Assembly (NCBI GenBank): GCA_003388555.1
Contig: QQVD01000037.1
Span: 62,001 to 126,000 of the forward strand
Source of the DNA: Acidobacteriota bacterium
Lineage (GTDB): Bacteria > Acidobacteriota > Thermoanaerobaculia > Multivoradales > Multivoraceae
DNA: 64,000 nt
Direction: 5' to 3'
Position 1 is the stretch's first letter; each line of letters starts with the position of its first letter. A program made the translations under genes and the position numbers. The notes beneath the pieces are model-generated. The model had not been told where the DNA came from and made no database searches. It was given only the letters and a program-made list of their open reading frames with translations. Positions 1 through 64,000 of the stretch are shown here, piece after piece.

Positions 1-525
1 CTGCAGTCGTTGCTGCTCGGCCCGTTCTTCCCCTTCGCGCTGATCCCCTACCTCTTCCGCTACTCGACGCTGCGCTACGTGTTCGACGAGGAAGGCGTGT
101 CGATGCGCTGGGGGGTCTTCTTCCGCCGCGAGATCTCGCTCAACTACGCGCGCATCCAGGACATCCACCTCTCCAACCACCTGATCGAGCGCTGGCTCGG
201 CCTGGCGAGGGTGCAGATCCAGACCGCCAGCGGCTCGGCGGCGGCGGAGATGACCATCGAGGGTTTGCAGGAGTTCGAGCTGGTGCGCGACTTCCTCTAC
301 TCGCGCATGCGCGGCGCCAAGGGCCTGGCCGACCTCGACGAGGCTCCGGGCACACCCGCCGGGTCTGCTCCGCAGGCTTCGGACTCCGGCGTCGACGTCG
401 GCGACGGCGGCGACGCCGAGCGCCTGGCGGTGGCGCTCGAGAACGTCGCCCGCGAGCTGGCCGAGGTGCGTAGGTTGCTCGAGAGCGAGGCCGCCGGCCC
501 GGCGATGGGCGGGTCGGAGCGATGA
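1..525 (+). CDS. PH domain membrane-associated protein (bPH2/YdbS-like), 5' partial
   Basis: The reading frame is open to the left edge, so the gene is cut at its 5' end; the first in-window start-like codon, TTG at 10, is probably internal. The visible product is about 174 residues. A hydrophobic stretch (FPFALIPYLF) is followed by a typical bacterial PH (bPH2, formerly DUF304) core: LRYVFDEEGVSMRWGVFF, then the conserved block ISLNYARIQDIHLS and WLGLARVQIQTASG. The C-terminal 60 residues are acidic, Pro/Ala-rich and end in a predicted helix. This family consists of membrane proteins of unknown biochemical role, often encoded as adjacent pairs (YdbS/YdbT style), and the next gene is such a partner, overlapping by ATGA. 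Family call is firm; function is unknown. Confidence 0.8.
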   Translation: MQSLLLGPFFPFALIPYLFRYSTLRYVFDEEGVSMRWGVFFRREISLNYARIQDIHLSNHLIERWLGLARVQIQTASGSAAAEMTIEGLQEFELVRDFLYSRMRGAKGLADLDEAPGTPAGSAPQASDSGVDVGDGGDAERLAVALENVARELAEVRRLLESEAAGPAMGGSER

Positions 526-1400
526 AGCGACTCCTCCTGGCGCTGCTCAAAGTACCCGAGCGGCCGAGCCTCCCGCCCGGCCCCGAGGGCTCGGTGGACT
601 GCTTCCGGGCGTCGCGGAGATTCCTCGCCTACACCGTGCTCAAGTGGGGACTGAAGCAACTCGGCGCGGTGATCTCGCTGGTCGTGTCGCTGGCCTTCCT
701 CACCGGTTTCCAGTGGGGGCCCTTCGGTGCGATCGAGCCGATGAGAGAGCTCGCCGAAGAGGACATCAGCATCGGTGTGCTCGGCTTCGTCAGCGTCGAC
801 ACCACGATGGGCGACCTGCTCGGCGTCATCGAGATCTTCGCCATCGGCGCCTTCCTGATCCAGCTGGTGGTCTCGGGCTTCTTCCTCAAGCTGGCGTGGG
901 AGCTGCGCTGGTACATGGTCAGCGACACCACGATCCGGATCCGAGAGGGGCTGGTGCGGCTCAAGGAGCAGACCATGACGATGGCGAACATCCAGAACAT
1001 GAGCATCCGTCAGGGTCCGCTGCAGCGGCTTTTCGGAATCTACGACCTCGAGGTGCAGACTGCCGGTGGCTCGGGCAGCGGCATGGGCAGCGAGGGCAAC
1101 CCGACGGCCGAGAACCTCCACGTCGGCAAGTTCCGCGGCCTGCGCGACGCCGAGGCGCTGCGGCGCCGCCTGCGGGCTCGTCTCGCCCTGCACTCCGACT
1201 CCGGGCTCGGAGATCCCGACGAGGCGGCTCGCGCCGATGCCCGCCGGCGGGCCGCGGCGGGCAGGGGCGCCGGGGCGGCGGGGCGGCCGGGTGTGGATCT
1301 CGGCGTCGCCACCGCCGCTGCGTCGAGGGTCCTCGAGGAGGCTCGGACGCTGCGCCTTGCGGTGCAGCGTCGGCGTGACGGCGGCATATCGACGGCGTGA
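522..1400 (+). CDS. PH domain membrane protein (second of a pair)
   Basis: A 292-residue protein whose ATG at 522 overlaps the stop of the preceding PH-domain gene (ATGA), so the two are almost certainly translated together. Two hydrophobic segments near residues 45-65 (LGAVISLVVSLAFLTGF) and 100-125 (IFAIGAFLIQLVVSGFF) precede a bPH2-like domain with WYMVSDTTIRIREGLV, QTMTMANIQNMSIRQGPL and LFGIYDLEVQTAGG. The last 80 residues are basic and low in complexity (RRAAAGRGAGAAGRPG) and look unstructured. Paired bPH2 proteins are common in bacteria, but their role is not established; a membrane or envelope task is inference. Confidence 0.8.
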   Translation: MKRLLLALLKVPERPSLPPGPEGSVDCFRASRRFLAYTVLKWGLKQLGAVISLVVSLAFLTGFQWGPFGAIEPMRELAEEDISIGVLGFVSVDTTMGDLLGVIEIFAIGAFLIQLVVSGFFLKLAWELRWYMVSDTTIRIREGLVRLKEQTMTMANIQNMSIRQGPLQRLFGIYDLEVQTAGGSGSGMGSEGNPTAENLHVGKFRGLRDAEALRRRLRARLALHSDSGLGDPDEAARADARRRAAAGRGAGAAGRPGVDLGVATAAASRVLEEARTLRLAVQRRRDGGISTA

Positions 1401-1469
1401 TGACGTGCCGCGGCCGTGGCTGCGCTCCGGCGGCAGGGGTCGTGGCCCGCGCCTGCGAGAGGCGTTGAG

Positions 1470-2423
1470 ATGCCAGAGCTGCCCGACATCGAGGTCTACT
1501 GCGAGGCGCTGCGCGCTCGCACGATGGGAGCACGCCTGCTGGGGCTACGGCTCGGCAGTCCCTTCGTGCTGCGCACCGTGGAGCCTCGTCCGGCCGAGCT
1601 CGCGGGCAGGCGCATCGTCGCGGTCTCGCGGCTAGGCAAGAGGATCGTCTTCCATTGCGCGGAAGACCTCTTCGTCGTCGTCCACCTGATGGTCGCCGGC
1701 AGGTTCGGCTGGTACCAGCGCGGCGGTGCGGAGGTGGCGCTGCGGGCCAAGAACCGGCTCGCGGCCTTCGACTTCTGCGCGTCTCCGGCGGACGGCGAGG
1801 GCGACGAGGAAGTCACCAGCACCCTGCTGCTCACCGAGGCGGGGAAGAAGCGTCGCGCCTCGATCCACCTGCTGCGCGGCCGCGAGTCGCTCGCCGCGCT
1901 CGATCGCGGCGGCCTCGAGGTGATCGGTTGTGAGCTCGGCGAGTTCGAGGAGGTCCTGGCGCGCGAGAACCACACCCTCAAGCGCACGCTGACCGATCCA
2001 CGTCTGTTCAGCGGCATCGGCAACGCCTACTCCGACGAGATCCTGCATCGCGCCCGACTCTCCCCGCTCCGTTGGACCAGTCGACTCGATGCCGCTCAGC
2101 GGCGACGGCTCTGGGAGGCGACACGAGAGGTGCTGGAGGAGGCCACGGCGACTCTGCGCTCCGAGGTCGGCGACGGATTTCCCAAGAAGGTGACCGCCTT
2201 CCGGCCGGAGATGGCGGTGCACGGCAAGTTCAAGCAGCCGTGCCCGCGCTGCGCCGCCCCGGTGCAGCGCATCGTCTACGCCGAGAACGAGTGCAACTAC
2301 TGCGCCGCATGCCAGACGGACGGCAAGGTCCTCGCCGACCGTGCCCTGTCGCGTCTGCTGCGCGGCGACTGGCCGCGCACTCTCCAGGAGCTCGAAGAGC
2401 GGCACGAGGGCGGTCCGGGCTGA
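1470..2423 (+). CDS. mutM: Formamidopyrimidine-DNA glycosylase family protein (Fpg/MutM)
   Basis: A 317-residue base-excision repair enzyme that removes oxidised purines such as 8-oxoguanine and nicks the abasic site. I start at ATG 1470 because it gives the family N-terminus MPELPDIEVY: Pro2, the Schiff-base nucleophile once Met is removed, and Glu3 must be at the end of the chain. A GAGAGG ribosome-binding site lies 7 bases upstream. The helix-two-turn-helix block LFSGIGNAYSDEILHRA (about 179-195) and a C-terminal zinc finger are intact: C258-x2-C261-x16-C278-x2-C281, with an extra Cys at 275. Length is slightly above the usual 270-280, with an acidic insert near 105-116 (ADGEGDEE). The gene is followed by a strong hairpin. 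Nei-type specificity cannot be excluded from sequence alone. Confidence 0.9.
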   Translation: MPELPDIEVYCEALRARTMGARLLGLRLGSPFVLRTVEPRPAELAGRRIVAVSRLGKRIVFHCAEDLFVVVHLMVAGRFGWYQRGGAEVALRAKNRLAAFDFCASPADGEGDEEVTSTLLLTEAGKKRRASIHLLRGRESLAALDRGGLEVIGCELGEFEEVLARENHTLKRTLTDPRLFSGIGNAYSDEILHRARLSPLRWTSRLDAAQRRRLWEATREVLEEATATLRSEVGDGFPKKVTAFRPEMAVHGKFKQPCPRCAAPVQRIVYAENECNYCAACQTDGKVLADRALSRLLRGDWPRTLQELEERHEGGPG

Positions 2424-2452
2424 GCCGCCGCCGGTGAAGGGCACGGTCCGTG

Positions 2453-2484
2453 CAGTGAGGATCGAGGATCGACGATCCTCACTG
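2453..2484 (+). terminator. Strong hairpin behind mutM
   Basis: A perfect 12-bp inverted repeat: CAGTGAGGATCG at 2453-2464, an 8-base loop, and CGATCCTCACTG at 2473-2484. It lies 30 bases after the mutM stop and before the promoter of the next gene. Only two T residues follow, so it is not a classic intrinsic terminator, but the position and stem strength suggest a transcript end. Confidence 0.55.
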
Positions 2485-2601
2485 TTCCGGTCCGTCGGCG
2501 CACTCCGTGCCCGCACGCCAGGGCCGCTCCTCCCGCCACCGCGTCAGGCGCCCTGCGCCCAGGCTTCGCGAGGACTCGCCTCCGCTACGAGGACGACGTC
2601 G

Positions 2602-2630
2602 TTGCCCCGGAAGCTGGGCTGTGATAGAGA
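2602..2630 (+). promoter_or_regulatory. Candidate sigma-70 promoter for the DUF1800-DUF1501 pair
   Basis: TTGCCC at 2602-2607 and TAGAGA at 2625-2630 are separated by 17 bases, with TG one base before the -10 (extended -10). The stretch is AT-rich compared with its surroundings. Transcription would begin near 2637, leaving a 40-base leader before the start codon at 2677. Confidence 0.45.
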
Positions 2631-2676
2631 AATAGCAATAGCCGGAAGTGTCACTGCAACTGTTGGAGAGATGACG

Positions 2677-4341
2677 ATGTCTGTCACCGCGACGCCCAAG
2701 CGAGCGATCGATCCAGGTCCCGACAACGTGCGTCCAGGTCCGCGTCCCAGCGGTCCGGTTCCCTTCCTGCACGGTGGCACCAACCCGCCTCCGAGGGGCA
2801 CGCCTCCGCTCCCCGACCTCTACACGATCGTCGTCAACCGCCTCGGCTACGGCCCGCGGCCGGGGTTGCGCGCCGAGTGGCAGGCGCTCGGCCCCAACGA
2901 CGACGCGCGGCTGCAGGCCTGGCTGAACCAGCAGCTCGCACACGGCTCGATCGCGGACCCGGAGTACGACGCCGTCGTCTCGGCGGCCGGCTACGAGACG
3001 CTGACCAAGACCCGTCAGCAGCTCTGGCAGCAGTACCGCCGCCACGCCGACTGGCAGGTGCGCCGGCTGCCGATCTGGGAGTGCGAGGTCGAGGCCATCG
3101 TGCGAGCCGCCTACAGCCGCAAACAGCTGCTGCACGTGATGACCGAGTTCTGGCTCGACCACTTCAGTGTCTACGGTTGGGAGAGCAACACCGAGTCGAT
3201 GTTCCCCGACTGGGTGCGACTGATGCGCACCCACTGCTTCGGCAATTTCCGCGACTTCCTCGGTGAAGTGGCGCGCCACACGGCGATGCTCTACTACCTC
3301 GACCAGTACACCTCGTCGGCGCCCTTCCCGAACGAGAACTACGCCCGCGAGCTCTTCGAGCTGCACACGATGGGCTCCGAGAACTACCTCGGCGTTCTCG
3401 ATCCGCTGTCGGTGCCCGACGACGGCTTCGGCAACCCGATCGGCTACGTCGACAACGACGTCTACGAAGGGGCGCGCTGCCTCGCCGGCTTCACCTTCAG
3501 CGACAGCATCGACGAAGGAGGCGACACGGGCCTCTTCTACTACCGTGACGACTGGCACGACATCGGTACCAAACTGGTGCTCGGCGACATCCTCAACAAC
3601 GGCGCCAACGCGCCCGAGGCGGACGCGAACGATCTCTTCGATCTGCTCGCGAACCACCCGGGAACCGGTCGCCACCTGGCACGCAAGCTGTGCACCCGCC
3701 TGGTCTCCGACGATCCGCCGCAGTCGCTGGTCGACGCCGCTGCGGCGGAGTGGAACGCCCACATCGCCTCGAACGACCAGATCGAGCGCGTCGTGCGTCT
3801 CATCGTGCTCTCCAACGAGTTCAAGACCACCTGGGGCGAGAAGGTCAAGCGTCCGTACCAGTTGCTCGCCGGCGCCGTGCGCGCCACCAGCTACCAGCAG
3901 GACTGGGCGGTCGACGCCGAAGACCTCAGCTCCCTGCTCTCGCGTCTCGATCAGACCAGCCACGGGATGTTCAACTGGCGGGCTCCCAACGGCTATCCCG
4001 ACGCACGCATCAAGTGGGAGAGCACCTCGCCGCGCATCATGACGTGGCGCTTGATGCTCTGGCTCACCGACACGACAGACGACGTCTCGGGTCTCAAGCG
4101 ACTCAACGCCGCCGCCCAGACACCGCCCGGGATCGACACGCCGACGGAGCTCGCCGACTACTGGCTCGATCGCATCCTCGACCGCCCGGTGCCGGCCGAG
4201 GACCGCCAGGAGGTCATCGACTTCATGGCCGCGGGGTTCAATCCCGATCTCTCCCTGGATCTCAGCGACGAGGACAACCACGACCGTCTGCGCATGATGG
4301 TCGGACTGATCCTCAACATGCCGGAGAACCTGATGCGGTGA
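2677..4341 (+). CDS. DUF1800 family protein
   Basis: A 554-residue protein. I start at ATG 2677 because GGAG at 2665-2668 is 8 bases upstream; ATG 2671, two codons earlier, is too close to it. Family blocks are clear: VNRLGYGPRPG near the N-terminus, MTEFWLDHFSVYGW, PNENYARELFELHTMG, GARCLAGFTFSD, HPGTGRHLARKLCTRLV, KRPYQLLAGAVRAT and the terminal APNGYPDARIKWEST. DUF1800 proteins are typically encoded just before a DUF1501 protein in Acidobacteriota, Planctomycetota and some Proteobacteria, exactly as here; both are thought to be exported and their activity is unknown. I see no obvious signal peptide: the first 40 residues are Pro/Gly-rich and polar. Confidence 0.88.
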   Translation: MSVTATPKRAIDPGPDNVRPGPRPSGPVPFLHGGTNPPPRGTPPLPDLYTIVVNRLGYGPRPGLRAEWQALGPNDDARLQAWLNQQLAHGSIADPEYDAVVSAAGYETLTKTRQQLWQQYRRHADWQVRRLPIWECEVEAIVRAAYSRKQLLHVMTEFWLDHFSVYGWESNTESMFPDWVRLMRTHCFGNFRDFLGEVARHTAMLYYLDQYTSSAPFPNENYARELFELHTMGSENYLGVLDPLSVPDDGFGNPIGYVDNDVYEGARCLAGFTFSDSIDEGGDTGLFYYRDDWHDIGTKLVLGDILNNGANAPEADANDLFDLLANHPGTGRHLARKLCTRLVSDDPPQSLVDAAAAEWNAHIASNDQIERVVRLIVLSNEFKTTWGEKVKRPYQLLAGAVRATSYQQDWAVDAEDLSSLLSRLDQTSHGMFNWRAPNGYPDARIKWESTSPRIMTWRLMLWLTDTTDDVSGLKRLNAAAQTPPGIDTPTELADYWLDRILDRPVPAEDRQEVIDFMAAGFNPDLSLDLSDEDNHDRLRMMVGLILNMPENLMR

Positions 4342-4398
4342 GCGACCGCCGCCTGCGCCAGAAGAACGCCGCGAATCACTGAGCAGAGAAAGGACCCC

Positions 4399-5625
4399 AT
4401 GCCCGTCAACCGTCGTGACTTCGTCTGCGGCTGCTCCGCCGCCATCGCCGCGCTCGCCGGCGCGCGTTTCAACAGTCTGGTGTTCGGACAGCCGAATCCG
4501 GGCGACCATCCCATCCTGGTCAACGTCTTCCTGCGCGGAGGGATGGACGGTCTCAACTTCATGATGCCCACCACCAACGGCGATCGCGGCTTCTACGAGG
4601 CGGCGCGCAGCTCGCTGCAGGTGCCGGTGGGCGAAGCGCTCGCGCTGCCCGGCGGATTCGGTCTGCATCCCTCGGCCGACGGACTGCACGGTCTCTTCCA
4701 GGACGGACGTCTGGCGCTGGTGCACGCCTGCGGTCTGCAGACGGTGCAGACACGAAGCCACTTCGACGCCATGGAGTACATCGAGCTGGGGACTCCGGGG
4801 GCGCAGTCGATCAGCACCGGCTGGCTCACCCGCCACCTCAACACGACGCCCGGCCTGCCGCCGCAGGTCGTGCTGCCCTCGGTGGCGATCGGCAGCCTGG
4901 AACCGACCTCCCTCCAGGGCAGCAGCATCACAGCCAACATCGGCGACATCGACGACTTCAACCTCGACCAGGGTCCCTGGGACTGGCGCTCTGCCCACCG
5001 CACCTCGCTGCGCAGGCTGCTCGGCAACGGCTCGACCCAGACCCATGTGCGGGCACTCGACGCTCTCGACTCGGCGGACATCATCGAGCTCAGCGTCAGC
5101 GGCGGCTACACGCCGGCGAACGGTGCGCAGTACCCAAACAACTCCCTCGGTGACGCGATGAAGTCGGTGGCGCAGCTGGTCAAGCTGGATCTCGGCCTAC
5201 GGGTGGCGACGATCGACTTCGGTGGCTGGGACACCCACAACGGTCAGGGCAACGGCTCGGGCGGCCAGTTCTCGAGTCTGGTCGGCAGCCTCAGCGACGC
5301 GATGACCGCCCTCTACACGGACCTCGACGGTCCCGGCAACCCCAACGACGCATCGCGCCTGACCATCGTGGTGCAGAGCGAGTTCGGCCGCCGCCTGTTC
5401 GAGAACGACGACGACGGCACCGACCACGGTTACGGCAACCTGATGATGGTGCTCGGCAAGGAGGTCAACGGCGGTCAGCTCTACGGCACCTGGCCCGGGT
5501 TGGCGTCGCACCAGCTGTTCGAGGGTGACGACCTGATGGTGACCACCGACTACCGCAGGGTGATGTCCGAGATCCTGGTACGCCGCTTCGGCAACTCGGC
5601 GATCGACACGGTGTTCCCTGGCTAA
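4399..5625 (+). CDS. DUF1501 family protein, probable Tat substrate, likely truncated by a stop codon
   Basis: A 408-residue protein starting 57 bases after the DUF1800 gene, with AGAAAGGA upstream of ATG 4399. The N-terminus NRRDFVCGCSAAIAALAGA has a twin arginine and a short hydrophobic stretch, so Tat export is likely. DUF1501 blocks are present: VFLRGGMDGLNFMMP, FGLHPSADGLHGLFQDGRL, HACGLQ, TRSHFDAMEY, STGWLTRHLN, VATIDFGGWDTHNGQG, VVQSEFGRRLFEND and DHGYGNLMMVLGK. These proteins belong to the alkaline-phosphatase/sulfatase-like fold; substrate is unknown. The reading ends at TVFPG-TAA, but the same frame continues with sequence that looks like the true C-terminus (next entry), so this copy may be shortened by 42 residues. 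Confidence 0.88.
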   Translation: MPVNRRDFVCGCSAAIAALAGARFNSLVFGQPNPGDHPILVNVFLRGGMDGLNFMMPTTNGDRGFYEAARSSLQVPVGEALALPGGFGLHPSADGLHGLFQDGRLALVHACGLQTVQTRSHFDAMEYIELGTPGAQSISTGWLTRHLNTTPGLPPQVVLPSVAIGSLEPTSLQGSSITANIGDIDDFNLDQGPWDWRSAHRTSLRRLLGNGSTQTHVRALDALDSADIIELSVSGGYTPANGAQYPNNSLGDAMKSVAQLVKLDLGLRVATIDFGGWDTHNGQGNGSGGQFSSLVGSLSDAMTALYTDLDGPGNPNDASRLTIVVQSEFGRRLFENDDDGTDHGYGNLMMVLGKEVNGGQLYGTWPGLASHQLFEGDDLMVTTDYRRVMSEILVRRFGNSAIDTVFPG

Positions 5626-5754
5626 GCCGGCGTCTACGGAGTCGAGGGCCCGCTCGGCATCGTGCAGGGCGCCGACCTGCCGGTGACGACCTCGATCTTC
5701 AGCGACGACTTCGAGTCTGGCGACGTTGCGGCGTGGAGTTCCTCCACGCCCTAA
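5626..5754 (+). other. In-frame tail of the DUF1501 gene behind a TAA codon
   Basis: Directly after the TAA at 5623-5625 the same frame runs 42 more codons to a TAA at 5752-5754. It reads AGVYGVEGPLGIVQGAD, then a stretch ending FSDDFESGDVAAWSSSTP. PLGIV-type sequence shortly after VFPG is what I would expect at the end of DUF1501 proteins, and the (D)FESGD..AWS ending resembles C-terminal tags of exported proteins in this group. A single base change (TAC or TAT to TAA) would explain the break. Readthrough or a sequencing error are the alternatives. Confidence 0.6.
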
Positions 5755-5973
5755 ACGTCGCCAGACGTCGGCGGCTTGCGTGTCGCCTTCGGCTCACGCG
5801 CGGCGTCGAGTCTGCGAGGCGAGGGGGTGTGGAGTTCCTCCGCGGCCCTGAACGTCGCCAGACGTCGGCGGCTTGCGTGTCGCCTTCGGCTCACGCGCGG
5901 CGGGGAGTCTGCGAGGCGAGGGGGTGTGGAGTTCCTCCGCGGCCCTGAAAACTCGCCAGACGTCGGCGGCTGG
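5733..5973 (+). repeat. Tandem repeat of a 96-97-bp unit, about 2.5 copies
   Basis: Units begin with GTGGAGTTCCTCC at 5733, 5829 and 5926, the last copy ending near 5973. Each full copy carries ACGTCGCCAGACGTCGGCGG and a small hairpin (GCGTG, GCC-TTC-GGC, CACGC). The first copy begins inside the last codons of the DUF1501 tail (WSSSTP) and contains its stop; the second and third repeat a related WSSSA reading. Open frames through this block are by-products of the repetition and are not genes. Confidence 0.85.
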
Positions 5974-6180
5974 ACTTGGACCGCGGGTCTTCGCCCGGGA
6001 TGACGAGCGGTCGCGGCCGCCTCCTGAGACGGCGCACCGAGATCGCGACCATCCGACTTCCTCCCCCTTCAGGGGGAGGATCGAGGTGGGGGTGTCCCAG
6101 TCATCCGGCTCGCTTTCAAGGGGGAGGATCAGGGGAGGGGGTGAGGATGGTGCGGACCACACGTGTCGCCGCTGAGCGGC
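5974..6180. repeat. Intergenic palindromic repeat elements
   Basis: Two palindromic motifs sit between the tandem repeat and the tatD gene. Around 5985-6006, CGGG-TCTTCG-CCCG followed by GGATGACGAG resembles the widespread intergenic element with GGGTC..GCCCGGGATGACG. At 6060-6079, CCTCCCCC-TTCA-GGGGGAGG is a perfect 8-bp stem, followed by GATCGAGGTGGGGGTGT and a second, degenerate copy near 6117-6145. Such palindromes are scattered in many GC-rich genomes. The remaining sequence up to the tatD start (6181-6338) shows no gene that I can support. Confidence 0.6.
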
Positions 6181-6338
6181 GGCAGCGCCTCCTCGACGAG
6201 CGCTCCCGCATTCCAGGGCAGCCGAGTCGCTTGCGCTCAGCCAGGTGCCAGCCCCGAGAAGGGATCTCGCACCTCCCACCGCTCCCTCCAACTCCCGCCA
6301 CTCTTGCCCGGCCCTGCCGACGATGACAGCCTCGCGGC

Positions 6339-7154
6339 GTGGGCGATACGCTGGACGGGTTCGACGACGCTGCGTGGGCGCGCACGCCCGAGGGGATCAG
6401 GGGCCTCACCGACTGTCACGCCCACCTCGGCGATCCGGTGTTCGACGCCGACCGCGACGAGGTGATCGCGCGGGCGCGCCGGAACGGCGTCGAGCGCGTC
6501 GTGGTGGTCGGTGAGACCCTCGCCGACGCACGACGGAACCTCGAGCTGGCGTCGGCGTCCGGCGGCTTCCTGCGACCGTGCGCCGGGCTCTATCCGACCC
6601 GTCTCGACGAGGAAGAGGCAGCGGCGCTGGAAGAGCTGGCGCGAGGGCGGCGCGACGAGCTGATCGCGATCGGCGAGGTCGGGCTCGACCTGTGGAAGGT
6701 GCAAGACCCCGACGACCAGGAGGTCCAGCGCCGGATCTTCACCCGCTTCGTGCGCCTGGCCGACGAGCTCGATCTGCCGCTCAATGTGCACTCACGCTCG
6801 GCCGGGCGGCAGGCGATCGAGCTGCTTGTCGACCTGGGTGCCCGGCGCGTGCAGTTGCACGCCTTCGACGGACGCGCGGCGAAGGCCCGACCGGCGCTCG
6901 AGGCGGGGTATTACTTCTCGGTGCCGCCTTCGGTGGTGCGTTCGCCACAGAAGCAGAAGCTGGTGCGGGCGCTGCCGCTCGAGCGCCTGCTGCTCGAGAC
7001 CGACAGCCCGGTGCTCGGCCCGTCTCCTGCGGAGCGCAACCAGCCCTGCAACGTGAGCTACCCGCTGCACGCGATCGCCGCCCTCAAGGACGAGTCGATC
7101 GCCGCGGTGGCCGAGGCGACCCGGGACAACGTCCGGCGGTTGTTCGGCGAGTGA
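6339..7154 (+). CDS. TatD family metal-dependent hydrolase (putative DNase)
   Basis: A 271-residue TIM-barrel hydrolase of the TatD family, whose studied members are Mg-dependent 3'-5' exonucleases or DNases. Metal ligands are in place: D25-x-H27-x-H29 in DCHAHL, E113 in IGEVGLD, H151 in NVHSR, H174 in VQLHAFDG and D222 in LLETDSP. The start is GTG 6339; no in-frame ATG precedes DCHAHL, and an ATG at 6323 is in another frame. The C-terminus (VAEATRDNVRRLFG) is typical. Its stop overlaps the GTG of the downstream pabB-pabC fusion (GTGA), so the pair is translationally coupled, although no functional link is evident. Confidence 0.85.
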   Translation: MGDTLDGFDDAAWARTPEGIRGLTDCHAHLGDPVFDADRDEVIARARRNGVERVVVVGETLADARRNLELASASGGFLRPCAGLYPTRLDEEEAAALEELARGRRDELIAIGEVGLDLWKVQDPDDQEVQRRIFTRFVRLADELDLPLNVHSRSAGRQAIELLVDLGARRVQLHAFDGRAAKARPALEAGYYFSVPPSVVRSPQKQKLVRALPLERLLLETDSPVLGPSPAERNQPCNVSYPLHAIAALKDESIAAVAEATRDNVRRLFGE

Positions 7155-9007
7155 GGCGGCGGCCTCACGCGCCGGCCGAGGTGCCGTCCCCACGAGCTCT
7201 GGTCCTGGAGCCGGACGGCCGCTGGCTGGAGCTGCTGCCGCCGATCGTCCGCCTCGAGGCCGCCTCACCGGCGCAGGTGCCCGCCCTGCTCGTCGATGTA
7301 GAGCGCCGCAGCGAGCGCGGTGAGGTCGCCATCGGTTGGGTCTCCTACGAGGCCGCCCCGGCTTTCGATCCGGCCCTGACCGCCGGCGTCGGCTCGCCAC
7401 CCTACGCGGTCTTCCTGGTCTCCAGGCGGTGGCAGAGGCGAGCGGAGCGCGGCCTCGGGTTGCGCGGCCGACGGCTCGCGATCGAGTGGCGGCCGGAGAT
7501 CGACGCGGCGGCACACCGGGCTGCCCTCGAGCAGATCCTCGCCGGGATCGCGGCGGGCGACTTCTACCAGGTGAACCACACTTTCAGGGTGCTCGCGACT
7601 GTCGCCGATGCACTGGAGGACAGCTCCGCATCCCCTGGCTTCGATCCCTGGCCCCTGTTCGCGAATCTGCAGCGGGCGCAGCGTGGCGCCTTCGCCGCCT
7701 ACGTCGACGACGGCACGATCGCCGCCTGCTCGGCGTCGCCGGAGCTGTTCTTCGCCCTCGACGGCGAGAGGATCGAGTCACGGCCGATGAAGGGCACCGC
7801 CCGGCGAGGGCTCGACCTCGCCGAGGACGGGGTGAGGATCGCCCGCCTCAGGACCAGCTCCAAGGAGCGGGCGGAGAACCTGATGATCGTCGACATGGTG
7901 CGCAACGACCTCGGCCGGATCGCGCTGCCGGGGAGCGTCGAAGCGCGCGACCTGTTCGTCGTCGAGACCTATCCCACGGTGCACCAGATGGTGTCGACGG
8001 TGAGTGCCCGCACCCGCGCACCGATGGTCGAGATCTTCCGCGCCCTCTTCCCGGCGGCTTCGATCACCGGCGCTCCCAAGTCGAGCAGCATGCGCGCCAT
8101 CGCCGCCTTCGAGCCCAGTCCGCGGGGCATCTACACGGGAGCGGTGGGAGCGATTCTGCCCGGCCGCAGGGCGCGTTTCGCCGTGGCCATCCGCACCGCG
8201 GTGCTCGATCGAGGACCCGAGATGGCAGATCGGAGGCTCGTTTACGGCACAGGGAGCGGTGTCGTCGCCGATTCGGATCCGGCTTCCGAATGGAGAGAGT
8301 GCGCCGCGAAGGCCGCGAACCTCAGGCACGTGCTGCCGCGTTTCCGTCTGCTGGAGAGCCTGCGCTGGAGCCCGGCGCGCGGCTACTGGTACCGCGAGGC
8401 GCATCTCGAGCGCATGGCGGCGTCGGCTCTCTACTTCGGCTTCAGGTGGCGAGAGAGCGCCGTGCGCCGGCGCCTGGACGCGACGGCGGCCGAGCTGAGC
8501 GTCGCCGGCGCCGACGCCAAGGTGCGGCTGTTGGTCGATCGGCGAGGCTCGGTCGAGGTGACACACGAGCCGCTCGGCGGCGCTGGTCGCTGGCGAGTGG
8601 CCCTGGGCGGGCTACCGGTGCACTCCCGCGATCGCTTCCTGCGCCACAAGACCACCCGCCGCGGTGTCTACCGCTCGGCGCTGGGCGAGGCGCGGCGGCG
8701 CCATCCGGAAGCCGACGACGTGCTGCTGTTCAACCAGCAGGGGGAGCTGACCGAGACGACGAGGGCGAACGTAGTGGTGCTCGACGAGCACGGTCGATGG
8801 TCGACGCCGGAGGTCGGCTGCGGCCTGCTGGACGGCGTGCTACGCCGACGCCTGCTGGGGCGCGGGCGCATCGTCGAGCGAGTGATCTCCCGTCGCGATC
8901 TGCTCGCGGCGCGCGACGTACTGCTGATCAACTCGGTGCGCGGCCTGGTCAGGATCGATCCAGTCGGCTGGTCGTGGGCCGACGTCGAGGGGCGCCGGGG
9001 GGCTTAG
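7151..9007 (+). CDS. pabB: Aminodeoxychorismate synthase component I / aminodeoxychorismate lyase fusion (PabB-PabC)
   Basis: A 618-residue two-domain enzyme of folate synthesis. The first ~400 residues are a chorismate-binding domain with ASPELFF, SRPMKGTARRG, ENLMIVDMVRNDLGR, YPTVHQMVSTV, FPAASITGAPK and RGIYTGAVG: it makes 4-amino-4-deoxychorismate with ammonia from a PabA subunit not seen here. The rest is a class IV PLP aminotransferase fold (PabC), with the probable PLP lysine in FLRHKTTRR, and LFNQQGELTETTRANVVV and CGLLDGVLRRRLL; it releases pyruvate to give p-aminobenzoate. The start is GTG 7151, overlapping the tatD stop; GTG 7181 is an alternative. PabB-PabC fusions are known in several phyla. 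The family could also contain anthranilate-type enzymes, but the KGT motif favours PabB. Confidence 0.88.
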   Translation: MRRRPHAPAEVPSPRALVLEPDGRWLELLPPIVRLEAASPAQVPALLVDVERRSERGEVAIGWVSYEAAPAFDPALTAGVGSPPYAVFLVSRRWQRRAERGLGLRGRRLAIEWRPEIDAAAHRAALEQILAGIAAGDFYQVNHTFRVLATVADALEDSSASPGFDPWPLFANLQRAQRGAFAAYVDDGTIAACSASPELFFALDGERIESRPMKGTARRGLDLAEDGVRIARLRTSSKERAENLMIVDMVRNDLGRIALPGSVEARDLFVVETYPTVHQMVSTVSARTRAPMVEIFRALFPAASITGAPKSSSMRAIAAFEPSPRGIYTGAVGAILPGRRARFAVAIRTAVLDRGPEMADRRLVYGTGSGVVADSDPASEWRECAAKAANLRHVLPRFRLLESLRWSPARGYWYREAHLERMAASALYFGFRWRESAVRRRLDATAAELSVAGADAKVRLLVDRRGSVEVTHEPLGGAGRWRVALGGLPVHSRDRFLRHKTTRRGVYRSALGEARRRHPEADDVLLFNQQGELTETTRANVVVLDEHGRWSTPEVGCGLLDGVLRRRLLGRGRIVERVISRRDLLAARDVLLINSVRGLVRIDPVGWSWADVEGRRGA

Positions 9008-9010
9008 ACT
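9005..9010 (+). promoter_or_regulatory. Candidate -10 element (TAGACT) for the M20 gene
   Basis: TAGACT lies 98 bases before the GTG of the M20 gene and incorporates the stop codon of the pabB-pabC fusion. The same hexamer occurs in the same orientation before five other genes in this window. No good -35 is visible. Confidence 0.35.
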
Positions 9011-9108
9011 CCGAGTTCGTACCGCCGTCGGGCCAGCCAACGAAACCCGTTCCACGTCGAGCCCTGAACAACGACTCCGTCGTCGTCTCAGCGGAGTGAG
9101 GAGTCGTA

Positions 9109-10488
9109 GTGTCCAAGATCGAATCCCCCGCCCCCCGCGTCCTCCGGGCCTGCGGCCTGCTGGCCTGCGCCGCGTCTGTCGTCACGTGGTCGGCCTCGGC
9201 GCGGCCCGCCGCTGCGACCAGCGAGCTCCCTGCCGGGCTCGCAGAGGAGATCGCCGCAGACTACGAGGGCGAGCTCGAGGCGCTCTTCGTGCACTTCCAT
9301 CGCAACCCCGAGCTCTCGTTCCGTGAGTTCGAGACCGCCAAGCGACTCGCCGCCGAGCTGCGCGCCTCGGGAGTCGAGGTGACCGAAGGCGTCGGCGGCA
9401 CCGGCATCGTCGGGGTGCTGCGCAACGGCGAGGGGCCGACGGTGCTGGTGCGTGCCGACATGGACGGCCTGCCGGTGGAGGAGGACTCGGGCCTCGAGTA
9501 CGCCTCGACCGCGCGGCAGGTCGACATCACCGGCGAGGAGGTACCGGTGATGCACGCCTGCGGCCACGACGTGCACATCACCGCGATGGTCGGCACCGCG
9601 AGGCGGCTGGCCGCGCACCGCGACCGCTGGCGGGGCACTGTGCTGTTCGTCGGACAGCCGGCGGAGGAGCGCATCAGCGGCGCCCGGGCGATGCTCGAGG
9701 ACGGCCTCTACGAGCGCTTCCCGGTGCCCGACCATGCCCTCGCCTTCCACGTCAGCGCCGGCGCTCCCGCCGGCAGGATCCACGTGCCACACGATCTCGT
9801 CGCGTCGTCGTCGGACAGCGTCGACATCACCGTGTTCGGCGTCGGCGCGCACGGCGCCTCGCCCCACCGCGGCAAGGACCCGATCTACGTCGCCTCGCAG
9901 ATCGTGGTGGCGCTGCAGAGCATCGTCTCGCGCGAGCTGAATCCACTCGAGCCCGGCGTGGTCACCGTCGGCGCCTTCCACGGCGGTTTCAAGCACAACA
10001 TCATCCCGGACCGCGTCGAGCTGCAGCTCACGGTGCGCTCGAACGCCGAGCAGACCCGCGAGCAGCTGCTCAGCGCCATCGAGCGGATCGCCCGCGGCAC
10101 GGCGCTCGCTGCGGGACTGCCGGAGGATCGCCTGCCTAGGGTGGAGCTGACCAGCGAGTCGACGCCGCCGACCCGCAACGACCCGGAGCTCGCGAGGCGC
10201 GTCGAGCGCGCCATCGTCGCCGGCATGGGGGAGGAGATCCTCTACGTCGACGAGCCCTCCGGCATGGGGGCCGAGGACTTCGCCTACTTCGTCAGCACCG
10301 AGCACGACGTGCCGGGCGTCTACTTCTCGGTCGGCGGCACGCCGCAGGAGGAGATCGACGCCGAGAAGCGCGGCGGCCCCCCGGTCCCCTCGCATCATTC
10401 GCCGTTCTTCAAGGTGGCGCCGGAGCCCTCGATCCGCTCGGCCACCATGGCGATGACCCTGGCGGTGCTCGAGCTGCTGGCGCCGTGA
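9109..10488 (+). CDS. Exported M20 family amidohydrolase (aminoacylase/IAA-amino-acid hydrolase type)
   Basis: A 459-residue zinc amidohydrolase with an N-terminal signal sequence (hydrophobic LRACGLLACAASVVTWSASA), so it should act outside the cytoplasm. GAGGAG at 9098-9103 supports the GTG at 9109. Metal-binding and catalytic residues of the M20D subfamily are present: RADMDGLPV, MHACGHDVH (C151, H153), QPAEE (E186, E187), LAFHVSAG and the late MGAEDFAYF. The dimerisation lid with VFGVGAHGASPHRGKDPI is intact. Such enzymes cleave N-acyl or N-carbamoyl amino acids and similar amides; the substrate cannot be told from sequence. It stands alone, convergent with the ligase gene on the other strand. 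Export is unusual for a family with many cytoplasmic members but is common in this phylum. Confidence 0.87.
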   Translation: MSKIESPAPRVLRACGLLACAASVVTWSASARPAAATSELPAGLAEEIAADYEGELEALFVHFHRNPELSFREFETAKRLAAELRASGVEVTEGVGGTGIVGVLRNGEGPTVLVRADMDGLPVEEDSGLEYASTARQVDITGEEVPVMHACGHDVHITAMVGTARRLAAHRDRWRGTVLFVGQPAEERISGARAMLEDGLYERFPVPDHALAFHVSAGAPAGRIHVPHDLVASSSDSVDITVFGVGAHGASPHRGKDPIYVASQIVVALQSIVSRELNPLEPGVVTVGAFHGGFKHNIIPDRVELQLTVRSNAEQTREQLLSAIERIARGTALAAGLPEDRLPRVELTSESTPPTRNDPELARRVERAIVAGMGEEILYVDEPSGMGAEDFAYFVSTEHDVPGVYFSVGGTPQEEIDAEKRGGPPVPSHHSPFFKVAPEPSIRSATMAMTLAVLELLAP

Positions 10489-10494
10489 CGGCGC
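10480..10494. terminator. Short palindrome spanning the M20 stop codon
   Basis: GCGCCGT-G-ACGGCGC is a perfect 7-bp inverted repeat that includes the TGA stop of the M20 gene. There is no T-run on either side, so it is at best a weak terminator between two convergent genes. The rest of 10495-10718 shows no gene. Confidence 0.25.
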
Positions 10495-10718
10495 GAGCGG
10501 GCCTCGCGGACGACCGCCTGCGCACTCCCTCGACCCACCGACAGGTCGCCATCGGCGACGATGAAGGGCAACGTCCATTTCGGCCGCCGGGGCGCGGCAT
10601 CCCCAGGGACTCGGCGCGCTCACCACCACGGGCCTGAGGCGGGCTGTTGTCGCGTCGCTCCTTCAGGTCTGCGCTGAAGGCGGCCGGAGCGTGCGAGACG
10701 GTCGATCGAGTGGTCGGC

Positions 10719-12695
10719 TCAGGCGTCCGCTGCGTCGAGCGCCGGGATCGTCTCCAGCGCTTCGGGGTTCTGCACGGACGACAGGTCGCCGACCGGCTCG
10801 CCGAGGTAGCGCGCCCGCACCATGCGGCGCAGGATCTTGGCCGAGCGGGTCTTCGGCAGATCGCCGACGAAGACGATGCGCTCCGGCCGATCGACCTTGC
10901 CGAGTCGGTCGACCACAGCCTCTGACAACTCGCTGGCGAGATCGTCGCTGGGCTCGAAGCCCGGCTTGAGCACGACGAAGCAGACGATGCCGGTGCCCTT
11001 GACGTCGTGCGGAACGCCGACCGCGGCGGCCTCGGTGACCTTGCCGGTCGCGGTCAGCGCGCCCTCGAGCTCCGACGGCCCGATGCGTCGGCCGGCGACC
11101 TTCAGGGTGTCGTCCGAGCGGCCCTGGATGAACCACTGGCCGTCCTCGTCGATCCGCGCCCAGTCGCCGTGGTTCCAGACCTCCGGCCACTTCGACCAGT
11201 AGCTCGCGATGTAGCGCTCGGGGTCGCGCCAGAGACCTCGGGTCATCGAAGGTGCCGGCTCGGTGCACACCAGGTAGCCGACCTCGCCACGCACCGGTTC
11301 GCCCTCCTCCGACCAGACGTCGACCGCCATGCCGAGGCCGGGGCCGCCGAGGGAGCACGGTTTGAGCGGATCGAGCGGCAGCGGCGCCAGGAAACAGCCG
11401 ATGATGTCGGTGCCGCCGGAGATGTTGATGATCGGGCAGCGGCCGCCGCCGACGTTCTCGAAGGTCCACCGCCACGACTCCTCGTCCCACGGCTCGCCGG
11501 TCGAACCCAGGATGCGCAGGGCCGAGAAGTCGCGCCGTGCGACGTCCTCGCGACCGACCTTCATCTGCATGCGCACCGCGGTCGGCGAGATGCCGAAGAC
11601 GGTGATCCGCTCCTCGTCCACCAGGCGCCAGAGGGCGTCCCGGCGCGGATGATCGAGGGCGCCGTCGTAGAGCACCACGGTGGCGCCCCAGAACAGCCCG
11701 CCGAGGATCGTCCACGGCCCCATCATCCAGCCGATGTCGGTGAGCCAGAAGAAGCGGTCCTCGGGCTTCATGTCGAAGCAGTAGCCGACCTCCTTGGCGA
11801 TCTGCACCAGGGAACCGGCGTGCGAGTGCACCGTTCCCTTGGGTCGCCCGGTGGTGCCCGAGGTGAACAGGATCAGGGCCGGATCCATCGCCGCCACCGA
11901 CCTCGGTGGCACCGGACCGTCGGGTGCGCCACCGAGGAACTCGGCCCAGCCGACCTCGAGCGCCGTGTGCGCCGAACCACCGTCGCCGGTGGCTGCAGCG
12001 TCTTCGTCGCCCTGCAACTCTCTGACCACCACGAGGCGCTCGACGCTGTCGCACTCGGCAAGCGCCTGGCGGGCGGCGGGCAGGATCTCCACCCGCTTGC
12101 CGCGGCGGGTGGTCGCGTCGGCGGCGAACAGCACCTTGGCGGTCGAGCTCTGCAGCCGCTCGGCGAGGGCTGCCGGCGCATAGCCGGAGAAGACCGGGAT
12201 GAAGATCGCTCCGATGCGCATCGTGGCCAGCATCTGCACCACCACCTCGACGGTCATCGGCATGTACGACGCCACCCGATCGCCGGCACCCACACCGGCG
12301 TCGAGCAGCGCGGCGGCGCAGCGTTCGACCAGCTCGTGCAGCTCACGGAACGACAGCTCCCGGCGGTCGCCGCGCTCGGTGCGGCCGACCAGGCAGACCC
12401 GGTCGGCGAGCTCGCTGTCGAGGTGACGGTCGAGCACGTTGTCGACCAGGTTGAGGCGTCCGCCGAGGTACCAGCGGGTCCAGGGCTTTCCCTCACTGGC
12501 GTCGCGCACGGTGTGGAAGGGGCGACTCCAGCGCACCCCCATCGCCTCGGGGAGCTCGCCCCAGAAGCGCTCCTGGTGGGCCGCCGCGAAGGCGCGCAGC
12601 TCGTCGGGTCCGGCCTGTTCGAAGCGCGCCAGCAATCTCTGCACGTTGGCGCGCTCGATCCAGTCGGCGCGGGGGTGGTAGGCGAAGGAGCTCAT
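10719..12695 (-). CDS. AMP-forming acyl-CoA synthetase (acetyl-/propionyl-CoA synthetase-like)
   Basis: A 658-residue ANL-superfamily ligase that adenylates a short-chain acid and transfers it to CoA. Landmarks are the ATP-binding loop ILFTSGTTGRPKGTVHSH, FWLTDIGWMMGPW, the aromatic-Gly block ISGGTDIIGCF, WNHGDWARIDEDGQWF, the hinge GRSDDTLKVAGRRIGPSELE and the C-terminal acetylatable lysine in LPKTRSAKILRR. The start at 12695 gives the ACS-type N-terminus MSSFAYHPRADWIERANV; an upstream in-frame extension is low-complexity. Overall it looks like the acetyl-/acetoacetyl-CoA synthetase branch, but DIGWMMGPW differs from the classic Acs motif, so the acid is uncertain. It is transcribed divergently from the transporter gene with 134 bases between them. 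Confidence 0.85.
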   Translation of the reverse strand: MSSFAYHPRADWIERANVQRLLARFEQAGPDELRAFAAAHQERFWGELPEAMGVRWSRPFHTVRDASEGKPWTRWYLGGRLNLVDNVLDRHLDSELADRVCLVGRTERGDRRELSFRELHELVERCAAALLDAGVGAGDRVASYMPMTVEVVVQMLATMRIGAIFIPVFSGYAPAALAERLQSSTAKVLFAADATTRRGKRVEILPAARQALAECDSVERLVVVRELQGDEDAAATGDGGSAHTALEVGWAEFLGGAPDGPVPPRSVAAMDPALILFTSGTTGRPKGTVHSHAGSLVQIAKEVGYCFDMKPEDRFFWLTDIGWMMGPWTILGGLFWGATVVLYDGALDHPRRDALWRLVDEERITVFGISPTAVRMQMKVGREDVARRDFSALRILGSTGEPWDEESWRWTFENVGGGRCPIINISGGTDIIGCFLAPLPLDPLKPCSLGGPGLGMAVDVWSEEGEPVRGEVGYLVCTEPAPSMTRGLWRDPERYIASYWSKWPEVWNHGDWARIDEDGQWFIQGRSDDTLKVAGRRIGPSELEGALTATGKVTEAAAVGVPHDVKGTGIVCFVVLKPGFEPSDDLASELSEAVVDRLGKVDRPERIVFVGDLPKTRSAKILRRMVRARYLGEPVGDLSSVQNPEALETIPALDAADA

Positions 12696-12799
12696 CGTCG
12701 GTGTCCTGGTCCTGAGTCGTTCTGACCCGCCGTCGGGTCCGGGTCCCGCCACGCCGTCCGCACCGGCCGCAGCGCGGGCTTCCGAGGTCTCGTCTCCCG

Positions 12800-12805
12800 T
12801 AGACT
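12800..12805 (+). promoter_or_regulatory. Candidate -10 element (TAGACT) for the HEAT-repeat transporter
   Basis: TAGACT in CGTAGACTGCC sits 24 bases before the ATG at 12830, inside the short divergent region shared with the acyl-CoA synthetase gene. Transcription would start near 12812. No convincing -35 hexamer precedes it. Confidence 0.4.
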
Positions 12806-12829
12806 GCCAGAGTGAGCGGGGAGAAGGGG

Positions 12830-15724
12830 ATGGATGGCTTCGAGCGGCCCCGGCGGGGCCGGCGGACCCTGCTGCTCGCCTCGCTGCGCCGGCTCGGTGT
12901 CGAGGTGCGGCCCGAGGAGAGCCCGCAGGTCTGGCTGCTCTTCATCTACTCGCTGCTGCTGGGGGTTTTCCAGTTCTCCGGCAAGGCGGTACGGCAGGCG
13001 AGCTACGTCGACCAGCTCGGTGCCGAACAGCTCCCCTTCGTCTACCTGCTGGTGGCGGTGGTGGCGTATCCGGTGCTGCGCGTCTACGAACGCGCGGCGG
13101 ACCGCTGGAATCGCGATCATCTGGTGATCGGCACGCTGACGCTCGCGGCGGCTGGCCTGGTGGCCTTCTGGTTCCTGATGGCGACCCCGGGCCCCGCCGT
13201 GTCGGCCGGTTTCTACCTCTGGATCGCGTTGGCGACGGCGCTGACCCTGACCCAGCTGTGGAGCTACGCGAACCACCTCTTCGACGCCCGTCAGGCGCGG
13301 CGCCTGTTCGGTTTCATCGGCGCCGGCAGCCTGCTCGGCGGCGCCGCCGGAGGCCAGATCGCCCGCTTCTTCGGTTCGGTGCAGGGGCTCGAAGTGCGCC
13401 ACTCCCTGCTCGCCGGCGCCGCCACCCTGCTGGGCTGCGTGCAGCTGGTGCGCATGGCCGAGCGTCGCGCCGGCCGCAGCCTGACGCTGTCCGGACGCAT
13501 CGCGTCGGCGTTGCCGGAGGACGGCGAGGAGGCGCGCCTGCCGGAGTCGTCGGCGCGACACGTGCGCCTGATCGCCCTCATCCTCTTCCTCACCGTGGTC
13601 GTCGCCGAGATCGTCGATCTGCAGTTCAACTGGGTGGTGCAGCAGTCGACGGAGACGCTCGGCGAGCGGGCGGCGGCCTTCGGCAACGTCTTCAGCTTCA
13701 TGGGCCTGGCGGCCTTCGCCTTCCAGCTGGTGTTCACCTCGCGCATCCACCGGGTGCTCGGCGTCGGTTTCGCGATGCGCGTGTTGCCCACCTTCGTGCT
13801 GGTGATGAGCGCCGTGGTGGCTCTGGGCACCCTGGTCGGGCCGCTGGCGCCGTTGCTCGTCGTCGGCCTGCTGAAGGTCGGCGACAACGGACTGCGCTAC
13901 TCGCTCGACCACGCCACGCGGGAGCTGCTCTTCGTGCCGGTTCCGGTGCGTCATCGCGCCGCCGCGAAGGCGAGGGTGGAGGTCTTCGTGCACCGGTTCG
14001 CCCGCGGCGCCGGCGCGGTGCTGCTGCTGAGCGTCACCTTCGGGCTCGTCGAGGTGCTGGAGACTGCATGGTTCGTGCTGGCCTTGGCGCTGGCCTGGCT
14101 GGTGCTGACCTTCTGGGCCAAGCGCCACTACATCCAGGCACTGCGCTCGGGTCTCGGCCTGCGCCGCGAGGGCCTGCGCGACAACGACGCCACCTGGCTC
14201 GATCCCAACGACGTCAACACCCTCGAGGTCCTCGTCGAGTCGTTGGGCAGCGCCGATCCAGCCCTGGTGGTCAACAGCATGGACCTGCTCAAGGCGCACG
14301 GCCGCGCCCGCCTGGTGCCGCCGGTGCTGCTGCACCACGAGGACGCTTCGGTGCGTCGTCGCACTCTCGAAGCGCTGGTCGAGGCGCGACGGCGAGATGC
14401 CCTGCCGCTGATCGAGCAACGTCTCACCGATGCAGACGGCGATGTGCGCGTCGCCGCCGTGCGCGCCATGGCGCGGCTGACCATGCGCGAGCGCGTCGAC
14501 CTGATGCGTCCGCGGCTCGCCAGCGCCGATCCGCGCGTGCGCTCTGCGGCGATCGGCTGTCTCGCCGATCACGAAGACCCCGAGGTGGTCGAGGAAGCCC
14601 TCGCCAGCCTCGACGCCTTGATGGGCGACGAGATGCCGTCGTCGCGGGCCGAGGCGGCCCGGGCGCTGGCTCAGCTCGACGAGCCGGTCCTCCAGGAGCG
14701 CCTGATCCGGCTGCTCTACGACCAGGACCCAGGGGCCGTCCGCGCGGCGATCGAAGCCATCCGCCAGCGCCTGCGGCGGGCCAGCGCGGGCGGCGCCGGG
14801 GTCAACCCGCTGTACGCGCCGATCCTCATCGCGCTGCTGCGCAACCGCCGGCTCAAGCACGATGCGCGGGAGACGCTGGCGGCCTACGGGGTGCGGGTGC
14901 TGCCGGCGCTGCGCCACTTCATGAACGACGAGGGCGAGCAGATCTGGGTGCGTCGTGCGATCCCCAAGACGGTCGCTCTGCTCGACTCTCCGGAGGCCGT
15001 GGACGTGCTCTACGACGGACTCGAGCACAACCAGGATCGCTTCCTGCGGCGCAAGCTCGTCGAGGCGCTGCTCGATCTCCGCCACCTGCGCCAGGACGGC
15101 GATCGCCTGGCGCGCCAGATCCGCGTCGAGTGCGAGCGCTGCGCGGACTCGCTGGTGGTGCTGCTCGGCCTGTCGCGGCCCGGGCAGTACGAGTTGCTCG
15201 GCTCGTTCTGGCAGTGGCAGCAGCTCGATCCTCCCACCTTCCTGCAGCGCCTGGTCGACGAGCGTCGCCTGGATCATCTGCGCAACCTCCGTCGGCTGGT
15301 CACCCTGTGCCGCGACCGTGGCGGTGAGCTGGGGCTGGAGCAGGCTCTCGAGAGGGCGCTGGACTCGGACCGTCGGCAGCGCAGCAGGGCGCTCGAGTTC
15401 CTCGACAACGTGCTGGGTGAGCCCGAGCGGCGGCTGGTGATGCCGTTGATCGACGATCTGCAGCTCGACGAGAGGTTGGCCCTGCTCGAGCGCCAGTTCG
15501 ACGTCCGTACCCTCGACTTCGAGGGCACCCTGCATCTGCTGATCCAGCGCGGGCTGCGCCAGCCGGACTTCGCGGTGGTGGGCTCCGCGGCGCTGGCGGA
15601 CGGCTTCCGGGTCGGGCTCGAGAGCGTGCGTCGCGTCGGCAGGCAGCTCGAGCGCCGCGGGCCTCGCGATCTCTTCGGTGAGACGGCGTTGTGGCTCGGA
15701 GCCCGCGAGACCCTCGCCGGCTGA
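12830..15724 (+). CDS. Npt1/Npt2 (ATP/ADP translocase)-like membrane protein with HEAT repeats
   Basis: A 964-residue protein. I start at ATG 12830, which has GGGGAG 6 bases upstream; an in-frame GTG at 12812 has no such site. Residues ~25-440 form a polytopic membrane domain with about ten to twelve hydrophobic helices and the family stretch FDARQARRLFGFIGAGSLLGG, typical of MFS/NTT-like nucleotide transporters found in free-living bacteria. Residues ~455-960 are cytoplasmic HEAT-like helical repeats, for example VRRRTLEALVEARRRDALPL and VRVAAVRAMARLTMRER. In many relatives a cyclic-nucleotide-binding domain follows in the same chain; here such a domain is encoded separately 337 bases downstream. 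Nucleotide transport is family inference; in non-parasites the protein may work as a sensor. Confidence 0.75.
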   Translation: MDGFERPRRGRRTLLLASLRRLGVEVRPEESPQVWLLFIYSLLLGVFQFSGKAVRQASYVDQLGAEQLPFVYLLVAVVAYPVLRVYERAADRWNRDHLVIGTLTLAAAGLVAFWFLMATPGPAVSAGFYLWIALATALTLTQLWSYANHLFDARQARRLFGFIGAGSLLGGAAGGQIARFFGSVQGLEVRHSLLAGAATLLGCVQLVRMAERRAGRSLTLSGRIASALPEDGEEARLPESSARHVRLIALILFLTVVVAEIVDLQFNWVVQQSTETLGERAAAFGNVFSFMGLAAFAFQLVFTSRIHRVLGVGFAMRVLPTFVLVMSAVVALGTLVGPLAPLLVVGLLKVGDNGLRYSLDHATRELLFVPVPVRHRAAAKARVEVFVHRFARGAGAVLLLSVTFGLVEVLETAWFVLALALAWLVLTFWAKRHYIQALRSGLGLRREGLRDNDATWLDPNDVNTLEVLVESLGSADPALVVNSMDLLKAHGRARLVPPVLLHHEDASVRRRTLEALVEARRRDALPLIEQRLTDADGDVRVAAVRAMARLTMRERVDLMRPRLASADPRVRSAAIGCLADHEDPEVVEEALASLDALMGDEMPSSRAEAARALAQLDEPVLQERLIRLLYDQDPGAVRAAIEAIRQRLRRASAGGAGVNPLYAPILIALLRNRRLKHDARETLAAYGVRVLPALRHFMNDEGEQIWVRRAIPKTVALLDSPEAVDVLYDGLEHNQDRFLRRKLVEALLDLRHLRQDGDRLARQIRVECERCADSLVVLLGLSRPGQYELLGSFWQWQQLDPPTFLQRLVDERRLDHLRNLRRLVTLCRDRGGELGLEQALERALDSDRRQRSRALEFLDNVLGEPERRLVMPLIDDLQLDERLALLERQFDVRTLDFEGTLHLLIQRGLRQPDFAVVGSAALADGFRVGLESVRRVGRQLERRGPRDLFGETALWLGARETLAG

Positions 15725-16061
15725 GTCCGAGGTGCCGGCTGCGCCGAGCCACTGTGTCGACACCGCTCGACGCCCCCGGCGGAAGGGCTTCGCGGGTCCT
15801 CGGCTGCTGGCGCCCGACGAGGCCCGCCATGTCTCCTCCGGCCGCGGCTGCCCAGGGGCCGCGGATCCCGGTGCCCGGTTCCACGGGGTGCATTCTGCCG
15901 GCTAGCCGACGGGCAGGTCTGGGACGAGCGCGTGATAACTTGATGTCGACCCTCCTGGAGAGAACGCGCACCGGGCGTGCCGCGGCGGAAGATCCGCCGG
16001 GTCGGCGTCGTTCTGAGTAGGCCCGACGCCGTCCGTGCCGCGCGTCGTGCCCCCTTTGCCG
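15725..16061 (+). other. Intergenic region with a hairpin and a weak promoter-like site
   Basis: No gene is supported in this gap. An extended -10-like TGATAACTT lies near 15932-15940, and CGGCGGA-AGA-TCCGCCG at 15983-15999 is a perfect 7-bp hairpin. It could be the leader of the cyclic-nucleotide-binding gene. I checked whether the gap is a decayed linker joining the transporter to that domain: all three frames contain stops and no HEAT-like sequence, so a recent single-frameshift split looks unlikely. Confidence 0.35.
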
Positions 16062-16520
16062 ATGCAAACGACCGATCGCACCCTCGAAGCTCCCCAGGCC
16101 GTCCGCGGCGTCGAGATGGCGCGCATTGAGATCGTGCTGCACCTGCAGAACGTCAGCCTCTTCCGCTACTGCGCCGCCGAGGAGATCGTCCGCCTGGCCG
16201 GTATCGCCTCACCCGCCGAGCTGGCCGCGGGAGAGACGCTCTACCGCCGCGACGATCCGCCGCGCTCCCTCTACTGCCTGGTGACGGGGGAGGTCGAGCT
16301 GTCGGGCCCCGAGGCGGCCGCCGAGCTGCGCGGGCCGGGGTCGTCGTTCGGCGTGCTCGACATCCTCAGCGGGCGGCGACGACAGCGCACGGCGAGGGCC
16401 CTGCGTGACGTCACGGTGCTGGCGATCGCGGCGGAGGACTTCTTCGACCTGCTGGCCAACAACATCGAGATCGTCAAGGCACTGTTCCGTCAGGTGCTCG
16501 ACAACAAGGAGTCCCGGTGA
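16062..16520 (+). CDS. Stand-alone cyclic nucleotide-binding domain protein
   Basis: A 152-residue protein consisting of one cNMP-binding (Crp-like) domain without a DNA-binding part. MARIEIVLHLQNVSLFRYC opens the domain, followed by LAAGETLYRRDDPPRSLYCLVTGEVEL, the beta-roll core and RTARALRDVTVLAIAAEDFF, then a terminal helix (IVKALFRQVLDNKE). The phosphate-binding cassette is altered: GSSFGVLDILSGRRRQRTA retains the Gly and the spacing but lacks the usual G-E-x-A/S and Arg pattern, so ligand binding is uncertain. The start is unclear: ATG 16062, GTG 16035 and ATG 16116 are all in frame without a strong ribosome-binding site. Its stop overlaps the GTG of the phosphatase-kinase gene. Confidence 0.75.
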   Translation: MQTTDRTLEAPQAVRGVEMARIEIVLHLQNVSLFRYCAAEEIVRLAGIASPAELAAGETLYRRDDPPRSLYCLVTGEVELSGPEAAAELRGPGSSFGVLDILSGRRRQRTARALRDVTVLAIAAEDFFDLLANNIEIVKALFRQVLDNKESR

Positions 16521-18544
16521 GGGCGCCGGCAGCAGGATCCGCGGTGCGGTGGAGGGCTCTCGCCGTCCTCCTCGCGGGTCTCGCCTTGGCGCTGCCGGTG
16601 GCGGCCGAACAGCGCCGGATCGTGGCCGTGGGCGACATCCACGGCGCCTACGAGAGTTTCGTCGACATCCTGCAGCGCGCCGCGTTGATCGACGACGACC
16701 TCGGTTGGATCGGCGGCAACGCGGTGCTGGTGCAGACCGGCGACGTCTTCGATCGTGGTGTCGGTGTCTTGCAGACGTTCGAGCTGCTGCGCCGACTCGA
16801 GACCGAGGCGGCCGCGGCCGGTGGCGAAGTGGTCGTCCTGATGGGGAACCACGAGGCGATGAACCTGCTCGGCTTCCGCCGTGACGTGAATCCCGAGCTC
16901 TACGCCCAGTTCTCGAAGGGCGCGGCGACCGAGGCGCTGCAGGACGAGCGGCTCGACGAGTACCGTCGCTGGCTGGTCCAGCGCGCCAGGGTGGCCAACG
17001 AGCGGCGTCCGAGCTTCGGTCGCGAGTTCGACGAGGCGTGGATGGAGCAGAACCCTCCAGGAACCTACGAGTACATCGAGGCGCTGTCGCCGAGCAGCTC
17101 GCTCGGTCAGTGGCTGCGACAGCGGCCGATGGTGGCCAAGGTGGATGGCTTCGTCTTCCTCCACGGTGGCCTGGCGCCGAACTACGTGAACACGCCGATC
17201 GAGTCCCTGAACCAGGCGGCGTGGAACGAGATCGAGCGTCTCGACGGCTGCCGGCAGGAGTTGCTCGCCTCGGAGGTGGTGCACCCGCTCTCCGACCCCA
17301 GCGACATGGTCCGAGAGGGACTGGCACAACTCGAGCGGGTCAGTAAGCGCCTCGAGAAGAGGTTGGCGGACGAAGAGCGCGAGAAGCTGGAGTACACGCG
17401 CGGCGTGCTGGAACACTGTGTCGACTACGAGGACTGGTTCCTGGTCCGCGAGGACAGCCCGGTGTGGTTCCGCGGCTACGCGCGCGGCGACGAGGAAGAG
17501 GCCGCGGAGCTGGTCCGTCAGGGGCTGCGGCGCCATGCCGCCCGGGCCTTCGTCGTCGGCCACACACCGCAGCGCAGCGGACGTATCGAGACGCGCTTCG
17601 GCGGTCGCGTGTTCCTGATCGACACCGGCATGCTCGAAGCGGTGTACTCGGGTGCGCCCAGCGCGCTGGAGATCGGCGCCGAGGCGGTGCAGGCGCACTA
17701 CCTCGACGGCCGGCAGGAGCTCGTCGCCCTGGCCGAGATCCCCCCCATGCAAGGGGTGGGTCGCCTCTTCCACTCGGCGAGCGGCGAGCTGCTGCCGTTC
17801 CAGGACGACGATCAGATCGTGGCCTTCCTGGAGACGGCGGAGATCGTGCCGCTCGGGGAGACCGCCAAGGGCATCAACAAGCCGCTCAAGGTCGAGCTGC
17901 GCCACGGGAACATCACCGCGTGGGGGATCTTCCGCGACGTAGACATCGTCAAGGAACGCCATCGCGACCGCAAGGGCAACTTCTTCCCCCGCTTCAAGGA
18001 CAGCTTCCGCTTCGAGGTGGCCGCCTACGAGGTCGATCGCGCGATCGGACTGCGGCGTGTACCGCCAGCTGTGCAGCGCCGTCTCGGGAATCGACTCGGC
18101 TCGTTGCAGATCTGGCTGCATGGCGTCATCGACGAGGAGGATCGGCGTGAGGCGGGGATCGATCCGCCCGACCCCGTGGCCTTCGCGCAGCAGAACATCA
18201 TGCGCCGCTTCTTCGACAACCTGATCGCCAATTTCGATCGCAACCTCGGCAACATCCTGATCGACGAGGACACCTTCCGCGTCTGGTTCATCGACCACAC
18301 CCGGTCGTTCCTCGAGGAGTCGGAGCTGCGCACGCCGGAGGAGGTCACCCAGTGCGACCACGAGATCTGGCGCCGCTTCGTCGCCGCCGACCTCGACGCC
18401 CTGGAGGAACGCCTCGCCGATACCCTGACCGGCGGCGAGATCAAGAGTCTGCGGGCGCGCTGGCAGGCGCTCGAGGAGCTACTGCGAGGCCGCATCGCCG
18501 AGCTGGGAGAGCGGGCGGTGCTGTTCGATCTCCGCCAGCAGTGA
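16517..18544 (+). CDS. Exported metallophosphoesterase fused to a PI3/4K- or HipA-like kinase domain
   Basis: A 675-residue protein with a clear signal peptide (hydrophobic 12-30, cleavage after PVAA). Residues ~33-375 are a PPP-type calcineurin-like phosphatase: GDIHG (39-43), GDVFDRG (75-81), GNHE (110-113), LHGG (215-218) and VGHTPQR (347-353). Residues ~440-675 look like a kinase of the PI3/4K-HipA-FAM20 type: candidate ATP lysines in KPLKVEL (455, 458), a Glu-containing helix FRFEVAAYEVDRAIGL, the catalytic loop FDRNLGNILI (D574, N579) and the metal-binding DHT (593-595) in place of DFG. GTG 16517 overlaps the preceding stop (GTGA). Opposing phosphatase and kinase activities in one exported chain would be notable; activity and substrate are inference. 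Confidence 0.75.
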   Translation: MRAPAAGSAVRWRALAVLLAGLALALPVAAEQRRIVAVGDIHGAYESFVDILQRAALIDDDLGWIGGNAVLVQTGDVFDRGVGVLQTFELLRRLETEAAAAGGEVVVLMGNHEAMNLLGFRRDVNPELYAQFSKGAATEALQDERLDEYRRWLVQRARVANERRPSFGREFDEAWMEQNPPGTYEYIEALSPSSSLGQWLRQRPMVAKVDGFVFLHGGLAPNYVNTPIESLNQAAWNEIERLDGCRQELLASEVVHPLSDPSDMVREGLAQLERVSKRLEKRLADEEREKLEYTRGVLEHCVDYEDWFLVREDSPVWFRGYARGDEEEAAELVRQGLRRHAARAFVVGHTPQRSGRIETRFGGRVFLIDTGMLEAVYSGAPSALEIGAEAVQAHYLDGRQELVALAEIPPMQGVGRLFHSASGELLPFQDDDQIVAFLETAEIVPLGETAKGINKPLKVELRHGNITAWGIFRDVDIVKERHRDRKGNFFPRFKDSFRFEVAAYEVDRAIGLRRVPPAVQRRLGNRLGSLQIWLHGVIDEEDRREAGIDPPDPVAFAQQNIMRRFFDNLIANFDRNLGNILIDEDTFRVWFIDHTRSFLEESELRTPEEVTQCDHEIWRRFVAADLDALEERLADTLTGGEIKSLRARWQALEELLRGRIAELGERAVLFDLRQQ

Positions 18545-18549
18545 TCGTG

Positions 18550-18581
18550 GCGGCAGTCTGCCGCAGGCGAGAAGGTAGACT
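18550..18581 (+). promoter_or_regulatory. Hairpin plus TAGACT element upstream of the HerA-like gene
   Basis: GCGGCAG-T-CTGCCGC at 18550-18564 is a perfect short palindrome just after the phosphatase-kinase stop. TAGACT at 18576-18581 follows, 109 bases before the HerA-like gene. It may mark the end of one transcript and the start of the next; the -35 is not recognisable. Confidence 0.35.
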
Positions 18582-18690
18582 GCCGGCCCGACGGCGAGGT
18601 CCTGCGCCTCCGCGTCTCGCGTGGGAACAGCGGAGGGCGCCGTGCCTTTGCCTTCGCCCGGATCGCGCCAGAGAACGGAGGCCAGCGGTC

Positions 18691-21165
<2,475 letters not shown>

Positions 21166-21585
21166 CCGAGTTCCTCTTTGGAACGGTGCCGCGCGACGGC
21201 GCGTGGCGCGAGCGCCTCGCTCGCCGGTCACTCGGTCGGGCCGCCGCGGATCGGCTGCGTCGCGGCGAGGCGCGACAGAGGCGCTGTGACGCCGAGAAAG
21301 ACGAGCTATCGGCGGATGTAGCGTCCGGCGGCGCCCCGCCTACGGCGAAAGGCCTGGTGCCACGGCAGTTGCGCCACAGAGCGCATGGCCGCCCAGGCTG
21401 GACTGCCAGTGGATTCATCGCTTCGTGGCATGTATTCTGCTCCTACCGAACGGCGCCGCCGGGCGGGGGCTGATCGCGACGCGATCTGTTCCGTTCAGGT
21501 GCGCCAGCCCTACTGGCATTCACTCGTGTCGAACCCCGAGGCCGACCACTCTCCGGACGGCGGGTCTGTTCGAGGTCGTGATCTG
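21166..21585 (+). other. 420-base intergenic region with a possible promoter
   Basis: I find no gene. TATTCT at 21433-21438 with TGGATT 17 bases upstream (21410-21415) is a weak sigma-70-like candidate for the exported protein starting at 21586. Open frames through the region continue upstream of the signal peptide of that protein and have no family features. Confidence 0.3.
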
Positions 21586-22491
21586 ATGAGAATCCGTTTC
21601 GTTCCCTTCGCCCACGCCGTCGCTCTCGTCGGTGCCCTCACCTTCACGGTCGCGCTCGGCGCGTCCTCTGCCCGAGCTCAGCGGCCCAGTGTCGAGGTCG
21701 AGCAGATCGCCTGTCTGCTGGTCGAGGAGAACACGGTGGTTCGCGCCAGCGTCTCCGGCGACGTGCCGGCCAGCGAGGTGCGCCTCTACTTCCGACGTCT
21801 GCACGAAGAGGTCGAGGACTTCTACTACGTGTCCATGCGGCCGTCCGGCAGCGGCGACTACTGGGGAGTGCTGCCGAAGCCTCGCGACGAGGTGCTCGAG
21901 CGGCGCGAGCTCGACGACGTCCAGGAGAGCGTGCGGGAGCTGTGGGCCCTGTGGTGGCGGGAGAAGATCGCCCAGTCCGACCGCAACCCCAACGACGACC
22001 TGAATCAGAGCATCATCGAGGAGCGCGCGAGCATCGGAGACGACGAGGCTCGCGACTGGATGCAGGCGCTCGACGACCGGGCCCTCGAGGCCTGGCTGGA
22101 AGAGCTCGAGTACGAGCCGGCCGAGTACTACGCGGCGGTCTACGACGCCTTCGGCCGGCGGCTGGCGCGCAGCGGCATGCGCATCTCGCAGGTACGCGAT
22201 CAGTGTCCGGTGCGCCTCGACCCGATCGAGGCCAGCCTGGCGCAGAATCTGACCATCGGCGAGACCGCGGCCTGGCAGCGCGGCGAAGAGGTCTTCCACT
22301 GGCTCTGCGACGGGGTCGTGACGCGGATCGGCTTCGACGGTATCTACCGTGCCGACGACGTCTGCCGCGCCTGCGTCGTGGCCTGGTGGCAGATGCCCGC
22401 GGTGCTGGTCCCGTCAGCGGCCGGCGCCACCGCGACGGGGGTGCTGTTCGTCGACGACGACGTGCCGCCGGCATCGCCGGACCGCCCCTGA
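21586..22491 (+). CDS. Exported protein of unknown function
   Basis: A 301-residue protein that I do not recognise. ATG 21586 begins a standard signal peptide (VALVGALTFTVALGASSARA, cleavage near AQR). The mature part starts with a beta-strand-like segment (VEVEQIACLLVEENTVVRAS), in which VSGDVPASEVRLYFRR resembles an Ig-like strand pair, then a long acidic, Trp-rich helical region (LWALWWREKIAQSDRN, DDEARDWMQALDDRALEAWL). The C-terminal third has four cysteines (DQCPV, HWLCDG, DVCRACVV), which suggests disulfides outside the cytoplasm. It is convergent with another exported protein and not in an operon. GAGG at 21572-21575 is a possible ribosome-binding site, ten bases upstream. Confidence 0.65.
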   Translation: MRIRFVPFAHAVALVGALTFTVALGASSARAQRPSVEVEQIACLLVEENTVVRASVSGDVPASEVRLYFRRLHEEVEDFYYVSMRPSGSGDYWGVLPKPRDEVLERRELDDVQESVRELWALWWREKIAQSDRNPNDDLNQSIIEERASIGDDEARDWMQALDDRALEAWLEELEYEPAEYYAAVYDAFGRRLARSGMRISQVRDQCPVRLDPIEASLAQNLTIGETAAWQRGEEVFHWLCDGVVTRIGFDGIYRADDVCRACVVAWWQMPAVLVPSAAGATATGVLFVDDDVPPASPDRP

Positions 22492-22561
22492 GGCTTGCCG
22501 GCGACGGCCGCGCTCGAGGGCCGCGCGCCCCCTGGGTAGGACGCTGCTCGATCCGCCTTTC

Positions 22562-22583
22562 GACTCGAGGTGCTCCTCGAGTC
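22562..22583. terminator. Hairpin between two convergent genes
   Basis: GACTCGAGG-TGCT-CCTCGAGTC is a perfect 9-bp stem with a 4-base loop. It overlaps the stop codon of the minus-strand gene and lies 70 bases after the stop of the plus-strand gene, the right place for a shared bidirectional terminator. No T-run follows on either strand. Confidence 0.5.
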
Positions 22584-23508
22584 AGCCGGACCCGCCGAGC
22601 ACCGCCTGCTCGAGTCGGATCACGATGGTGCCGAGCACCGGCATGCGGCCCTCGATCTCGACCGGCACCAGGTGCTCGTAGTCGACCCGCACGACGAGAG
22701 GCCCCTCCATGCCGAGCAGCTCGAAGGCGTCGGCGCCGTCGCGTGTCGGTTGCGGGGTGATCTCGAAGATGCGCAGTGGCCGCGGCCCGTGGATCCGGCT
22801 TCCGTCACCGAGGGTGTAGTCGACGGTGTGCTGCTCGACGCCGGTCTCCCGTAGTGAGACGCGCTGTTCGTCGCTGCCCGAGAAGACCCGGAAGGAGACG
22901 CCGCTGCGCAGCCGTTCACGGCTCAGCCGGGCCGGCGCCACGAGCAGGGCGATGGCGTCGGTGAGCACTTCGTCGGCTCGGCGCGCCTCCACCGGGATAC
23001 GGGTCTCGGAAGTCCGGCTCCACTGGTCGGCGGGGAGCGAGCGCTCCGGCGCACCGGCGGGCTCGCCACGGTGGGCCACCACCTCCTCGGGTCCGAACCG
23101 GTAGGTCTTGAAGCGTGCCCGCTCGCCGCTCTCGACCAGGCACCGTTGCAGTCCTTCGAGATCGGGACGCAGCAGGGTCTCGATGCGGGAGGAGCGGCCC
23201 AGGAAGGTGGTGACGGTGGTGATCGCCATGGTCTCACCGTGCGGATCGGCGCCGCGGTGCTCGGCGTACTCCTGCAGTCGCTCCTGGACCGCCTGCGGCG
23301 AGAGCATCTCCGCCTCGACCTGCACCTGCGCCTTGAGCACGAGCTTCTTCGCCACCAGCTCGAGGCGGCTCCACGGTGGTGCATCGGACGCCGCTACCGC
23401 AGGGGTGGCGCCGGCGCTCGCCAGCAACAGAAGATGCACGGCCAGCATGAGGCAGGCGGCGCCGGCACCCGCGCCGTCACGCCGCCGCCTTGGTTCTCCG
23501 CTCCGCAT
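22582..23508 (-). CDS. Exported protein of unknown function (DUF3108-like layout)
   Basis: A 308-residue protein. The ATG at 23508 gives a basic n-region (MRSGEPRRRRDG) and a hydrophobic core (ACLMLAVHLLLLASAG) ending at TPAVAAS: a signal peptide. The in-frame sequence upstream of this ATG has no such quality. The mature part is predominantly beta: AITTVTTFLGRSSRIETLL, RFKTYRFGPEEVV, IHGPRPLRIFEITPQPT, and a final VVRVDYEHLVPVEIEGRMP followed by GTIVIRL. That ending resembles DUF3108-type periplasmic proteins, where a lipid- or polymer-binding beta-sheet closes with a similar strand pair, but this is only a resemblance. No operon partner; convergent with the gene at 21586. Confidence 0.6.
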   Translation of the reverse strand: MRSGEPRRRRDGAGAGAACLMLAVHLLLLASAGATPAVAASDAPPWSRLELVAKKLVLKAQVQVEAEMLSPQAVQERLQEYAEHRGADPHGETMAITTVTTFLGRSSRIETLLRPDLEGLQRCLVESGERARFKTYRFGPEEVVAHRGEPAGAPERSLPADQWSRTSETRIPVEARRADEVLTDAIALLVAPARLSRERLRSGVSFRVFSGSDEQRVSLRETGVEQHTVDYTLGDGSRIHGPRPLRIFEITPQPTRDGADAFELLGMEGPLVVRVDYEHLVPVEIEGRMPVLGTIVIRLEQAVLGGSG

Positions 23509-23819
23509 CGTGGCCCAGCCTATCGGTCGGTGGGCGAGGCTGGTCTCGACGGCGGAGGGCCGCCTCGTCTCGTTGAGGATGGATGGGGTCTGCATGCAGC
23601 CTCGCTGGTGGCGTCGGCGGAGTCTGGCCGGCCTCGCCTGGGATCGGCCGGCCGATCATCGCAAACGGATCGGTGCGGCGTGCCTATTCTCGCTCCGCAC
23701 GGAGCGGCCAGGACCCCTGGCCGACCCTCTGCCGGTTCCGGGTGCGGCGAAGCCCCGAGGCTCACCCGGTGCTCGCTCCGCCCCGGAGGGAAGGGCGCCC
23801 CGGGGAACTTCGCCAGAAC

Positions 23820-23860
23820 TTTCAAAAAAACTTGAAATTTCCTCGCCGCAGCGCTAGTTT
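23820..23860 (+). promoter_or_regulatory. Promoter and inverted-repeat operator of the menaquinone operon
   Basis: TTGAAA at 23832-23837 and TAGTTT at 23855-23860 are exactly 17 bases apart. TTTCAA (23820-23825) and TTGAAA (23832-23837) form a perfect inverted repeat with a 6-base spacer, so the right arm is the -35 itself. This is the most AT-rich spot in the area. A repressor bound here would block polymerase; the adjacent GbsR/MarR-type regulator is the obvious candidate. Predicted transcription starts only a few bases from the ATG at 23870. The rest of 23509-23819 shows no gene. Confidence 0.6.
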
Positions 23861-23869
23861 GCCCCTGCG

Positions 23870-24625
23870 ATGAGTGAGATCGACAGCAGACCAGTCTCCG
23901 GTGGGACACGATCGGAGACAGCCTCCGACTCGCCGCGGGCGGGAGTGGCAACGCGGCCACGGGCCGACGACGCTTCCGTGCCGCGCTCACCGAGCGGCGA
24001 CACCGAGGCGATCCGCGAGTCCTTCGTGCAGCTCTGGGGCTCCCTGGGCAGCTTCTGGGGGGTCTCGCCGACGACTGCGCGGATCTTCGGCTGGCTGCTC
24101 TCGCGGCCCGAGCCGGCGGATGCCGAGGAGATCATGGCGGGGCTCGAGCTCAGCCGGGGCTCGGTGAGCATGGCCTGCAAGGAGCTGCGTGAGTGGGGGC
24201 TGGTCACCCCCGAGAAGCAGGGTCGCCGCACCGTCTACGCGCCCGAGACCGATCTCGAGCGAGTCGTGCGACACGTGGTGCAGATCCGCAAGCGTCGCGA
24301 GTGGGATCCGATCCTCGAGCACCTCGGCGAATGGGTTCCTGCCCTCGAGAGCGACCCGAGTCCGGAGGCGGCGGTCTTCGCTCAGCGCCTGCGTGCGATC
24401 GAGGCGCTGGTCGAGCTGGCGGACGGCCTCGTCGACCGTATCCTGCGCGGCGGCACGGTGACCAACCTCGGGCTCAAGCTGCTGGTCGGCCGGGCTCGCA
24501 AGCGGCCGCAAGCCGCCGAGACGGTGCGCTGGCCCGAGGAGAGATCTGGGGAGTCGCGGCTGACCGCTGAGACCGCTGAGACCGCTGAGACCGCTGAGAC
24601 CGCGGAGAGAGGAGATAGGTCGTGA
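23870..24625 (+). CDS. GbsR/MarR-type winged-helix regulator
   Basis: A 251-residue DNA-binding protein, first gene of the menaquinone operon. Residues 1-45 are disordered. The winged helix spans ~60-130: FGWLLSRPEPADAEEIMAGL, then the recognition helix LSRGSVSMACKELREWGLV and a wing with GRRTVYAPE. A helical dimerisation region follows (WDPILEHLGEWVPAL). GbsR-like proteins of this length are ligand-responsive repressors; the ligand here is unknown. The start ATG lies about 10 bases after a -10 element and lacks a ribosome-binding site, so the message may be leaderless. The last 25 residues are a TAE-TAE repeat from a 9-bp tandem array. The stop overlaps the next GTG. Control of the downstream operon is inference from position and the operator-like repeat. 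Confidence 0.8.
   Translation: MSEIDSRPVSGGTRSETASDSPRAGVATRPRADDASVPRSPSGDTEAIRESFVQLWGSLGSFWGVSPTTARIFGWLLSRPEPADAEEIMAGLELSRGSVSMACKELREWGLVTPEKQGRRTVYAPETDLERVVRHVVQIRKRREWDPILEHLGEWVPALESDPSPEAAVFAQRLRAIEALVELADGLVDRILRGGTVTNLGLKLLVGRARKRPQAAETVRWPEERSGESRLTAETAETAETAETAERGDRS
24563..24607 (+). repeat. 9-bp tandem array at the end of the regulator gene
   Basis: ACCGCTGAG is repeated four times exactly (24563-24598), then once with one change (24599-24607). In frame it reads Thr-Ala-Glu five times at the C-terminus of the GbsR-like regulator and ends 14 bases before the overlapping start of the next gene. Gain or loss of units would keep the frame. Confidence 0.9.
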
Positions 24626-25791
24626 CCCTGACTCGAGCCAGTCGCGCGTCGCTGGCGGACGGCGGTGCGGCGGCGACCGGCCGCCACCCGGCGACCGCGA
24701 CCGCCACGGCCTTCGGTCTCGAAAGCCTCCTGCCTGCCGCGAGCAGCAGCAGCTCCGAGGTGCTCGACACTCTGCAGCGCCTGTGCGCGGAGCGCGGCCT
24801 CGACGGCCTCGCCAGGAGCCTCAGCGGCCTGGCCGGACTGGTCGCCGGAGATCTGCAGGTGATCGAGGAGGAGCTCACCGCCGTGCAGCGCGCGGATCGG
24901 GTCATGCATCGGGCCGGCTCGTATCTGCTGGGCGCCGGCGGCAAGCGCATTCGCCCCATGTGCGTCGCACTCGCAGCCCGCGTCGGCGACGGCTTCGACC
25001 GCCGCGCCGCCGATCTGGCGGTGGCGGTCGAGCTCGTGCACAACGCCACGTTGCTGCACGACGACGTCATCGACCTGGCCACCACCCGGCGCGGGCGCGC
25101 CAGCGCGCGCACCGTCTTCGGCAATGCCGCGTCGATCTTCGCCGGCGACTGGCTGCTCATCGAGTCGCTGCGTCGGGTGCAGCGCGCGGCTGTGCCAGGC
25201 ACCCTGAGCTCCCTGCTCGAGACCATCGACAAGATGATCTGGGCGGAGTCTCTCCAGCTCGAGAACCGTGGCCGGTTCGAGACCGATCTCGACCTCTACC
25301 TGAGCATCGCCGAGGGCAAGTCGGCGTCGCTCTTCCGCTGGGCGATGGCGGCTGGCGGTGCGGCGGCCGGGCTTTCGGAGTCGCAGTGCCACGCGCTCGA
25401 GGAGTACGGCGGTCATCTCGGCATGGCGTTCCAGGCAGTCGACGACGTCCTCGACCTCTCGGGTGACGAGGCGACCACCGGCAAGGCCCTCTTCACCGAC
25501 CTGAGAGAGGGCAAGCTCACCCACCCGCTGCTCGTCGCGCTGCAGCGCCAGCCGGCTCTGCGGCCGTTGCTCCAGGAGCTGGCCAGCGTCGACCACGAGA
25601 TGCAGCTTCCGGCTCAGCGCTGCGCCGACGTGCTGGCAGTGGTCGAGGAGACCGATGCCCTCGAGGCGTCGCGGGCCTTTGCCCGCGAGCGGGTGGAGAA
25701 GGCGTCCCTTGCCCTTCGCCAGCTGCCGAAGAGCGATGCCACCGCCGCCCTGGCCGTCGTCGCCCACTCGATCATCCACCGCAGCCACTGA
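24622..25791 (+). CDS. Polyprenyl diphosphate synthase (menaquinone side chain)
   Basis: A 389-residue trans-prenyltransferase that lengthens farnesyl or geranylgeranyl diphosphate with isopentenyl diphosphate. Both aspartate-rich motifs are complete: LLHDDVID (DDxxD at 147-151) and VDDVLD (274-278). GAGGKRIRP, AVELVHNATLLHDD, GNAASIFAGDWLL, AEGKSASLF and ALFTDLREGKLTHPLL are also standard. The N-terminus is about 60 residues longer than usual and low in complexity. GTG 24622 overlaps the regulator stop (GTGA), with AGAGAGGAGATAGG upstream as ribosome-binding site. Given menG, menA and the men genes behind it, it most likely makes the hepta- or octaprenyl tail of menaquinone; chain length cannot be read reliably here. 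Confidence 0.88.
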   Translation: MTLTRASRASLADGGAAATGRHPATATATAFGLESLLPAASSSSSEVLDTLQRLCAERGLDGLARSLSGLAGLVAGDLQVIEEELTAVQRADRVMHRAGSYLLGAGGKRIRPMCVALAARVGDGFDRRAADLAVAVELVHNATLLHDDVIDLATTRRGRASARTVFGNAASIFAGDWLLIESLRRVQRAAVPGTLSSLLETIDKMIWAESLQLENRGRFETDLDLYLSIAEGKSASLFRWAMAAGGAAAGLSESQCHALEEYGGHLGMAFQAVDDVLDLSGDEATTGKALFTDLREGKLTHPLLVALQRQPALRPLLQELASVDHEMQLPAQRCADVLAVVEETDALEASRAFARERVEKASLALRQLPKSDATAALAVVAHSIIHRSH

Positions 25792-25821
25792 AACCGGCTG
25801 GCCGGGCTCGGGCCCGCCGCG

Positions 25822-26658
25822 GTGCGCGCCACCGCCCTCCACGACACACGACCGACGACCAACACCGTGAATCCCACCACCGCGCCAGTCGAAGACGCCC
25901 GGGAGACCGGAGTGCGGGCCACGTCCGCAGCCGACGGCTCCGGTGCGATGTTCGATCGCATCGCCCGACGCTACGACCTGTTGAACCGTGTGCTGTCGCT
26001 GGGGATCGATCGCTCGTGGCGTCGCCGTGCGGTGCAGGCGACTGGGCTGCGGGCCGATTCCGAGGCCGAGGTGCTCGACCTCGCCACCGGCACCGCCGAC
26101 CTCGCCCTCGAGCTGAGCGAGGCGTTCCCGCGCGCTCGGGTGCTCGGCGTGGATCCGTCGCCGCGGATGCTGGAGATCGGCCGACGCAAGTGTGCGGGCG
26201 AGGAGCGCATCGAGCTGGTGGAGGGCGACGCACAGGCTCTCGTCGCACCGGACGCCAGCTTCGACGCGGTGACCATCGCCTTCGGGATCCGCAACGTGCC
26301 CGATCGTGAGGCGGCGCTGCGCGAGATGGCTCGTGTCACCCGTCCGGGGGGACGAGTCGTCGTCCTCGAGCTCGCCGAGCCCCGGTCGGGGATCCTCGGC
26401 GTGCCGGCGCGCTTCTGGGTGCACCACGTGGTGCCTCGCCTCGGCGCTCTGCTCTCCGGCGACCGTGAATACCGCTACCTGCAGACTTCGATCGCCAGAT
26501 TCCCGTCGGCCGAGGAGTTCGCCGCGACGATGAATTGCTGTGGCCTCGAGGTGATCGACCGCGTCTCGCTGACCTTCGGTGCCGCCACTCTCTTCGTGGC
26601 GCGCCCGCGGGACACGAAGAGAGTGGCGGCACCGCCCGCTGCCGAGGAGTCGAGATGA
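25822..26658 (+). CDS. menG: Demethylmenaquinone methyltransferase
   Basis: A 278-residue SAM-dependent methyltransferase (UbiE/MenG family) that performs the last step of menaquinone synthesis. MFDRIARRYDLLNRVLSLGIDRSWRRR is the UbiE signature (43-69), VLDLATGTADL is the SAM-binding loop, and DAVTIAFGIRNVPDR and MARVTRPGGRVVVLELAEP follow. GTG 25822 lies 30 bases after the previous stop; GTG 25867 is an alternative, and the true domain begins near residue 40 either way. An exact 18-bp inverted repeat occupies the 3' coding region (26581-26630), and the last 20 residues it encodes are not part of the conserved fold. The stop overlaps the menF start (ATGA). Confidence 0.9.
   Translation: MRATALHDTRPTTNTVNPTTAPVEDARETGVRATSAADGSGAMFDRIARRYDLLNRVLSLGIDRSWRRRAVQATGLRADSEAEVLDLATGTADLALELSEAFPRARVLGVDPSPRMLEIGRRKCAGEERIELVEGDAQALVAPDASFDAVTIAFGIRNVPDREAALREMARVTRPGGRVVVLELAEPRSGILGVPARFWVHHVVPRLGALLSGDREYRYLQTSIARFPSAEEFAATMNCCGLEVIDRVSLTFGAATLFVARPRDTKRVAAPPAAEESR
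26581..26630. repeat. Perfect 18-bp inverted repeat inside menG
   Basis: GCCGCCACTCTCTTCGTG at 26581-26598 is matched exactly by its reverse complement at 26613-26630, with a 14-base loop. In RNA this would be a very stable hairpin ending 25 bases before the menF start codon. In protein it reads AATLFVARPRDTKRVAAP. A symmetrical peptide appears on the opposite strand, as expected for a palindrome. Confidence 0.9.
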
Positions 26659-28247
26659 CCCTGACGCGGGTGCAGCGCTCCGGCGCCGGGCCTCGGCTGG
26701 CCGAAGCGGGCGATCGGCTCGGTCGGCTCGATCGGCCAGGGGCCGGATCCGCCGCCCACCACGACGACCTTCGTCTGTTCTGCGTCGCCCAGCGGGGACC
26801 ACGGGTCGACGCGGCGCGACTGCTCGACCTGTGGCCCGAGGACGACGGTGTCTACTGGGAGGAGTCCGGCGCCGAATGGGTCGGTCTCGGTGTCGCCGCC
26901 GAGCTGCGTGGCGAGGGGCCGGGGCGCTTCGCGCAGCTCGTGCAGGGTGCGGCGGACCTGTTCTCTCGACTCGAGGTCGCCCAGGACGATGCGCCGCGGC
27001 CTCGACTCTTCGGCGGGCTGTCCTTCCGGCCGACGATCTACGAGAGCCTGTGGCGCCGCTTCGGCGCAGCCAGCTTCGTGCTGCCCCGCGTGCTGGTGCG
27101 CTGCGACGAGGATGAGAGCACGTGGATGCTGGCCGTGCCGAGCTCCGGAGGCTCGCAGGCCCCGGCCGCTCCGGAGGCCGACGCCGAGGCAGGCGACGAG
27201 ATCCGAAGGAGCGCCCTGGCCGAGCTCGAGCGCCTGCGCCTGCGGGCTCAGCGGCTCGCCGTCGTCGGCCGACCGCCCGGCACGGGCCCACGCACCACAC
27301 CGGCGGTGCGCAACGTGGCCGACGAGCAGTGGCTGCGCGGGGTGCGCTCGGCAGTCGCCGCGATCGAGCAGGGCTCCCTGGAGAAGGTGGTGCTGGCTCG
27401 TCGCGAAGTCGTCGCCCTCGGGCGGCGCGAGCCGTCCGTCGCCGCGGTGCTGGCACTATTGCAGCAGCAGGCGCCGGAAAGCAGGCGGTTCGTGGTGCGC
27501 CGGAGCGGCGCGCTGTTCGTCGGCGCCACGCCGGAGCGTCTGGTCCGGCGCCGCGGTCTCGACGTCGAGACGGTGGCCCTTGCCGGAACCGTGCACCGTC
27601 GCCCCGAGGCATCCCTCGCCGAGCTCGGCGGGCAACTCATGGCGAGCTCGAAGGACCGCCACGAGCACGACCTCGTGGTCAGCGCCCTGCGCAGCTGGCT
27701 GCAGCCCTTGTGCAGCTCGGTCGAGGTGCCTGCCGAGCCCGGCGTCAGGGCCCTGCGCTACCTGCTCCATCTCGAGACCGCGATCCATGCCGAGCTGAAG
27801 GAGCCGGTGCACGTGTTGCGCCTCGTCGAGGCACTGCATCCGACCCCGGCCGTCGGCGGACGGCCCCGTGCCGCAGCCGTCGCCTGGATCGACGCGCACG
27901 AGCAGTTCGACCGAGGCTGGTACGCCGCGCCGGTGGGATGGTTCGACGCCAACGGCGACGGCGAGTTCCACGTCGCCCTGCGCAGCCTGCTGCTCAGCGA
28001 GGGCCGTGGCTACCTCTACGCCGGGGCCGGCATCGTCGACGAGTCGGTCGCCGAGCTGGAGTTCGCGGAGACCGAAGACAAGTTGCAGGGCATCCATGCG
28101 ATCGTCGCCCAGCTGGGCGCTCCCGGCGCCACGGACGGCGCCGGTGCCGGAGACGCTCCAGGTGCGGCCGCCTCCGCGGAGGCGGCGCTCGAGCCCAACG
28201 CGCCGTCCGAGCAGGGCAACGGCCGGGCGGTCGACGCCACGGCCTGA
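26655..28247 (+). CDS. menF: Isochorismate synthase
   Basis: A 530-residue chorismate-utilising enzyme that converts chorismate to isochorismate, the entry into the menaquinone pathway. The C-terminal catalytic region has LEKVVLARREV, GATPERLVRRRGLDVETVAL, AGTVHRR, SSKDRHEHDLVV, LHPTPAVGGRPR, GWYAAPVGWFDANGDGEF and GAGIVDESVAELEFAETEDK, all fitting isochorismate synthases of the MenF/DhbC type rather than PabB or TrpE. ATG 26655 overlaps the menG stop. The first ~100 residues are the variable N-terminal domain and the last 40 are an Ala/Gly-rich tail. menD follows after 46 bases, with a purine-rich ribosome-binding site. Confidence 0.9.
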   Translation: MTLTRVQRSGAGPRLAEAGDRLGRLDRPGAGSAAHHDDLRLFCVAQRGPRVDAARLLDLWPEDDGVYWEESGAEWVGLGVAAELRGEGPGRFAQLVQGAADLFSRLEVAQDDAPRPRLFGGLSFRPTIYESLWRRFGAASFVLPRVLVRCDEDESTWMLAVPSSGGSQAPAAPEADAEAGDEIRRSALAELERLRLRAQRLAVVGRPPGTGPRTTPAVRNVADEQWLRGVRSAVAAIEQGSLEKVVLARREVVALGRREPSVAAVLALLQQQAPESRRFVVRRSGALFVGATPERLVRRRGLDVETVALAGTVHRRPEASLAELGGQLMASSKDRHEHDLVVSALRSWLQPLCSSVEVPAEPGVRALRYLLHLETAIHAELKEPVHVLRLVEALHPTPAVGGRPRAAAVAWIDAHEQFDRGWYAAPVGWFDANGDGEFHVALRSLLLSEGRGYLYAGAGIVDESVAELEFAETEDKLQGIHAIVAQLGAPGATDGAGAGDAPGAAASAEAALEPNAPSEQGNGRAVDATA

Positions 28248-28293
28248 GCGCTTGCGCTCGCACGGTCGGAGGCACAGAGGAGAACGGCTCCCG

Positions 28294-30186
28294 ATGTCGG
28301 CAAACGCCTCGCGGCAGGACGCCGGGCTGGTGACGCTGCGACAGGCGGCGGCGCTGTGGCGGGTGCTGGCTCGCAGCGGGGTCGACGAGGTGGTCTCGAG
28401 CCCCGGCGCCCGCTCGACGCCGCTGCTGCTCGGCGCGCTGCGATCGGGCCTGACGGTGCGCTCCGTGGTCGACGAGCGCAGTGCGGCGTTCTACGGGCTC
28501 GGAGTCGGCCGCGCCGGCGGGACGGCGGCGCTGCTCTGCACCTCCGGCACGGCCGTGGCGCACTACCTCCCGGCGGTGCTCGAGGCGCGACACGACGGGG
28601 TGCCGCTCGTCGTCGTCTCGGCCGACCGGCCGCTCGACCGCCAGGCCAGTGGCGCGCCGCAGACCGTCGACCAGATCGGCATCCTCGGCGCGGCGCCGCT
28701 GGTCTGCTGCGATCTCGGCGAGCTGGGTCCCGGTCTCGACGACCGCAGTCTGCGCTGGGTGTTGCGGCGCGCCGGGGAGATCGTGTCGCGCGCCCGCGCC
28801 GAGGCGGGGCCGGTGCATCTCGACGTGCGGCTGCGCAGGCCGCTGCAGCCAGCCGCTCTGCCGACCGCCGATGACGCCGCGGGCGAGGAGGAGCCCGCCG
28901 TCGCGGCGCCCGCCTTCGTCGCCGCGCGGCCCGGTCCTGGGGCCGGTGGAGTGGAGCGTCTGCGGGAGATGCTGCGCTCCAGCCGGAGGCCGCTGGTCGT
29001 CGCCGGCCCGGCGGCGCCGACGGCGAGCGGCCTGGGCCCGACGCTCGCACGGCTCGCCGAGAGCGCCGCGCTGCCCCTGGCGGTCGACTATGCCAGTCAA
29101 CTGCGGCTCGATCGGGGCGCCCTGCCGCGCGACGCCGCGCCGGGACCCTGGCGCGACGCACTGCTGGCGGGCCTCGACTGCCGTCGCCTGGTGGCGTCGC
29201 TTCGACCCGACCTGGTGCTGCAGCTCGGTCGCCCGCCGGTGGCGACCTCCTGGGAGGCGGCGATCGAGGAGTGGGCGCGTCGTGGAGCGTGCCACGTCGT
29301 CGTGGCTCCCCGGCGGCACGATCCGGTGAGCACCGCCGCACTCTGGCTGCAGGCTGAGGTCGAGGCCGTGCTGTCCGAGCTGGCCCGCCCCCAGGCAAGC
29401 GTCCTCGGCTCGGAGGTGAGAGACTCCGCGTGGTCGCGGCGGCTGACCCTCCTCGACCGGGAGATCCGCCGGTGCATCGAGGCCTCCGTGGCGGACGGCT
29501 GGCACGACGGCGCGGCGGTGCGGGCGACGCTCGAGGCGGCGGAACAGGCCGTCGTCTGGTTGGGCAACAGCCTGCCGATCCGGATGGCGAACCTCTACGC
29601 ACCTTTCGCGCCTGTCGCGACCGACGGAGGCCGGGGCCCGGTCGCCCTGGTCTGTCAGCGCGGGGTCAACGGGATCGACGGCAACGTCTCTTCGTGGGCG
29701 GGAGTCGCCAGCCGTTCGCAAGGCGGCGCGCTGGCGGCTCAGGGCGCCGTGGCGCTGCTCGGCGACGTCGCCCTGCGTCACGACATCGGAGGGCTCGAGC
29801 TGGTCTCCAGGGTCGCCGAGCGGGAACGCCTGGCGATGGTCCTGGTGGTGCTGCACAACGGTGGCGGGCGCATCTTCGAGCAGCTGCCGTTGGCTCGCGC
29901 CGGGCTCGACGACTCCACCTGGAGCCACTGGTCGACGCCTTCGCCGCCCAGTTTCGCACCGGTGGCCGAGCAGTATGGGCTCCGCTTCGTCGCCGCCGAG
30001 GACGCCGCAGCGACGGCGCGTGGCGTCCGCGAGGGACTGGCGCGACCGGGAGTCGCGACCCTGCTGCAGGTGCGCCTGCCGGACGACGGCGCGGCACGGG
30101 CGGCGAACGGTCTTCGCGCCGCGATCGAGCGTGTCGCCGAGCAGTCCGCCGGGGAGGGAGTCGAAGGAGGAGGGGAGGGTCCTTGA
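28294..30186 (+). CDS. menD: 2-succinyl-5-enolpyruvyl-6-hydroxy-3-cyclohexene-1-carboxylate synthase
   Basis: A 630-residue thiamine-diphosphate enzyme that joins isochorismate with the decarboxylated 2-oxoglutarate unit. N-terminal signatures are VVSSPGARSTPLLLGAL, SVVDERSAAFYGLGVGRA, LLCTSGTAVAHYLPAVLEA and VVSADRPLDRQASGAPQTVDQIG. The C-terminal ThDP domain has NSLPIRMAN, CQRGVNGIDGNVSSWAGVA, LLGDVALRHDIGGL and VVLHNGGGRIFEQLP. ATG 28294 is preceded by AGAGGAGAA. The last ~15 residues form a Gly/Glu-rich tail encoded by GGAGGAGGGGAGG, which also acts as the ribosome-binding site for menH. Its stop overlaps the menH TTG. Confidence 0.92.
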   Translation: MSANASRQDAGLVTLRQAAALWRVLARSGVDEVVSSPGARSTPLLLGALRSGLTVRSVVDERSAAFYGLGVGRAGGTAALLCTSGTAVAHYLPAVLEARHDGVPLVVVSADRPLDRQASGAPQTVDQIGILGAAPLVCCDLGELGPGLDDRSLRWVLRRAGEIVSRARAEAGPVHLDVRLRRPLQPAALPTADDAAGEEEPAVAAPAFVAARPGPGAGGVERLREMLRSSRRPLVVAGPAAPTASGLGPTLARLAESAALPLAVDYASQLRLDRGALPRDAAPGPWRDALLAGLDCRRLVASLRPDLVLQLGRPPVATSWEAAIEEWARRGACHVVVAPRRHDPVSTAALWLQAEVEAVLSELARPQASVLGSEVRDSAWSRRLTLLDREIRRCIEASVADGWHDGAAVRATLEAAEQAVVWLGNSLPIRMANLYAPFAPVATDGGRGPVALVCQRGVNGIDGNVSSWAGVASRSQGGALAAQGAVALLGDVALRHDIGGLELVSRVAERERLAMVLVVLHNGGGRIFEQLPLARAGLDDSTWSHWSTPSPPSFAPVAEQYGLRFVAAEDAAATARGVREGLARPGVATLLQVRLPDDGAARAANGLRAAIERVAEQSAGEGVEGGGEGP

Positions 30187-31013
30187 GCTCTCGGCGAGAC
30201 GGCGGCCGCACCGGAGTGGTCTGCCTGCACGGCTTCACCGGCGGAGCGGCCTCCTGGGACGGCTTCCGGCGCGCGGCGCCACCGGACTGGCGCATCGAGT
30301 GCCTCGAGCTCGCCGGCCACGGCGCCGCCGCCGCGGCTCGCCCGCGCGACTTCGACGAGGAGGTCGACCGGCTGAGGGCCGGCAGCACTCTGCTGGCGCC
30401 GAGCCCGCAGAGCGTCGCGGCGCCGCGGCCGGTCCTGGTCGGCTACTCGCTCGGCGCGCGCACCGCGCTCCAGCTGCTGCGCCGACATCCCCACACGGTC
30501 TCGGCGGCCGTGCTGATCGGGGTGCATCCCGGCCTGGTCAGCGACGCAGAGCGTCGGGCTCGCCGCGCCGCCGACCGTCGCTGGATCGAGCTCCTCGAGG
30601 ACGACGGTCTCGAGGCGTTCCTCGCCGCCTGGACGCGGCAGCCGATCTTCGCCGGCCAGGAGCGACTCGGTGCGAAGGAACGGGCAGCTCAACAGGCCGT
30701 GCGCGAGAGCCACCACGCCGCGGGCCTGGCGCACTCGCTGCGCGCACTGGGGCTGGCCGAGATGCCGGAGTCGGCGGCGACCTTGCGCCGGCCGCCGGTG
30801 CCGGTGACGCTCCTGGTCGGCGGCTTCGACGAGAAGTTCCTGGCCCTGGCACGATCGGTCGTGAATGCCGCGGACGCCGACTCCGGCGCGCGCGTCTCGC
30901 TCGAGGTGGTCGAGGGAGCCGGTCACAACGTCCTGCTCGAGCGGCCGCAGGCGGTGGTCGAAGCCGTGGCGGGCGCGGCGCGGGCTGCCCGAGGCGTCGG
31001 AGTTGCCGGATGA
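30183..31013 (+). CDS. menH: MenH-like alpha/beta hydrolase (SHCHC synthase)
   Basis: A 276-residue alpha/beta-hydrolase that in this pathway removes pyruvate to give 2-succinyl-6-hydroxy-2,4-cyclohexadiene-1-carboxylate. Oxyanion-hole region VVCLHGFTGGAASWDGF, nucleophile S89 in VGYSLGARTAL, acid in LVGGFDEKF and His in EGAGHNVLLERP are in place. I take the rare start TTG 30183 because it overlaps the menD stop (TTGA) and has a strong Shine-Dalgarno stretch before it; GTG 30216 would cut into the first strand. MenH is hard to separate from other hydrolases by sequence, but the position between menD and menA makes the call good. Confidence 0.82.
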   Translation: MSSRRDGGRTGVVCLHGFTGGAASWDGFRRAAPPDWRIECLELAGHGAAAAARPRDFDEEVDRLRAGSTLLAPSPQSVAAPRPVLVGYSLGARTALQLLRRHPHTVSAAVLIGVHPGLVSDAERRARRAADRRWIELLEDDGLEAFLAAWTRQPIFAGQERLGAKERAAQQAVRESHHAAGLAHSLRALGLAEMPESAATLRRPPVPVTLLVGGFDEKFLALARSVVNAADADSGARVSLEVVEGAGHNVLLERPQAVVEAVAGAARAARGVGVAG

Positions 31014-31915
31014 GTGAAGCCACGGCCGTAGCGGTGTGGGTGAGGGCGGCTCGTCCGGCGACCCTGTGGGCCGCCATCGGGCCGGTCGCCGTCGGCGCCG
31101 CCCTGGCCCAGGCCCAGGAGTGCCTCCGTCTCGCGCCGCTCCTGGCGGCGACGTGGGGCGCGATCTGGATCCAGATCGGCACCAACTTCGCGAACGACCT
31201 GCACGACCACCTGCGGGGCGCCGACGGTCCGAACCGCCTCGGGCCGGCGCGAGCGGTGGCGATGGGCTGGATCTCCGCCCCGGCGATGCGTCGCGCCGTC
31301 GTGGTGGCCTTCGCTGCGGCGACCGCGGCGGGCCTCTACCTGACCTGGGTGGCGGGCTGGTGGGTCGTCTGGCTCGGAGTGGCGGCGATCGCCGCCGGAG
31401 TGCTCTACACGGCCGGCCCGCGCCCGCTCGCCTACATCGGCGTCGCCGACCTCTTCGTGCTCGCCTTCTTCGGTTTCGCGGCGGTGGTCGGCACTGTCGC
31501 CGTGCAGTGCGCCGCGATCCCGGCGGCCGCCTGGTGGGCGGGGCTGGCGGTCGGCTGCCTGAACACCGCCATCCTGGTGGTCAACAACCTGCGCGACCGC
31601 GCTGGCGACGCCGCCGTGGGCAAGCGCACGCTGGCGGTGCGCTTCGGCGCTCCCTTCGCGCGCGCCGAGTATGCGCTCCTGCATCTGGCGGCCTATCTGG
31701 TCTGTGCAGGGCTCGCCTACCGAAGCGGCTCACTGTGGCTCGCGGCGCCGCTACTCACGGTGCCGATCGCGTGGCGCAACGTGCGCGCCCTCTCGCGGCT
31801 CGAAGGTCGGGCGCTCAATCCGCTGCTCGGCGGCACCGCGCGTCTGGTGCTGGCGTTCAGCCTACTCCTGGCTCTGGGCCTGGTCCTCGGTGGCGTCTCG
31901 CCGGCACAGCGATGA
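31010..31915 (+). CDS. menA: 1,4-dihydroxy-2-naphthoate prenyltransferase
   Basis: A 301-residue UbiA-type membrane prenyltransferase that attaches the polyprenyl chain to dihydroxynaphthoate. About eight or nine hydrophobic helices are visible. The first Asp-rich site is NFANDLHDHLRGAD, following GAIWIQIGT, and the second is NNLRDRAGDAAVGKRTLAV; both fit MenA. ARPATLWAAIGPVAVG is the typical first helix start. ATG 31010 overlaps the menH stop and the last codons overlap the menE start, both as ATGA. It acts in the inner membrane, using the product of the polyprenyl synthase at the front of the operon. Confidence 0.92.
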   Translation: MSEATAVAVWVRAARPATLWAAIGPVAVGAALAQAQECLRLAPLLAATWGAIWIQIGTNFANDLHDHLRGADGPNRLGPARAVAMGWISAPAMRRAVVVAFAAATAAGLYLTWVAGWWVVWLGVAAIAAGVLYTAGPRPLAYIGVADLFVLAFFGFAAVVGTVAVQCAAIPAAAWWAGLAVGCLNTAILVVNNLRDRAGDAAVGKRTLAVRFGAPFARAEYALLHLAAYLVCAGLAYRSGSLWLAAPLLTVPIAWRNVRALSRLEGRALNPLLGGTARLVLAFSLLLALGLVLGGVSPAQR

Positions 31916-33480
31916 GCCGAGCGACTTCGGAGGGATCGGCGGAGAGGGGCGTCGGCGGCGCTCCTGCGGGCGGTCGCGACGGTCTGTCGGTGAGCGCCGC
32001 GGCAGCCGCGGCGCCCGAGCACCCGGCGTTGATCTCCGGCACGTCCGCGCTGACCTGGCGTGAGGTCGCTGAACGGGTGGCGCGGCTGCTGGCCGAACCG
32101 GCGATCGACCGGGCTGCGAAGCGGAGCGGATCAGGGGGAGCGGTCGCGGTGGCGCTGGTGGGGCGCCGCGACGTGGCGACGGCGCTGTGGATCCTCGCGC
32201 TGCTCGAGCGCCGGCTGCCCTTCGTCCTGCTGCATCCGCGCTGGACCGACCTCGAGTTGCAGGCAGCGGTGGCGGCTGCGGGCTGTGGCTGGTCGATCGA
32301 TGGCGAGGAGATCGCGACGCTCCGGTCGGCCGCCGGGCGGGGCACCGGCGCTGTCGCCGATGGCGATCCCTCGAGGGGCCCTGCTCTCGACGACTGTGCC
32401 TGCGTCCTGTTCACCTCCGGCACCACCGGAGCTCCCCGCGCCGCGGTGCTCTCGCGCTCTGCGCTCCTCGCCGCGGCAGCGGCCAGCGAACGGAACCTGG
32501 GCTGGCGGCCGGAGGATCGCTGGCTGCTCAACCTGCCGCTGGCCCACGTCGGCGGGCTGTCGGTGCTGACCCGGTGCCTGGCGGCCCGCCGCACCGTGGT
32601 GGTGGACGAGGGCTCCGGCTTCGAGGCCGCGGACCTGCTGCGCGGGATCGAGCGCCACCGGGTGACGCTGGCGTCCCTGGTGCCGACCATGCTGCAGCGC
32701 ACCCTCGCTGCCGGGGGGACGGATTCCGACGAGACGGGGGCTCGCCGTCCGCCGTCGTGCCTGCGCGCGGTGCTGCTGGGCGGCGCTCGCGCTGCGCCAC
32801 AGCTGGTGGATCGGGCGCGCCGCGCCGGGTGGCCGGTCCTGCTCACCTACGGCATGACCGAGACCTGCGCGCAGCTGGCCACCCAGTCGTTTCGAGACCT
32901 CGCCCCGGGCCTGCTGCGCAGCGACACCGTCGGCCGACCGCTCGCCGGTCTCGAGGTCCGTCTGCGGCCGGTCGACGGAGAGGGCGGTGGCGACGGGGTC
33001 GTCGGGCCTGGCGAGGTCGGAGCCGTCGAGGTGCGCGGCGCCAGCCTCTTTTCGGGCTATCTCGGAGTACCCGTCGACCAGACCTTCGCACCCGGCGGTT
33101 GGTTCGACACCGGCGACTTCGCCCGCTTCGACAGCAGCGGCGAGCTGGCCCTGGTGGACCGGCGCAGCGATCTCGTGGTCACCGGAGGCGAGAACGTCTA
33201 CCCCAGCGAGGTCGAGGCCGCCCTGCTGGCGGTCGACGGTGTGCTCGAGGCGTGCGTCGCCGGCCTCGACGATCCCGAGTGGGGTCAGCGGGTGGGCTGT
33301 GCGGTGGTGCTCGAGTCGGGGATCCCGGTGGATCGGGTGCGCGCCAGCCTCGCCGGACGCCTGGCGGGCTTCAAGACGCCGCGCGTCTGGGTCGTCGTCG
33401 ACGCTCTGCCGCGCATCGGGCTCGGCAAGGTGGATCGTCGCGGCGTAGCCCGGCTCCTGGCACAAAGCACCGACGGCTGA
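31912..33480 (+). CDS. menE: 2-succinylbenzoate-CoA ligase
   Basis: A 522-residue AMP-forming ligase that activates o-succinylbenzoate. Motifs: VLFTSGTTGAPRAAVLS (P-loop), LPLAHVGGLSVLTRCL, LLTYGMTETCAQLATQ, WFDTGDFARFDSSGELAL, RRSDLVVTGGENVYPSEVE and the terminal catalytic lysine in PRIGLGKVDRRGV. The first 30 residues are Gly/Ala-rich. ATG 31912 overlaps the menA stop. It is the last gene of the operon; the reaction needs MenC product and feeds MenB, neither of which is encoded here. Only 24 bases separate its stop from the convergent small gene. Confidence 0.9.
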   Translation: MSRATSEGSAERGVGGAPAGGRDGLSVSAAAAAAPEHPALISGTSALTWREVAERVARLLAEPAIDRAAKRSGSGGAVAVALVGRRDVATALWILALLERRLPFVLLHPRWTDLELQAAVAAAGCGWSIDGEEIATLRSAAGRGTGAVADGDPSRGPALDDCACVLFTSGTTGAPRAAVLSRSALLAAAAASERNLGWRPEDRWLLNLPLAHVGGLSVLTRCLAARRTVVVDEGSGFEAADLLRGIERHRVTLASLVPTMLQRTLAAGGTDSDETGARRPPSCLRAVLLGGARAAPQLVDRARRAGWPVLLTYGMTETCAQLATQSFRDLAPGLLRSDTVGRPLAGLEVRLRPVDGEGGGDGVVGPGEVGAVEVRGASLFSGYLGVPVDQTFAPGGWFDTGDFARFDSSGELALVDRRSDLVVTGGENVYPSEVEAALLAVDGVLEACVAGLDDPEWGQRVGCAVVLESGIPVDRVRASLAGRLAGFKTPRVWVVVDALPRIGLGKVDRRGVARLLAQSTDG

Positions 33481-33504
33481 GCCGCCGTTCGCGAACCTGA
33501 GCCC

Positions 33505-33825
33505 TCAGGCGTCGCTGCCGGCCACCAACTCGTCGACCAGGGCCATCAGCCGAGCGCCGCACTCGGCGTCGAGCTCGCCACCTGCGGTCGCCTGCTCGAT
33601 CTCGCTGCGCAGGCGGCCGACGACGTCGTCCAACGAGGTCGTGACTCCGGCGCCTTCCTCGAGCGCCGCGTTCACCAGCTGGCGTGGCACCTCGAGGGCG
33701 GCCCGACGCAGCTTCATACCCGCCGGGCGGGGCGCCCCGCCGAGCTCGGCGACCACCATCCGGGCGCAGCGGTAGGCTGGCTGGTCGTGGATCACGCTCC
33801 GCGGCGCCGGGTTCGAGGACATCAT
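33505..33825 (-). CDS. Small protein, possibly four-helix-bundle type
   Basis: A 106-residue product that I recognise only weakly. AYRCARMVVAELG, MKLRRAALEVPRQLVNAALE, LDDVVGRLRSEIEQAT and ARLMALVDELVAG are all amphipathic helices. The order and the LRRAA-x-VP block resemble the S23/four-helix-bundle family, but the fit is loose. The start has two adjacent ATGs (33825 and 33822) without a clear ribosome-binding site. It is convergent with menE, with 24 bases between stops. The 200 bases upstream (33826-34025) hold no gene; they contain a 12-bp direct repeat (CCGGATCTCGAC twice, near 33992-34015). Confidence 0.45.
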   Translation of the reverse strand: MMSSNPAPRSVIHDQPAYRCARMVVAELGGAPRPAGMKLRRAALEVPRQLVNAALEEGAGVTTSLDDVVGRLRSEIEQATAGGELDAECGARLMALVDELVAGSDA

Positions 33826-34025
33826 CTCTGGTTACGGGGCATGGCCGTGCGCTGGACTGCTGGAGCCGCCGGGCGTCGCCCGGTCTGTTGCGGCCCCCTG
33901 CGACTCCTCACCCAGGACAACGCGCGAAGGGCCGATTCCGTTTCACTCGGCAGTCCTCGCCGGCCACCTTTCCGACCCGGGCCTCGCTCCGGATCTCGAC
34001 CCGGATCTCGACCCCGACGCCGACC

Positions 34026-34952
34026 TCAATCGACCCTCGGCTGCTGGAAGACGCGCAGATCCGGCCAGCGGACGGCGCTGAGGCGGCGTCCCCAGACGCA
34101 GCCACTGTCGACGCAGACGGCTCTGGCGCCGAGGTGTAGCCCGAGGGCGGCCCAGTGACCGAAGAAGAGCGTCTCGTCGAGTCCGGTGTGGCGCTCGAAC
34201 CACGGCCTCTGGCCCGGCGGAGCCTCGTTGGGCGGGCCGCTGAATCCCGACAGGCGCCCCTGCCGATCGCAGGCGCGGATCCGGCTGAGCACCGAGAGAT
34301 CGAACGCCAGCTCGGCGCCAGTGGCGGCCGCGCGACACCTTGCCGAGGGCGTCGCTGTGTCCGCGGCCAGGTCGACCGGCGTCGCGGCTCCGTTGGCCGC
34401 GGCGTAGAGCGACAGCAGGCTGCTCGCCTCGTCGCCGACCAGGCCCGCTTCGCCGCGCCGGGCGCGTCGCTCCGCCTCGTCGAGGCTCCAGTCGGGCAGC
34501 AGGCCGGCGTGCACCATGGCCGGGCCGCCGCGCCGCCGCACCATCAGGGGTCGCCGCCGCAGCCAGTCGATCGCCGCATCGCCAGCCGAATCCACGAGCA
34601 GGTCGGCGAGCGTGTCCTTGGGTCGCAGCGGCGCCACACCGTGGGCCACCGCCAGCAGGTGCAGGTCGTGGTTTCCGAGCACGCTCTGGAATCGCTCCCC
34701 GAGCTCCTCTTCGCGGCTGCGTGCCCAGCGCAGCACGTCGTGCGACCGCGGTCCGCGATTGACCAGGTCGCCGGCCATCCAGAGCTGGTCGCGATCGGAC
34801 CGGAACGGCAGCTGTTGCCAGAGCCCCTCGAGAGTCGCGAAGCAACCATGCACGTCCCCGATGACGAAGATCGACCCGACCTCGCCCTCACCAGGGCCGT
34901 CGTCGGCTACGCCCTCTGGAGCCTGCCCGTGTTCCCCGCCTCGACGTCTCAC
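34026..34952 (-). CDS. apaH: ApaH-like symmetrical diadenosine tetraphosphatase
   Basis: A 308-residue PPP-family phosphoesterase. FVIGDVHGCFATLEGL (D33, H35), WMAGDLVNRGPRS (D62), VLGNHDLHLLAVAHG (N94, H95), AMVHAGLLPDWS and LFFGHWAALGL are diagnostic of ApaH, which hydrolyses Ap4A to two ADP and also removes Np4 caps from RNA. The frame is open far upstream, but the GTG at 34952 overlaps the stop of the large Calx-beta gene (GTGA) and leaves a 25-residue lead before the first strand; I use it. Coupling a cytoplasmic nucleotide phosphatase to a secreted surface protein is odd. ApaH in E. coli is 280 residues, so length is near normal. Confidence 0.85.
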   Translation of the reverse strand: MRRRGGEHGQAPEGVADDGPGEGEVGSIFVIGDVHGCFATLEGLWQQLPFRSDRDQLWMAGDLVNRGPRSHDVLRWARSREEELGERFQSVLGNHDLHLLAVAHGVAPLRPKDTLADLLVDSAGDAAIDWLRRRPLMVRRRGGPAMVHAGLLPDWSLDEAERRARRGEAGLVGDEASSLLSLYAAANGAATPVDLAADTATPSARCRAAATGAELAFDLSVLSRIRACDRQGRLSGFSGPPNEAPPGQRPWFERHTGLDETLFFGHWAALGLHLGARAVCVDSGCVWGRRLSAVRWPDLRVFQQPRVD

Positions 34953-37900
34953 TCGCAGTCGAACGCCTCGATGTCGAGCACCGGCTCGTACGGCGGTCCG
35001 AGCGGCGACTCGTAGATCCTCTCGGTTCCGTCGGCGGTGTCGGTGACGACCATCCGGGTGGCGACGTCGGTCAGTCCCCCGGCGAAGACCCAACGGTGCT
35101 GGTTGATGGAACAGCCGTCGAGGACCTTGACCAGCAGCTCGAGGTTGTCGGGCTCGAAGAACCAGAACGTGCCGGTGTCCCGGGTCAGCTCGAGGGGGCG
35201 TCCCGGTCCCGCGGCGAGGTCGCTGTTCCAGTCGACGGCGATCTCGAAGCGACCCTCGACGAGACAGAGCAGATCGTCCGGTGCGCCGGGCGGGCAGCTC
35301 GGCGTCGGCGCCAGGGCCGCGGTCGCACCGAGCACTGCGGATGCCCGGTGGGATCGGCGTGACGGATCGTCGGGTCGGTGGCGGCTCGAAGTCGTCGACG
35401 CGGCCCCGGCCTCGTCGCAGAACGGGAAGGCCGCGGTGTCGAGGACCGGCTCGAAGGGCGTGCCCAGGGGACTGGAGAAGTCCTTGCTGGCGCCACTGAT
35501 GCGATCGGTCACCGTGAGCTCGACCTCGACATCGGTGAGCCCGGTCACGAAGACCCAGTAGTTCTGGTTGATGGAGCAGCCGTCGAGGACCTTGAGGAAG
35601 ATCTCGACGTTGTCGGCCTCGAAGAACCAGAAGTAGCCGCTGTCGGTGGTCAGACCGATCGGTCGCCCCTCGCCGCTGACGCCGCCGGCGGTGCGGAACG
35701 AGACCTCGACCGCGAAGCGCTCCTGGTTGAGGCAGAGGGCGAGTGGCTGGCCGTCCGGGCACAGGCCGAAGGCGAGGTCGTCGTCGAACACGGTTCCGGT
35801 GGCGACCCGGCGGGCGCCGAGGGCGGCGCCCGAGGTCGCGACGATGCGCGTCCGCAGCGTCTCGAGCGGCTCGATCCGATCGTCGTCGACCAGCGGTACG
35901 GCGAAGGTGCGGCTGCCGTCCTCACCGTCGTCCCAGTCGAGTTGCAGCGACTGCGGCGTGAGGTAGTCGGATCCCGGCTGCGCCTCGACCGGCACGATCT
36001 CGAGCAGCACCGAGGCCGTGCCCGAGTCGCCGCCGCTGCGCACCAATTCGAAGTCGATCGAGGCGTCGGCCTCGGAGGCGGTGTACGAGCTGGCGGCGAA
36101 GCCGATGGCGCCGGCCGGCGGAGTGTCGTCGTCGAGCAGCTCGACGGTGACCTGGGCCGGGCTGCCCGGCTGTGAGTTGACGAACTGGTCGAGCCGCACC
36201 ACAAAGCTCTCGCTGCCCTCGACCAGCTGGTCATCGACCAGGGTGACGGTGTAGATCCGATCGGAGCCGTCGCCCGCCTCCCACTCGAGCGTCTGGGACG
36301 GGGCCAGGAAGTCGGCCGGCACGGAGGCGGTCGCCGGCTGGCCGGTCACCCGCACCGAGGCGTCGAGCTCGAGCGAGCCGGTGCGCCGCACCACGAGATC
36401 GAGCTCGCCGTCGGCCTCCCCCACCTCGACGGCCCCACTGGCGAAGCGGATCTGCGACAGCCCGACGTCATCGTCGACGATCTCCACCGACATGGCCGAG
36501 GGTGCGCCCAGTCCGGCGTCTTCGAGGTCGGTGAGGATCACCTCGAAGAGCTCGTCTCCCTCCACCAGGTCGTCGTCGAGAAGAGTCACGTTGAAGCTGC
36601 GCGCGGTGCCGTCGCCGGCCGGCCAGGCCAGCGCCCGGTCGATCGCCACGTAGTCGAGGCCGGCGCTGGCCGAGAGGTCCTGGGTGATCGCACGTGCCGA
36701 GGCAGGTGTCGCGAGGGAGCCGCTGCGCACCACCGTCACGGTCACCGAGCCGCTGGACTCGCCGACGCTGCGACCGGCATCGGCGAAGGCGAGCAGCGAG
36801 ACGCTGGCGGAGTCGTCGTCGACGATCTCCAGCTCGGCCTGGGAACTGCTCCCGAGCACCGCGCCCCCGGTGGCGGCCGAGAGCCCGACGATCAGGTTCT
36901 CGGTGCCTTCCGGCTGTTCGTCGTCGAGCACCACGATCTCGACCTGGCGGTCGCTGTCGTCTCCGTCCTGCCACGCCAGGCTCTCGGTGAGGAGGGTCGC
37001 GTCCTCGGGCCCGGCCGAGCCGCCGAGCCGCACCACCGAGACCCCGACCGCGCCCGCGGCGCCTCCCGTGCGGCTGACCTCGAAGGTGACCGTGCCGTCC
37101 GCCTCGCTGATGCTGCGTGAAGTGGTGACGAACTGCAGGCTGCCGGCCGCCGCATCGTCGTCGAGCAGCGCCAGCTCGGCGAAGGCGGGCTCCCCGAGGA
37201 AGGCGCCGGGGCTCGGATCGAAGAGCACCAGGTCGACGCTCTCCTCCCCCTCGACCAGGGAATCCCCGATCAGCGGCACCAGCACCTCTCGCGGCGCCAC
37301 GTCCCCGTCGGCCCAGGTCAGGGTCAGGGTCGTCTCCTCGTAGTCGGCGCCGGGCGTGGCGGAGAGCTCCTCGGTGGTGAACTGGACGCTGATCTCGCCG
37401 GCCAGCGCCGAGCCGCGGGTCACCACCACGGAGGCGAAGTCGGCCTCCTCGTCGCTGGTGAATCGGGACTGCGCGAAGCGCACGACGTCTCCGGGCGGGG
37501 GATCGTCCTCGAGCAACGTCACCCTGGTCTCGCGCACGGCTCCGAGCTGGGCGCCACCCTGGGGATCGGAAAGCGAGACGAGGAAGGTCTCGTCGCCTTC
37601 GTACGCGAGGTCGTCGAAGAGAGTCAGCGAGAGCAGCCGATCGCCGGTCTCGCCATCGGCCCACGTGAGCAGGCCCGTGCTCGACTGGTAGTCGGCCCCC
37701 GCCGTGGCTGTCTCGTCGGCGCTGGTGAAGCGCGCCGAGGCGGCGCCGACGCTGCCGCCGGTGCGTCGTGCCGCCAGCGTGACGGTGCCTGCGTTCTCGG
37801 CGAAGGCGGCGGCGCTGCCGACCAGCTCGATGCGACCGCTGTCGAAGATCTCGACGCTGGCTGAGCCCTGCGCCCCGCCGCAGCCCAGGTTGACCGCCGA

Positions 37901-38209
37901 GACGCCCTTGATCCCCGGCTCCGCCCAGGAGAGTTGGATCGTCGCGGTCGAGGTCGGGCCAGTCGCCTGGGCACCGTCGGTGAACCAGGTCCAACCGCCG
38001 GCGATCGCCGCGCAGCCCGAGGCCTGCGCCTCGAAGACCAGGAGCTCCCCGACCGCACCGTTCGCCGGACCGGTGATCGAGATCCCCTGCGCTGCGGCGG
38101 GCTCCGCCGGCAGCACGACCGCCAGCACCACTGCGCCGACCGCGGTGGTCAGAGCCGTGAGAAGGCGGCAGGCCGGGCGGCGCTGGAGCATGGATGGGCG
38201 GAGGGACAT
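34949..38209 (-). CDS. Secreted multi-Calx-beta protein with a duplicated C-terminal domain
   Basis: A 1086-residue exported protein. Residues 1-41 are a signal peptide (LLTALTTAVGAVVLAVVLPA, cleavage after AAA). An Ig/PKD-like region (~42-125) with paired Cys comes next, then about six Calx-beta repeats of ~105 residues, each with an E-x-x-G start and a DYxxxxxTLTWADGD...EGDExFxVxL ending, e.g. GADYQSSTGLLTWADGETGD. Calx-beta domains bind Ca2+ and serve in adhesion. The last ~250 residues hold two copies of one domain with FWFFEADNVEIFLKVLDGCS and FWFFEPDNLELLVKVLDGCS, then YWVF/RWVF and a Tyr/Phe-rich end. I choose ATG 38209; ATG 38191 is also possible and neither has a good ribosome-binding site. 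Role: cell-surface or extracellular adhesion, by inference. Confidence 0.82.
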   Translation of the reverse strand: MSLRPSMLQRRPACRLLTALTTAVGAVVLAVVLPAEPAAAQGISITGPANGAVGELLVFEAQASGCAAIAGGWTWFTDGAQATGPTSTATIQLSWAEPGIKGVSAVNLGCGGAQGSASVEIFDSGRIELVGSAAAFAENAGTVTLAARRTGGSVGAASARFTSADETATAGADYQSSTGLLTWADGETGDRLLSLTLFDDLAYEGDETFLVSLSDPQGGAQLGAVRETRVTLLEDDPPPGDVVRFAQSRFTSDEEADFASVVVTRGSALAGEISVQFTTEELSATPGADYEETTLTLTWADGDVAPREVLVPLIGDSLVEGEESVDLVLFDPSPGAFLGEPAFAELALLDDDAAAGSLQFVTTSRSISEADGTVTFEVSRTGGAAGAVGVSVVRLGGSAGPEDATLLTESLAWQDGDDSDRQVEIVVLDDEQPEGTENLIVGLSAATGGAVLGSSSQAELEIVDDDSASVSLLAFADAGRSVGESSGSVTVTVVRSGSLATPASARAITQDLSASAGLDYVAIDRALAWPAGDGTARSFNVTLLDDDLVEGDELFEVILTDLEDAGLGAPSAMSVEIVDDDVGLSQIRFASGAVEVGEADGELDLVVRRTGSLELDASVRVTGQPATASVPADFLAPSQTLEWEAGDGSDRIYTVTLVDDQLVEGSESFVVRLDQFVNSQPGSPAQVTVELLDDDTPPAGAIGFAASSYTASEADASIDFELVRSGGDSGTASVLLEIVPVEAQPGSDYLTPQSLQLDWDDGEDGSRTFAVPLVDDDRIEPLETLRTRIVATSGAALGARRVATGTVFDDDLAFGLCPDGQPLALCLNQERFAVEVSFRTAGGVSGEGRPIGLTTDSGYFWFFEADNVEIFLKVLDGCSINQNYWVFVTGLTDVEVELTVTDRISGASKDFSSPLGTPFEPVLDTAAFPFCDEAGAASTTSSRHRPDDPSRRSHRASAVLGATAALAPTPSCPPGAPDDLLCLVEGRFEIAVDWNSDLAAGPGRPLELTRDTGTFWFFEPDNLELLVKVLDGCSINQHRWVFAGGLTDVATRMVVTDTADGTERIYESPLGPPYEPVLDIEAFDCE

Positions 38210-38337
38210 GGGACGGCGGCCGTTCTCGGAGGCGCAGTATGTCACCCCGACATCCGCACAGTGGCACCTGGGCCGGAGTCGGGCCTGCCGCCCGACGTGG
38301 ATCTCTGGCGCGGTCGCGGTCCGGTGCCGCGTTCCCC

Positions 38338-39840
38338 TCAGGGGGAGGGCGCGGAGCGCTGCAGGTCCGCGAAGGCCCGGAAGGCGGGCGAGAAGAAGCG
38401 CTCGGGGATCTCGAGCTCGGGCTGCGCTCGCCACAGCTGGCTCAGCAGCTCGGCGGCGCGGTCGCGCAGCCGCGCCGACTCCTCGGCGGCTGCCGGCTCG
38501 CCCGCCTCCTCGGGGTGCGTTGCGACGGCCTCGGGCGTGCCAGCCGTGGCGAGCCTGGACTGCGACCAGGTCGCCGCCGCGAGCAGGAGCCGGCGCTGCA
38601 CCTCGAGCTCGCGACGCGAGGGGAACGAGATCGACTCCAGCAACCGCGTCGACTCGTCGTAGCGGCCGCCGAAGTAGCTGCGCGCGGCGCGCCCCAGGCG
38701 TTGCTCGGCGGTGCCGGCCTCGGTGGTGGCCGGGCCGGAGGGCGGTGGCGCCGCGACCTCGTCGCGGCCGGGCGCCGCGGTCGGCGTCTCGTCGCCCTCG
38801 TCCCCGGCGGCGCGCGGTTCGGGCCGCTCGGCGGGCACCTGCTGCGCCGCGGTCTCGGCGCGCTCCTCCGCCGCGACGTCGCGCTCGAGCTGCGAGAAGG
38901 CCGTCGAGAGGCGGCGGGCCTCGCTGGTGATGCGGTCGAGGGTGCCGGGGTCAGCGCCGCGCAGGTCGGCGCGCAGCTGTTCGAGCTGCCGTCCGGACGC
39001 CTCCCAGCGGTTGCGCAGCGGTGCTCGTCGCCTGAGGGCGCGCTGGGAGCCGGCCGCGCGCAGACGATCGGCCAGCCGCTGGCGCGCCGCCTCGGCAGCT
39101 TCGACCGCGGCGGTGGCGTCGCGCAGACCGGTGTCGGGTTGCGGCCGCGCCGGCGGCGAGGCAGGAGCGGCTCCGGCGATCTTGATGTTGACGTCGCGCC
39201 GCACCGTGGACCATTCGGTACGGGTGCGTTCGATGAGGTCGGCCGCCTCGCGGATGGCGGCCAGGTCGCTGGCCTGCATGCCGCCGTCGAAGCGTTCCCC
39301 GGCGGCCCGCAGCAGCTCACGCGCCTGCTCGATGCGCGTCGCGATGCTGGAGTTCTCGCTCAGCACCCGCGCCCCGACTCCATCGGCCACCGACTGCTCG
39401 ACCTGGGCAGCGAGCTCGCGTACCTCTTCGAGAGCGCTGCGAGTCGAGTCGACGCTGTCGGCGAGCAGGTTGCGGCGGCAGCCGTTCGCGGCGGTGCTCG
39501 CCTCCTCGAAGTAGCGTCTGGCGTCGCGCGCCGCGATCCCCTGAGCCTCGCTGCGGGTGAAGGCGGCGAGCGCCTCTTCACAGCGGTCGAGGCGGGCGAG
39601 GGCGATGGTGAGGAAGGTGTGGGGCACGTAGGCGACGCGTTGGAAGGCCGAAACGCTGACCCGGTCGGCGCTCTCGGTGGGACGCTGGCGCAGGGCGCGC
39701 AACATCGCCGTGGCGGAGTCGTTCCAGCGCTGTTCGCTGTAGGCCTGCACTCCTGCCTTGAACTCCTCCTCGTAGTCGGCGGCCGCCGGTGTCACCGCGG
39801 CGAGCCCGAATCCGACCGCCAGCAGCAGCCGCCGAGCCAT
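38338..39840 (-). CDS. Exported helical-repeat protein, partner of the Ser/Thr kinase
   Basis: A 500-residue protein with a signal peptide (LLLAVGFGLAAVTPAAA). The mature N-terminus looks like TPR-type helices: YEEEFKAGVQAYSEQRWNDS and YVPHTFLTIALARLDRCEEA, with YFEEASTAANGC behind. The middle is a long coiled-coil-like stretch (~130-330), and a Pro/Glu-rich linker leads to a second TPR-like part (LGRAARSYFGGRYDESTRLL). No enzyme motif is seen. It begins 56 bases after the kinase stop in the same direction, so the pair is likely one transcript. In this phylum such proteins are often encoded next to PknB-type kinases; the role is unknown. Confidence 0.7.
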   Translation of the reverse strand: MARRLLLAVGFGLAAVTPAAADYEEEFKAGVQAYSEQRWNDSATAMLRALRQRPTESADRVSVSAFQRVAYVPHTFLTIALARLDRCEEALAAFTRSEAQGIAARDARRYFEEASTAANGCRRNLLADSVDSTRSALEEVRELAAQVEQSVADGVGARVLSENSSIATRIEQARELLRAAGERFDGGMQASDLAAIREAADLIERTRTEWSTVRRDVNIKIAGAAPASPPARPQPDTGLRDATAAVEAAEAARQRLADRLRAAGSQRALRRRAPLRNRWEASGRQLEQLRADLRGADPGTLDRITSEARRLSTAFSQLERDVAAEERAETAAQQVPAERPEPRAAGDEGDETPTAAPGRDEVAAPPPSGPATTEAGTAEQRLGRAARSYFGGRYDESTRLLESISFPSRRELEVQRRLLLAAATWSQSRLATAGTPEAVATHPEEAGEPAAAEESARLRDRAAELLSQLWRAQPELEIPERFFSPAFRAFADLQRSAPSP

Positions 39841-39896
39841 TGCGGAGGATCTCACTCCGGGGCGGCGACGGTCGGCTCCCTCTCCGGGTGCTCGCC

Positions 39897-42542
39897 TCAC
39901 GGGTCGTCTCCTGCCTCCAGGCCGATGCTCTGGAGATATTCGTCGGCCAGCTGTACGAACTCCACTCGCTGCGAGGTAGAAGTTCCATCGGCGAGGGCTT
40001 CGATCTCGACCGAGCGCGTCTGGCCGCCGTGGGTGAGGACGGCGGTGTAGCGCCCCGGCGCGAGCTGCAGCCGCAGCGGCGTCGTGCGCTGCGCCTCCGC
40101 GGGCGGCTGGTCGGCCTCGAGGCCCGCCGCGGCCGAGGCGTCCTCGCCAGCCAGCGCCGTGGGCCACGGCACCGCATCGCCCGTCTCGGTGCGAAGCTCC
40201 TCGAGCACGGCCCAGGGTGCCGCGTCGAGTACGACGGTGGCGCTGGTCGCGGCCGTCGGCGCGGGGTCGCCGTCGCCACCGATCAGGCTGACCAACCAGA
40301 TAACCAGCAGCAGGCCGAGGACCGCCGCCGCCACGTACCAGGCCCAGCGTGGCAGCGTGAAGCCGTGTCCGCCGCGGCTGACGGTGGGGCCGGCGAGATC
40401 CTCTGGCGTCGGCATCTCCACGCTGCGTGCCCGCACGGGGGCGAAGCCGCGCCCTTCCGAGGGCTGCGGCGCAGGCGCCGCCGGCTGCGACGGTGGCGTC
40501 GCCCGGGCCGCGGGAGGGGCCGGTGGAGCGGACCTCGCGGCCGGCGGTGGCGCGGACCGCTCCCGCGGAGGCGCGGAACGCTCCCGCGGTGGCACCTCGG
40601 CGGTCTCGAAGGGGCCCGAGTCGCTGGCGCTCCGCCGTCCCTCTTCGCGCTCGCCGCGATGTGCCGCGGCGATCGCCTCGTGCTTCTTCTGCAGCTCGTC
40701 CCAGCTGGTCAGCAACGTCGGCTGCTCGGACTGATCGCCGCTCTCGCCCGGAGGAGGAGTGAGACGGACGCCGCCAGAGCGGGGTGCCGACTCCTCGCCC
40801 TCCGTCTGGCGCGGCTGCGAGGCAGTCTTCCCGGATGGGCCCAGGGGAGCCGGGGCGCCGAACACCGTCGGTGCCTCGTGCAGATCGGTGACCGCGGAGT
40901 CGTCGGAGACGCCATCGTCCTCGGCGACGTCACCGGCGTCGGCGGCATCGTCTGCAGGGCCGCCGGTCCGCGCCGCCGAGACGCCGGAGGCCTCGCCGCC
41001 CTGTTTCGGGTCTGCCGGTCGCGAGGGCTCCGGCCTGGGCGGGCCCTCCGGCACCACCGTCGGGGGCTCGTCGACGCTGCGCAGCCGCTCGCGCAGGTGG
41101 AGGAGCTCGGTGTCCTCCGGATCGATGTCGCCGGCCTTCTCGAGCTCGTCGCGCGCCGCCTCGAGATCCCCGGCGTCGAGCGCCGCCTTGCCCGCCACCA
41201 GCCGCCGGCGCAGCTTGACCTGCCGCGAGACCGCGATGACGGCCGGCACCTCCCCGAACCGTTCACGCGCCTCGGAGAGTGTCTTCTCGGCCTGGGTGAG
41301 CTGGCGGTTCTCGACCTGCTGGCGAGTCCGGCGCACCAGGTCGGTGAGGCGCTGCTCCGCCGGCCCGTCGACTGCCGGCGCCGGTTCGCCCAGCGGTGCT
41401 TCCGCCGCGGGCTCCGGCTCCGCCGGCGGCTCCGGCACCGGCTTGGCGCGATCGGTCGGCGCGGCTCTGGCAGAGTGCTCCGCGGTGCCCTGACGCTGCA
41501 TCGAGATCAGGCGAGCGTGCAGAGTACGAAAGGGGACCTGATCGCCGAAGTCGTCCTGGGCTTCGATCAGGGCGCGTGCGGCGGCATCGAGGTTGCCGTT
41601 GGCGAGCAGGTTCTCGATGTGGTTGCGCGCCTTCGTCATCGCCTGCTGGCGCAGCTTCTCGGGATCCGCTCCGGCGCGCGCCTGGGGCTTCGCAGGCTGC
41701 GCCGGCAGGAAGATGTCTGGCTTCCCGGCGAGAGCTTCCAAGGCGCGCTCGAACCCTTGGATGATCGGTCGGAAGGTGGCGGGCCGGTCGCTCGCCGCCT
41801 TCTCGACGCAGCGTGCGATCAGGTCGTCGACGCCCTGCGGCACCTCAGGCCAGAGCTCGCGGACGCGGGTCGGAGTCTGGTGGAGGATCTGGTAGAAGAG
41901 CGACGAGATCGTGTCGGCATCGTAGAGCCGGCGATAGGTCATCAGCTCGAAGGCGAGTACGCCGAAGGAGTAGATGTCCGAACGGTTGTCGACCGTGTCG
42001 CCGCGCAGCTGCTCGGGGGAGAGATAGGCGGGGGTGCCGAGCGTCGTGCCGGTCTGGGTGAGCTGGGTGTCGACGCCGGCGACCTTGGCGATGCCGAAGT
42101 CCATGATCTTGATCCGGCCGTCTTCGAGCACCCGCAGGTTGCTGGGCTTGATGTCGCGGTGGGTGATGCCCTGCTCGTGAGCGAAACCGAGCCCGCTCGC
42201 GGCCTGCTGGAGGAAGTTCAGCTTGGCGGCGAGACTCAGGCGCTCACGGCGCTCGATGATGTGATCGAGGTCCTCGCCGGAGAGGAACTCCTGCACCAGG
42301 TATGGGACGTCGTCCTGGAAGCCGAAGTCGTAGACGACGGTGATGTTGGGGTGCTCTATGTTGCCGGCGATCTCGGCCTCGCGGAGGAATCGGCGCCTCG
42401 TCTCCTCGCTGCCCGAGGTGCAGGTCTTGATCGCCACCATCCGTTTGATGAACGGATCGCGGCCCTTGTAGACGATGCCGAAGCCGCCCTCGCCGATGCG
42501 CTCGAGGATCTCGTATTTGCCAGCCTGTTTGAGATCCTGCAC
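39897..42542 (-). CDS. Membrane Ser/Thr protein kinase (PknB family)
   Basis: An 881-residue Hanks-type kinase. The catalytic domain fills ~8-270: glycine loop IGEGGFGIVYKG, ATP lysine K39 in VAIKTCT, HRDIKPSN (D130), MDFGIAK (148-150), GTPAYLSPEQL and DIYSFGVLAFELMT. A long Pro/Ala-rich linker with helical repeats follows (QVENRQLTQAEKTLSEA, AALDAGDLEAARDELEKAG). One membrane helix lies at ~733-756 (WYVAAAVLGLLLVIWLVSLI), then a ~125-residue C-terminal part with a PEGA-like strand (LRLQLAPGRYTAVLTHGG) outside the cytoplasm. GTG 42542 has AGGAG 11 bases upstream; GTG 42554 is directly adjacent to that site and less likely. Confidence 0.88.
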   Translation of the reverse strand: MQDLKQAGKYEILERIGEGGFGIVYKGRDPFIKRMVAIKTCTSGSEETRRRFLREAEIAGNIEHPNITVVYDFGFQDDVPYLVQEFLSGEDLDHIIERRERLSLAAKLNFLQQAASGLGFAHEQGITHRDIKPSNLRVLEDGRIKIMDFGIAKVAGVDTQLTQTGTTLGTPAYLSPEQLRGDTVDNRSDIYSFGVLAFELMTYRRLYDADTISSLFYQILHQTPTRVRELWPEVPQGVDDLIARCVEKAASDRPATFRPIIQGFERALEALAGKPDIFLPAQPAKPQARAGADPEKLRQQAMTKARNHIENLLANGNLDAAARALIEAQDDFGDQVPFRTLHARLISMQRQGTAEHSARAAPTDRAKPVPEPPAEPEPAAEAPLGEPAPAVDGPAEQRLTDLVRRTRQQVENRQLTQAEKTLSEARERFGEVPAVIAVSRQVKLRRRLVAGKAALDAGDLEAARDELEKAGDIDPEDTELLHLRERLRSVDEPPTVVPEGPPRPEPSRPADPKQGGEASGVSAARTGGPADDAADAGDVAEDDGVSDDSAVTDLHEAPTVFGAPAPLGPSGKTASQPRQTEGEESAPRSGGVRLTPPPGESGDQSEQPTLLTSWDELQKKHEAIAAAHRGEREEGRRSASDSGPFETAEVPPRERSAPPRERSAPPPAARSAPPAPPAARATPPSQPAAPAPQPSEGRGFAPVRARSVEMPTPEDLAGPTVSRGGHGFTLPRWAWYVAAAVLGLLLVIWLVSLIGGDGDPAPTAATSATVVLDAAPWAVLEELRTETGDAVPWPTALAGEDASAAAGLEADQPPAEAQRTTPLRLQLAPGRYTAVLTHGGQTRSVEIEALADGTSTSQRVEFVQLADEYLQSIGLEAGDDP

Positions 42543-42578
42543 GGATCGGAACACTCCTGAAGAAGGATCGCGCGCAGG

Positions 42579-42606
42579 AGTGTACCAGCGACACCAGAGG
42601 TGACGA
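42579..42606 (-). promoter_or_regulatory. Candidate promoter of the kinase operon
   Basis: Reading the minus strand, TCGTCA (42606-42601) and TACACT (42584-42579) are 16 bases apart, about 37 bases before the kinase start. Both hexamers are partial matches. Confidence 0.35.
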
Positions 42607-42929
42607 CGGGCGCGGCCCAGCCCCCGGAGGGGAGCCCCTGGTAGCCCGTTGGCGACCCACTGGCGGGACGGATCGGTCGTCCGCCCGCCGGATCGTGGCA
42701 GCGGCCCCGGGTAGGGCTCGCCCGACCGCGGCGCGCGCCAAGGGGGCTCGAGCGGGAAGTGGCGGGGAGCGACAGGGCGCGGTCAGGCCCGGCGCCTCCC
42801 TCGCCCGGCTCGTCGAGCGTGATCTACAGACTCTCCTCGACGACGAACACCGCGTCGCCTGCGTCGATCCGGTGCGCGCCAGACGACGCAGTTCCCAGCG
42901 CGAGGCTCCGCGGCACCTCAGCAGGCCCC
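42607..42929. other. Intergenic region without a supported gene
   Basis: This gap separates the end of the M28 gene from the kinase promoter. I see no coding signal, RNA gene or strong hairpin. Open frames here have high-GC composition only. Confidence 0.4.
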
Positions 42930-44795
42930 CTAGTTGCGGGCCCGCGGCGTCAGGGTGGTGCTGCGGCGCTCGCCGTCGCGCACGTATTCCACTTCCACCG
43001 GCTGGTCGATCTTCACCGCGTCGAGGGCGTAGGTGTAGTCGTAGATGTTGGCGATCGTCTGGGCGCCGAACTTGACGATGACGTCGCCGCCCCGCAGGCC
43101 GGCCTCTTCGGCCGGGCCGCCGGCGATGACGCCGCTGAGCAGCAGTCCCGAGACCTCGGTCGCGTAGTCGGGGATGGTGCCGGTGAAGGCGCGTACGCTG
43201 TCGCGGTCGCCGCCCTGCTGCCGCTTGGGGGCCACCGGAGTGAAGGCGATGCGCTCCTCTTCGCCGAGCAGCCCCCGCACCACCCGTTCGCCGATCTCGA
43301 CCACCCTACCGAGCTCGCCGTAGTCGATCAGGTGGGCATCGTCGGTGGGTCGGTGGTAGTCCTCGTGGGCGCCGGTGAAGAAGTTCAAAGTCGGGATTTC
43401 TGCCCGGTGGAACGCCGCCGAGTCGGTCGGCAGGTAGGGATCCTCCTGCAGCTGCAGATCCCAGCCGACCAGCAGGTTCGCCTTCTCGAGCAGGCCTGGC
43501 CAGGCGTCGCTGGACCCCACGGCCTGCACGCTGAGGCGGTTGTCGCGGGCGCGACCGACCATGTCGAAGTTGACGTAGGCGGTCACCGGTCCGACCGGAG
43601 CGTCCTCGTCGTCGAGGCGGTCGACGAAGGCGGAGGCGCCGAGCAGGCCGAGCTCCTCGCCCGACCAGAAGGCGACGACCAGGTCGCGTCGCCGCTCCTG
43701 ATCGCGCAACGCGCGCACGATCTCGAGCACCGCAGCGGTTCCGGAGGCGTTGTCGTCGGCGCCGTTGTGCACCGCGTCGGTCTCGTCGGCACGGGCCAGG
43801 GAGTTGCCGCCGTCGCCGCGGCCGAGATGGTCGAAGTGGGCACCCACCACGACGCTCTCCGCCGCGCTGCCCACTGCCGAGCCGGTGGCGTTCGCCGGCA
43901 ACACTCCGAGCACGTTGTGTCCCGAGGACTTCTCGCGCTCCAGCCGGACGGTCAGCTCGATCTCGACCCCGTCGATGGCGAAACCGGCGACGTGCGGGTT
44001 GGCGTCGTCGAAGCCCCGCTGCACCTCCTCCAGCGACCGGTCGGCTCCGAGCAGCTCCTGGGCGAGGGCTCCCGAGACACTGGCGGCGACGATCCCGGAG
44101 CCGGCAATGGCGGTGTCGAAGGTCATCGGCATCACTTCGCCGGCGTTGGGCGAGCGCGGTCCGGTGACCATCAACAGCGCCTTGGCCCCGAGCTGCCGCG
44201 CCGTCATCGCCTTGAAGCGGGGGCCCGAGTAGCGCGCCAGGGTCGCGCGCGCCTCTCCCTCGGCGTCCTCCGGGAAGTAGCGCAACACGACGACGATCTT
44301 GTCCTCGACGTCGAGGGTGGCGTAGGAGTCGTAACCGAAGTCGGCGCTGTCGGGCACCCTGATGCCGTAGCCGGCGAAGACGAGCTCGCCGGAGACTGTG
44401 CCGCTGTCGGAGAACGAGAGTGCCTGCACCACGTCGGCACCGACGAAGGACCTGTCTTCGCCGTCGCGCCGCGCGATGAGAGCGCTGCCGGTGTCGCGGC
44501 TGCCCGAGGTGAACTCGAACGGCGACAGGTAGCCGTCCTGCCGCAGCGGCTTCACTCCGAGGTCGGCGAGTTGCTTCGAAAGATACTCGGCCGCCTTGCG
44601 CTCGCCTTCGGTGCCGGTCAGCCGGCCCTCCATGGCGTCGGCGGCGAGGACTTCGACGTGGCCACGCAGGAGATCACCTGCCGTCGGAGACTCGTTCGTC
44701 GCCGCGGTCGAGGTGACGGCGGTGGCGAGGAGCGCCAGCCCGAGCAGCATCGGAAGCGGTCTGGAGCGGTGGCGGCGGGGAGGTCTCGGGTGCAT
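42930..44795 (-). CDS. Exported M28 family aminopeptidase with PA and PDZ domains
   Basis: A 621-residue secreted zinc peptidase. Signal peptide: LPMLLGLALLATAVTSTAA. A PA-type insert region (FAGYGIRVPDSADFGYDSY to about residue 290) precedes the M28 core: VVVGAHFDHLG, HNGADDNASGTAAVLE, VVAFWSGEELGLLGA, AYVNFDMVGR and FTGAHEDYHRPTDD supply the two-zinc ligands and the catalytic Glu. The final ~95 residues are a PDZ domain (EAGLRGGDVIVKFGAQTI). ATG 44795 has GGAGA 8 bases upstream. It lies 38 bases behind the TolB-like gene, so one transcript is likely. Combined protease and PD40 pairs are common in this phylum and probably serve peptide use outside the inner membrane. Confidence 0.9.
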   Translation of the reverse strand: MHPRPPRRHRSRPLPMLLGLALLATAVTSTAATNESPTAGDLLRGHVEVLAADAMEGRLTGTEGERKAAEYLSKQLADLGVKPLRQDGYLSPFEFTSGSRDTGSALIARRDGEDRSFVGADVVQALSFSDSGTVSGELVFAGYGIRVPDSADFGYDSYATLDVEDKIVVVLRYFPEDAEGEARATLARYSGPRFKAMTARQLGAKALLMVTGPRSPNAGEVMPMTFDTAIAGSGIVAASVSGALAQELLGADRSLEEVQRGFDDANPHVAGFAIDGVEIELTVRLEREKSSGHNVLGVLPANATGSAVGSAAESVVVGAHFDHLGRGDGGNSLARADETDAVHNGADDNASGTAAVLEIVRALRDQERRRDLVVAFWSGEELGLLGASAFVDRLDDEDAPVGPVTAYVNFDMVGRARDNRLSVQAVGSSDAWPGLLEKANLLVGWDLQLQEDPYLPTDSAAFHRAEIPTLNFFTGAHEDYHRPTDDAHLIDYGELGRVVEIGERVVRGLLGEEERIAFTPVAPKRQQGGDRDSVRAFTGTIPDYATEVSGLLLSGVIAGGPAEEAGLRGGDVIVKFGAQTIANIYDYTYALDAVKIDQPVEVEYVRDGERRSTTLTPRARN

Positions 44796-44833
44796 GGTGC
44801 GTGTCTCCGTTGGCAGACGAGCGGATGATCCGG

Positions 44834-46096
44834 TCAGCGGGCGGCCCGACGCGGCGGCGCCGCGGCGAGCGCTTCGCGGGCCGCCTGGTGGTTCCATTCG
44901 GCGATGTAGAGGTGGGCGCCTTCGCCCTGGTGCCGGTTCGAGGTCCTCACCAGCCGACCACCATCGGGCGTCGGCACGGGCAGGCCGTCGAAGCCGTCGG
45001 TGGTGGTCACACGGACCGGCTCCTTGACTCCCTCGACGTCGACGATGAAGACCTCGAAGTTCGAGAAGCCGTGCTTGTTCGAGGCGAAGAGGATGTACTC
45101 GCCCGACGGATGCACGTAGGGAGCCCACGACATCGCACCGAAGTCGGTGATCTGCTTCTGGTCGCTGCCATCGGGTTTCATGCTCCAGACGTCGGCGATC
45201 AGGCCGGAGGTGTCGAAGCGTCGCCAGACGATGCGTTCGCCGTCGGGGAAGAAGAAGGGCCCGCCGTCGTAGCCGTCGGTGTGGGTGAGCCGGCGCTGAT
45301 CGCTTCCGTCGGCGCGCATGATGTACAGCTCGGCGAAGAAGCTGGGGTCGACCTCGAGCTGCCGCTGCTCCTCGGGCGAGAGGTCGCGGCCGTAGGCGTC
45401 GCGCATCGAGGAGAAGACGATCCATTCGCCGTCGGGTGAGTAGGCGCCCTCGGCGTCGTAGCCGCGAGCGTCGGTCAGGCGCCTCTGCTCGCCGCTCTCG
45501 GGATCGGCGACCCAGATGTCGAACTCGGGGTCGTAGTCCCACGAATAGCGCCGCTCCTCACCCGAGGCGCGGAACTCGAGCTCCGCCCGCTGGAGCTCCT
45601 CGGAAGCCGGGTCGTGGTGGGTCGACGCGTACAGCACGTTGCCGGTCCCCGGCTGGATGAAGGAGCAGGTCGTCTTGCCGATCCCCGGCGAGATGCGACG
45701 CGTCTCGCCGCTCTCGAGGTCGAGACGGTAGATCTGGTAGAACGGGTTGCCTTCCTCGCGCTCGGCCTGGAAGACCATCTGGCTGCCGTCGGGCGAGAAG
45801 TAGCCCTCGCCGGAGCGGCGACCCTCGAAGATCAGACGGCGGGTTCGGCTGAGGAAGCGGTCCTCCGCGTCGTCGGCTTCGCCTTCACCTGCAGTGGTGC
45901 CCGCCGGGGCGGCGAGGCCGCGGCCGTCGGAGGGGAAAGGCAGCAGCACCAACGCCGCCACCGCGGCGAGCATGGTGAGCGCTGCCGGCGTCGACGCGCA
46001 CCGCAGGGCGACACGGCCGAAGGGGGCACGGGAACCGTGTGACGGGCCGTGCGACGGAGTCAGCGGTGCGTGGGCGGATCTGCGTCTGGTGTTCAT
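44834..46096 (-). CDS. TolB-like PD40 beta-propeller protein
   Basis: A 420-residue exported protein. After a hydrophobic segment (LTMLAAVAALVLLPF) come WD40-like PD40 repeats, each built round a (Y/F)SPDG motif: GYFSPDGSQMVFQAEREEG, GAYSPDGEWIVFSSMRD, PFFFPDGERIVWRRFD and YVHPSGEYILFASNKH, with IMRADGSDQRRLT and SMKPDGSDQKQIT as the returning strands. This is a beta-propeller of about six blades. There is no catalytic motif. ATG 46096 is chosen because the upstream in-frame sequence is low-complexity. Located ahead of the M28 peptidase; it may deliver or recognise substrate for it, by inference. Confidence 0.8.
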   Translation of the reverse strand: MNTRRRSAHAPLTPSHGPSHGSRAPFGRVALRCASTPAALTMLAAVAALVLLPFPSDGRGLAAPAGTTAGEGEADDAEDRFLSRTRRLIFEGRRSGEGYFSPDGSQMVFQAEREEGNPFYQIYRLDLESGETRRISPGIGKTTCSFIQPGTGNVLYASTHHDPASEELQRAELEFRASGEERRYSWDYDPEFDIWVADPESGEQRRLTDARGYDAEGAYSPDGEWIVFSSMRDAYGRDLSPEEQRQLEVDPSFFAELYIMRADGSDQRRLTHTDGYDGGPFFFPDGERIVWRRFDTSGLIADVWSMKPDGSDQKQITDFGAMSWAPYVHPSGEYILFASNKHGFSNFEVFIVDVEGVKEPVRVTTTDGFDGLPVPTPDGGRLVRTSNRHQGEGAHLYIAEWNHQAAREALAAAPPRRAAR

Positions 46097-46308
46097 GCGT
46101 GCAGGGCCTCGCGGGCTCTCGGGGTTCGCCCCCGGCGACGGCGTGGCCAGGCGTCGCGCCGCTGCGTCGCCGAGGGACCGGGCCGTACTTTCGTCGTTGT
46201 CGGAAGACTCGATGCGACGCGGCTCGCGCCGGAGCTGCTGTCGCTGGCGCCCGACGCGGGGCGGCCCGGCCACGCCGGGTCGTTCGCCGGGCTCGGCGTC
46301 GCGCGATC

Positions 46309-46361
46309 AGTCTAGTACCCACGGAGCAGGCCGCGTCACGAACGCGTCACGAACGCGTCAC
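46309..46361 (-). promoter_or_regulatory. TAGACT element and three GCGTCAC repeats before the TolB-like gene
   Basis: On the minus strand TAGACT (46314-46309) lies upstream of the TolB-like/M28 pair. Immediately upstream are three exact heptamers, GCGTCAC on the plus strand at 46333-46339, 46344-46350 and 46355-46361, with an 11-base period. The first overlaps the -35 area (GTGACG at 46339-46334 on the minus strand, 19 bases from the -10-like site). One-turn spacing suggests a protein-binding array. Confidence 0.45.
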
Positions 46362-46407
46362 TAGCGCAATGCGCCGGCGCATGTTCCCGAGCGCGTCGAC
46401 GACGACT

Positions 46408-47730
46408 TCAGGCCCGCCGCGCCTCGACACCGATCTCCTGCACCAGCTCCGCGCCGTGCATCAGGTAGACACGGTTGGCGGTCGACATCACGACACAGGA
46501 GTGGTTGGGCACGATCTCGACGCGCTCGCCCACCTCCGGTCGCGGGCTCGACGACGGGATGCGGATCCACGCGTGCTCCTCGGAGAGGGTGTGCACCACG
46601 GCGCCGGGCCAGCCTCGGCGTGGGGCGCTCGCGTCGCCGCGCCGGTCGCGCGCCGGTTCGAGCAGCAGACCGTAGCCCGGCCAACCGGTCGGGTCGGCGC
46701 TCAGGTCCGAGGTCAGGACCTTCTTTCCTCCGTCGAGCAGGACGTGGTGCTCGTCGCCCCGGGTGCGCGAGGTGACCACCGTCAGCAGGACCGTGGCCGC
46801 ACACTGCTCGAGGTCGGCGACGCCGAGCGCCACCTGGGTCAGATCGTTGTAGACGTAGTTGCCGGGCCGGATCTCGTTCACCCGCAGCGAAGATCCGCTG
46901 CTCCCGGCAGCGGCCACTGCCGGCGGCGGATTCTCGAAGCACGACATTGTCGGAGTCGACCCGATGCTGAGGATCGGCGCCTCGGTCTCGAACAGCTCGC
47001 GCACCGTCTCGGCGGCCGCCACGGTGCGGTCGCGTTCCTCCTCGGCGATCCGCCGCAGCCGCTCCGCAGTCGACTCTCCGCCGGCCGCAGGGGCGCTGGC
47101 CACGCCGTAGGCGTGACCGGCGTGGGTCAGCACTCCGACCAGCCGCAGCCCGCGGGCGGCGCGAGCCGCCTCGGCGACGCTCACCAGCTCGCCGTCGTTC
47201 CACGCCACGCCGGCGCGGCCGTAGCCGGTGTCGATCTCGAGCAGCACCTCGAGCGGAGCCACGGCATGGTCACGCGCCACGCGGTCCGCGATCTCGACCC
47301 CACGCACGCTCTCGACGCAGCCGCGCAGCCGGCAGGCTCCCGACAGCTCGGCGACCCGCCGCCACTGGGCGGGGTCCGCCATCGAGTAGGCGATCAGCAG
47401 GTCGTCGAAGCGGCCGCGCACGAAGCTGGCCGCCTCGGCTGGTTTGGCGCAGGTCAGGCCGCGGGCGCCGTGCGCCAGCTGGCGGCCGGCGACGTAGCAC
47501 GAGCGGTGCGTCTTGACGTGGGGTCGCAGGGCGACGGACTGCGCTTCGGCGTGCGCCGCCATGGCGCCGAGGTTCGCTTCGAGCCGGTCGCGGTCGACCA
47601 GGATGGCGGGCGTGGTGAGGCGCCCGAGGTCGTCGAGCGCGTGGATCGCAGGGACTGGGGCCTTCGAGGCGTCGGGTGGATTCGAGGTGTTCGAGGTGTT
47701 CGAGGTGTTCGAGGGGGTCAAGGTGGTCAA
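46408..47730 (-). CDS. D-threonine aldolase / D-serine dehydratase-like PLP enzyme
   Basis: A 440-residue fold-type III PLP enzyme (alanine-racemase-like barrel plus a C-terminal metal-binding domain). LRPHVKTHRS contains the PLP lysine (K73); LLEIDTGYGRAG, GVLTHAGHAYG, IGSTPTMSCF and RPGNYVYND line the active site. The metal motif VPNHSCVV near the end matches the His-x-Cys pattern of this group, and HVLLDGGKKVLTSD is typical. Such enzymes cleave D-threonine or related beta-hydroxy-D-amino acids, or dehydrate D-serine. TTG 47730 overlaps the previous stop (TTGA) and sits inside a 9-bp repeat; TTG 47721 is an alternative. The first 20 residues (TSNTSNTSN) come from that repeat. Confidence 0.78.
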   Translation of the reverse strand: MTTLTPSNTSNTSNTSNPPDASKAPVPAIHALDDLGRLTTPAILVDRDRLEANLGAMAAHAEAQSVALRPHVKTHRSCYVAGRQLAHGARGLTCAKPAEAASFVRGRFDDLLIAYSMADPAQWRRVAELSGACRLRGCVESVRGVEIADRVARDHAVAPLEVLLEIDTGYGRAGVAWNDGELVSVAEAARAARGLRLVGVLTHAGHAYGVASAPAAGGESTAERLRRIAEEERDRTVAAAETVRELFETEAPILSIGSTPTMSCFENPPPAVAAAGSSGSSLRVNEIRPGNYVYNDLTQVALGVADLEQCAATVLLTVVTSRTRGDEHHVLLDGGKKVLTSDLSADPTGWPGYGLLLEPARDRRGDASAPRRGWPGAVVHTLSEEHAWIRIPSSSPRPEVGERVEIVPNHSCVVMSTANRVYLMHGAELVQEIGVEARRA

Positions 47731-47734
47731 GGTG
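47681..47734 (-). repeat. 9-bp tandem array at the start of the PLP-enzyme gene
   Basis: Six related 9-base units: TTCGAGGTG three times (47681-47707), TTCGAGGGG once (47708-47716) and GTCAAGGTG twice (47717-47734) on the plus strand. Read on the coding strand, the two GTCAAGGTG units each supply a TTG with TGA shifted by one base, so the array itself carries the overlapping stop and both candidate start codons. Confidence 0.85.
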
Positions 47735-48815
47735 GATCTCCGGCCGCGCCCCGGGACCGGTCGGTGGATCGCTGTGCCGCCGCGCGGCGCAGCGCCCGCG
47801 GCAGACCGGCGAGGAAGCCCAGCCCGTAGGCGGCGTGGATGATCGGGTAGATCGCGACCAGACGCAAGCGGCAGCCGGCGTCGCGCCCGACCGATGCGGC
47901 GCTGATCCCGAGCAGAGCCAGGTAGAGGGCAAGGGGCAGGGACCAGGGAGGCCAGGCCAGGGTCGCCGGCAGGGTCGCCAGGTAGAGCACGAACCCGGCC
48001 GGCGCCAGGTGGCGTGGCCGGGCTCCGGAGGCCACCTTGCGCAGCACCGCCGGCTTGAAGAGTCCGTACTGGAAGTACTGTCGGAACAGCCCTGCGGGGG
48101 TGTCCCGCGGGTAGTAGTGGAGGCGGATGTCCGGGCTCTGGTGGATGCGCAGGCCGTGGCGGCGGGCGCGGTAGTGGAACTCGTCGTCCTGGTTGCGGGT
48201 CAGCTCGACGTCGAAGCCGCCGATGCGCTCGAAGATCTCGCGCCGCCAGGCACCGAAGGCGACGCTGTCGGTTTCGCCCCGGTAGTCGATCTGGTGGACG
48301 CGGCTGCCGCCGATCGCGAACCGCGAGCAGATCGCCTGGCCGACGGCGTCCTGGAAGCGGTTGCGCGCCGCCACCCGGTAGGGCCCGCCGACGATGTCGG
48401 CGCCGGTCTGCTCGAAGGCCTCGACGATCTTCTCCAGGTAGTCCGACTCGTAGCGCGAATGGGCGTCCAGGCGCACGACGAAGTCGTGCTTCGCCGCGGC
48501 GATGCCACGATTGAGCGCCCACGGCACGGTGTGCTCCGGGTTGTCCAGCACCCGGAAGTGGCGCTCCCCGGTAGCGCCGAGACCCTTGCGCTCGAGATAG
48601 CGCTGGCGCAACGCCGAGAGCCGCTCGCGGGTACCGTCGCGCGATGCGCCGTCGATGAACAACAGCTCGACCGCCTCGGCCGGGTAGGTCTGTGCGACGA
48701 GAGACTCGACCAGTTGGTCGACGTAGTCGATCTCGTCGCGCAGCGGGATCACCACCGAGAGGGCCGGGACGGCGCCCGTTGCGGTGGACTTCGCCGTGTC
48801 GCCGGTGGCCGTCAT
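47727..48815 (-). CDS. Family 2 glycosyltransferase (ExoA-like)
   Basis: A 362-residue GT-A glycosyltransferase. ALSVVIPLRDEIDYVDQLVESL is the nucleotide-binding start, LLFIDGASRDGTRERL holds an acidic motif, VVRLDAHSRYESDYLEKIVEAF carries the DxH/DxD-type metal site, and RNQDDEFHYRARRHG is the base region typical of ExoA-like succinoglycan glycosyltransferases. Two or three hydrophobic helices near the end (VLYLATLPATLAWPPWSLPLALYLALLG region) anchor it to the membrane. ATG 48815 overlaps the stop of the upstream glycosyltransferase (ATGA). Likely part of exopolysaccharide or glycolipid synthesis together with its neighbours; donor and acceptor sugars are unknown. Confidence 0.85.
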   Translation of the reverse strand: MTATGDTAKSTATGAVPALSVVIPLRDEIDYVDQLVESLVAQTYPAEAVELLFIDGASRDGTRERLSALRQRYLERKGLGATGERHFRVLDNPEHTVPWALNRGIAAAKHDFVVRLDAHSRYESDYLEKIVEAFEQTGADIVGGPYRVAARNRFQDAVGQAICSRFAIGGSRVHQIDYRGETDSVAFGAWRREIFERIGGFDVELTRNQDDEFHYRARRHGLRIHQSPDIRLHYYPRDTPAGLFRQYFQYGLFKPAVLRKVASGARPRHLAPAGFVLYLATLPATLAWPPWSLPLALYLALLGISAASVGRDAGCRLRLVAIYPIIHAAYGLGFLAGLPRALRRAAAQRSTDRSRGAAGDPP

Positions 48816-49903
48816 GGCGCTGACTCCGTAGCCCTGCCGAGCAGTAGCCGGCGCCACGCCTGGCGCACCCTCTCGGCATCAAAGTCGTCGGCCTTGCGCC
48901 GTGCCGCTCGGCTCACACTCAGCGCCACGTCGGGGCGCTCTATGAGGCGCTCCACCGAGGCCGCCATCGCGGCGTCGTCACCGGCAGGCACCAGCAGGCC
49001 GTCGACGCCGTCCTCGATCAGATAGGGGATCCCCCCGACGGCGGTGGAGACCACCGGCAGCCCGAGCGCCATCGCTTCGACCACGCTCACCGGTGCGTTG
49101 TCGACGGTGGTGGTGTTGAGGAACACGTCGTAGTCCCGGGAGAGTCGGCGCCACGCCTCCGGCTCGAGTCGACCCGTCATCCGCAGCCGCGCCGCGACGC
49201 CCATCCGATCCGCCAGTGCCCGCACCCGTTCGGCGCTGCCGTCCTTGTCCGGGCCCACCATGCAGAGTGTCGCATCCGGGTGGCGCTGGTCCAGGCGTGC
49301 CAGGACCCGGACCGCCATCTCGGGGTCGTAGAGGCGGTCCAGCGCCCGCACCCAGAGCAGGCGAGCCCTCGGGCGTGGGCGCTCGGCGAAGTCGTATCGC
49401 TCCAGGGCCAAGGGGTTGGGGATCACCTTCGCGGGATGTCCGTGTCGCGCGAAAACCGCCTGCAGGTAGGGGCTCGGCGCGACGATCGCCCAGGCACCGG
49501 AGAAGAGCCGGCGGGATCGCCGCGGCGATCGAGCCAGCCGCTCAGCGAGCGCTCCGCCGTGCACGATCGGCACGTAGCGGATGCCGAGCCGCCGGCAGAG
49601 AGCGCCGAGGATCACCGCGTAGTGGAAGGCGCGGGTGCTGTAGGTGTCGATGAGCACGAAGTCGCAGCGCCGCTCGCGCCACAACACCCGGACCATGTCG
49701 AGCAGTCGGAGCGCCTGGTTGTGCTGGTCGGAGGCGGTGACCACGTGGAAGTCACCACGCAGCAGCTCGGCGAGAGAGTCGATCACCGTCGGCGTGCGGT
49801 CGTGCGCCTGCAGGCGGTTGCCGAAGTAGGCGAGGGAAGCGGCGGCCCGCTCCGGTGCGCCGGGCGGCGTCGCCCGCCTCGCGTCCTCGGCTCGCGGACT
49901 CAC
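48812..49903 (-). CDS. Family 4 glycosyltransferase
   Basis: A 363-residue GT-B glycosyltransferase of the WbaZ/RfaG kind. The donor-binding half has LLWVRALDRLYDPEMAVRVL, ATLCMVGPDKDGS, MTGRLEPEAWRRL, DVFLNTTTVDNAPVSVVEAM and VVSTAVGGIPYLIEDGVDGLLV, with the E-x7-E-type motif (SVVEAMALGLPVVST). The N-terminal half is variable (YFGNRLQAHDRTPTVIDSL). GTG 49903 overlaps the stop of the PaaK-like gene (GTGA). It should act at the cytoplasmic face on a lipid-linked acceptor. Confidence 0.85.
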   Translation of the reverse strand: MSPRAEDARRATPPGAPERAAASLAYFGNRLQAHDRTPTVIDSLAELLRGDFHVVTASDQHNQALRLLDMVRVLWRERRCDFVLIDTYSTRAFHYAVILGALCRRLGIRYVPIVHGGALAERLARSPRRSRRLFSGAWAIVAPSPYLQAVFARHGHPAKVIPNPLALERYDFAERPRPRARLLWVRALDRLYDPEMAVRVLARLDQRHPDATLCMVGPDKDGSAERVRALADRMGVAARLRMTGRLEPEAWRRLSRDYDVFLNTTTVDNAPVSVVEAMALGLPVVSTAVGGIPYLIEDGVDGLLVPAGDDAAMAASVERLIERPDVALSVSRAARRKADDFDAERVRQAWRRLLLGRATESAP

Positions 49904-51372
49904 TCGTCGGCCAGCGCCGCGTCGACGTCGCGGTGCGCTGTTCCCGTATCGACCACCCGCTGGATCTCCTCGGGCGTGAGCCGGCTCACCACCGCACGCA
50001 TCTTGCCTGCGGCGGTGCGCTCGATGCTGGGCACCGGCTCGATCTCGATCCTGACCGACGGGCCGAGGGCCCGGGCCACCCGCCGCTGGATCTCACGCCC
50101 ACACGGCTCACCGAAGGCCTCGGTGCCCACGACCCGCACCCGGATGCGATCCAGGGCCTCCTGCACCACCTGTGCCTCGCGCACCCCGGGCAGATCGAGG
50201 AAGATGCGGTTGAAGCGCACCAGGCGACGTCCGTCGGGTGCGTAGACGGTGTCGTCGAGACGGCCGACGACCGATTCGAGGACCGGCAGGGGTCGGCCGC
50301 ACAGAGCCGGGCGGTCCGAGAGGGTCACCAGGTCGCCGACCCGGAAGCGGATCAGAGGCTGTCCGAAGCGGGTCAGGCCGGTGGCGAGGGCCTCGCCGGG
50401 CACGCCGGCGGCCTGCGGCCGCAGCCGATGGTCGACGCTCTCGAGGATGCCGAAGTCCGAGCTCGACAGGAGCTGACCGTGCTCGTTCTCGCTGGCGAAG
50501 AAGGCGTTCTCCACCGACGAGTACTCTTCGAACACGCGAGCCCCGAAGGCCTCTGCGATCACCGATCGCATCGGCCGGGTCAACGCTTCCGAGGTGGTGA
50601 TCACCGCTTCCAGCGTGGGTAGCTCGCGTCCCGGCTCGAGACCGGCCTCGAGAGCCAGCCGAGCGAGTTCATGGATCGAGCTCGCGTAGCCGGTCATCCA
50701 CACCGTGCGGTGACGGCGCAAGGCCGCGACGTAGGTCGGGGCCGTGCGGCGTGACAGATGGAAGGCCGAGAAGTACACCTGGCGCTCTACCGCGTTGTAG
50801 CGGTGGAAGGGGCCCGGGCTCTGCGGATCGGGCACGACGACGCGGCCGCTGAAGGTGGCTCGGGGTCGAGCAAAGCCGACGCCGGCCGGACCGCAGGAGC
50901 GCACCTCGCGCACCGCCAGAGATGTCCGGGCCTCCTCCCGCAGCAGGTGGATGCGCAGAGGAGTTCCGCTCGATCCCGAGGTGTGCACGACGATCTGCGA
51001 CTTCTGCCGCCGCCCATCGACCAGCAGCGACTCCGGTCGCGAGCGGACGGTCTCCTTCTCGAGCGGTGGCAGGTACACCAGGTCCTCGGGCTGGAAACGT
51101 TCGAGCTGCGGACGCTCGACGACGGTGCGCCAGGCTTCGCGGTAGTGCGGCACGTGATCGTAGGCGTGCACCAGCAGACGGCGCAGCTGCTCGGTCTGGT
51201 ACCGGCGCAGCTGGCCGGCGTCGAAGCGGTCCCGCTCCCGGAAGGCCCGCACCATCGCGGGGTAGCTTCCGGAGAAGCGCAGCCGGTGCCAGTACCAGCC
51301 GTAGGCGCTCACCCAGACGTGCTGCAGCGACGTCGGCGACCGGCGGTAGATCGTGTCGAGTAGCCCGGCCAT
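49900..51372 (-). CDS. PaaK/CapK-type phenylacetate-CoA ligase-like adenylating enzyme
   Basis: A 490-residue ANL-type enzyme of the PaaK/CapK branch. LVYLPPLEKETVRSRPES, VVHTSGSSGTPLRIHLLRE (ATP loop), MTGYASSIHELARLALEA, ITTSEALTRPMRSVIAEAFG, EEYSSVENAFFASE, LIRFRVGDLVTLSD and VGRLDDTVYAPDGRRL are family blocks. CapK-like members are common in polysaccharide gene clusters and seem to activate an acid for transfer to a sugar rather than phenylacetate. Here two glycosyltransferases follow at once. The ATG at 51372 is ten bases from a TAGACT -10-like element, so the message may have almost no leader. Confidence 0.82.
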   Translation of the reverse strand: MAGLLDTIYRRSPTSLQHVWVSAYGWYWHRLRFSGSYPAMVRAFRERDRFDAGQLRRYQTEQLRRLLVHAYDHVPHYREAWRTVVERPQLERFQPEDLVYLPPLEKETVRSRPESLLVDGRRQKSQIVVHTSGSSGTPLRIHLLREEARTSLAVREVRSCGPAGVGFARPRATFSGRVVVPDPQSPGPFHRYNAVERQVYFSAFHLSRRTAPTYVAALRRHRTVWMTGYASSIHELARLALEAGLEPGRELPTLEAVITTSEALTRPMRSVIAEAFGARVFEEYSSVENAFFASENEHGQLLSSSDFGILESVDHRLRPQAAGVPGEALATGLTRFGQPLIRFRVGDLVTLSDRPALCGRPLPVLESVVGRLDDTVYAPDGRRLVRFNRIFLDLPGVREAQVVQEALDRIRVRVVGTEAFGEPCGREIQRRVARALGPSVRIEIEPVPSIERTAAGKMRAVVSRLTPEEIQRVVDTGTAHRDVDAALADE

Positions 51373-51381
51373 GCCGCGATC

Positions 51382-51387
51382 AGTCTA
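51382..51387 (-). promoter_or_regulatory. TAGACT -10-like element before the PaaK-like gene
   Basis: On the minus strand CAATAGACTG ends 10 bases before the ATG at 51372. GCGACA at 51412-51407 is a possible -35 (19 bases away). Predicted transcription begins at or within a few bases of the start codon. Confidence 0.45.
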
Positions 51388-51430
51388 TTGCCGCGCCGGT
51401 GGCCGTTGTCGCCGGCCGCCGCCCCGGAGC

Positions 51431-51823
51431 TCAGTACGGCATGTCGTCGTCGCCGAGACCGAAGTGGTGGCCGAGCTCGTGCACCAGGGTGTCGCGGATC
51501 TCCTGGCGCACGTCGCGCTCGTCGTCGCAGGCGAGCAGGATCGATCTCCGGTAGAGCACCACCCGGTCGGGCAGCGCACCGGCGTAGTCGGAGCCTCGCT
51601 GGTCGAGCGACACTCCGTGGTAGAGCCCGAGCAGGTCGTCGCCCTCGTCGGCGCCCATGCCGACGACCTCGAGGTCCTCCGCCGAAGGCGTCTCCTCGAC
51701 CACCACGAAGACGTTGTCGAGCAGCTCGGCGAAGGCCGGCGGCAGGCGGGTCAGCTCCTGCTGCACGATGCGCTCGAAGCGGCGCGCGTCGATGCGCAGA
51801 GGGGAGCGGCGGGTCGGCGGCAC
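51431..51823 (-). CDS. Small zinc metallopeptidase-like protein (PF06262 type)
   Basis: A 130-residue minimal zincin. The active-site helix is TLVHELGHHFGLGDDD: H115, E116 and H119 give HExxH, with acidic residues at 124-126 where the third ligand is expected. FERIVQQELTRLPPAFAELLDNVFVVVEE matches the N-terminal helix-strand part of the family, and PDRVVLYRRSILLAC is the strand before the metal site. These single-domain proteins are common and their substrates are unknown. GTG 51823 starts 4 bases after the stop of the M14 gene, so the two are probably co-translated. Confidence 0.82.
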   Translation of the reverse strand: MPPTRRSPLRIDARRFERIVQQELTRLPPAFAELLDNVFVVVEETPSAEDLEVVGMGADEGDDLLGLYHGVSLDQRGSDYAGALPDRVVLYRRSILLACDDERDVRQEIRDTLVHELGHHFGLGDDDMPY

Positions 51824-51827
51824 GGGC

Positions 51828-54584
51828 TCACTCCTCGCGGTGCCAGCTGCTCGGCGGGCTGGTGGACGCGATCAGGTCGCTCAGGAAAAGGCCGTTGAGG
51901 AACAGCTTGGAGGTGCCGAACCAGATCGAGCGGAAGTTCGGGTTGTCGGCCATCAGCACCACCAGGCCGCGACCGGTGCGCGCGGCGACCACCGCCGGCG
52001 TGCCGGCGAGACGGATCTGGTTCTCGGGCGAGATGTAGCCGCTGAGGCGGGGCGGGTCGAGGTAGCGGCCGACGACCTCGTAGGGGTTCTCGCGCGAACG
52101 CAGGACGGCGGCGTCGCTGCGGAAGAGGGCGATCTCCGGATCGTCGTACCCGTACAGCAGCGGATGGGTCGGATCGAAGCGGGCGCCGAGGATGGTGCCT
52201 CCGATCAACTGGGCGGCGCGCTCGCGCTGGTAGTCGGCGTAGGCCCTCGGCTCCTCGTCGTCGAGCATCGGTTCCGCCTCGTCGCCGCCGTTGTCGTCGT
52301 CGTGGTCGGCGATGCGATCCTGCAGCCAGCGCGCTCCTCCCTGCACTCCGATCAGGACGCCACCCGATCGCGACCAGGAGAGCAGCTCGTCGGCGGCACG
52401 TTCCGACAGCCCGTAGCCGCCGTGGGGGAGCACGACGTGGGTGTAGCGGTCGAGATCGGCGCGCCCGACATCCTCCACGTCGAGCAGCGTGGTGGCGATC
52501 CGGAACCTGTAGTCGAGCAGGTGCCAGATCTCGCCCACCGCGTAGCTGCTGGTTCCCTCACCCGAGAGGACGGCCACCCGCGGCAGCTCCACCGGCCTGA
52601 GGCTCGGTGAGCCGAGGTCGACTCCCGAGGTGGCGAGCCCGCGGGTGACACGGTACACCTCGACTCCGTCGCGGCTGGCCACGGTGCGTGCGAGCGCCTC
52701 CAGCGCGTCGGCGTCGAGCCCTTCCGCCAGCGCCACCGGGACGAGCACCGTGCCGCGTGCGAACGACTGCACCCCGCGGTCGGTCTGCAGATCGAGCGGT
52801 TCGATCGCCACCCGGGCTCGAGCTCCCGAGGCGAGGAAGCTGGCCAGGGCGCGCGGCGCGTAGTACCCGTTCCAACGGAAGGCGTAGGCGAGTGTCGGCT
52901 GGTCGCGGCTCGGCTCGGTGAGCGATGCGGCGAGATCGCTGGCGGGTCGGGCCGGCGCCAGGTCGGGAGCCGGCGCGCTGCGCGGCAGGGCGGCGACCCG
53001 GGCGCCGAAGGCGTAGGGCAGGCTCCAGGTCGAGACGTCGTAGAAGATGTCGTCGGTGAACTCGGTCAGCGGCTCGAACAGCGAACGCACCAGCGTCGCC
53101 TGCGGCTGTTCGAGAGGCACGAACCAACTGCTCCCGGCCGGGAACCTGGCATCGCCGACGACGATGTTCTGGCTCAGCGGCCTGGCCTCGATGCGGTGCT
53201 GCTCGAAGAAGTCGAGCAGGTGGAAGGCGCGGCCGAGATCGCCCCCGAGGTGGACCAGCCAGCCGCGCTCGTCGGCCTGCGCCGCGGCGCGCTCGGCCGA
53301 CTGGGCGAAGTCGTGCTGGTGTTGCAGCAGCTCACGGCGCAGCGCCACCGCGCCGCGCAGCGACGACAGCGCGGCGTGGAACTGGTTGCTGATGGTGAAG
53401 GGGAAGCGCAGCACGCCGTTGTCCGTGTCGCGGGCGTGGCCGTCCGATCCGGCCTGCTCGAAGAGGATGCCGATCGACCCTTGGAGGTCGGGGTAGGTCG
53501 ACCCCTTGCCCGGATAGAAGTCGTCGAAGCCCTCCTGGGAGTAGTAGAGGCGCTGCGCGGCGTCGAGCGCGTCGGCGTGGTACTGCGCCAGCTGGCCGGT
53601 CAGCTCGAGGTTGCTCTGCGGGATCAGCGGATTGGTGCGCTCCGGGACCCCCGGCTGGAAGAAGAAGGTGGCATCCGGGCCCATCTCGTGGTGGTCGGTG
53701 AGCAGGTTGGGGCGCCAGTCGTGGAAGGTGGCCAGTCGGTTGCGTGTCTCCGGCTGTTGCGCCAGCAGCCAGTCGCGGTTGAGATCGAACAGGTAGTGGT
53801 TGGTCCGTCCGCGGGGCCAGGGCTCGCGGTGCTCACGGGTCTGCGGATCGGTGACCGCTTCGGCGCCGCGGGTGCTGTCGACCCAGGCGGCGAAGCGGGC
53901 CAGGCCGTCGGGATTGAAAGACGGATCGAGCAGGATGACGGCTTCGTCGAGCCACTTGTCGACTTCGCCGCCGCGCTGCGCGGCGAGGTGGTAGGCGACC
54001 AGCAACGCCGCGTTGGCGCCGCTCGGTTCGTTGCCGTGGATCGAGAAGCCAAGCAGCACGACGACGGGGTCGCTCTCGGCGGGGTCCCGGCGGCCGGCGG
54101 CGACCTCGAGGTGCTGGCGCCGGATCTCCTCGAGGCGTGTGTGGTTCTCGGGCGAGGTGATCACCAGCAGCGGCTGCGGCCTGCGCTCGTGCGTGTGTCC
54201 CTGGATTCGCAGCTCGACCCGCGGCGAGGCGGCGGCCAGGCGTTCGAGATACGGCACCATCTGTTCCGGCCGCACGTGCCAGGCGCCGACCTCGTAGCCG
54301 AGCGAGTCGGCCGGCCGCGGCACCGCCGGATCGTGGTCGCCGTCCTGCACCAGGTCGGAGACGCGGATGCCCTCGCCGGCTCCGATGGCGCGTTGGGTGG
54401 CGATCTGGGCCGCGGCGAGAGGTCCGCCGACGAGGGCCAGGAGCACGACGACGGCGCCGGCCGTCGCGGCGACCGCCAGGCGCCCGCTGGTCGAGGCGAT
54501 CGATGCGGTCCCGGCGGGTCGCGAGGACAGGGTGTGGTGGGGGATCCCGAGAAGGGTGGATCGGCGCGACCTGGTCCGCTGCAT
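51828..54584 (-). CDS. Exported M14 family zinc carboxypeptidase, long form
   Basis: A 918-residue secreted peptidase. The ATG at 54584 has GGAG 5 bases upstream; the longer in-frame extension upstream is not coding in character. A hydrophobic signal segment (LAVAATAGAVVVLLALVGGPLAA) is followed by the M14 catalytic domain: LGYEVGAWHVRPEQMVPYL, LLGFSIHGNEPSGANAALL (zinc His and Glu), LLDPSFNPDGLARF, FDLNRDWL, LLTDHHEMG and later ILFEQAGSDG with the likely catalytic Glu. The remaining ~450 residues include a glutamine-amidotransferase-like region (VVLPHGGYGLSERAADELL, GVLIGVQGGARWLQDRIA), a layout known in M14 relatives of this phylum. Probable function: digestion of peptides outside the inner membrane. 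Confidence 0.87.
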   Translation of the reverse strand: MQRTRSRRSTLLGIPHHTLSSRPAGTASIASTSGRLAVAATAGAVVVLLALVGGPLAAAQIATQRAIGAGEGIRVSDLVQDGDHDPAVPRPADSLGYEVGAWHVRPEQMVPYLERLAAASPRVELRIQGHTHERRPQPLLVITSPENHTRLEEIRRQHLEVAAGRRDPAESDPVVVLLGFSIHGNEPSGANAALLVAYHLAAQRGGEVDKWLDEAVILLDPSFNPDGLARFAAWVDSTRGAEAVTDPQTREHREPWPRGRTNHYLFDLNRDWLLAQQPETRNRLATFHDWRPNLLTDHHEMGPDATFFFQPGVPERTNPLIPQSNLELTGQLAQYHADALDAAQRLYYSQEGFDDFYPGKGSTYPDLQGSIGILFEQAGSDGHARDTDNGVLRFPFTISNQFHAALSSLRGAVALRRELLQHQHDFAQSAERAAAQADERGWLVHLGGDLGRAFHLLDFFEQHRIEARPLSQNIVVGDARFPAGSSWFVPLEQPQATLVRSLFEPLTEFTDDIFYDVSTWSLPYAFGARVAALPRSAPAPDLAPARPASDLAASLTEPSRDQPTLAYAFRWNGYYAPRALASFLASGARARVAIEPLDLQTDRGVQSFARGTVLVPVALAEGLDADALEALARTVASRDGVEVYRVTRGLATSGVDLGSPSLRPVELPRVAVLSGEGTSSYAVGEIWHLLDYRFRIATTLLDVEDVGRADLDRYTHVVLPHGGYGLSERAADELLSWSRSGGVLIGVQGGARWLQDRIADHDDDNGGDEAEPMLDDEEPRAYADYQRERAAQLIGGTILGARFDPTHPLLYGYDDPEIALFRSDAAVLRSRENPYEVVGRYLDPPRLSGYISPENQIRLAGTPAVVAARTGRGLVVLMADNPNFRSIWFGTSKLFLNGLFLSDLIASTSPPSSWHREE

Positions 54585-55175
54585 GGAGACTCCGGTTGGC
54601 TGGGTCGGATCGGAGAGCGCTCGTCGGGCGAGCGGCCGCGTGCCGCTGACGGTGGTCTGGCGGTGAGGCGGCGTGGGAGCTTGGTGGAGAGGCGGGTCGG
54701 GAGAAGTGGAGACGGTGCCGAGGGACGGGGGCGTCTCCCTCTTGATGTGGGCCGGCGCCGTCGCGGCGAGGGCAGAGTCTAAGCGGCCGCCGGTTGGCGG
54801 GCGAGGACCGCCGAGGTGCTGGACCGTCGCCGTCGCCGTACTGTTTCGTGGCCTCGACGGCCCGCACTGCGTCGCCGTCGCGGCTGATGTAGGATCTGCG
54901 GCGCGGCGACGGCGCACGGACTCCGTTCTTTCGTGCGACGGCCGCGGGCCGAGCTGCGGCCTTCGCGCCCGGCGTCAGGCCCCACGACCGGAACACGCGG
55001 TCGAACGGCACAACGTGAGCAGCGCGAAGCGCGTCGCGCTCCTGCGGGGAGCGGGGCGGCGCCACGCCCGGGGAGCCTCGGGCCCGGCGCGAGCTCGCCA
55101 GGCCGACGGGGAGTTCGTCCACCGTCGGAGCGGCGAGCCGATCGGAGGAACCGTTGCAGCGAAGGAGGAGATGCG
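54585..55175. other. Divergent intergenic region with promoter-like sites on both strands
   Basis: No gene is supported across these 591 bases. On the minus strand TAGACT (54781-54776) could serve the M14 gene, with a ~185-base leader. On the plus strand TAGGAT at 54890-54895 is a possible -10 for the ABC operon, without a good -35. AAGGAGGAG at 55162-55170 is the ribosome-binding site for the ATPase gene. Confidence 0.4.
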
Positions 55176-56156
55176 ATGGGTGAGATCCCGCCGGTGGAAC
55201 GGGCGGAGACACTGATCGAGGTGCGTGCGCTGAGCAAGCACTACGGCCGCATCCGCGCCGTCGACTCGATCGACTTCACGGTGCGGCGCGGCGACGTGCT
55301 CGCCTTCCTCGGCCCCAACGGCGCCGGCAAGACGACGGCGATGAAGATGATCACCGGCTTCCTCGAGCCGGATGCGGGAACCGTGCACATCGCGGGGCGT
55401 CTGGTGCACCCTCGCGAGATCGAGGTGCGGCGGCGGATCGGCTACCTGCCGGAGAACGCCCCCGCGTACGGCGAGATGACGGTGCTCGGCTTCCTCGAGT
55501 TCGTCGCCGACGCTCGCCAGCTGGCGGATCCCCGCCGGGCGATCGATCGGGTGGTCGAGCTGACGACGCTGGGCGACGTGCGCGGGCAGACGATCGAGAC
55601 CCTCTCCAAGGGCTTCAAGCGTCGGGTCGGCCTCGCCCAGGCCCTGATCCACGACCCCGACGTGCTGATCCTCGACGAGCCCACCGACGGTCTCGATCCG
55701 AACCAGAAGGCGCTGGTGCAGGATCTGCTGGGCAGTCTCGCCGGCAACAAGGCGATCGTGTTGTCGACCCACATCCTCGACGAGGCGGAGCGCATCTGCA
55801 ACCGGGCGCTCATCCTGTCGCAGGGCCGCATCCTGGTCGACGCGACGCCGGGCGAGCTGATGCGTCGGGCGCCGGGCCACAACTCGGTGCTGGTCGCCTT
55901 CCGCGGCGAGGTCCCGGCCGATCTGGCGGCGAGGATCGCAGCCGAGGCCTGGTGCGAGCGCTGCGCCGCCGTCGCGCTTCCCGCGGCGCCGGGATCGAGC
56001 CCGGCCGCCGCACTGGAGGTGGTGCCGAGGGATTCCGAGAACCGCCTGTCCGAGGTGCTCGAGCTGGTGCGCTCCTACGACGTCAGCGACGTGCGCCTGC
56101 ACGAGGGGCGACTCGACGATCTGTTCCGCGAAGTGACGAAAGGGGTGGCGGCGTGA
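55176..56156 (+). CDS. ABC transporter ATP-binding protein (GldA/CcmA type)
   Basis: A 326-residue ABC ATPase. Walker A GPNGAGKTT (46-54), Q-loop region GYLPENAPAYGEMTV, signature ETLSKGFKRRVGLAQALI, Walker B VLILDEPTDGLDP and switch STHILDEAE are all intact. The C-terminal ~90 residues are the extra domain seen in GldA-like ATPases. ATG 55176 is supported by AAGGAGGAG just upstream; another ATG five bases earlier is out of frame. It powers the permease encoded next (stop and GTG overlap). Confidence 0.92.
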   Translation: MGEIPPVERAETLIEVRALSKHYGRIRAVDSIDFTVRRGDVLAFLGPNGAGKTTAMKMITGFLEPDAGTVHIAGRLVHPREIEVRRRIGYLPENAPAYGEMTVLGFLEFVADARQLADPRRAIDRVVELTTLGDVRGQTIETLSKGFKRRVGLAQALIHDPDVLILDEPTDGLDPNQKALVQDLLGSLAGNKAIVLSTHILDEAERICNRALILSQGRILVDATPGELMRRAPGHNSVLVAFRGEVPADLAARIAAEAWCERCAAVALPAAPGSSPAAALEVVPRDSENRLSEVLELVRSYDVSDVRLHEGRLDDLFREVTKGVAA

Positions 56157-57001
56157 GCGCGCAGGATCGAGGGACGATCGCTTCCACCGGAGCCGGCTCG
56201 GCCGCGACGCCGCGCGCCGAGCCGGCGGCACCTGGAGAGAGCAGCTTCGGAGGCGCCCGCTTCGCCGGCTGGCGAGCCGTCTTCCGGCGTGAGTTCCGGA
56301 GCTACTTCGCCACTCCGCTCGGCTACATCTTCCTGGTCCTCTTCCTCCTCGCCAGCGGCTACCTGATGGTGTCTCGCGACTTCGGCCGCTTCCTCGAGCT
56401 GCGCCAGGCCAGCCTCGATCCGCTGTTCACCTACATCCCGTGGCTCTTCTCGGTGGTGGTGCCCGCGGTCGCCATGCGGCTGTGGGCCGAGGAGCGCAAG
56501 AGCGGTACCGTGGAGCTGCTGCTGACGCTGCCGGTGACCCTCGAGGGCACCTACCTCGGCAAGTTCCTCGCCGGCTTGAGCTTCCTCGGCGTCGGCCTGG
56601 CGCTGACCTGGCCGGCGGTGCTGCAGGTGGCGCGCCTGGGCTCGCCCGACTGGGGTCACGTGCTCGCCGGCTACCTCGGCTGTGTGCTCACCGCGGCGGC
56701 CTTCCTCGCCGTCGGGATGCTCTTCTCGGCGCTGTCGAAGAACCAGGTCGTCGCCTTCATCCTCGCGGTCGCCGCCTGCGTCAGCTTCCTGCTGGTCGGC
56801 CTGCCGCAGACGCAGGAGGCGGTCGGCCTCTGGCTCGGTGGCTACGCGGAGCGACTGGTCGCGAGCCTCAGCCTGGTCGATCACTTCGAGACCCTGACCC
56901 GCGGCCTGCTCGAAGTGCGGGCGCTGCTGTTCTACCTGGTGTTCACCGTGGTCTGGCTGGCTGGCGGCGCCCTGGTGCTGGGCCAGACCAAGACCTCGTA
57001 G
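56153..57001 (+). CDS. ABC-2 type permease (GldF-like)
   Basis: A 282-residue membrane protein. After a disordered, Ala-rich start, the first helix region WRAVFRREFRSYFATPLGYIFL is typical of GldF-like ABC-2 permeases. Five more helices follow, with AMRLWAEERKSGTVELLLTLPV in the cytoplasmic loop that contacts the ATPase. GTG 56153 overlaps the ATPase stop (GTGA). In Bacteroidota GldF works with GldG and GldA in gliding; in other phyla the same trio is widespread and its cargo unknown. Confidence 0.87.
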   Translation: MSAQDRGTIASTGAGSAATPRAEPAAPGESSFGGARFAGWRAVFRREFRSYFATPLGYIFLVLFLLASGYLMVSRDFGRFLELRQASLDPLFTYIPWLFSVVVPAVAMRLWAEERKSGTVELLLTLPVTLEGTYLGKFLAGLSFLGVGLALTWPAVLQVARLGSPDWGHVLAGYLGCVLTAAAFLAVGMLFSALSKNQVVAFILAVAACVSFLLVGLPQTQEAVGLWLGGYAERLVASLSLVDHFETLTRGLLEVRALLFYLVFTVVWLAGGALVLGQTKTS

Positions 57002-57015
57002 CGGGGAGTGACCGA

Positions 57016-59103
57016 ATGAGCTGGAAGAGTCGTGGACTGACCCTGGCCCTGCTCGGGCTGATCGCCCTGTTCTCGCTGCACCTGATCGATCGTTGGCTCT
57101 CCTCGGTCCGTGTCGACCTCACCGACGGCGATCTCTACTCGCTGTCCGAGGGCAGCGCGGCGCTGCTCGAGCGCATGGGCGAGGAGGGTACGAAGCCGGT
57201 CGACGTGACGCTGTTCTTCTCCGAGACCACCGGCAAGACGCTGCCCAAGTTCGTCAAGGACTTCATCGCCTACGAGCGCTATCTGCGCAGCCTGCTGGGC
57301 GAATACGAGCGGCGCTCCGACGGCCGCATCCGGGTGCGCTTCGTCGACCCGGTGCCGGACTCGGACGAGGCGGAGGAGGCGGCCGAGTTCGGGCTCGACG
57401 GCAAGCTGATCAACCAGAACGGCGATCTCTTCTACTTCGGCCTGGCGTTCGAGACCGAGACCGGCAGCCGGGAGGTGATCGACTTCCTGTGGCCGAACGA
57501 GCAGGCGACGGTGGAGTACGAGATCTCCAGGACCCTGCATCAGCTGGTCTGGCCGGAGAAGAAGAAGGTCGGGGTGCTCTCCTCGCTGGAGATCTTCGGC
57601 GGCGCCCAGGATCCCTTCATGGCCCAGATGATGGCGGCCCAGGGGCGCCAGCCGGCGCAGAAGTGGATCGCGGTCGAGCTGCTCGAACAGCTCTACGAGG
57701 TCGAGCCGATCGACGCCGACGCCGACACCATCTCCAGCGACGAGATCGACCTGCTGGTGGTGATCCACCCCAAGGACCTGCCGACGCGCACCCTCTCGGC
57801 GATCGACGAGTACGTGGTACGAGGTGGCAGCGCCCTGGTCTTCGTCGACCCGTACTCGATCGAGGATCCGCCGCCGCAGGACCCGCAGCAGCCTTGGCTG
57901 GCGATGCAGTACGAGCCGTCGTCAGACCTCGATCCGTTGCTCGAGGCCTGGGGGGCTGCGGTCGGCGGCGGGTTCGCGGTCGACCTCGACCTCGCGGTGC
58001 GGCGCCCGGTCAGCGCCCGCGGCGCCGCCGAGGCGGTGATCTACGATCTGGCGCTCGGCGGCGAGCAGTGGGAGGAGACGGTCGACACCAGCTCGCCGAT
58101 CCTCCAGGGCCTCGCCGATCTGCGCTTCCTGCTCGCCGGCACGATCGAGCTCGCTGACGATGCGGCAGCCGGTTCCGACGCGGCGAGTCAGTCCGCCTCG
58201 GCGGCCACCGAGGCTGCGCGGAGCCCGTCGCCCGGCGACGGCGGTCTGCGCCGCGAGGTCCTGATCCGCACCACTTCGGCGGGCGCCGAGCTGCAGGTCG
58301 AGCCCGGCTTCGCCAGCGACGGCGGGCTCGGGTACACCGACCTCAACGATCCCGCCAAGCTGCGTGACAGCTACCGGCCAGGCGAGCGTCCGGTGGTGCT
58401 CGCGGCCCTGGTGCGCGGGCGCTTCCCCAGCGCCTATCCGGACGGTGCCGAGTACCCGAGCGAGGAGCCCGAGCGGCCGCCGAACCTGCCGCCGGGCATC
58501 GAGCTCCCGCCACCGCCGGACGCCGAGATGATCACCCGCCCGCCGGTACCGGAAGAGGAGCGCGGCGAGGGAGCGGTGATGGTCTTCGCCGACGCCGACT
58601 TCCTCTCCGACCAGATCGCCTTCGTGTCGAACCCGTTCGGGCTCGTGCAGGCAGCCAACGACAACCACCGCGTCTTTCTCAACGCCATCGACTTCCTGCT
58701 CGGTGACCGCGACCTGATGGCGATCCGTGCCGCCAAGGAGCTCGATCGCCCGTTCGAGAAGTTCGACGAGATCGAGGCGGAGGCGGAGAAGGAGACGCTC
58801 GATCGCGAGCGCCAGATCCGCGCCGACATCGAGCAGTTCCAGGAGGAGCTGCGCGCCAAGCAGAGCGAGATCACCTCGCGCAACGCGGCGCTCTTCCAGA
58901 AGAACCTGCAGGACGAGGTGGACCAGCTCAACGAGCGCATCGTCGAGGCCAACCGCGAGCTGCGCGAGATCCGCAAGGGTCGGCGCGAGGCGATCGAGCG
59001 CCAGGAGTCGCTGGTGCGCTTCTCGGTGATGGGATGGATGCCTCTGGTGCTGCTGGCGCTCGGAGTCTGGCTGGCCTACCGGCGCCGTCAGGCGGCGTCC
59101 TGA
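57016..59103 (+). CDS. GldG-like ABC-associated membrane protein
   Basis: A 695-residue protein with one N-terminal helix (LALLGLIALFSLHLIDRW), a large extracytoplasmic part and a C-terminal helix (FSVMGWMPLVLLALGVWLAY). RVDLTDGDLYSLSEGSAALL is the GldG/ABC-accessory signature. The body has KVGVLSSLEIFGGAQDPFM, ALVFVDPYS and AVMVFADADFLSDQIAFVS, reminiscent of a class-I glutamine-amidotransferase-like fold without its catalytic residues. A coiled coil lies near residues 590-660. ATG 57016 is 14 bases after the permease stop, with GGGGAG upstream. It probably forms a complex with the permease at the inner membrane. Confidence 0.85.
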   Translation: MSWKSRGLTLALLGLIALFSLHLIDRWLSSVRVDLTDGDLYSLSEGSAALLERMGEEGTKPVDVTLFFSETTGKTLPKFVKDFIAYERYLRSLLGEYERRSDGRIRVRFVDPVPDSDEAEEAAEFGLDGKLINQNGDLFYFGLAFETETGSREVIDFLWPNEQATVEYEISRTLHQLVWPEKKKVGVLSSLEIFGGAQDPFMAQMMAAQGRQPAQKWIAVELLEQLYEVEPIDADADTISSDEIDLLVVIHPKDLPTRTLSAIDEYVVRGGSALVFVDPYSIEDPPPQDPQQPWLAMQYEPSSDLDPLLEAWGAAVGGGFAVDLDLAVRRPVSARGAAEAVIYDLALGGEQWEETVDTSSPILQGLADLRFLLAGTIELADDAAAGSDAASQSASAATEAARSPSPGDGGLRREVLIRTTSAGAELQVEPGFASDGGLGYTDLNDPAKLRDSYRPGERPVVLAALVRGRFPSAYPDGAEYPSEEPERPPNLPPGIELPPPPDAEMITRPPVPEEERGEGAVMVFADADFLSDQIAFVSNPFGLVQAANDNHRVFLNAIDFLLGDRDLMAIRAAKELDRPFEKFDEIEAEAEKETLDRERQIRADIEQFQEELRAKQSEITSRNAALFQKNLQDEVDQLNERIVEANRELREIRKGRREAIERQESLVRFSVMGWMPLVLLALGVWLAYRRRQAAS

Positions 59104-59150
59104 GGCTCGAGTCGCGAACAGTGAAGCCCGACCAGACGGAGACTGCCCCG

Positions 59151-60191
59151 ATGCAAGAGTGGAACAAGAGACTCGCCGTCGCCGCCGCCGTGCTGCTGGC
59201 GCTGTCGGCGTTCAGCTACTGGGACGAGATCTCGCGCGCCGACCGCTTCGAGCGCGGTCAGAAGCTGCTGCAGAGCCTGGATCCGGACGAGATCGCCACC
59301 ATCGTGCTGCGCGAGGGGGGCGAGACCCTGACCCTCGAGCGCCAGGGCGAGGGTTTCGTGGTGCGCGAGGCCGGTGGCTACCGGGCCCGCAACGACGCCA
59401 TCAACCGGCTGATCCGCAACCTGCTCGAGGTCGAGCTCGACCGGCGGGTCGGTGCGGGAGAGCAGCGCGCCGCGGAGCTCGGGCTCACCGGCGAGCAGGC
59501 CAGCGAAGGAGCGATCGAGGTGACCTTCCTCGGCGCCAGCGGATCGGAGATGGTGCGGGTCTCCTTCGCCGAAGCGACGGACGCCGAGAACGCGAGCTAT
59601 GCCTGGCGCGCCTCGGGTGAGGAGAGCGCCGTCTTCCTCACCAGCTCACGCGTCTTCCTCGACGCCGCCGAGGCCGACTACCTCGATCGGGAGCTGGTCG
59701 AACATCCGGCCGCCGACGTGGTGCGCATCGAAGGAGCGGACTTCCTGCTCGAGCGCGCCGAGGGCGGCGACCTCGAGCTGGTGCAGCCGGCGGCGGGAGA
59801 AGCTCAGCGCGGCGAGGTCAGCCGGCTGACCTCGCTGGTCAACCGGCTGCGCTTCGACGAGGTCTTCGTCGCCGATGCGCCCGAGGTCGCCGATCTCGAC
59901 TTCGACCGCCAGCTGCGCTTCGAGCTCGAAGACCAGAGCGGCTACCTGTTCGAGAGCGCTCGTCGGGGCGACGAGCACTTCCTGCGCCTGCGCGCCACGT
60001 ACGGCGTCGACCGGATCGAGATCACCCGCGAGGAGAGTGACGAGGAGCTCGAGGAGAAGTCCGCGATCCTCAAACGCAGCGACGAGGTGGCGCGGTTCAA
60101 CGAGTACCACGGCAGCTGGATCTACCGGCTCGAGTCGTTCGACGGCGAGAAGCTCGACATCGGCGCCGAGGAGCTCATCGGGGGTGAGTGA
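59151..60191 (+). CDS. DUF4340 protein of the ABC operon
   Basis: A 346-residue protein with one N-terminal helix (KRLAVAAAVLLALSAFSYW) and a repetitive periplasmic part. DUF4340 blocks: DEIATIVLREGGETLTLERQ, FVVREAGGYRARNDAINRLI, VFLTSSRVFLDAAEADYLDR and HGSWIYRLESFDGEKL; the repeat unit (strand-strand-helix) occurs about twice. DUF4340 proteins are routinely encoded at the end of GldF/GldG-type ABC operons, as here. The start ATG 59151 is chosen over GTG 59121 because the helix begins right behind it; the gap to the previous gene is 47 bases. Confidence 0.82.
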   Translation: MQEWNKRLAVAAAVLLALSAFSYWDEISRADRFERGQKLLQSLDPDEIATIVLREGGETLTLERQGEGFVVREAGGYRARNDAINRLIRNLLEVELDRRVGAGEQRAAELGLTGEQASEGAIEVTFLGASGSEMVRVSFAEATDAENASYAWRASGEESAVFLTSSRVFLDAAEADYLDRELVEHPAADVVRIEGADFLLERAEGGDLELVQPAAGEAQRGEVSRLTSLVNRLRFDEVFVADAPEVADLDFDRQLRFELEDQSGYLFESARRGDEHFLRLRATYGVDRIEITREESDEELEEKSAILKRSDEVARFNEYHGSWIYRLESFDGEKLDIGAEELIGGE

Positions 60192-60366
60192 GCCGGACCG
60201 CGCTGAGGCCTCGCGCCGCCTCGCGGCAGCGCCGCTGCCTGCCGCCGCCTCCGGCAACCTCGTGAAGCCCTCTCGACGCTCCTCCGGAGCCGCTTCGGTA
60301 AAGGACTGATTCTTCTGCATTTAGTGGTGCGCGTCCCGGTCACCGCAAGATCTTGTGGTCGGGGAC

Positions 60367-60395
60367 TTGCCAGTTCTTCACAAACTCTCTACTTT
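60367..60395 (+). promoter_or_regulatory. Promoter of the TonB-dependent receptor gene
   Basis: TTGCCA at 60367-60372 and TACTTT at 60390-60395 are exactly 17 bases apart in the only AT-rich stretch of this gap. Transcription would begin near 60402, giving a ~150-base leader. The gap 60192-60366 shows no gene. Confidence 0.55.
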
Positions 60396-60438
60396 CCGGT
60401 CAACAAAGGTTCATCCGGACCCTGCGGAGGCGCTGGTA

Positions 60439-60468
60439 CGCTGCACTGCAGCGAAGGGTGTCAGACCC
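60439..60468 (+). promoter_or_regulatory. Two hairpins in the receptor leader
   Basis: CGCTGCA-C-TGCAGCG (60439-60453) and GGGT-GTCAG-ACCC (60456-60468) lie back to back in the presumed 5' leader, about 70 bases before the ribosome-binding site AGGAGGTAA (60537-60545). They may affect message stability or translation. I do not recognise a known riboswitch. Confidence 0.4.
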
Positions 60469-60554
60469 ATCAGGTTCGAACACAGGAACGCCGCCGCTCG
60501 GTGCCCCCGCCCGGGGAGTGCCGGCTCGCGGCCATCAGGAGGTAATCCACAGCC

Positions 60555-63500
60555 ATGAAATCGGCCATCTCACGCATCGGCCTGGTGCTGGTCGCCAGTC
60601 TGATCCTCGCGCTGCTGCCGGGCAGCGCCCTCGGTCAGACGTCCGGCACCATCCAGGGCACGATCACCGGCGCCAACGGTGAGTCGCTGCCCGGCGTCAC
60701 CGTCGTGGTGCGCAACGCCGCCACCGGTGCCGAGCGCACCGTGGTCACCGACGCCCAGGGTGTCTACCGCGCCAGGACGCTGCCGCCCGGCGACTACACC
60801 GTGACCGCGTCGCTCGAGGGCATGCAGACGGTGCGGCAGGAAGACGTCGATCTCTCGCTCGGCGCGGTGCTCGACGTCGACGTGCAGCTGCAGGTGGAGT
60901 CGACCGACGAGGTGATCACCGTCACCTCCGAGGCGCCGCTGATCGAGGTCAGCCGCTCGAGCGCCGCCTCCTACGTCAACGAGCAGGCGATCGAGACGCT
61001 GCCGATCGTCGGCCGCGACTTCAAGGACTTCGCGCTGCTCACCCCGACCGTGCAGACCGACCCGGTGCGCGGCTTCGTCACCGTCGGCGGCCAGCGTGGC
61101 ATCTACACCGGACTGAACATCGACGGCGCCAACCAGAAGTCGACCTTCTTCGGCTACGGCACCGGCGGTGAGGCGACCGAGAACGACGGCCTGGTGATCG
61201 CCCAGGACTCGGTGCGCGAGTTCCAGGTCGTCACCAACGAGTTCTCACCCGAGTTCGGCCGCTCCGGTGGCGCCCAGATCAACGTCATCACCCAGTCGGG
61301 CACCAACGATCTGCGCGGCACGGCGTTCTACCAGTTCCAGAACGAGTCGATGACCGAGGACATCCCCTCCTCGCCGCTCGACGACTTCCGCGGCATCGAC
61401 GGCTCGCGCGAGGTGACCGAGTTCGACCGCGACAACTACGGCGTGTCGATCGGCGGCCCGATCATCCAGGACCGCACCCACTACTTCTTCACCTTCGACC
61501 AGTCGACCCGCCAGGAGCCGTTCACCGAGCGGATCAGAACCCGCACCAACTGGAGCGGCTGCGGCGCTCCTGGATCGCTGAACTGCCTGTCGGTCTACGA
61601 CGCCATCCTGCAGCGCGCCCAGAGCAATCCGGCGTTCGCCGACCTGCTGATCGGGTTCGATCGCCAGCCGGACGGCTCGGCGATCGGCTTCTTCGACCGT
61701 GAGGTCGACAACCTGATCCTGTTCGGCAAGATCGACCACCAGATCAACGACGCCAACACCATCAGCGGCCGTCTCAACATCACCGACTTCGAGCGCACCT
61801 CCAGCTACCTCGACGAGGAGTCGCTGAAGACCGAGGAGACCGACTCGATCAACATCGGCCTGGTGTCGATCATCGGCGACCGCGGCGTCAACGAGTTCCG
61901 CATCAACCGGATCACTGACGACCTGAACCGCGCCTCGCAGCGCGTCGGCACCCCGATCGAGGCCCAGATCCGCTTCCGCTTCGGCGACTTCGACAGCGTC
62001 GGCAAGTTCGACTTCCTGCCGATCATCGCCGAGGAGGAGCAGCTGCAGATCAAGAACGACTTCTCGTACCTGTTCGGGGAGCACGACACCAAGTTCGGCA
62101 TCGACTACGACCAGTCGGACCTGGCGCAGATCTTCGCCGGCTCGAAGGACGGTCGCTACGACTACGGCTCGATCGTCGACTTCCTCAACAACAACTCCCG
62201 CGGCGCTCGCATCTACTTCGGTGACGTCACCTTCCCGAACTACGACGAGACGCAGGAGAGCTACGCGATCTACGCCCAGGACAGCTGGAAGCGGGGCGAC
62301 CTGACGATCAACTACGGCCTGCGCTACGAGGCCGAGATCAACCCCGACAACCTGACCCACATCTTCCCCGAGGGTCGCGACATCCCGGACGACGACGACA
62401 ACATCGCGCCGCGGGTGGGTTTCGCCTGGTCGCCCAACGGCATCGACGTGCTGCGCGGCGGCGTCGGCCTCTTCTTCGGCCGCACTCCGACCCTGCTGTT
62501 CGCCAGCCAGATCCAGGAGAACGGGTTGTTCCCGAACTTCGGGCGCGTCTTCGTCCGCCCCGGCGATCCCGGTTTCGTGCAGCTCGGCAATCCGATCCCG
62601 AACGAGAACCCGCCGATGAACACCATCCCGTCGACCTCGTACGTCGACCCGAGCTACGAGCTGCCGGAGACCTGGCGCCTCAACCTCGGCTACGACCGTG
62701 AGCTCGGTCAGGGCTGGCTGGTCGGCGCTGACTTCGTCTACGCCGATGGCTCGAACCTGCAGCGCAACACCGACCTCAACCGGACGGTCGCGACGCGCGA
62801 TCAGTTCGGCCGCCCGGTCTACTCGAGCACCCGTCCCAACCCGAACCTCGACACGATCTTCGTGCGGCTCTCGAACGGCGAGTCGGAGTACACGGCGCTG
62901 ACCCTCAAGGGCAACAAGCGCTTCAACGGGCTCTACTCGGTGAACGCGCACTACACCTGGTCGAAGGACGAGGACAGCGACTCGAACGAGCGGTCGGCGA
63001 CCTCGGTCACCGTCACCGACGACGCCAACCCGGGCTTCGACTTCGGTCTCTCGGACCGCGACGTCGAGCACCGGTTCCTGGTGCACGGTCTCGTGCAGCT
63101 GCCGCTGGGCTTCCAGATCTCCGGCATCTACGAGTTCCGCTCCGGCTCGGTGTACACCGCGCTCGACGCCAACGACACCTTCTCGAACTACCCGGCCTTC
63201 AACGGCCCGGCGGTCCGTGCGGTGGTCGGCGGCCAGCTCGCCGAGCGCAACGGCGAGCGCAACGAGGACGTCTCGAAGATCGACCTGCGGCTGACCAAGA
63301 AGTTCACCTTCCTGGAGCGCTACGAGTTCGATCTCTACGCCGAGGTGTTCAACCTGCTCGACGAGCACGCCTTCAACGTCGGTGGCTCGCAGTCCGAGCC
63401 GCTGCTCGGCGACGGCAGCCCGAACCCCGAGTTCGGCATCGGCTCGGGCCTGGCCAACGTGCAGCGCAACTGGCAGTTCGGAGCGCGCTTCTCGTTCTGA
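60555..63500 (+). CDS. TonB-dependent receptor with carboxypeptidase-regulatory-like N-terminal domain
   Basis: A 981-residue outer-membrane protein. Signal peptide: LVLVASLILALLPGSALG. Residues ~30-115 form the CarboxypepD_reg domain (TIQGTITGANGESLPGVTVV, GVYRARTLPPGDYTVTASL). EVITVTSEAPLIEVS leads into the plug, with LPIVGRDFKDFALLTP, NIDGANQKSTFFGYGTGG and EFSPEFGRSGGAQINVITQSG. The rest is a barrel of alternating aromatic strands, ending in NWQFGARFSF with a terminal Phe as required by the Bam machinery. ATG 60555 has AGGAGGTAA upstream. This type is highly abundant in Acidobacteriota and probably imports glycans, peptides or other large nutrients; the substrate is unknown. The gene is monocistronic, with its own promoter and terminator. 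Confidence 0.93.
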   Translation: MKSAISRIGLVLVASLILALLPGSALGQTSGTIQGTITGANGESLPGVTVVVRNAATGAERTVVTDAQGVYRARTLPPGDYTVTASLEGMQTVRQEDVDLSLGAVLDVDVQLQVESTDEVITVTSEAPLIEVSRSSAASYVNEQAIETLPIVGRDFKDFALLTPTVQTDPVRGFVTVGGQRGIYTGLNIDGANQKSTFFGYGTGGEATENDGLVIAQDSVREFQVVTNEFSPEFGRSGGAQINVITQSGTNDLRGTAFYQFQNESMTEDIPSSPLDDFRGIDGSREVTEFDRDNYGVSIGGPIIQDRTHYFFTFDQSTRQEPFTERIRTRTNWSGCGAPGSLNCLSVYDAILQRAQSNPAFADLLIGFDRQPDGSAIGFFDREVDNLILFGKIDHQINDANTISGRLNITDFERTSSYLDEESLKTEETDSINIGLVSIIGDRGVNEFRINRITDDLNRASQRVGTPIEAQIRFRFGDFDSVGKFDFLPIIAEEEQLQIKNDFSYLFGEHDTKFGIDYDQSDLAQIFAGSKDGRYDYGSIVDFLNNNSRGARIYFGDVTFPNYDETQESYAIYAQDSWKRGDLTINYGLRYEAEINPDNLTHIFPEGRDIPDDDDNIAPRVGFAWSPNGIDVLRGGVGLFFGRTPTLLFASQIQENGLFPNFGRVFVRPGDPGFVQLGNPIPNENPPMNTIPSTSYVDPSYELPETWRLNLGYDRELGQGWLVGADFVYADGSNLQRNTDLNRTVATRDQFGRPVYSSTRPNPNLDTIFVRLSNGESEYTALTLKGNKRFNGLYSVNAHYTWSKDEDSDSNERSATSVTVTDDANPGFDFGLSDRDVEHRFLVHGLVQLPLGFQISGIYEFRSGSVYTALDANDTFSNYPAFNGPAVRAVVGGQLAERNGERNEDVSKIDLRLTKKFTFLERYEFDLYAEVFNLLDEHAFNVGGSQSEPLLGDGSPNPEFGIGSGLANVQRNWQFGARFSF

Positions 63501-63544
63501 TCGGAAAACTGATCGGAAAACTGATCGGAAAGCCGATCGGAGAA
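63497..63544 (+). repeat. 12-bp tandem array at the receptor stop codon
   Basis: CTGATCGGAAAA occurs at 63497-63508 and 63509-63520, then with one change at 63521-63532 and more changes at 63533-63544. The TGA stop of the receptor gene is within the first unit. Confidence 0.85.
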
Positions 63545-63611
63545 CGCGCGACGAGCTGATCGCGGAGGATGCGGGTCGCCGAGCGTACCCGCGTCCGCCG
63601 CGAGACCTGTC

Positions 63612-63654
63612 GGCCCTCCTTCCCTTCTGCGGGAGGAGGGCCTTCTTCGTCTCT
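63612..63654 (+). terminator. Rho-independent terminator of the receptor gene
   Basis: GGCCCTCCTTCCC (63612-63624), a 6-base loop, and GGGAGGAGGGCC (63631-63642) form a 12-13-bp stem with one bulge. The T-rich TTCTTCGTCTCT follows. It lies 112 bases after the receptor stop. Further on, CCGGTCA-C-TGACCGG (63722-63736) is a shorter palindrome, 83 bases beyond the stop of the minus-strand gene, and may end that transcript. Confidence 0.75.
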
Positions 63655-63818
63655 GGGCGAAGTCACGAGGGGCAGCGCTCGACGGTGTCGGTGCCCGCGC
63701 CTCGGCCGGTCGGCGCGTGAACCGGTCACTGACCGGACTGCAGCCCGCCCGGCCGGGACACGGCCAACACGCCCGCGCCAGGCCGATCGAGTGCGCCTGC
63801 GCCCGATCCCGCGCTGGT

Positions 63819-64000
63819 TCAGCGGCGGCGCGGGGCGAACGGCAGGGTCGCGATCTCGCTCTTGCCCTGGGAGACCGTGTGCAGCCGCCCCGGACGCAGA
63901 CCGGCGTGCCGTGAGGTGGATCCGTCGGGCCAGGTGACCTGCAGCGCCACCGGCTCGGCGTCGCCGAGACCGAAGACCAGGTCGTCGGGCATCTGCGACA
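63819..64000 (-). CDS. C-terminal end of an ASPIC/UnbV domain protein, partial
   Basis: The last 60 codons of a gene that enters from the right edge; the stop is at 63821-63819. The visible chain contains QMPDDLVFGLGDAEPVALQ, VTWPDGSTSRHAGLRPGR and HTVSQGKSEI. The pattern L-x-FGLG-x-A-x-x-V-x-x-x-x-V-x-WPDGS is the signature of the ASPIC/UnbV domain, which usually closes secreted FG-GAP/VCBS-repeat proteins of 500-700 or more residues. No other part is in the window. Convergent with the TonB receptor gene. Confidence 0.75.
   Translation of the reverse strand, partial: SQMPDDLVFGLGDAEPVALQVTWPDGSTSRHAGLRPGRLHTVSQGKSEIATLPFAPRRR

Follow-up and report, generated by a model that had tools for sequence, protein, structure and literature searches.

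Kinase and phosphatase activities can be carried by a single protein chain. AceK and HPrK/P are cytoplasmic examples, and we know of no link between either of them and a transporter. Their phosphatase is arranged differently from the one described below. Bacterial phosphorylation outside the cytoplasm poses a puzzle, since ATP is regarded as scarce there.

Several described systems come close to the locus in parts. FAM20 kinases (FAM20A, FAM20B, and FAM20C) are exported proteins of animals. CotH has been described as similar in sequence to Fam20C (PMC12189002). A study that compared the kinases of Legionella, humans, and amoebae groups four Legionella families with FAM20/CotH, and its accessible text calls FAM20 eukaryote- or Metazoa-specific (PMC9758233). 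Operons encoding NTT-HEAT proteins and cNBD proteins were surveyed in 2017, and their functions were left open (Major, Embley and Williams, PMC5381601).

Here we describe a gene for a phosphatase-kinase fusion in the window, by which we mean the whole stretch of 64,000 nucleotides analysed, from an acidobacterial contig. We discuss its domains, its neighbours, its kinase site, and the reading that best accounts for them: an exported bifunctional phosphatase-kinase system working with an NTT-family membrane protein, to which we give an even chance. The first-pass annotation knew of no described system of this kind. Our literature search, in which subscription journals were thinly covered, found none either. 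The features are as follows.

12830..15724, + strand: NTT(TLC)-HEAT protein, 964 aa; ATP/ADP-translocase-like domain at about residues 30-430, then C-terminal HEAT repeats
16062..16520, + strand: cyclic-nucleotide-binding-like protein (cNMP_binding), 152 aa; no export-type segment
16517..18544, + strand: focal gene, phosphatase-kinase fusion with predicted export, 675 aa; GTG start at 16517 or 16544
16544..16609, + strand: signal-peptide-like N-terminus (MRWRALAVLLAGLALALPVAAE), from the sequence and from hydropathy compared with cNMP-binding-like genes
16619..17731, + strand: PPP phosphatase domain of Shewanella-like type, residues 35-405 approximately, from Metallophos, profile, and Foldseek matches
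17768..18541, + strand: predicted FAM20/PI4KII-like kinase-fold domain, residues 418-675; R473 (beta3-Lys position), D495, E500, D574, N579, D593
18691..21165, + strand: HerA-like ATPase gene downstream of the fusion, from the neighbour comparison

The phosphatase-kinase fusion and its domains

Codon usage picks the frame of 16517-18544 on the + strand, starts the gene at 16544, and rejects the long antisense ORFs that lie over it. With 16517 as the start, the gene and the upstream ORF share 4 nt at the stop of the latter. A frame error was rejected as the origin of the fusion because the same phosphatase-kinase fusion recurs across many contigs. The ORF of 675 aa is real, as first annotated, and every motif first quoted from it was found.

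The phosphatase half carries all five PPP motifs that had been read as intact: GDIHG (residues 39-43), GDVFDRG (75-81), GNHE (110-113), LHGG (215-218), and GHTP (348-351). Pfam Metallophos matches the protein at E 3.7e-12. A profile of 45 phosphatase relatives reaches 1v73/2z72, the Shewanella-like cold-active protein-tyrosine phosphatase with the same PPP motifs, at E 1.9e-52, and the next family, ApaH, at 8e-8; Foldseek matches the full-length focal model to 2zbm at E 1.7e-16. Ten positions are invariant in the alignment of these 45 sequences: G50, D51, D54, R55, G56, N86, H87, E88, H191, and H324 in the numbering of its first row. On these sequence and profile matches, we assign the domain to the Shewanella-like PPP type. 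The solved Shewanella-like chains are 331-342 aa long and lack a kinase domain, whereas the focal protein has one; in addition, positions 95-152 and 211-266 of the window-family profile have no counterpart in 1v73.

The protein is very probably exported. By a crude hydropathy measure, a hydrophobic segment lies ahead of the domain in 41/42 PPP genes, 37/40 PPP-kinase fusion genes, and 49/55 stand-alone kinase genes, compared with a hydrophobic N-terminal segment in 1/37 cNMP-binding-like genes; some loci in this set are counted twice and a few genes are truncated at contig ends.

The C-terminal domain almost certainly adopts a kinase fold, judging by its AlphaFold2 model (mean pLDDT 95.8). Fold comparison with VIA-align places FAM20 entries in all nine top positions (Z 20.7-18.3), with PI4KII near them at 18.0 and HipA at 12.1; CotH is not among the fold matches listed for the domain, an absence that does not speak against a likeness. 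The best match is hydra Fam20, of FAM20B type, at Z 20.7 with 20% identity over 241 aligned residues. Searched against PDB chains, the profile returns FAM20A at E 2.7e-14, FAM20C at 6.7e-11, and PI4KIIbeta at 3.9e-5. On the C-terminal domain alone, NCBIfam TIGR03843 (the SCO1664 family) gives E 3.9e-13 and 49.1 bits, under its cut-off of 172.4, and it matches 32/32 aligned kinase-domain members at E 0.01. At the same threshold, Pfam PI3_PI4_kinase matches 20/32 members, the window domain scoring 16.9 vs a gathering cut-off of 27.1, and Pfam Fam20C matches 8/32, the window member not among them. HipA_2 scores 17.7 on the window domain (gathering cut-off 27). The SCO1664, PI3/PI4, and HipA_2 kinases have the catalytic loop in common with the focal domain, which falls under the cut-off of every one of these models.

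The kinase call had been made from a few motifs as PI3/4K-, HipA-, or FAM20-like. Its core stands, with FAM20 as the best fold match and PI4KII next. A predicted fold unrelated to kinases would have refuted the call, and the fold predicted here is that of a kinase. A HipA-type toxin or cytoplasmic kinase is ruled out by the export-type N-terminus and the HipA Z score, while profile matches, fold comparison, and residue conservation together argue away a chance motif match. The domain shares with FAM20 the E-[IV]AA[YF]...VPP block, the aligned catalytic and metal aspartates, and export; it differs in being bacterial, in being fused to a phosphatase, and in having Arg at the beta3 Lys. Its loop reads DRN-x-GN, which PI3/4-kinases also have, whereas that of FAM20 reads DRHHYE. 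CotH and the Legionella kinases grouped with FAM20/CotH were compared with the focal protein through the fold list.

The NTT-HEAT neighbour and its distribution

Upstream of the fusion lie the NTT(TLC)-HEAT gene and then the cNMP-binding-like gene, followed by the focal gene. The first-pass annotation does not remark on this operon, which is relevant to the availability of ATP beyond the cytoplasm. The window and the surveyed operons have in common the transporter-HEAT fusion, the downstream cNBD gene, and an occasional three-part fusion; the accessible text of the survey reports no adjoining phosphatase or kinase gene, and PP2A appears there just as an example of a HEAT protein (PMC5381601).

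Pfam TLC scores 33.0 bits on the N-terminal 455 aa of the NTT-HEAT protein (cut-off 21), and HEAT_2 matches it at 7.8e-24 with the ORF read from 12812. Searched against the PDB, a profile of 29 NTT relatives, 28 of which are matched by Pfam TLC at E <= 0.01, finds the ADP,ATP carriers 9j3n (E 3.2e-33) and 9j3j (E 3.3e-27). In plant NTT1, ATP/ADP transport requires the charged residues K155, E245, E385, and K527 (PMC10654386). When NTT1 numbering is mapped by an inferred offset of 84, our alignments place Tyr at K155 and Ala at E245 of the window protein, with conservative changes at the other two (Asp at E385, Arg at K527). That the protein moves an adenine nucleotide is a proposal that we rate a little under an even chance.

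The 152-aa neighbour is matched by Pfam cNMP_binding at 63.3 bits (cut-off 27.5). The usual cNMP-binding cassette carries FGE; the window protein has FGV at this site, and none of the 26/26 aligned cNMP-binding-like rows has the cassette Glu at its column. Control by cAMP through this protein is thereby weakened. Genes of this kind neighbour 24/93 loci, and every other neighbour cluster is found at no more than 10/93.

Across 297 acidobacterial genomes, an NTT-like protein is present in 59/61 with the phosphatase/kinase family and in 56/236 without it (Fisher p 2.8e-27, with kinship ignored). The two lie within 10 kb of each other in at least 28 genomes (28/58 among the matches listed), and among those same matches 30/58 genomes have no pair within that distance. 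An NTT or HEAT gene occurs within 3 genes of 21/26 fusion loci, in more than one gene order and with the HEAT end alone visible at 3 of them, where the contig starts; the corresponding count for phosphatase-alone loci is 12/36. Five acidobacterial clusters bring together an NTT gene, a PPP gene, and canonical-Lys kinases. Gammaproteobacteria have a related pairing, which Kangiella and Lysobacterales show as a convergent pair, and 2/3 of the NTT-like neighbours tested there fall short of the Pfam TLC model. The short NTT-like protein of locus L155 is matched by Pfam TLC, and a single-protein search with it gave no PDB match at 0.001. Within Multivoraceae, the family of the window, 21 sampled genomes of genus g2 gave no match. 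Taken together, co-occurrence and gene neighbourhood make a functional link between the phosphatase/kinase family and NTT-like proteins highly likely.

The kinase site and its possible activities

The focal protein contains DRNLGN, with D574 and N579, and IDHT, with D593. These residues, whose loss in relatives would have counted against a kinase, are kept in 78/81 (D574), 76/81 (N579), and 81/81 (D593), and the profile alignment places D574 and D593 on the catalytic and metal aspartates of FAM20. The position of D495 holds Asp in 74/81 rows and Glu in 7/81, and aligns without gaps with the Asp152 site of hydra Fam20. In that enzyme the partner of the ATP lysine is Asp152, and Asp299 acts as catalytic base (PMC5865150). 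Both active sites had been thought to look complete; the kinase site is incomplete because the beta3 lysine position holds Arg473. Across the 81 relatives this position is R in 39, K in 22, H in 10, Q in 9, and N in 1.

The substitution opens the way to a pseudokinase like animal FAM20A, one that would bind a periplasmic nucleotide or other ligand and regulate the phosphatase or activate one of the two stand-alone paralogues in the genome. Loss of the beta3 lysine is taken as pseudokinase evidence, and EphB6 and KSR1, with Arg there, still bind ATP or other ligands (PMC12599244). Moreover, degraded kinase sites occur in relatives fused to or adjoining a phosphatase: the site is clearly degraded in 5/81 relatives, and in clusters L153-L157 the kinase adjoining the phosphatase is degraded in 5/5. 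A non-catalytic role therefore exists within the family. For the focal domain we nevertheless rate it as rather unlikely, since the Asn and both the catalytic and the metal aspartates are kept in 59/59 rows without Lys, including 39/39 Arg rows, and the beta3 and alphaC residues appear to change together. They are charge-matched in 79/81 rows, compared with a mean of 50.6 and a maximum of 64 in 5000 shuffles; against this, a tree-aware test has only 3 well-supported independent pairs, of which a mean of 2.9 agree and 0 oppose (median p 0.25). This covariation suggests a maintained site and a domain that is likely active. Because the two stand-alone copies in the window genome (L033 and L034) likewise carry Arg in place of the beta3 Lys, that genome yielded no Lys-bearing partner for a pseudokinase to activate. 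Overall, an active phosphotransferase is the moderately favoured outcome.

If the domain is active, its substrate could be an envelope small molecule, a lipid, or a glycan, from which the phosphatase would remove the phosphate. The top fold match is of the type of FAM20B, which phosphorylates a sugar, and the next family is PI4KII, which acts on a lipid; the PI3_PI4_kinase matches among members, the window member being under the cut-off, point in the same direction. We consider this substrate class improbable, given that the phosphatase domain is nearest a protein-tyrosine phosphatase and that neighbour clusters read by eye at 93 loci included no recognised lipid or glycan pathway. Kinase folds can also catalyse other transfers, as in SelO and SidJ. 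A different reaction that transfers a group from ATP (AMPylation or glutamylation, for example), with a phosphatase unrelated to the product, would be in keeping with the several altered beta3/alphaC combinations found alongside an intact metal Asp. It is the least probable of these readings, at a very low level: D574 together with the Asn/Asp metal pair is consistent with phosphotransfer, and having a phosphatase in the same chain is consistent with opposed phosphorylation.

A proposed extracytoplasmic phosphorylation system

In the exported bifunctional system that we prefer, the focal protein would phosphorylate and dephosphorylate some periplasmic or cell-surface target, its two domains presumably acting oppositely on one substrate. 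On this reading it is a member of a bacterial family that unites secreted FAM20-like kinases with PPP phosphatases of the Shewanella-like type, their genes being fused, adjacent, or dispersed. The NTT-family membrane protein would be the partner of the exported enzyme, regulated by its HEAT repeats, which are probably cytoplasmic, and by the separate cNMP-binding-like protein. Most likely it would move a nucleotide or phosphorylated compound that the exported enzymes need or make; this compound may be ATP, in which case the transporter may supply the nucleotide of the kinase.

More broadly, and only tentatively, Acidobacteria and some Gammaproteobacteria may possess a dedicated extracytoplasmic phosphorylation system composed of exported FAM20-type kinases, a reversing PPP phosphatase that is likewise exported, and an NTT protein that exports ATP or another phosphoryl donor under HEAT/cNMP-like control. 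If true, this would be a bacterial counterpart to the secretory-pathway kinases of animals, and it would assign a function to the NTT-HEAT proteins of free-living bacteria. The proposal gives the FAM20 kinases a relative in bacteria and suggests a partner for the NTT-HEAT proteins, for which the 2017 survey settled no role (PMC5381601). With an exported kinase, a phosphatase, and an ATP-translocase relative in one gene system, the question of phosphorylation outside the cytoplasm would become directly testable.

The remaining neighbours recur less often. The HerA-like gene was set aside as a component: among the 93 loci, only L035, L039, and the window have one, and it probably lies outside the system because it stands beside the fusion only in those two other loci. 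Beside stand-alone kinases, nothing specific was found at the 93 loci as a recurrent substrate gene. A cluster with an example that reads as a Hanks-type kinase is nearby in 10/93 loci, and a sulfatase-like gene lies near 4/93.

Architecture of the exported fusion

Two genes lie upstream of the fusion gene, and all three are on the plus strand:

12830-15724 (+), NTT-HEAT protein of 964 aa: ATP/ADP-translocase-like (TLC) domain followed by HEAT repeats
16062-16520 (+), cNMP-binding-like protein (cNBD)
16517-18544 (+), fusion gene: ORF of 675 aa, phosphatase followed by a kinase-fold domain

A codon-usage gene call retains the fusion ORF and discards the antisense ORFs. Two GTG codons are possible starts: 16517, where the ORF overlaps the upstream stop by 4 nt, and 16544; either start leaves a hydrophobic, signal-like N-terminus. 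Metallophos is the sole Pfam model above cut-off. Judged by profile and predicted fold, the N-terminal domain belongs to the Shewanella-like PPP phosphatases, and its motifs are intact (residues 39-43, 75-81, 110-113, 215-218, and 348-351). A profile of 45 relatives retrieves the cold-active Shewanella protein-tyrosine phosphatase (1v73, 2z72; E 1.9e-52), with ApaH as the next family (E 8e-8), and Foldseek with the full-length model (mean pLDDT 90.1, pTM 0.65) finds the same enzyme (2zbm; E 1.7e-16). The window also encodes an unfused metallophosphatase (34029-34853, minus strand; Metallophos 7.1e-10) and a Hanks-type protein kinase (39900-42554, minus strand; Pkinase 9.9e-50).

The first-pass annotation had called an intact PPP-type phosphatase and a kinase-like C-terminal domain, and both calls are borne out. 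In a Foldseek search with an AlphaFold2 model of the kinase domain (32 sequences; mean pLDDT 95.8), FAM20 ranks at the top (E 7.4e-9) and PI4KII second. The structure comparison proposed in that annotation gives the same order, with VIA-align Z scores of 20.7 for hydra Fam20, 19.4-19.5 for FAM20C, 18.6 for FAM20A, 18.0 for PI4KII, 16.0 for CtkA, and 12.1 for HipA, as does the sequence profile (FAM20A, E 2.7e-14; FAM20C, 6.7e-11; PI4KIIbeta, 3.9e-5). At E 0.01, TIGR03843 matches 32/32 members, the window member falling under the model cut-off; PI3_PI4_kinase matches 20/32, HipA_2 13/32, and Fam20C 8/32. Within the kinase superfamily, these sequence and model comparisons assign the domain to the FAM20/PI4KII side.

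The nucleotide site of the kinase domain

In the alignment with FAM20, the ATP-binding Lys corresponds to R473, the ion-pair acid to D495, the alphaC Glu to E500, the catalytic base to D574, and the metal-site residue to D593. According to the accessible part of PMC5865150, Asp152 of hydra Fam20 partners Lys133, Asp299 aligns with the catalytic base, and Fam20A is a pseudokinase, in part owing to a Gln at the acid position. The earlier impression that both active sites were complete therefore holds for the phosphatase motifs, D574, and D593, and fails at the ATP-binding Lys position. Loss of this beta3 Lys is counted as evidence for a pseudokinase in the available text of PMC12599244, which also describes EphB6 and KSR1 as carrying Arg at this position and still binding ATP or other ligands.

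R473 thus argues for a pseudokinase, a reading we consider rather unlikely, since the catalytic Asp, Asn, and metal Asp are all kept in 59/59 rows that lack the beta3 Lys. Residues were counted in 81 distinct kinase domains of 93 found, after removal of duplicates and exclusion of domains shorter than about 150 aa. The D574, N579, and D593 columns, whose non-conservation the first-pass annotation had named as grounds for rejection, keep their residues in 78/81, 76/81, and 81/81 domains, and the D495 column is D in 74 and E in 7. The beta3 residue varies (R 39, K 22, H 10, Q 9, N 1), as does the alphaC residue (E 56, N 13, Q 6, D 5, V 1), and their charges match in 79/81 rows (5000 shuffles: mean 50.6, maximum 64). 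Kinship may account for part of this match, because the tree holds only 3 well-supported independent pairs, of which on average 2.9 agree and 0 oppose (median p 0.25). All 5 degraded rows fall within the Lys group. Charge matching and retention of the catalytic residues suggest that the nucleotide site is altered but maintained, and probably active.

Two further variants were observed. Kinases of eight loci (L099, L100, L104, L107, L116, L133, L140, and L147) combine Gln at beta3 and Asn in alphaC with Phe in place of the His that follows the metal Asp. This coordinated set of changes lies close to the nucleotide pocket and occurs in 8/9 rows of the Gln/Asn type. A second fusion type (L051, L052, L053, and L054) keeps the beta3 Lys, carries Asp for the catalytic-loop Asn, and lacks the catalytic Asp in 2/4 members; it is likely a pseudokinase branch.

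Association with NTT-type proteins

The best 80 named loci of 321 relatives comprise 26 with the fusion, 36 with the phosphatase alone, and 18 without a called phosphatase. An NTT or HEAT gene lies at most 3 genes away in 21/26 fusion loci, including three (L080, L083, and L091) with the HEAT end only, where the contig starts. In two of the other five, the contig ends 77 (L074) and 22 (L077) bases before the called gene on its upstream side; L081, L087, and gammaproteobacterial L095 have no NTT/HEAT gene within 3 genes. Of the phosphatase-alone loci, 12/36 have NTT/HEAT and 21/36 a kinase within that distance. Gene order varies: NTT-HEAT, cNBD, fusion; fusion, NTT-HEAT (L079, Latescibacterota L082, and L084); kinase, phosphatase, NTT-HEAT (L129, and L134 and L140 with the kinase on the opposite strand); and phosphatase, NTT-HEAT, another gene, kinase (L104, L116, and L147). 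Kangiella and a Lysobacterales contig show the fusion facing a convergent NTT-like gene (L106, L108, L123, and L124, the last with only 193 aa called), which Pfam TLC matches in L106 alone of three tested (L106, L108, and L123). These three neighbours carry a C-terminal He_PIG Ig-like match instead of HEAT repeats (above cut-off in L106 and L123, under it in L108), and the tail-to-tail genes share 14 bases in L106 and L108. Downstream in the window, two proteins (21586-22491 and 22585-23355) have no Pfam match at E 0.01; their homologues follow the fusion in the same order in L035 and L039.

Because these loci had been collected through the phosphatase/kinase, both profiles were run on the same 297 acidobacterial genomes. 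The phosphatase/kinase profile matches 61 (42/168 genera; 3/61 matches weak, E 4e-31 to 2.5e-33), and 115 encode an NTT-like protein. Both occur in 59, an NTT-like protein only in 56, and neither in 180 (Fisher p 2.8e-27, ignoring kinship); these counts are approximate, as few candidates were scored per genome in the first look (4 and 6) and a match may span one domain only. Among the matches listed, the pair lies within 10 kb in at least 28/58 genomes. In a smaller sample of 70 genomes counted by eye, 10/10 kinase genomes have an NTT-like protein, nearby in 4, and 5 further genomes match through the phosphatase part only. The trait is patchy: 19/60 relatives match, as do 0/21 sampled genomes of genus g2, which belongs to the window's family, and the 12 g2 genomes listed among the 297 have neither protein. 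On these genomic patterns, a functional link between the phosphatase/kinase family and NTT-like proteins is very probable.

The NTT-domain profile retrieves ADP,ATP carriers (9j3n, E 3.2e-33; 9j3j, E 3.3e-27). A rough hydropathy scan detects 11 segments within residues 1-430, one helix probably being missed; we infer that the N-terminus and HEAT repeats are inside, because basic residues are commoner in the odd loops. The accessible parts of PMC3306366 and PMC10654386 report four charged residues required by plant NTT1. By alignment reading, with numbering from an inferred offset of 84, the NTT-HEAT protein of the window has two of them replaced (K155 by Tyr and E245 by Ala) and two changed conservatively (E385 to Asp and K527 to Arg), so its substrate may differ from ATP/ADP. 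Another group of relatives, L084 and L116 among them, has Asp at the K527 position. In plant NTT1, K527R retained some import and K155E bound no nucleotide (PMC3306366, in part). The cNMP-binding-like family lacks the canonical binding-cassette Glu in 26/26 aligned rows; its C-terminal stretch FFDLLxNNIEIVKALFR is highly conserved, and either the NTT-HEAT protein or another ligand may be its binding partner. The changed charged residues and the missing Glu both speak against an ATP-supply model.

Relation to described systems and kinase clusters

The available portion of PMC5381601 describes NTT-HEAT fusions with a cNBD downstream or fused, leaves their function open, and mentions no adjacent phosphatase or kinase gene; the window has a like arrangement and adds the phosphatase-kinase gene. 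Bacterial FAM20 relatives as such are not new: in the parts available, CotH is described as similar to Fam20C (PMC12189002), and four Legionella families are grouped with FAM20/CotH, FAM20 itself being called eukaryote- or Metazoa-specific (PMC9758233). A search of the accessible literature on FAM20-like bacterial kinases, NTT-HEAT function, SCO1664, and Shewanella-like phosphatase-kinases found no description of this system, in agreement with the first-pass annotation. What appears to be new is the pairing of the exported kinase-phosphatase with an NTT-type partner; the parts themselves are known.

A further 9 regions were picked for close gene spacing and are thus uninformative on frequency. 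Five (L153-L157; three genera, with L153/L157 and L154/L156 each sharing a genus code) encode, in this order, a phosphatase, a kinase, and a short NTT, followed by one to three additional kinases; NTT-HEAT genes are nearby in 4/5 (the contig start truncates L156). In 5/5, the kinase adjoining the phosphatase is degraded (catalytic Asp to Cys, Asn to Asp); the other ten have Lys, an acid, Glu, Asp, Asn, and Asp at the six active-site positions. By analogy, these degraded and intact-looking kinases would resemble the FAM20A/FAM20C pseudokinase-kinase pair. Among the clusters tested, neighbours include FHA and STAS genes in L155 and an anti-sigma-like ATPase gene in L156.
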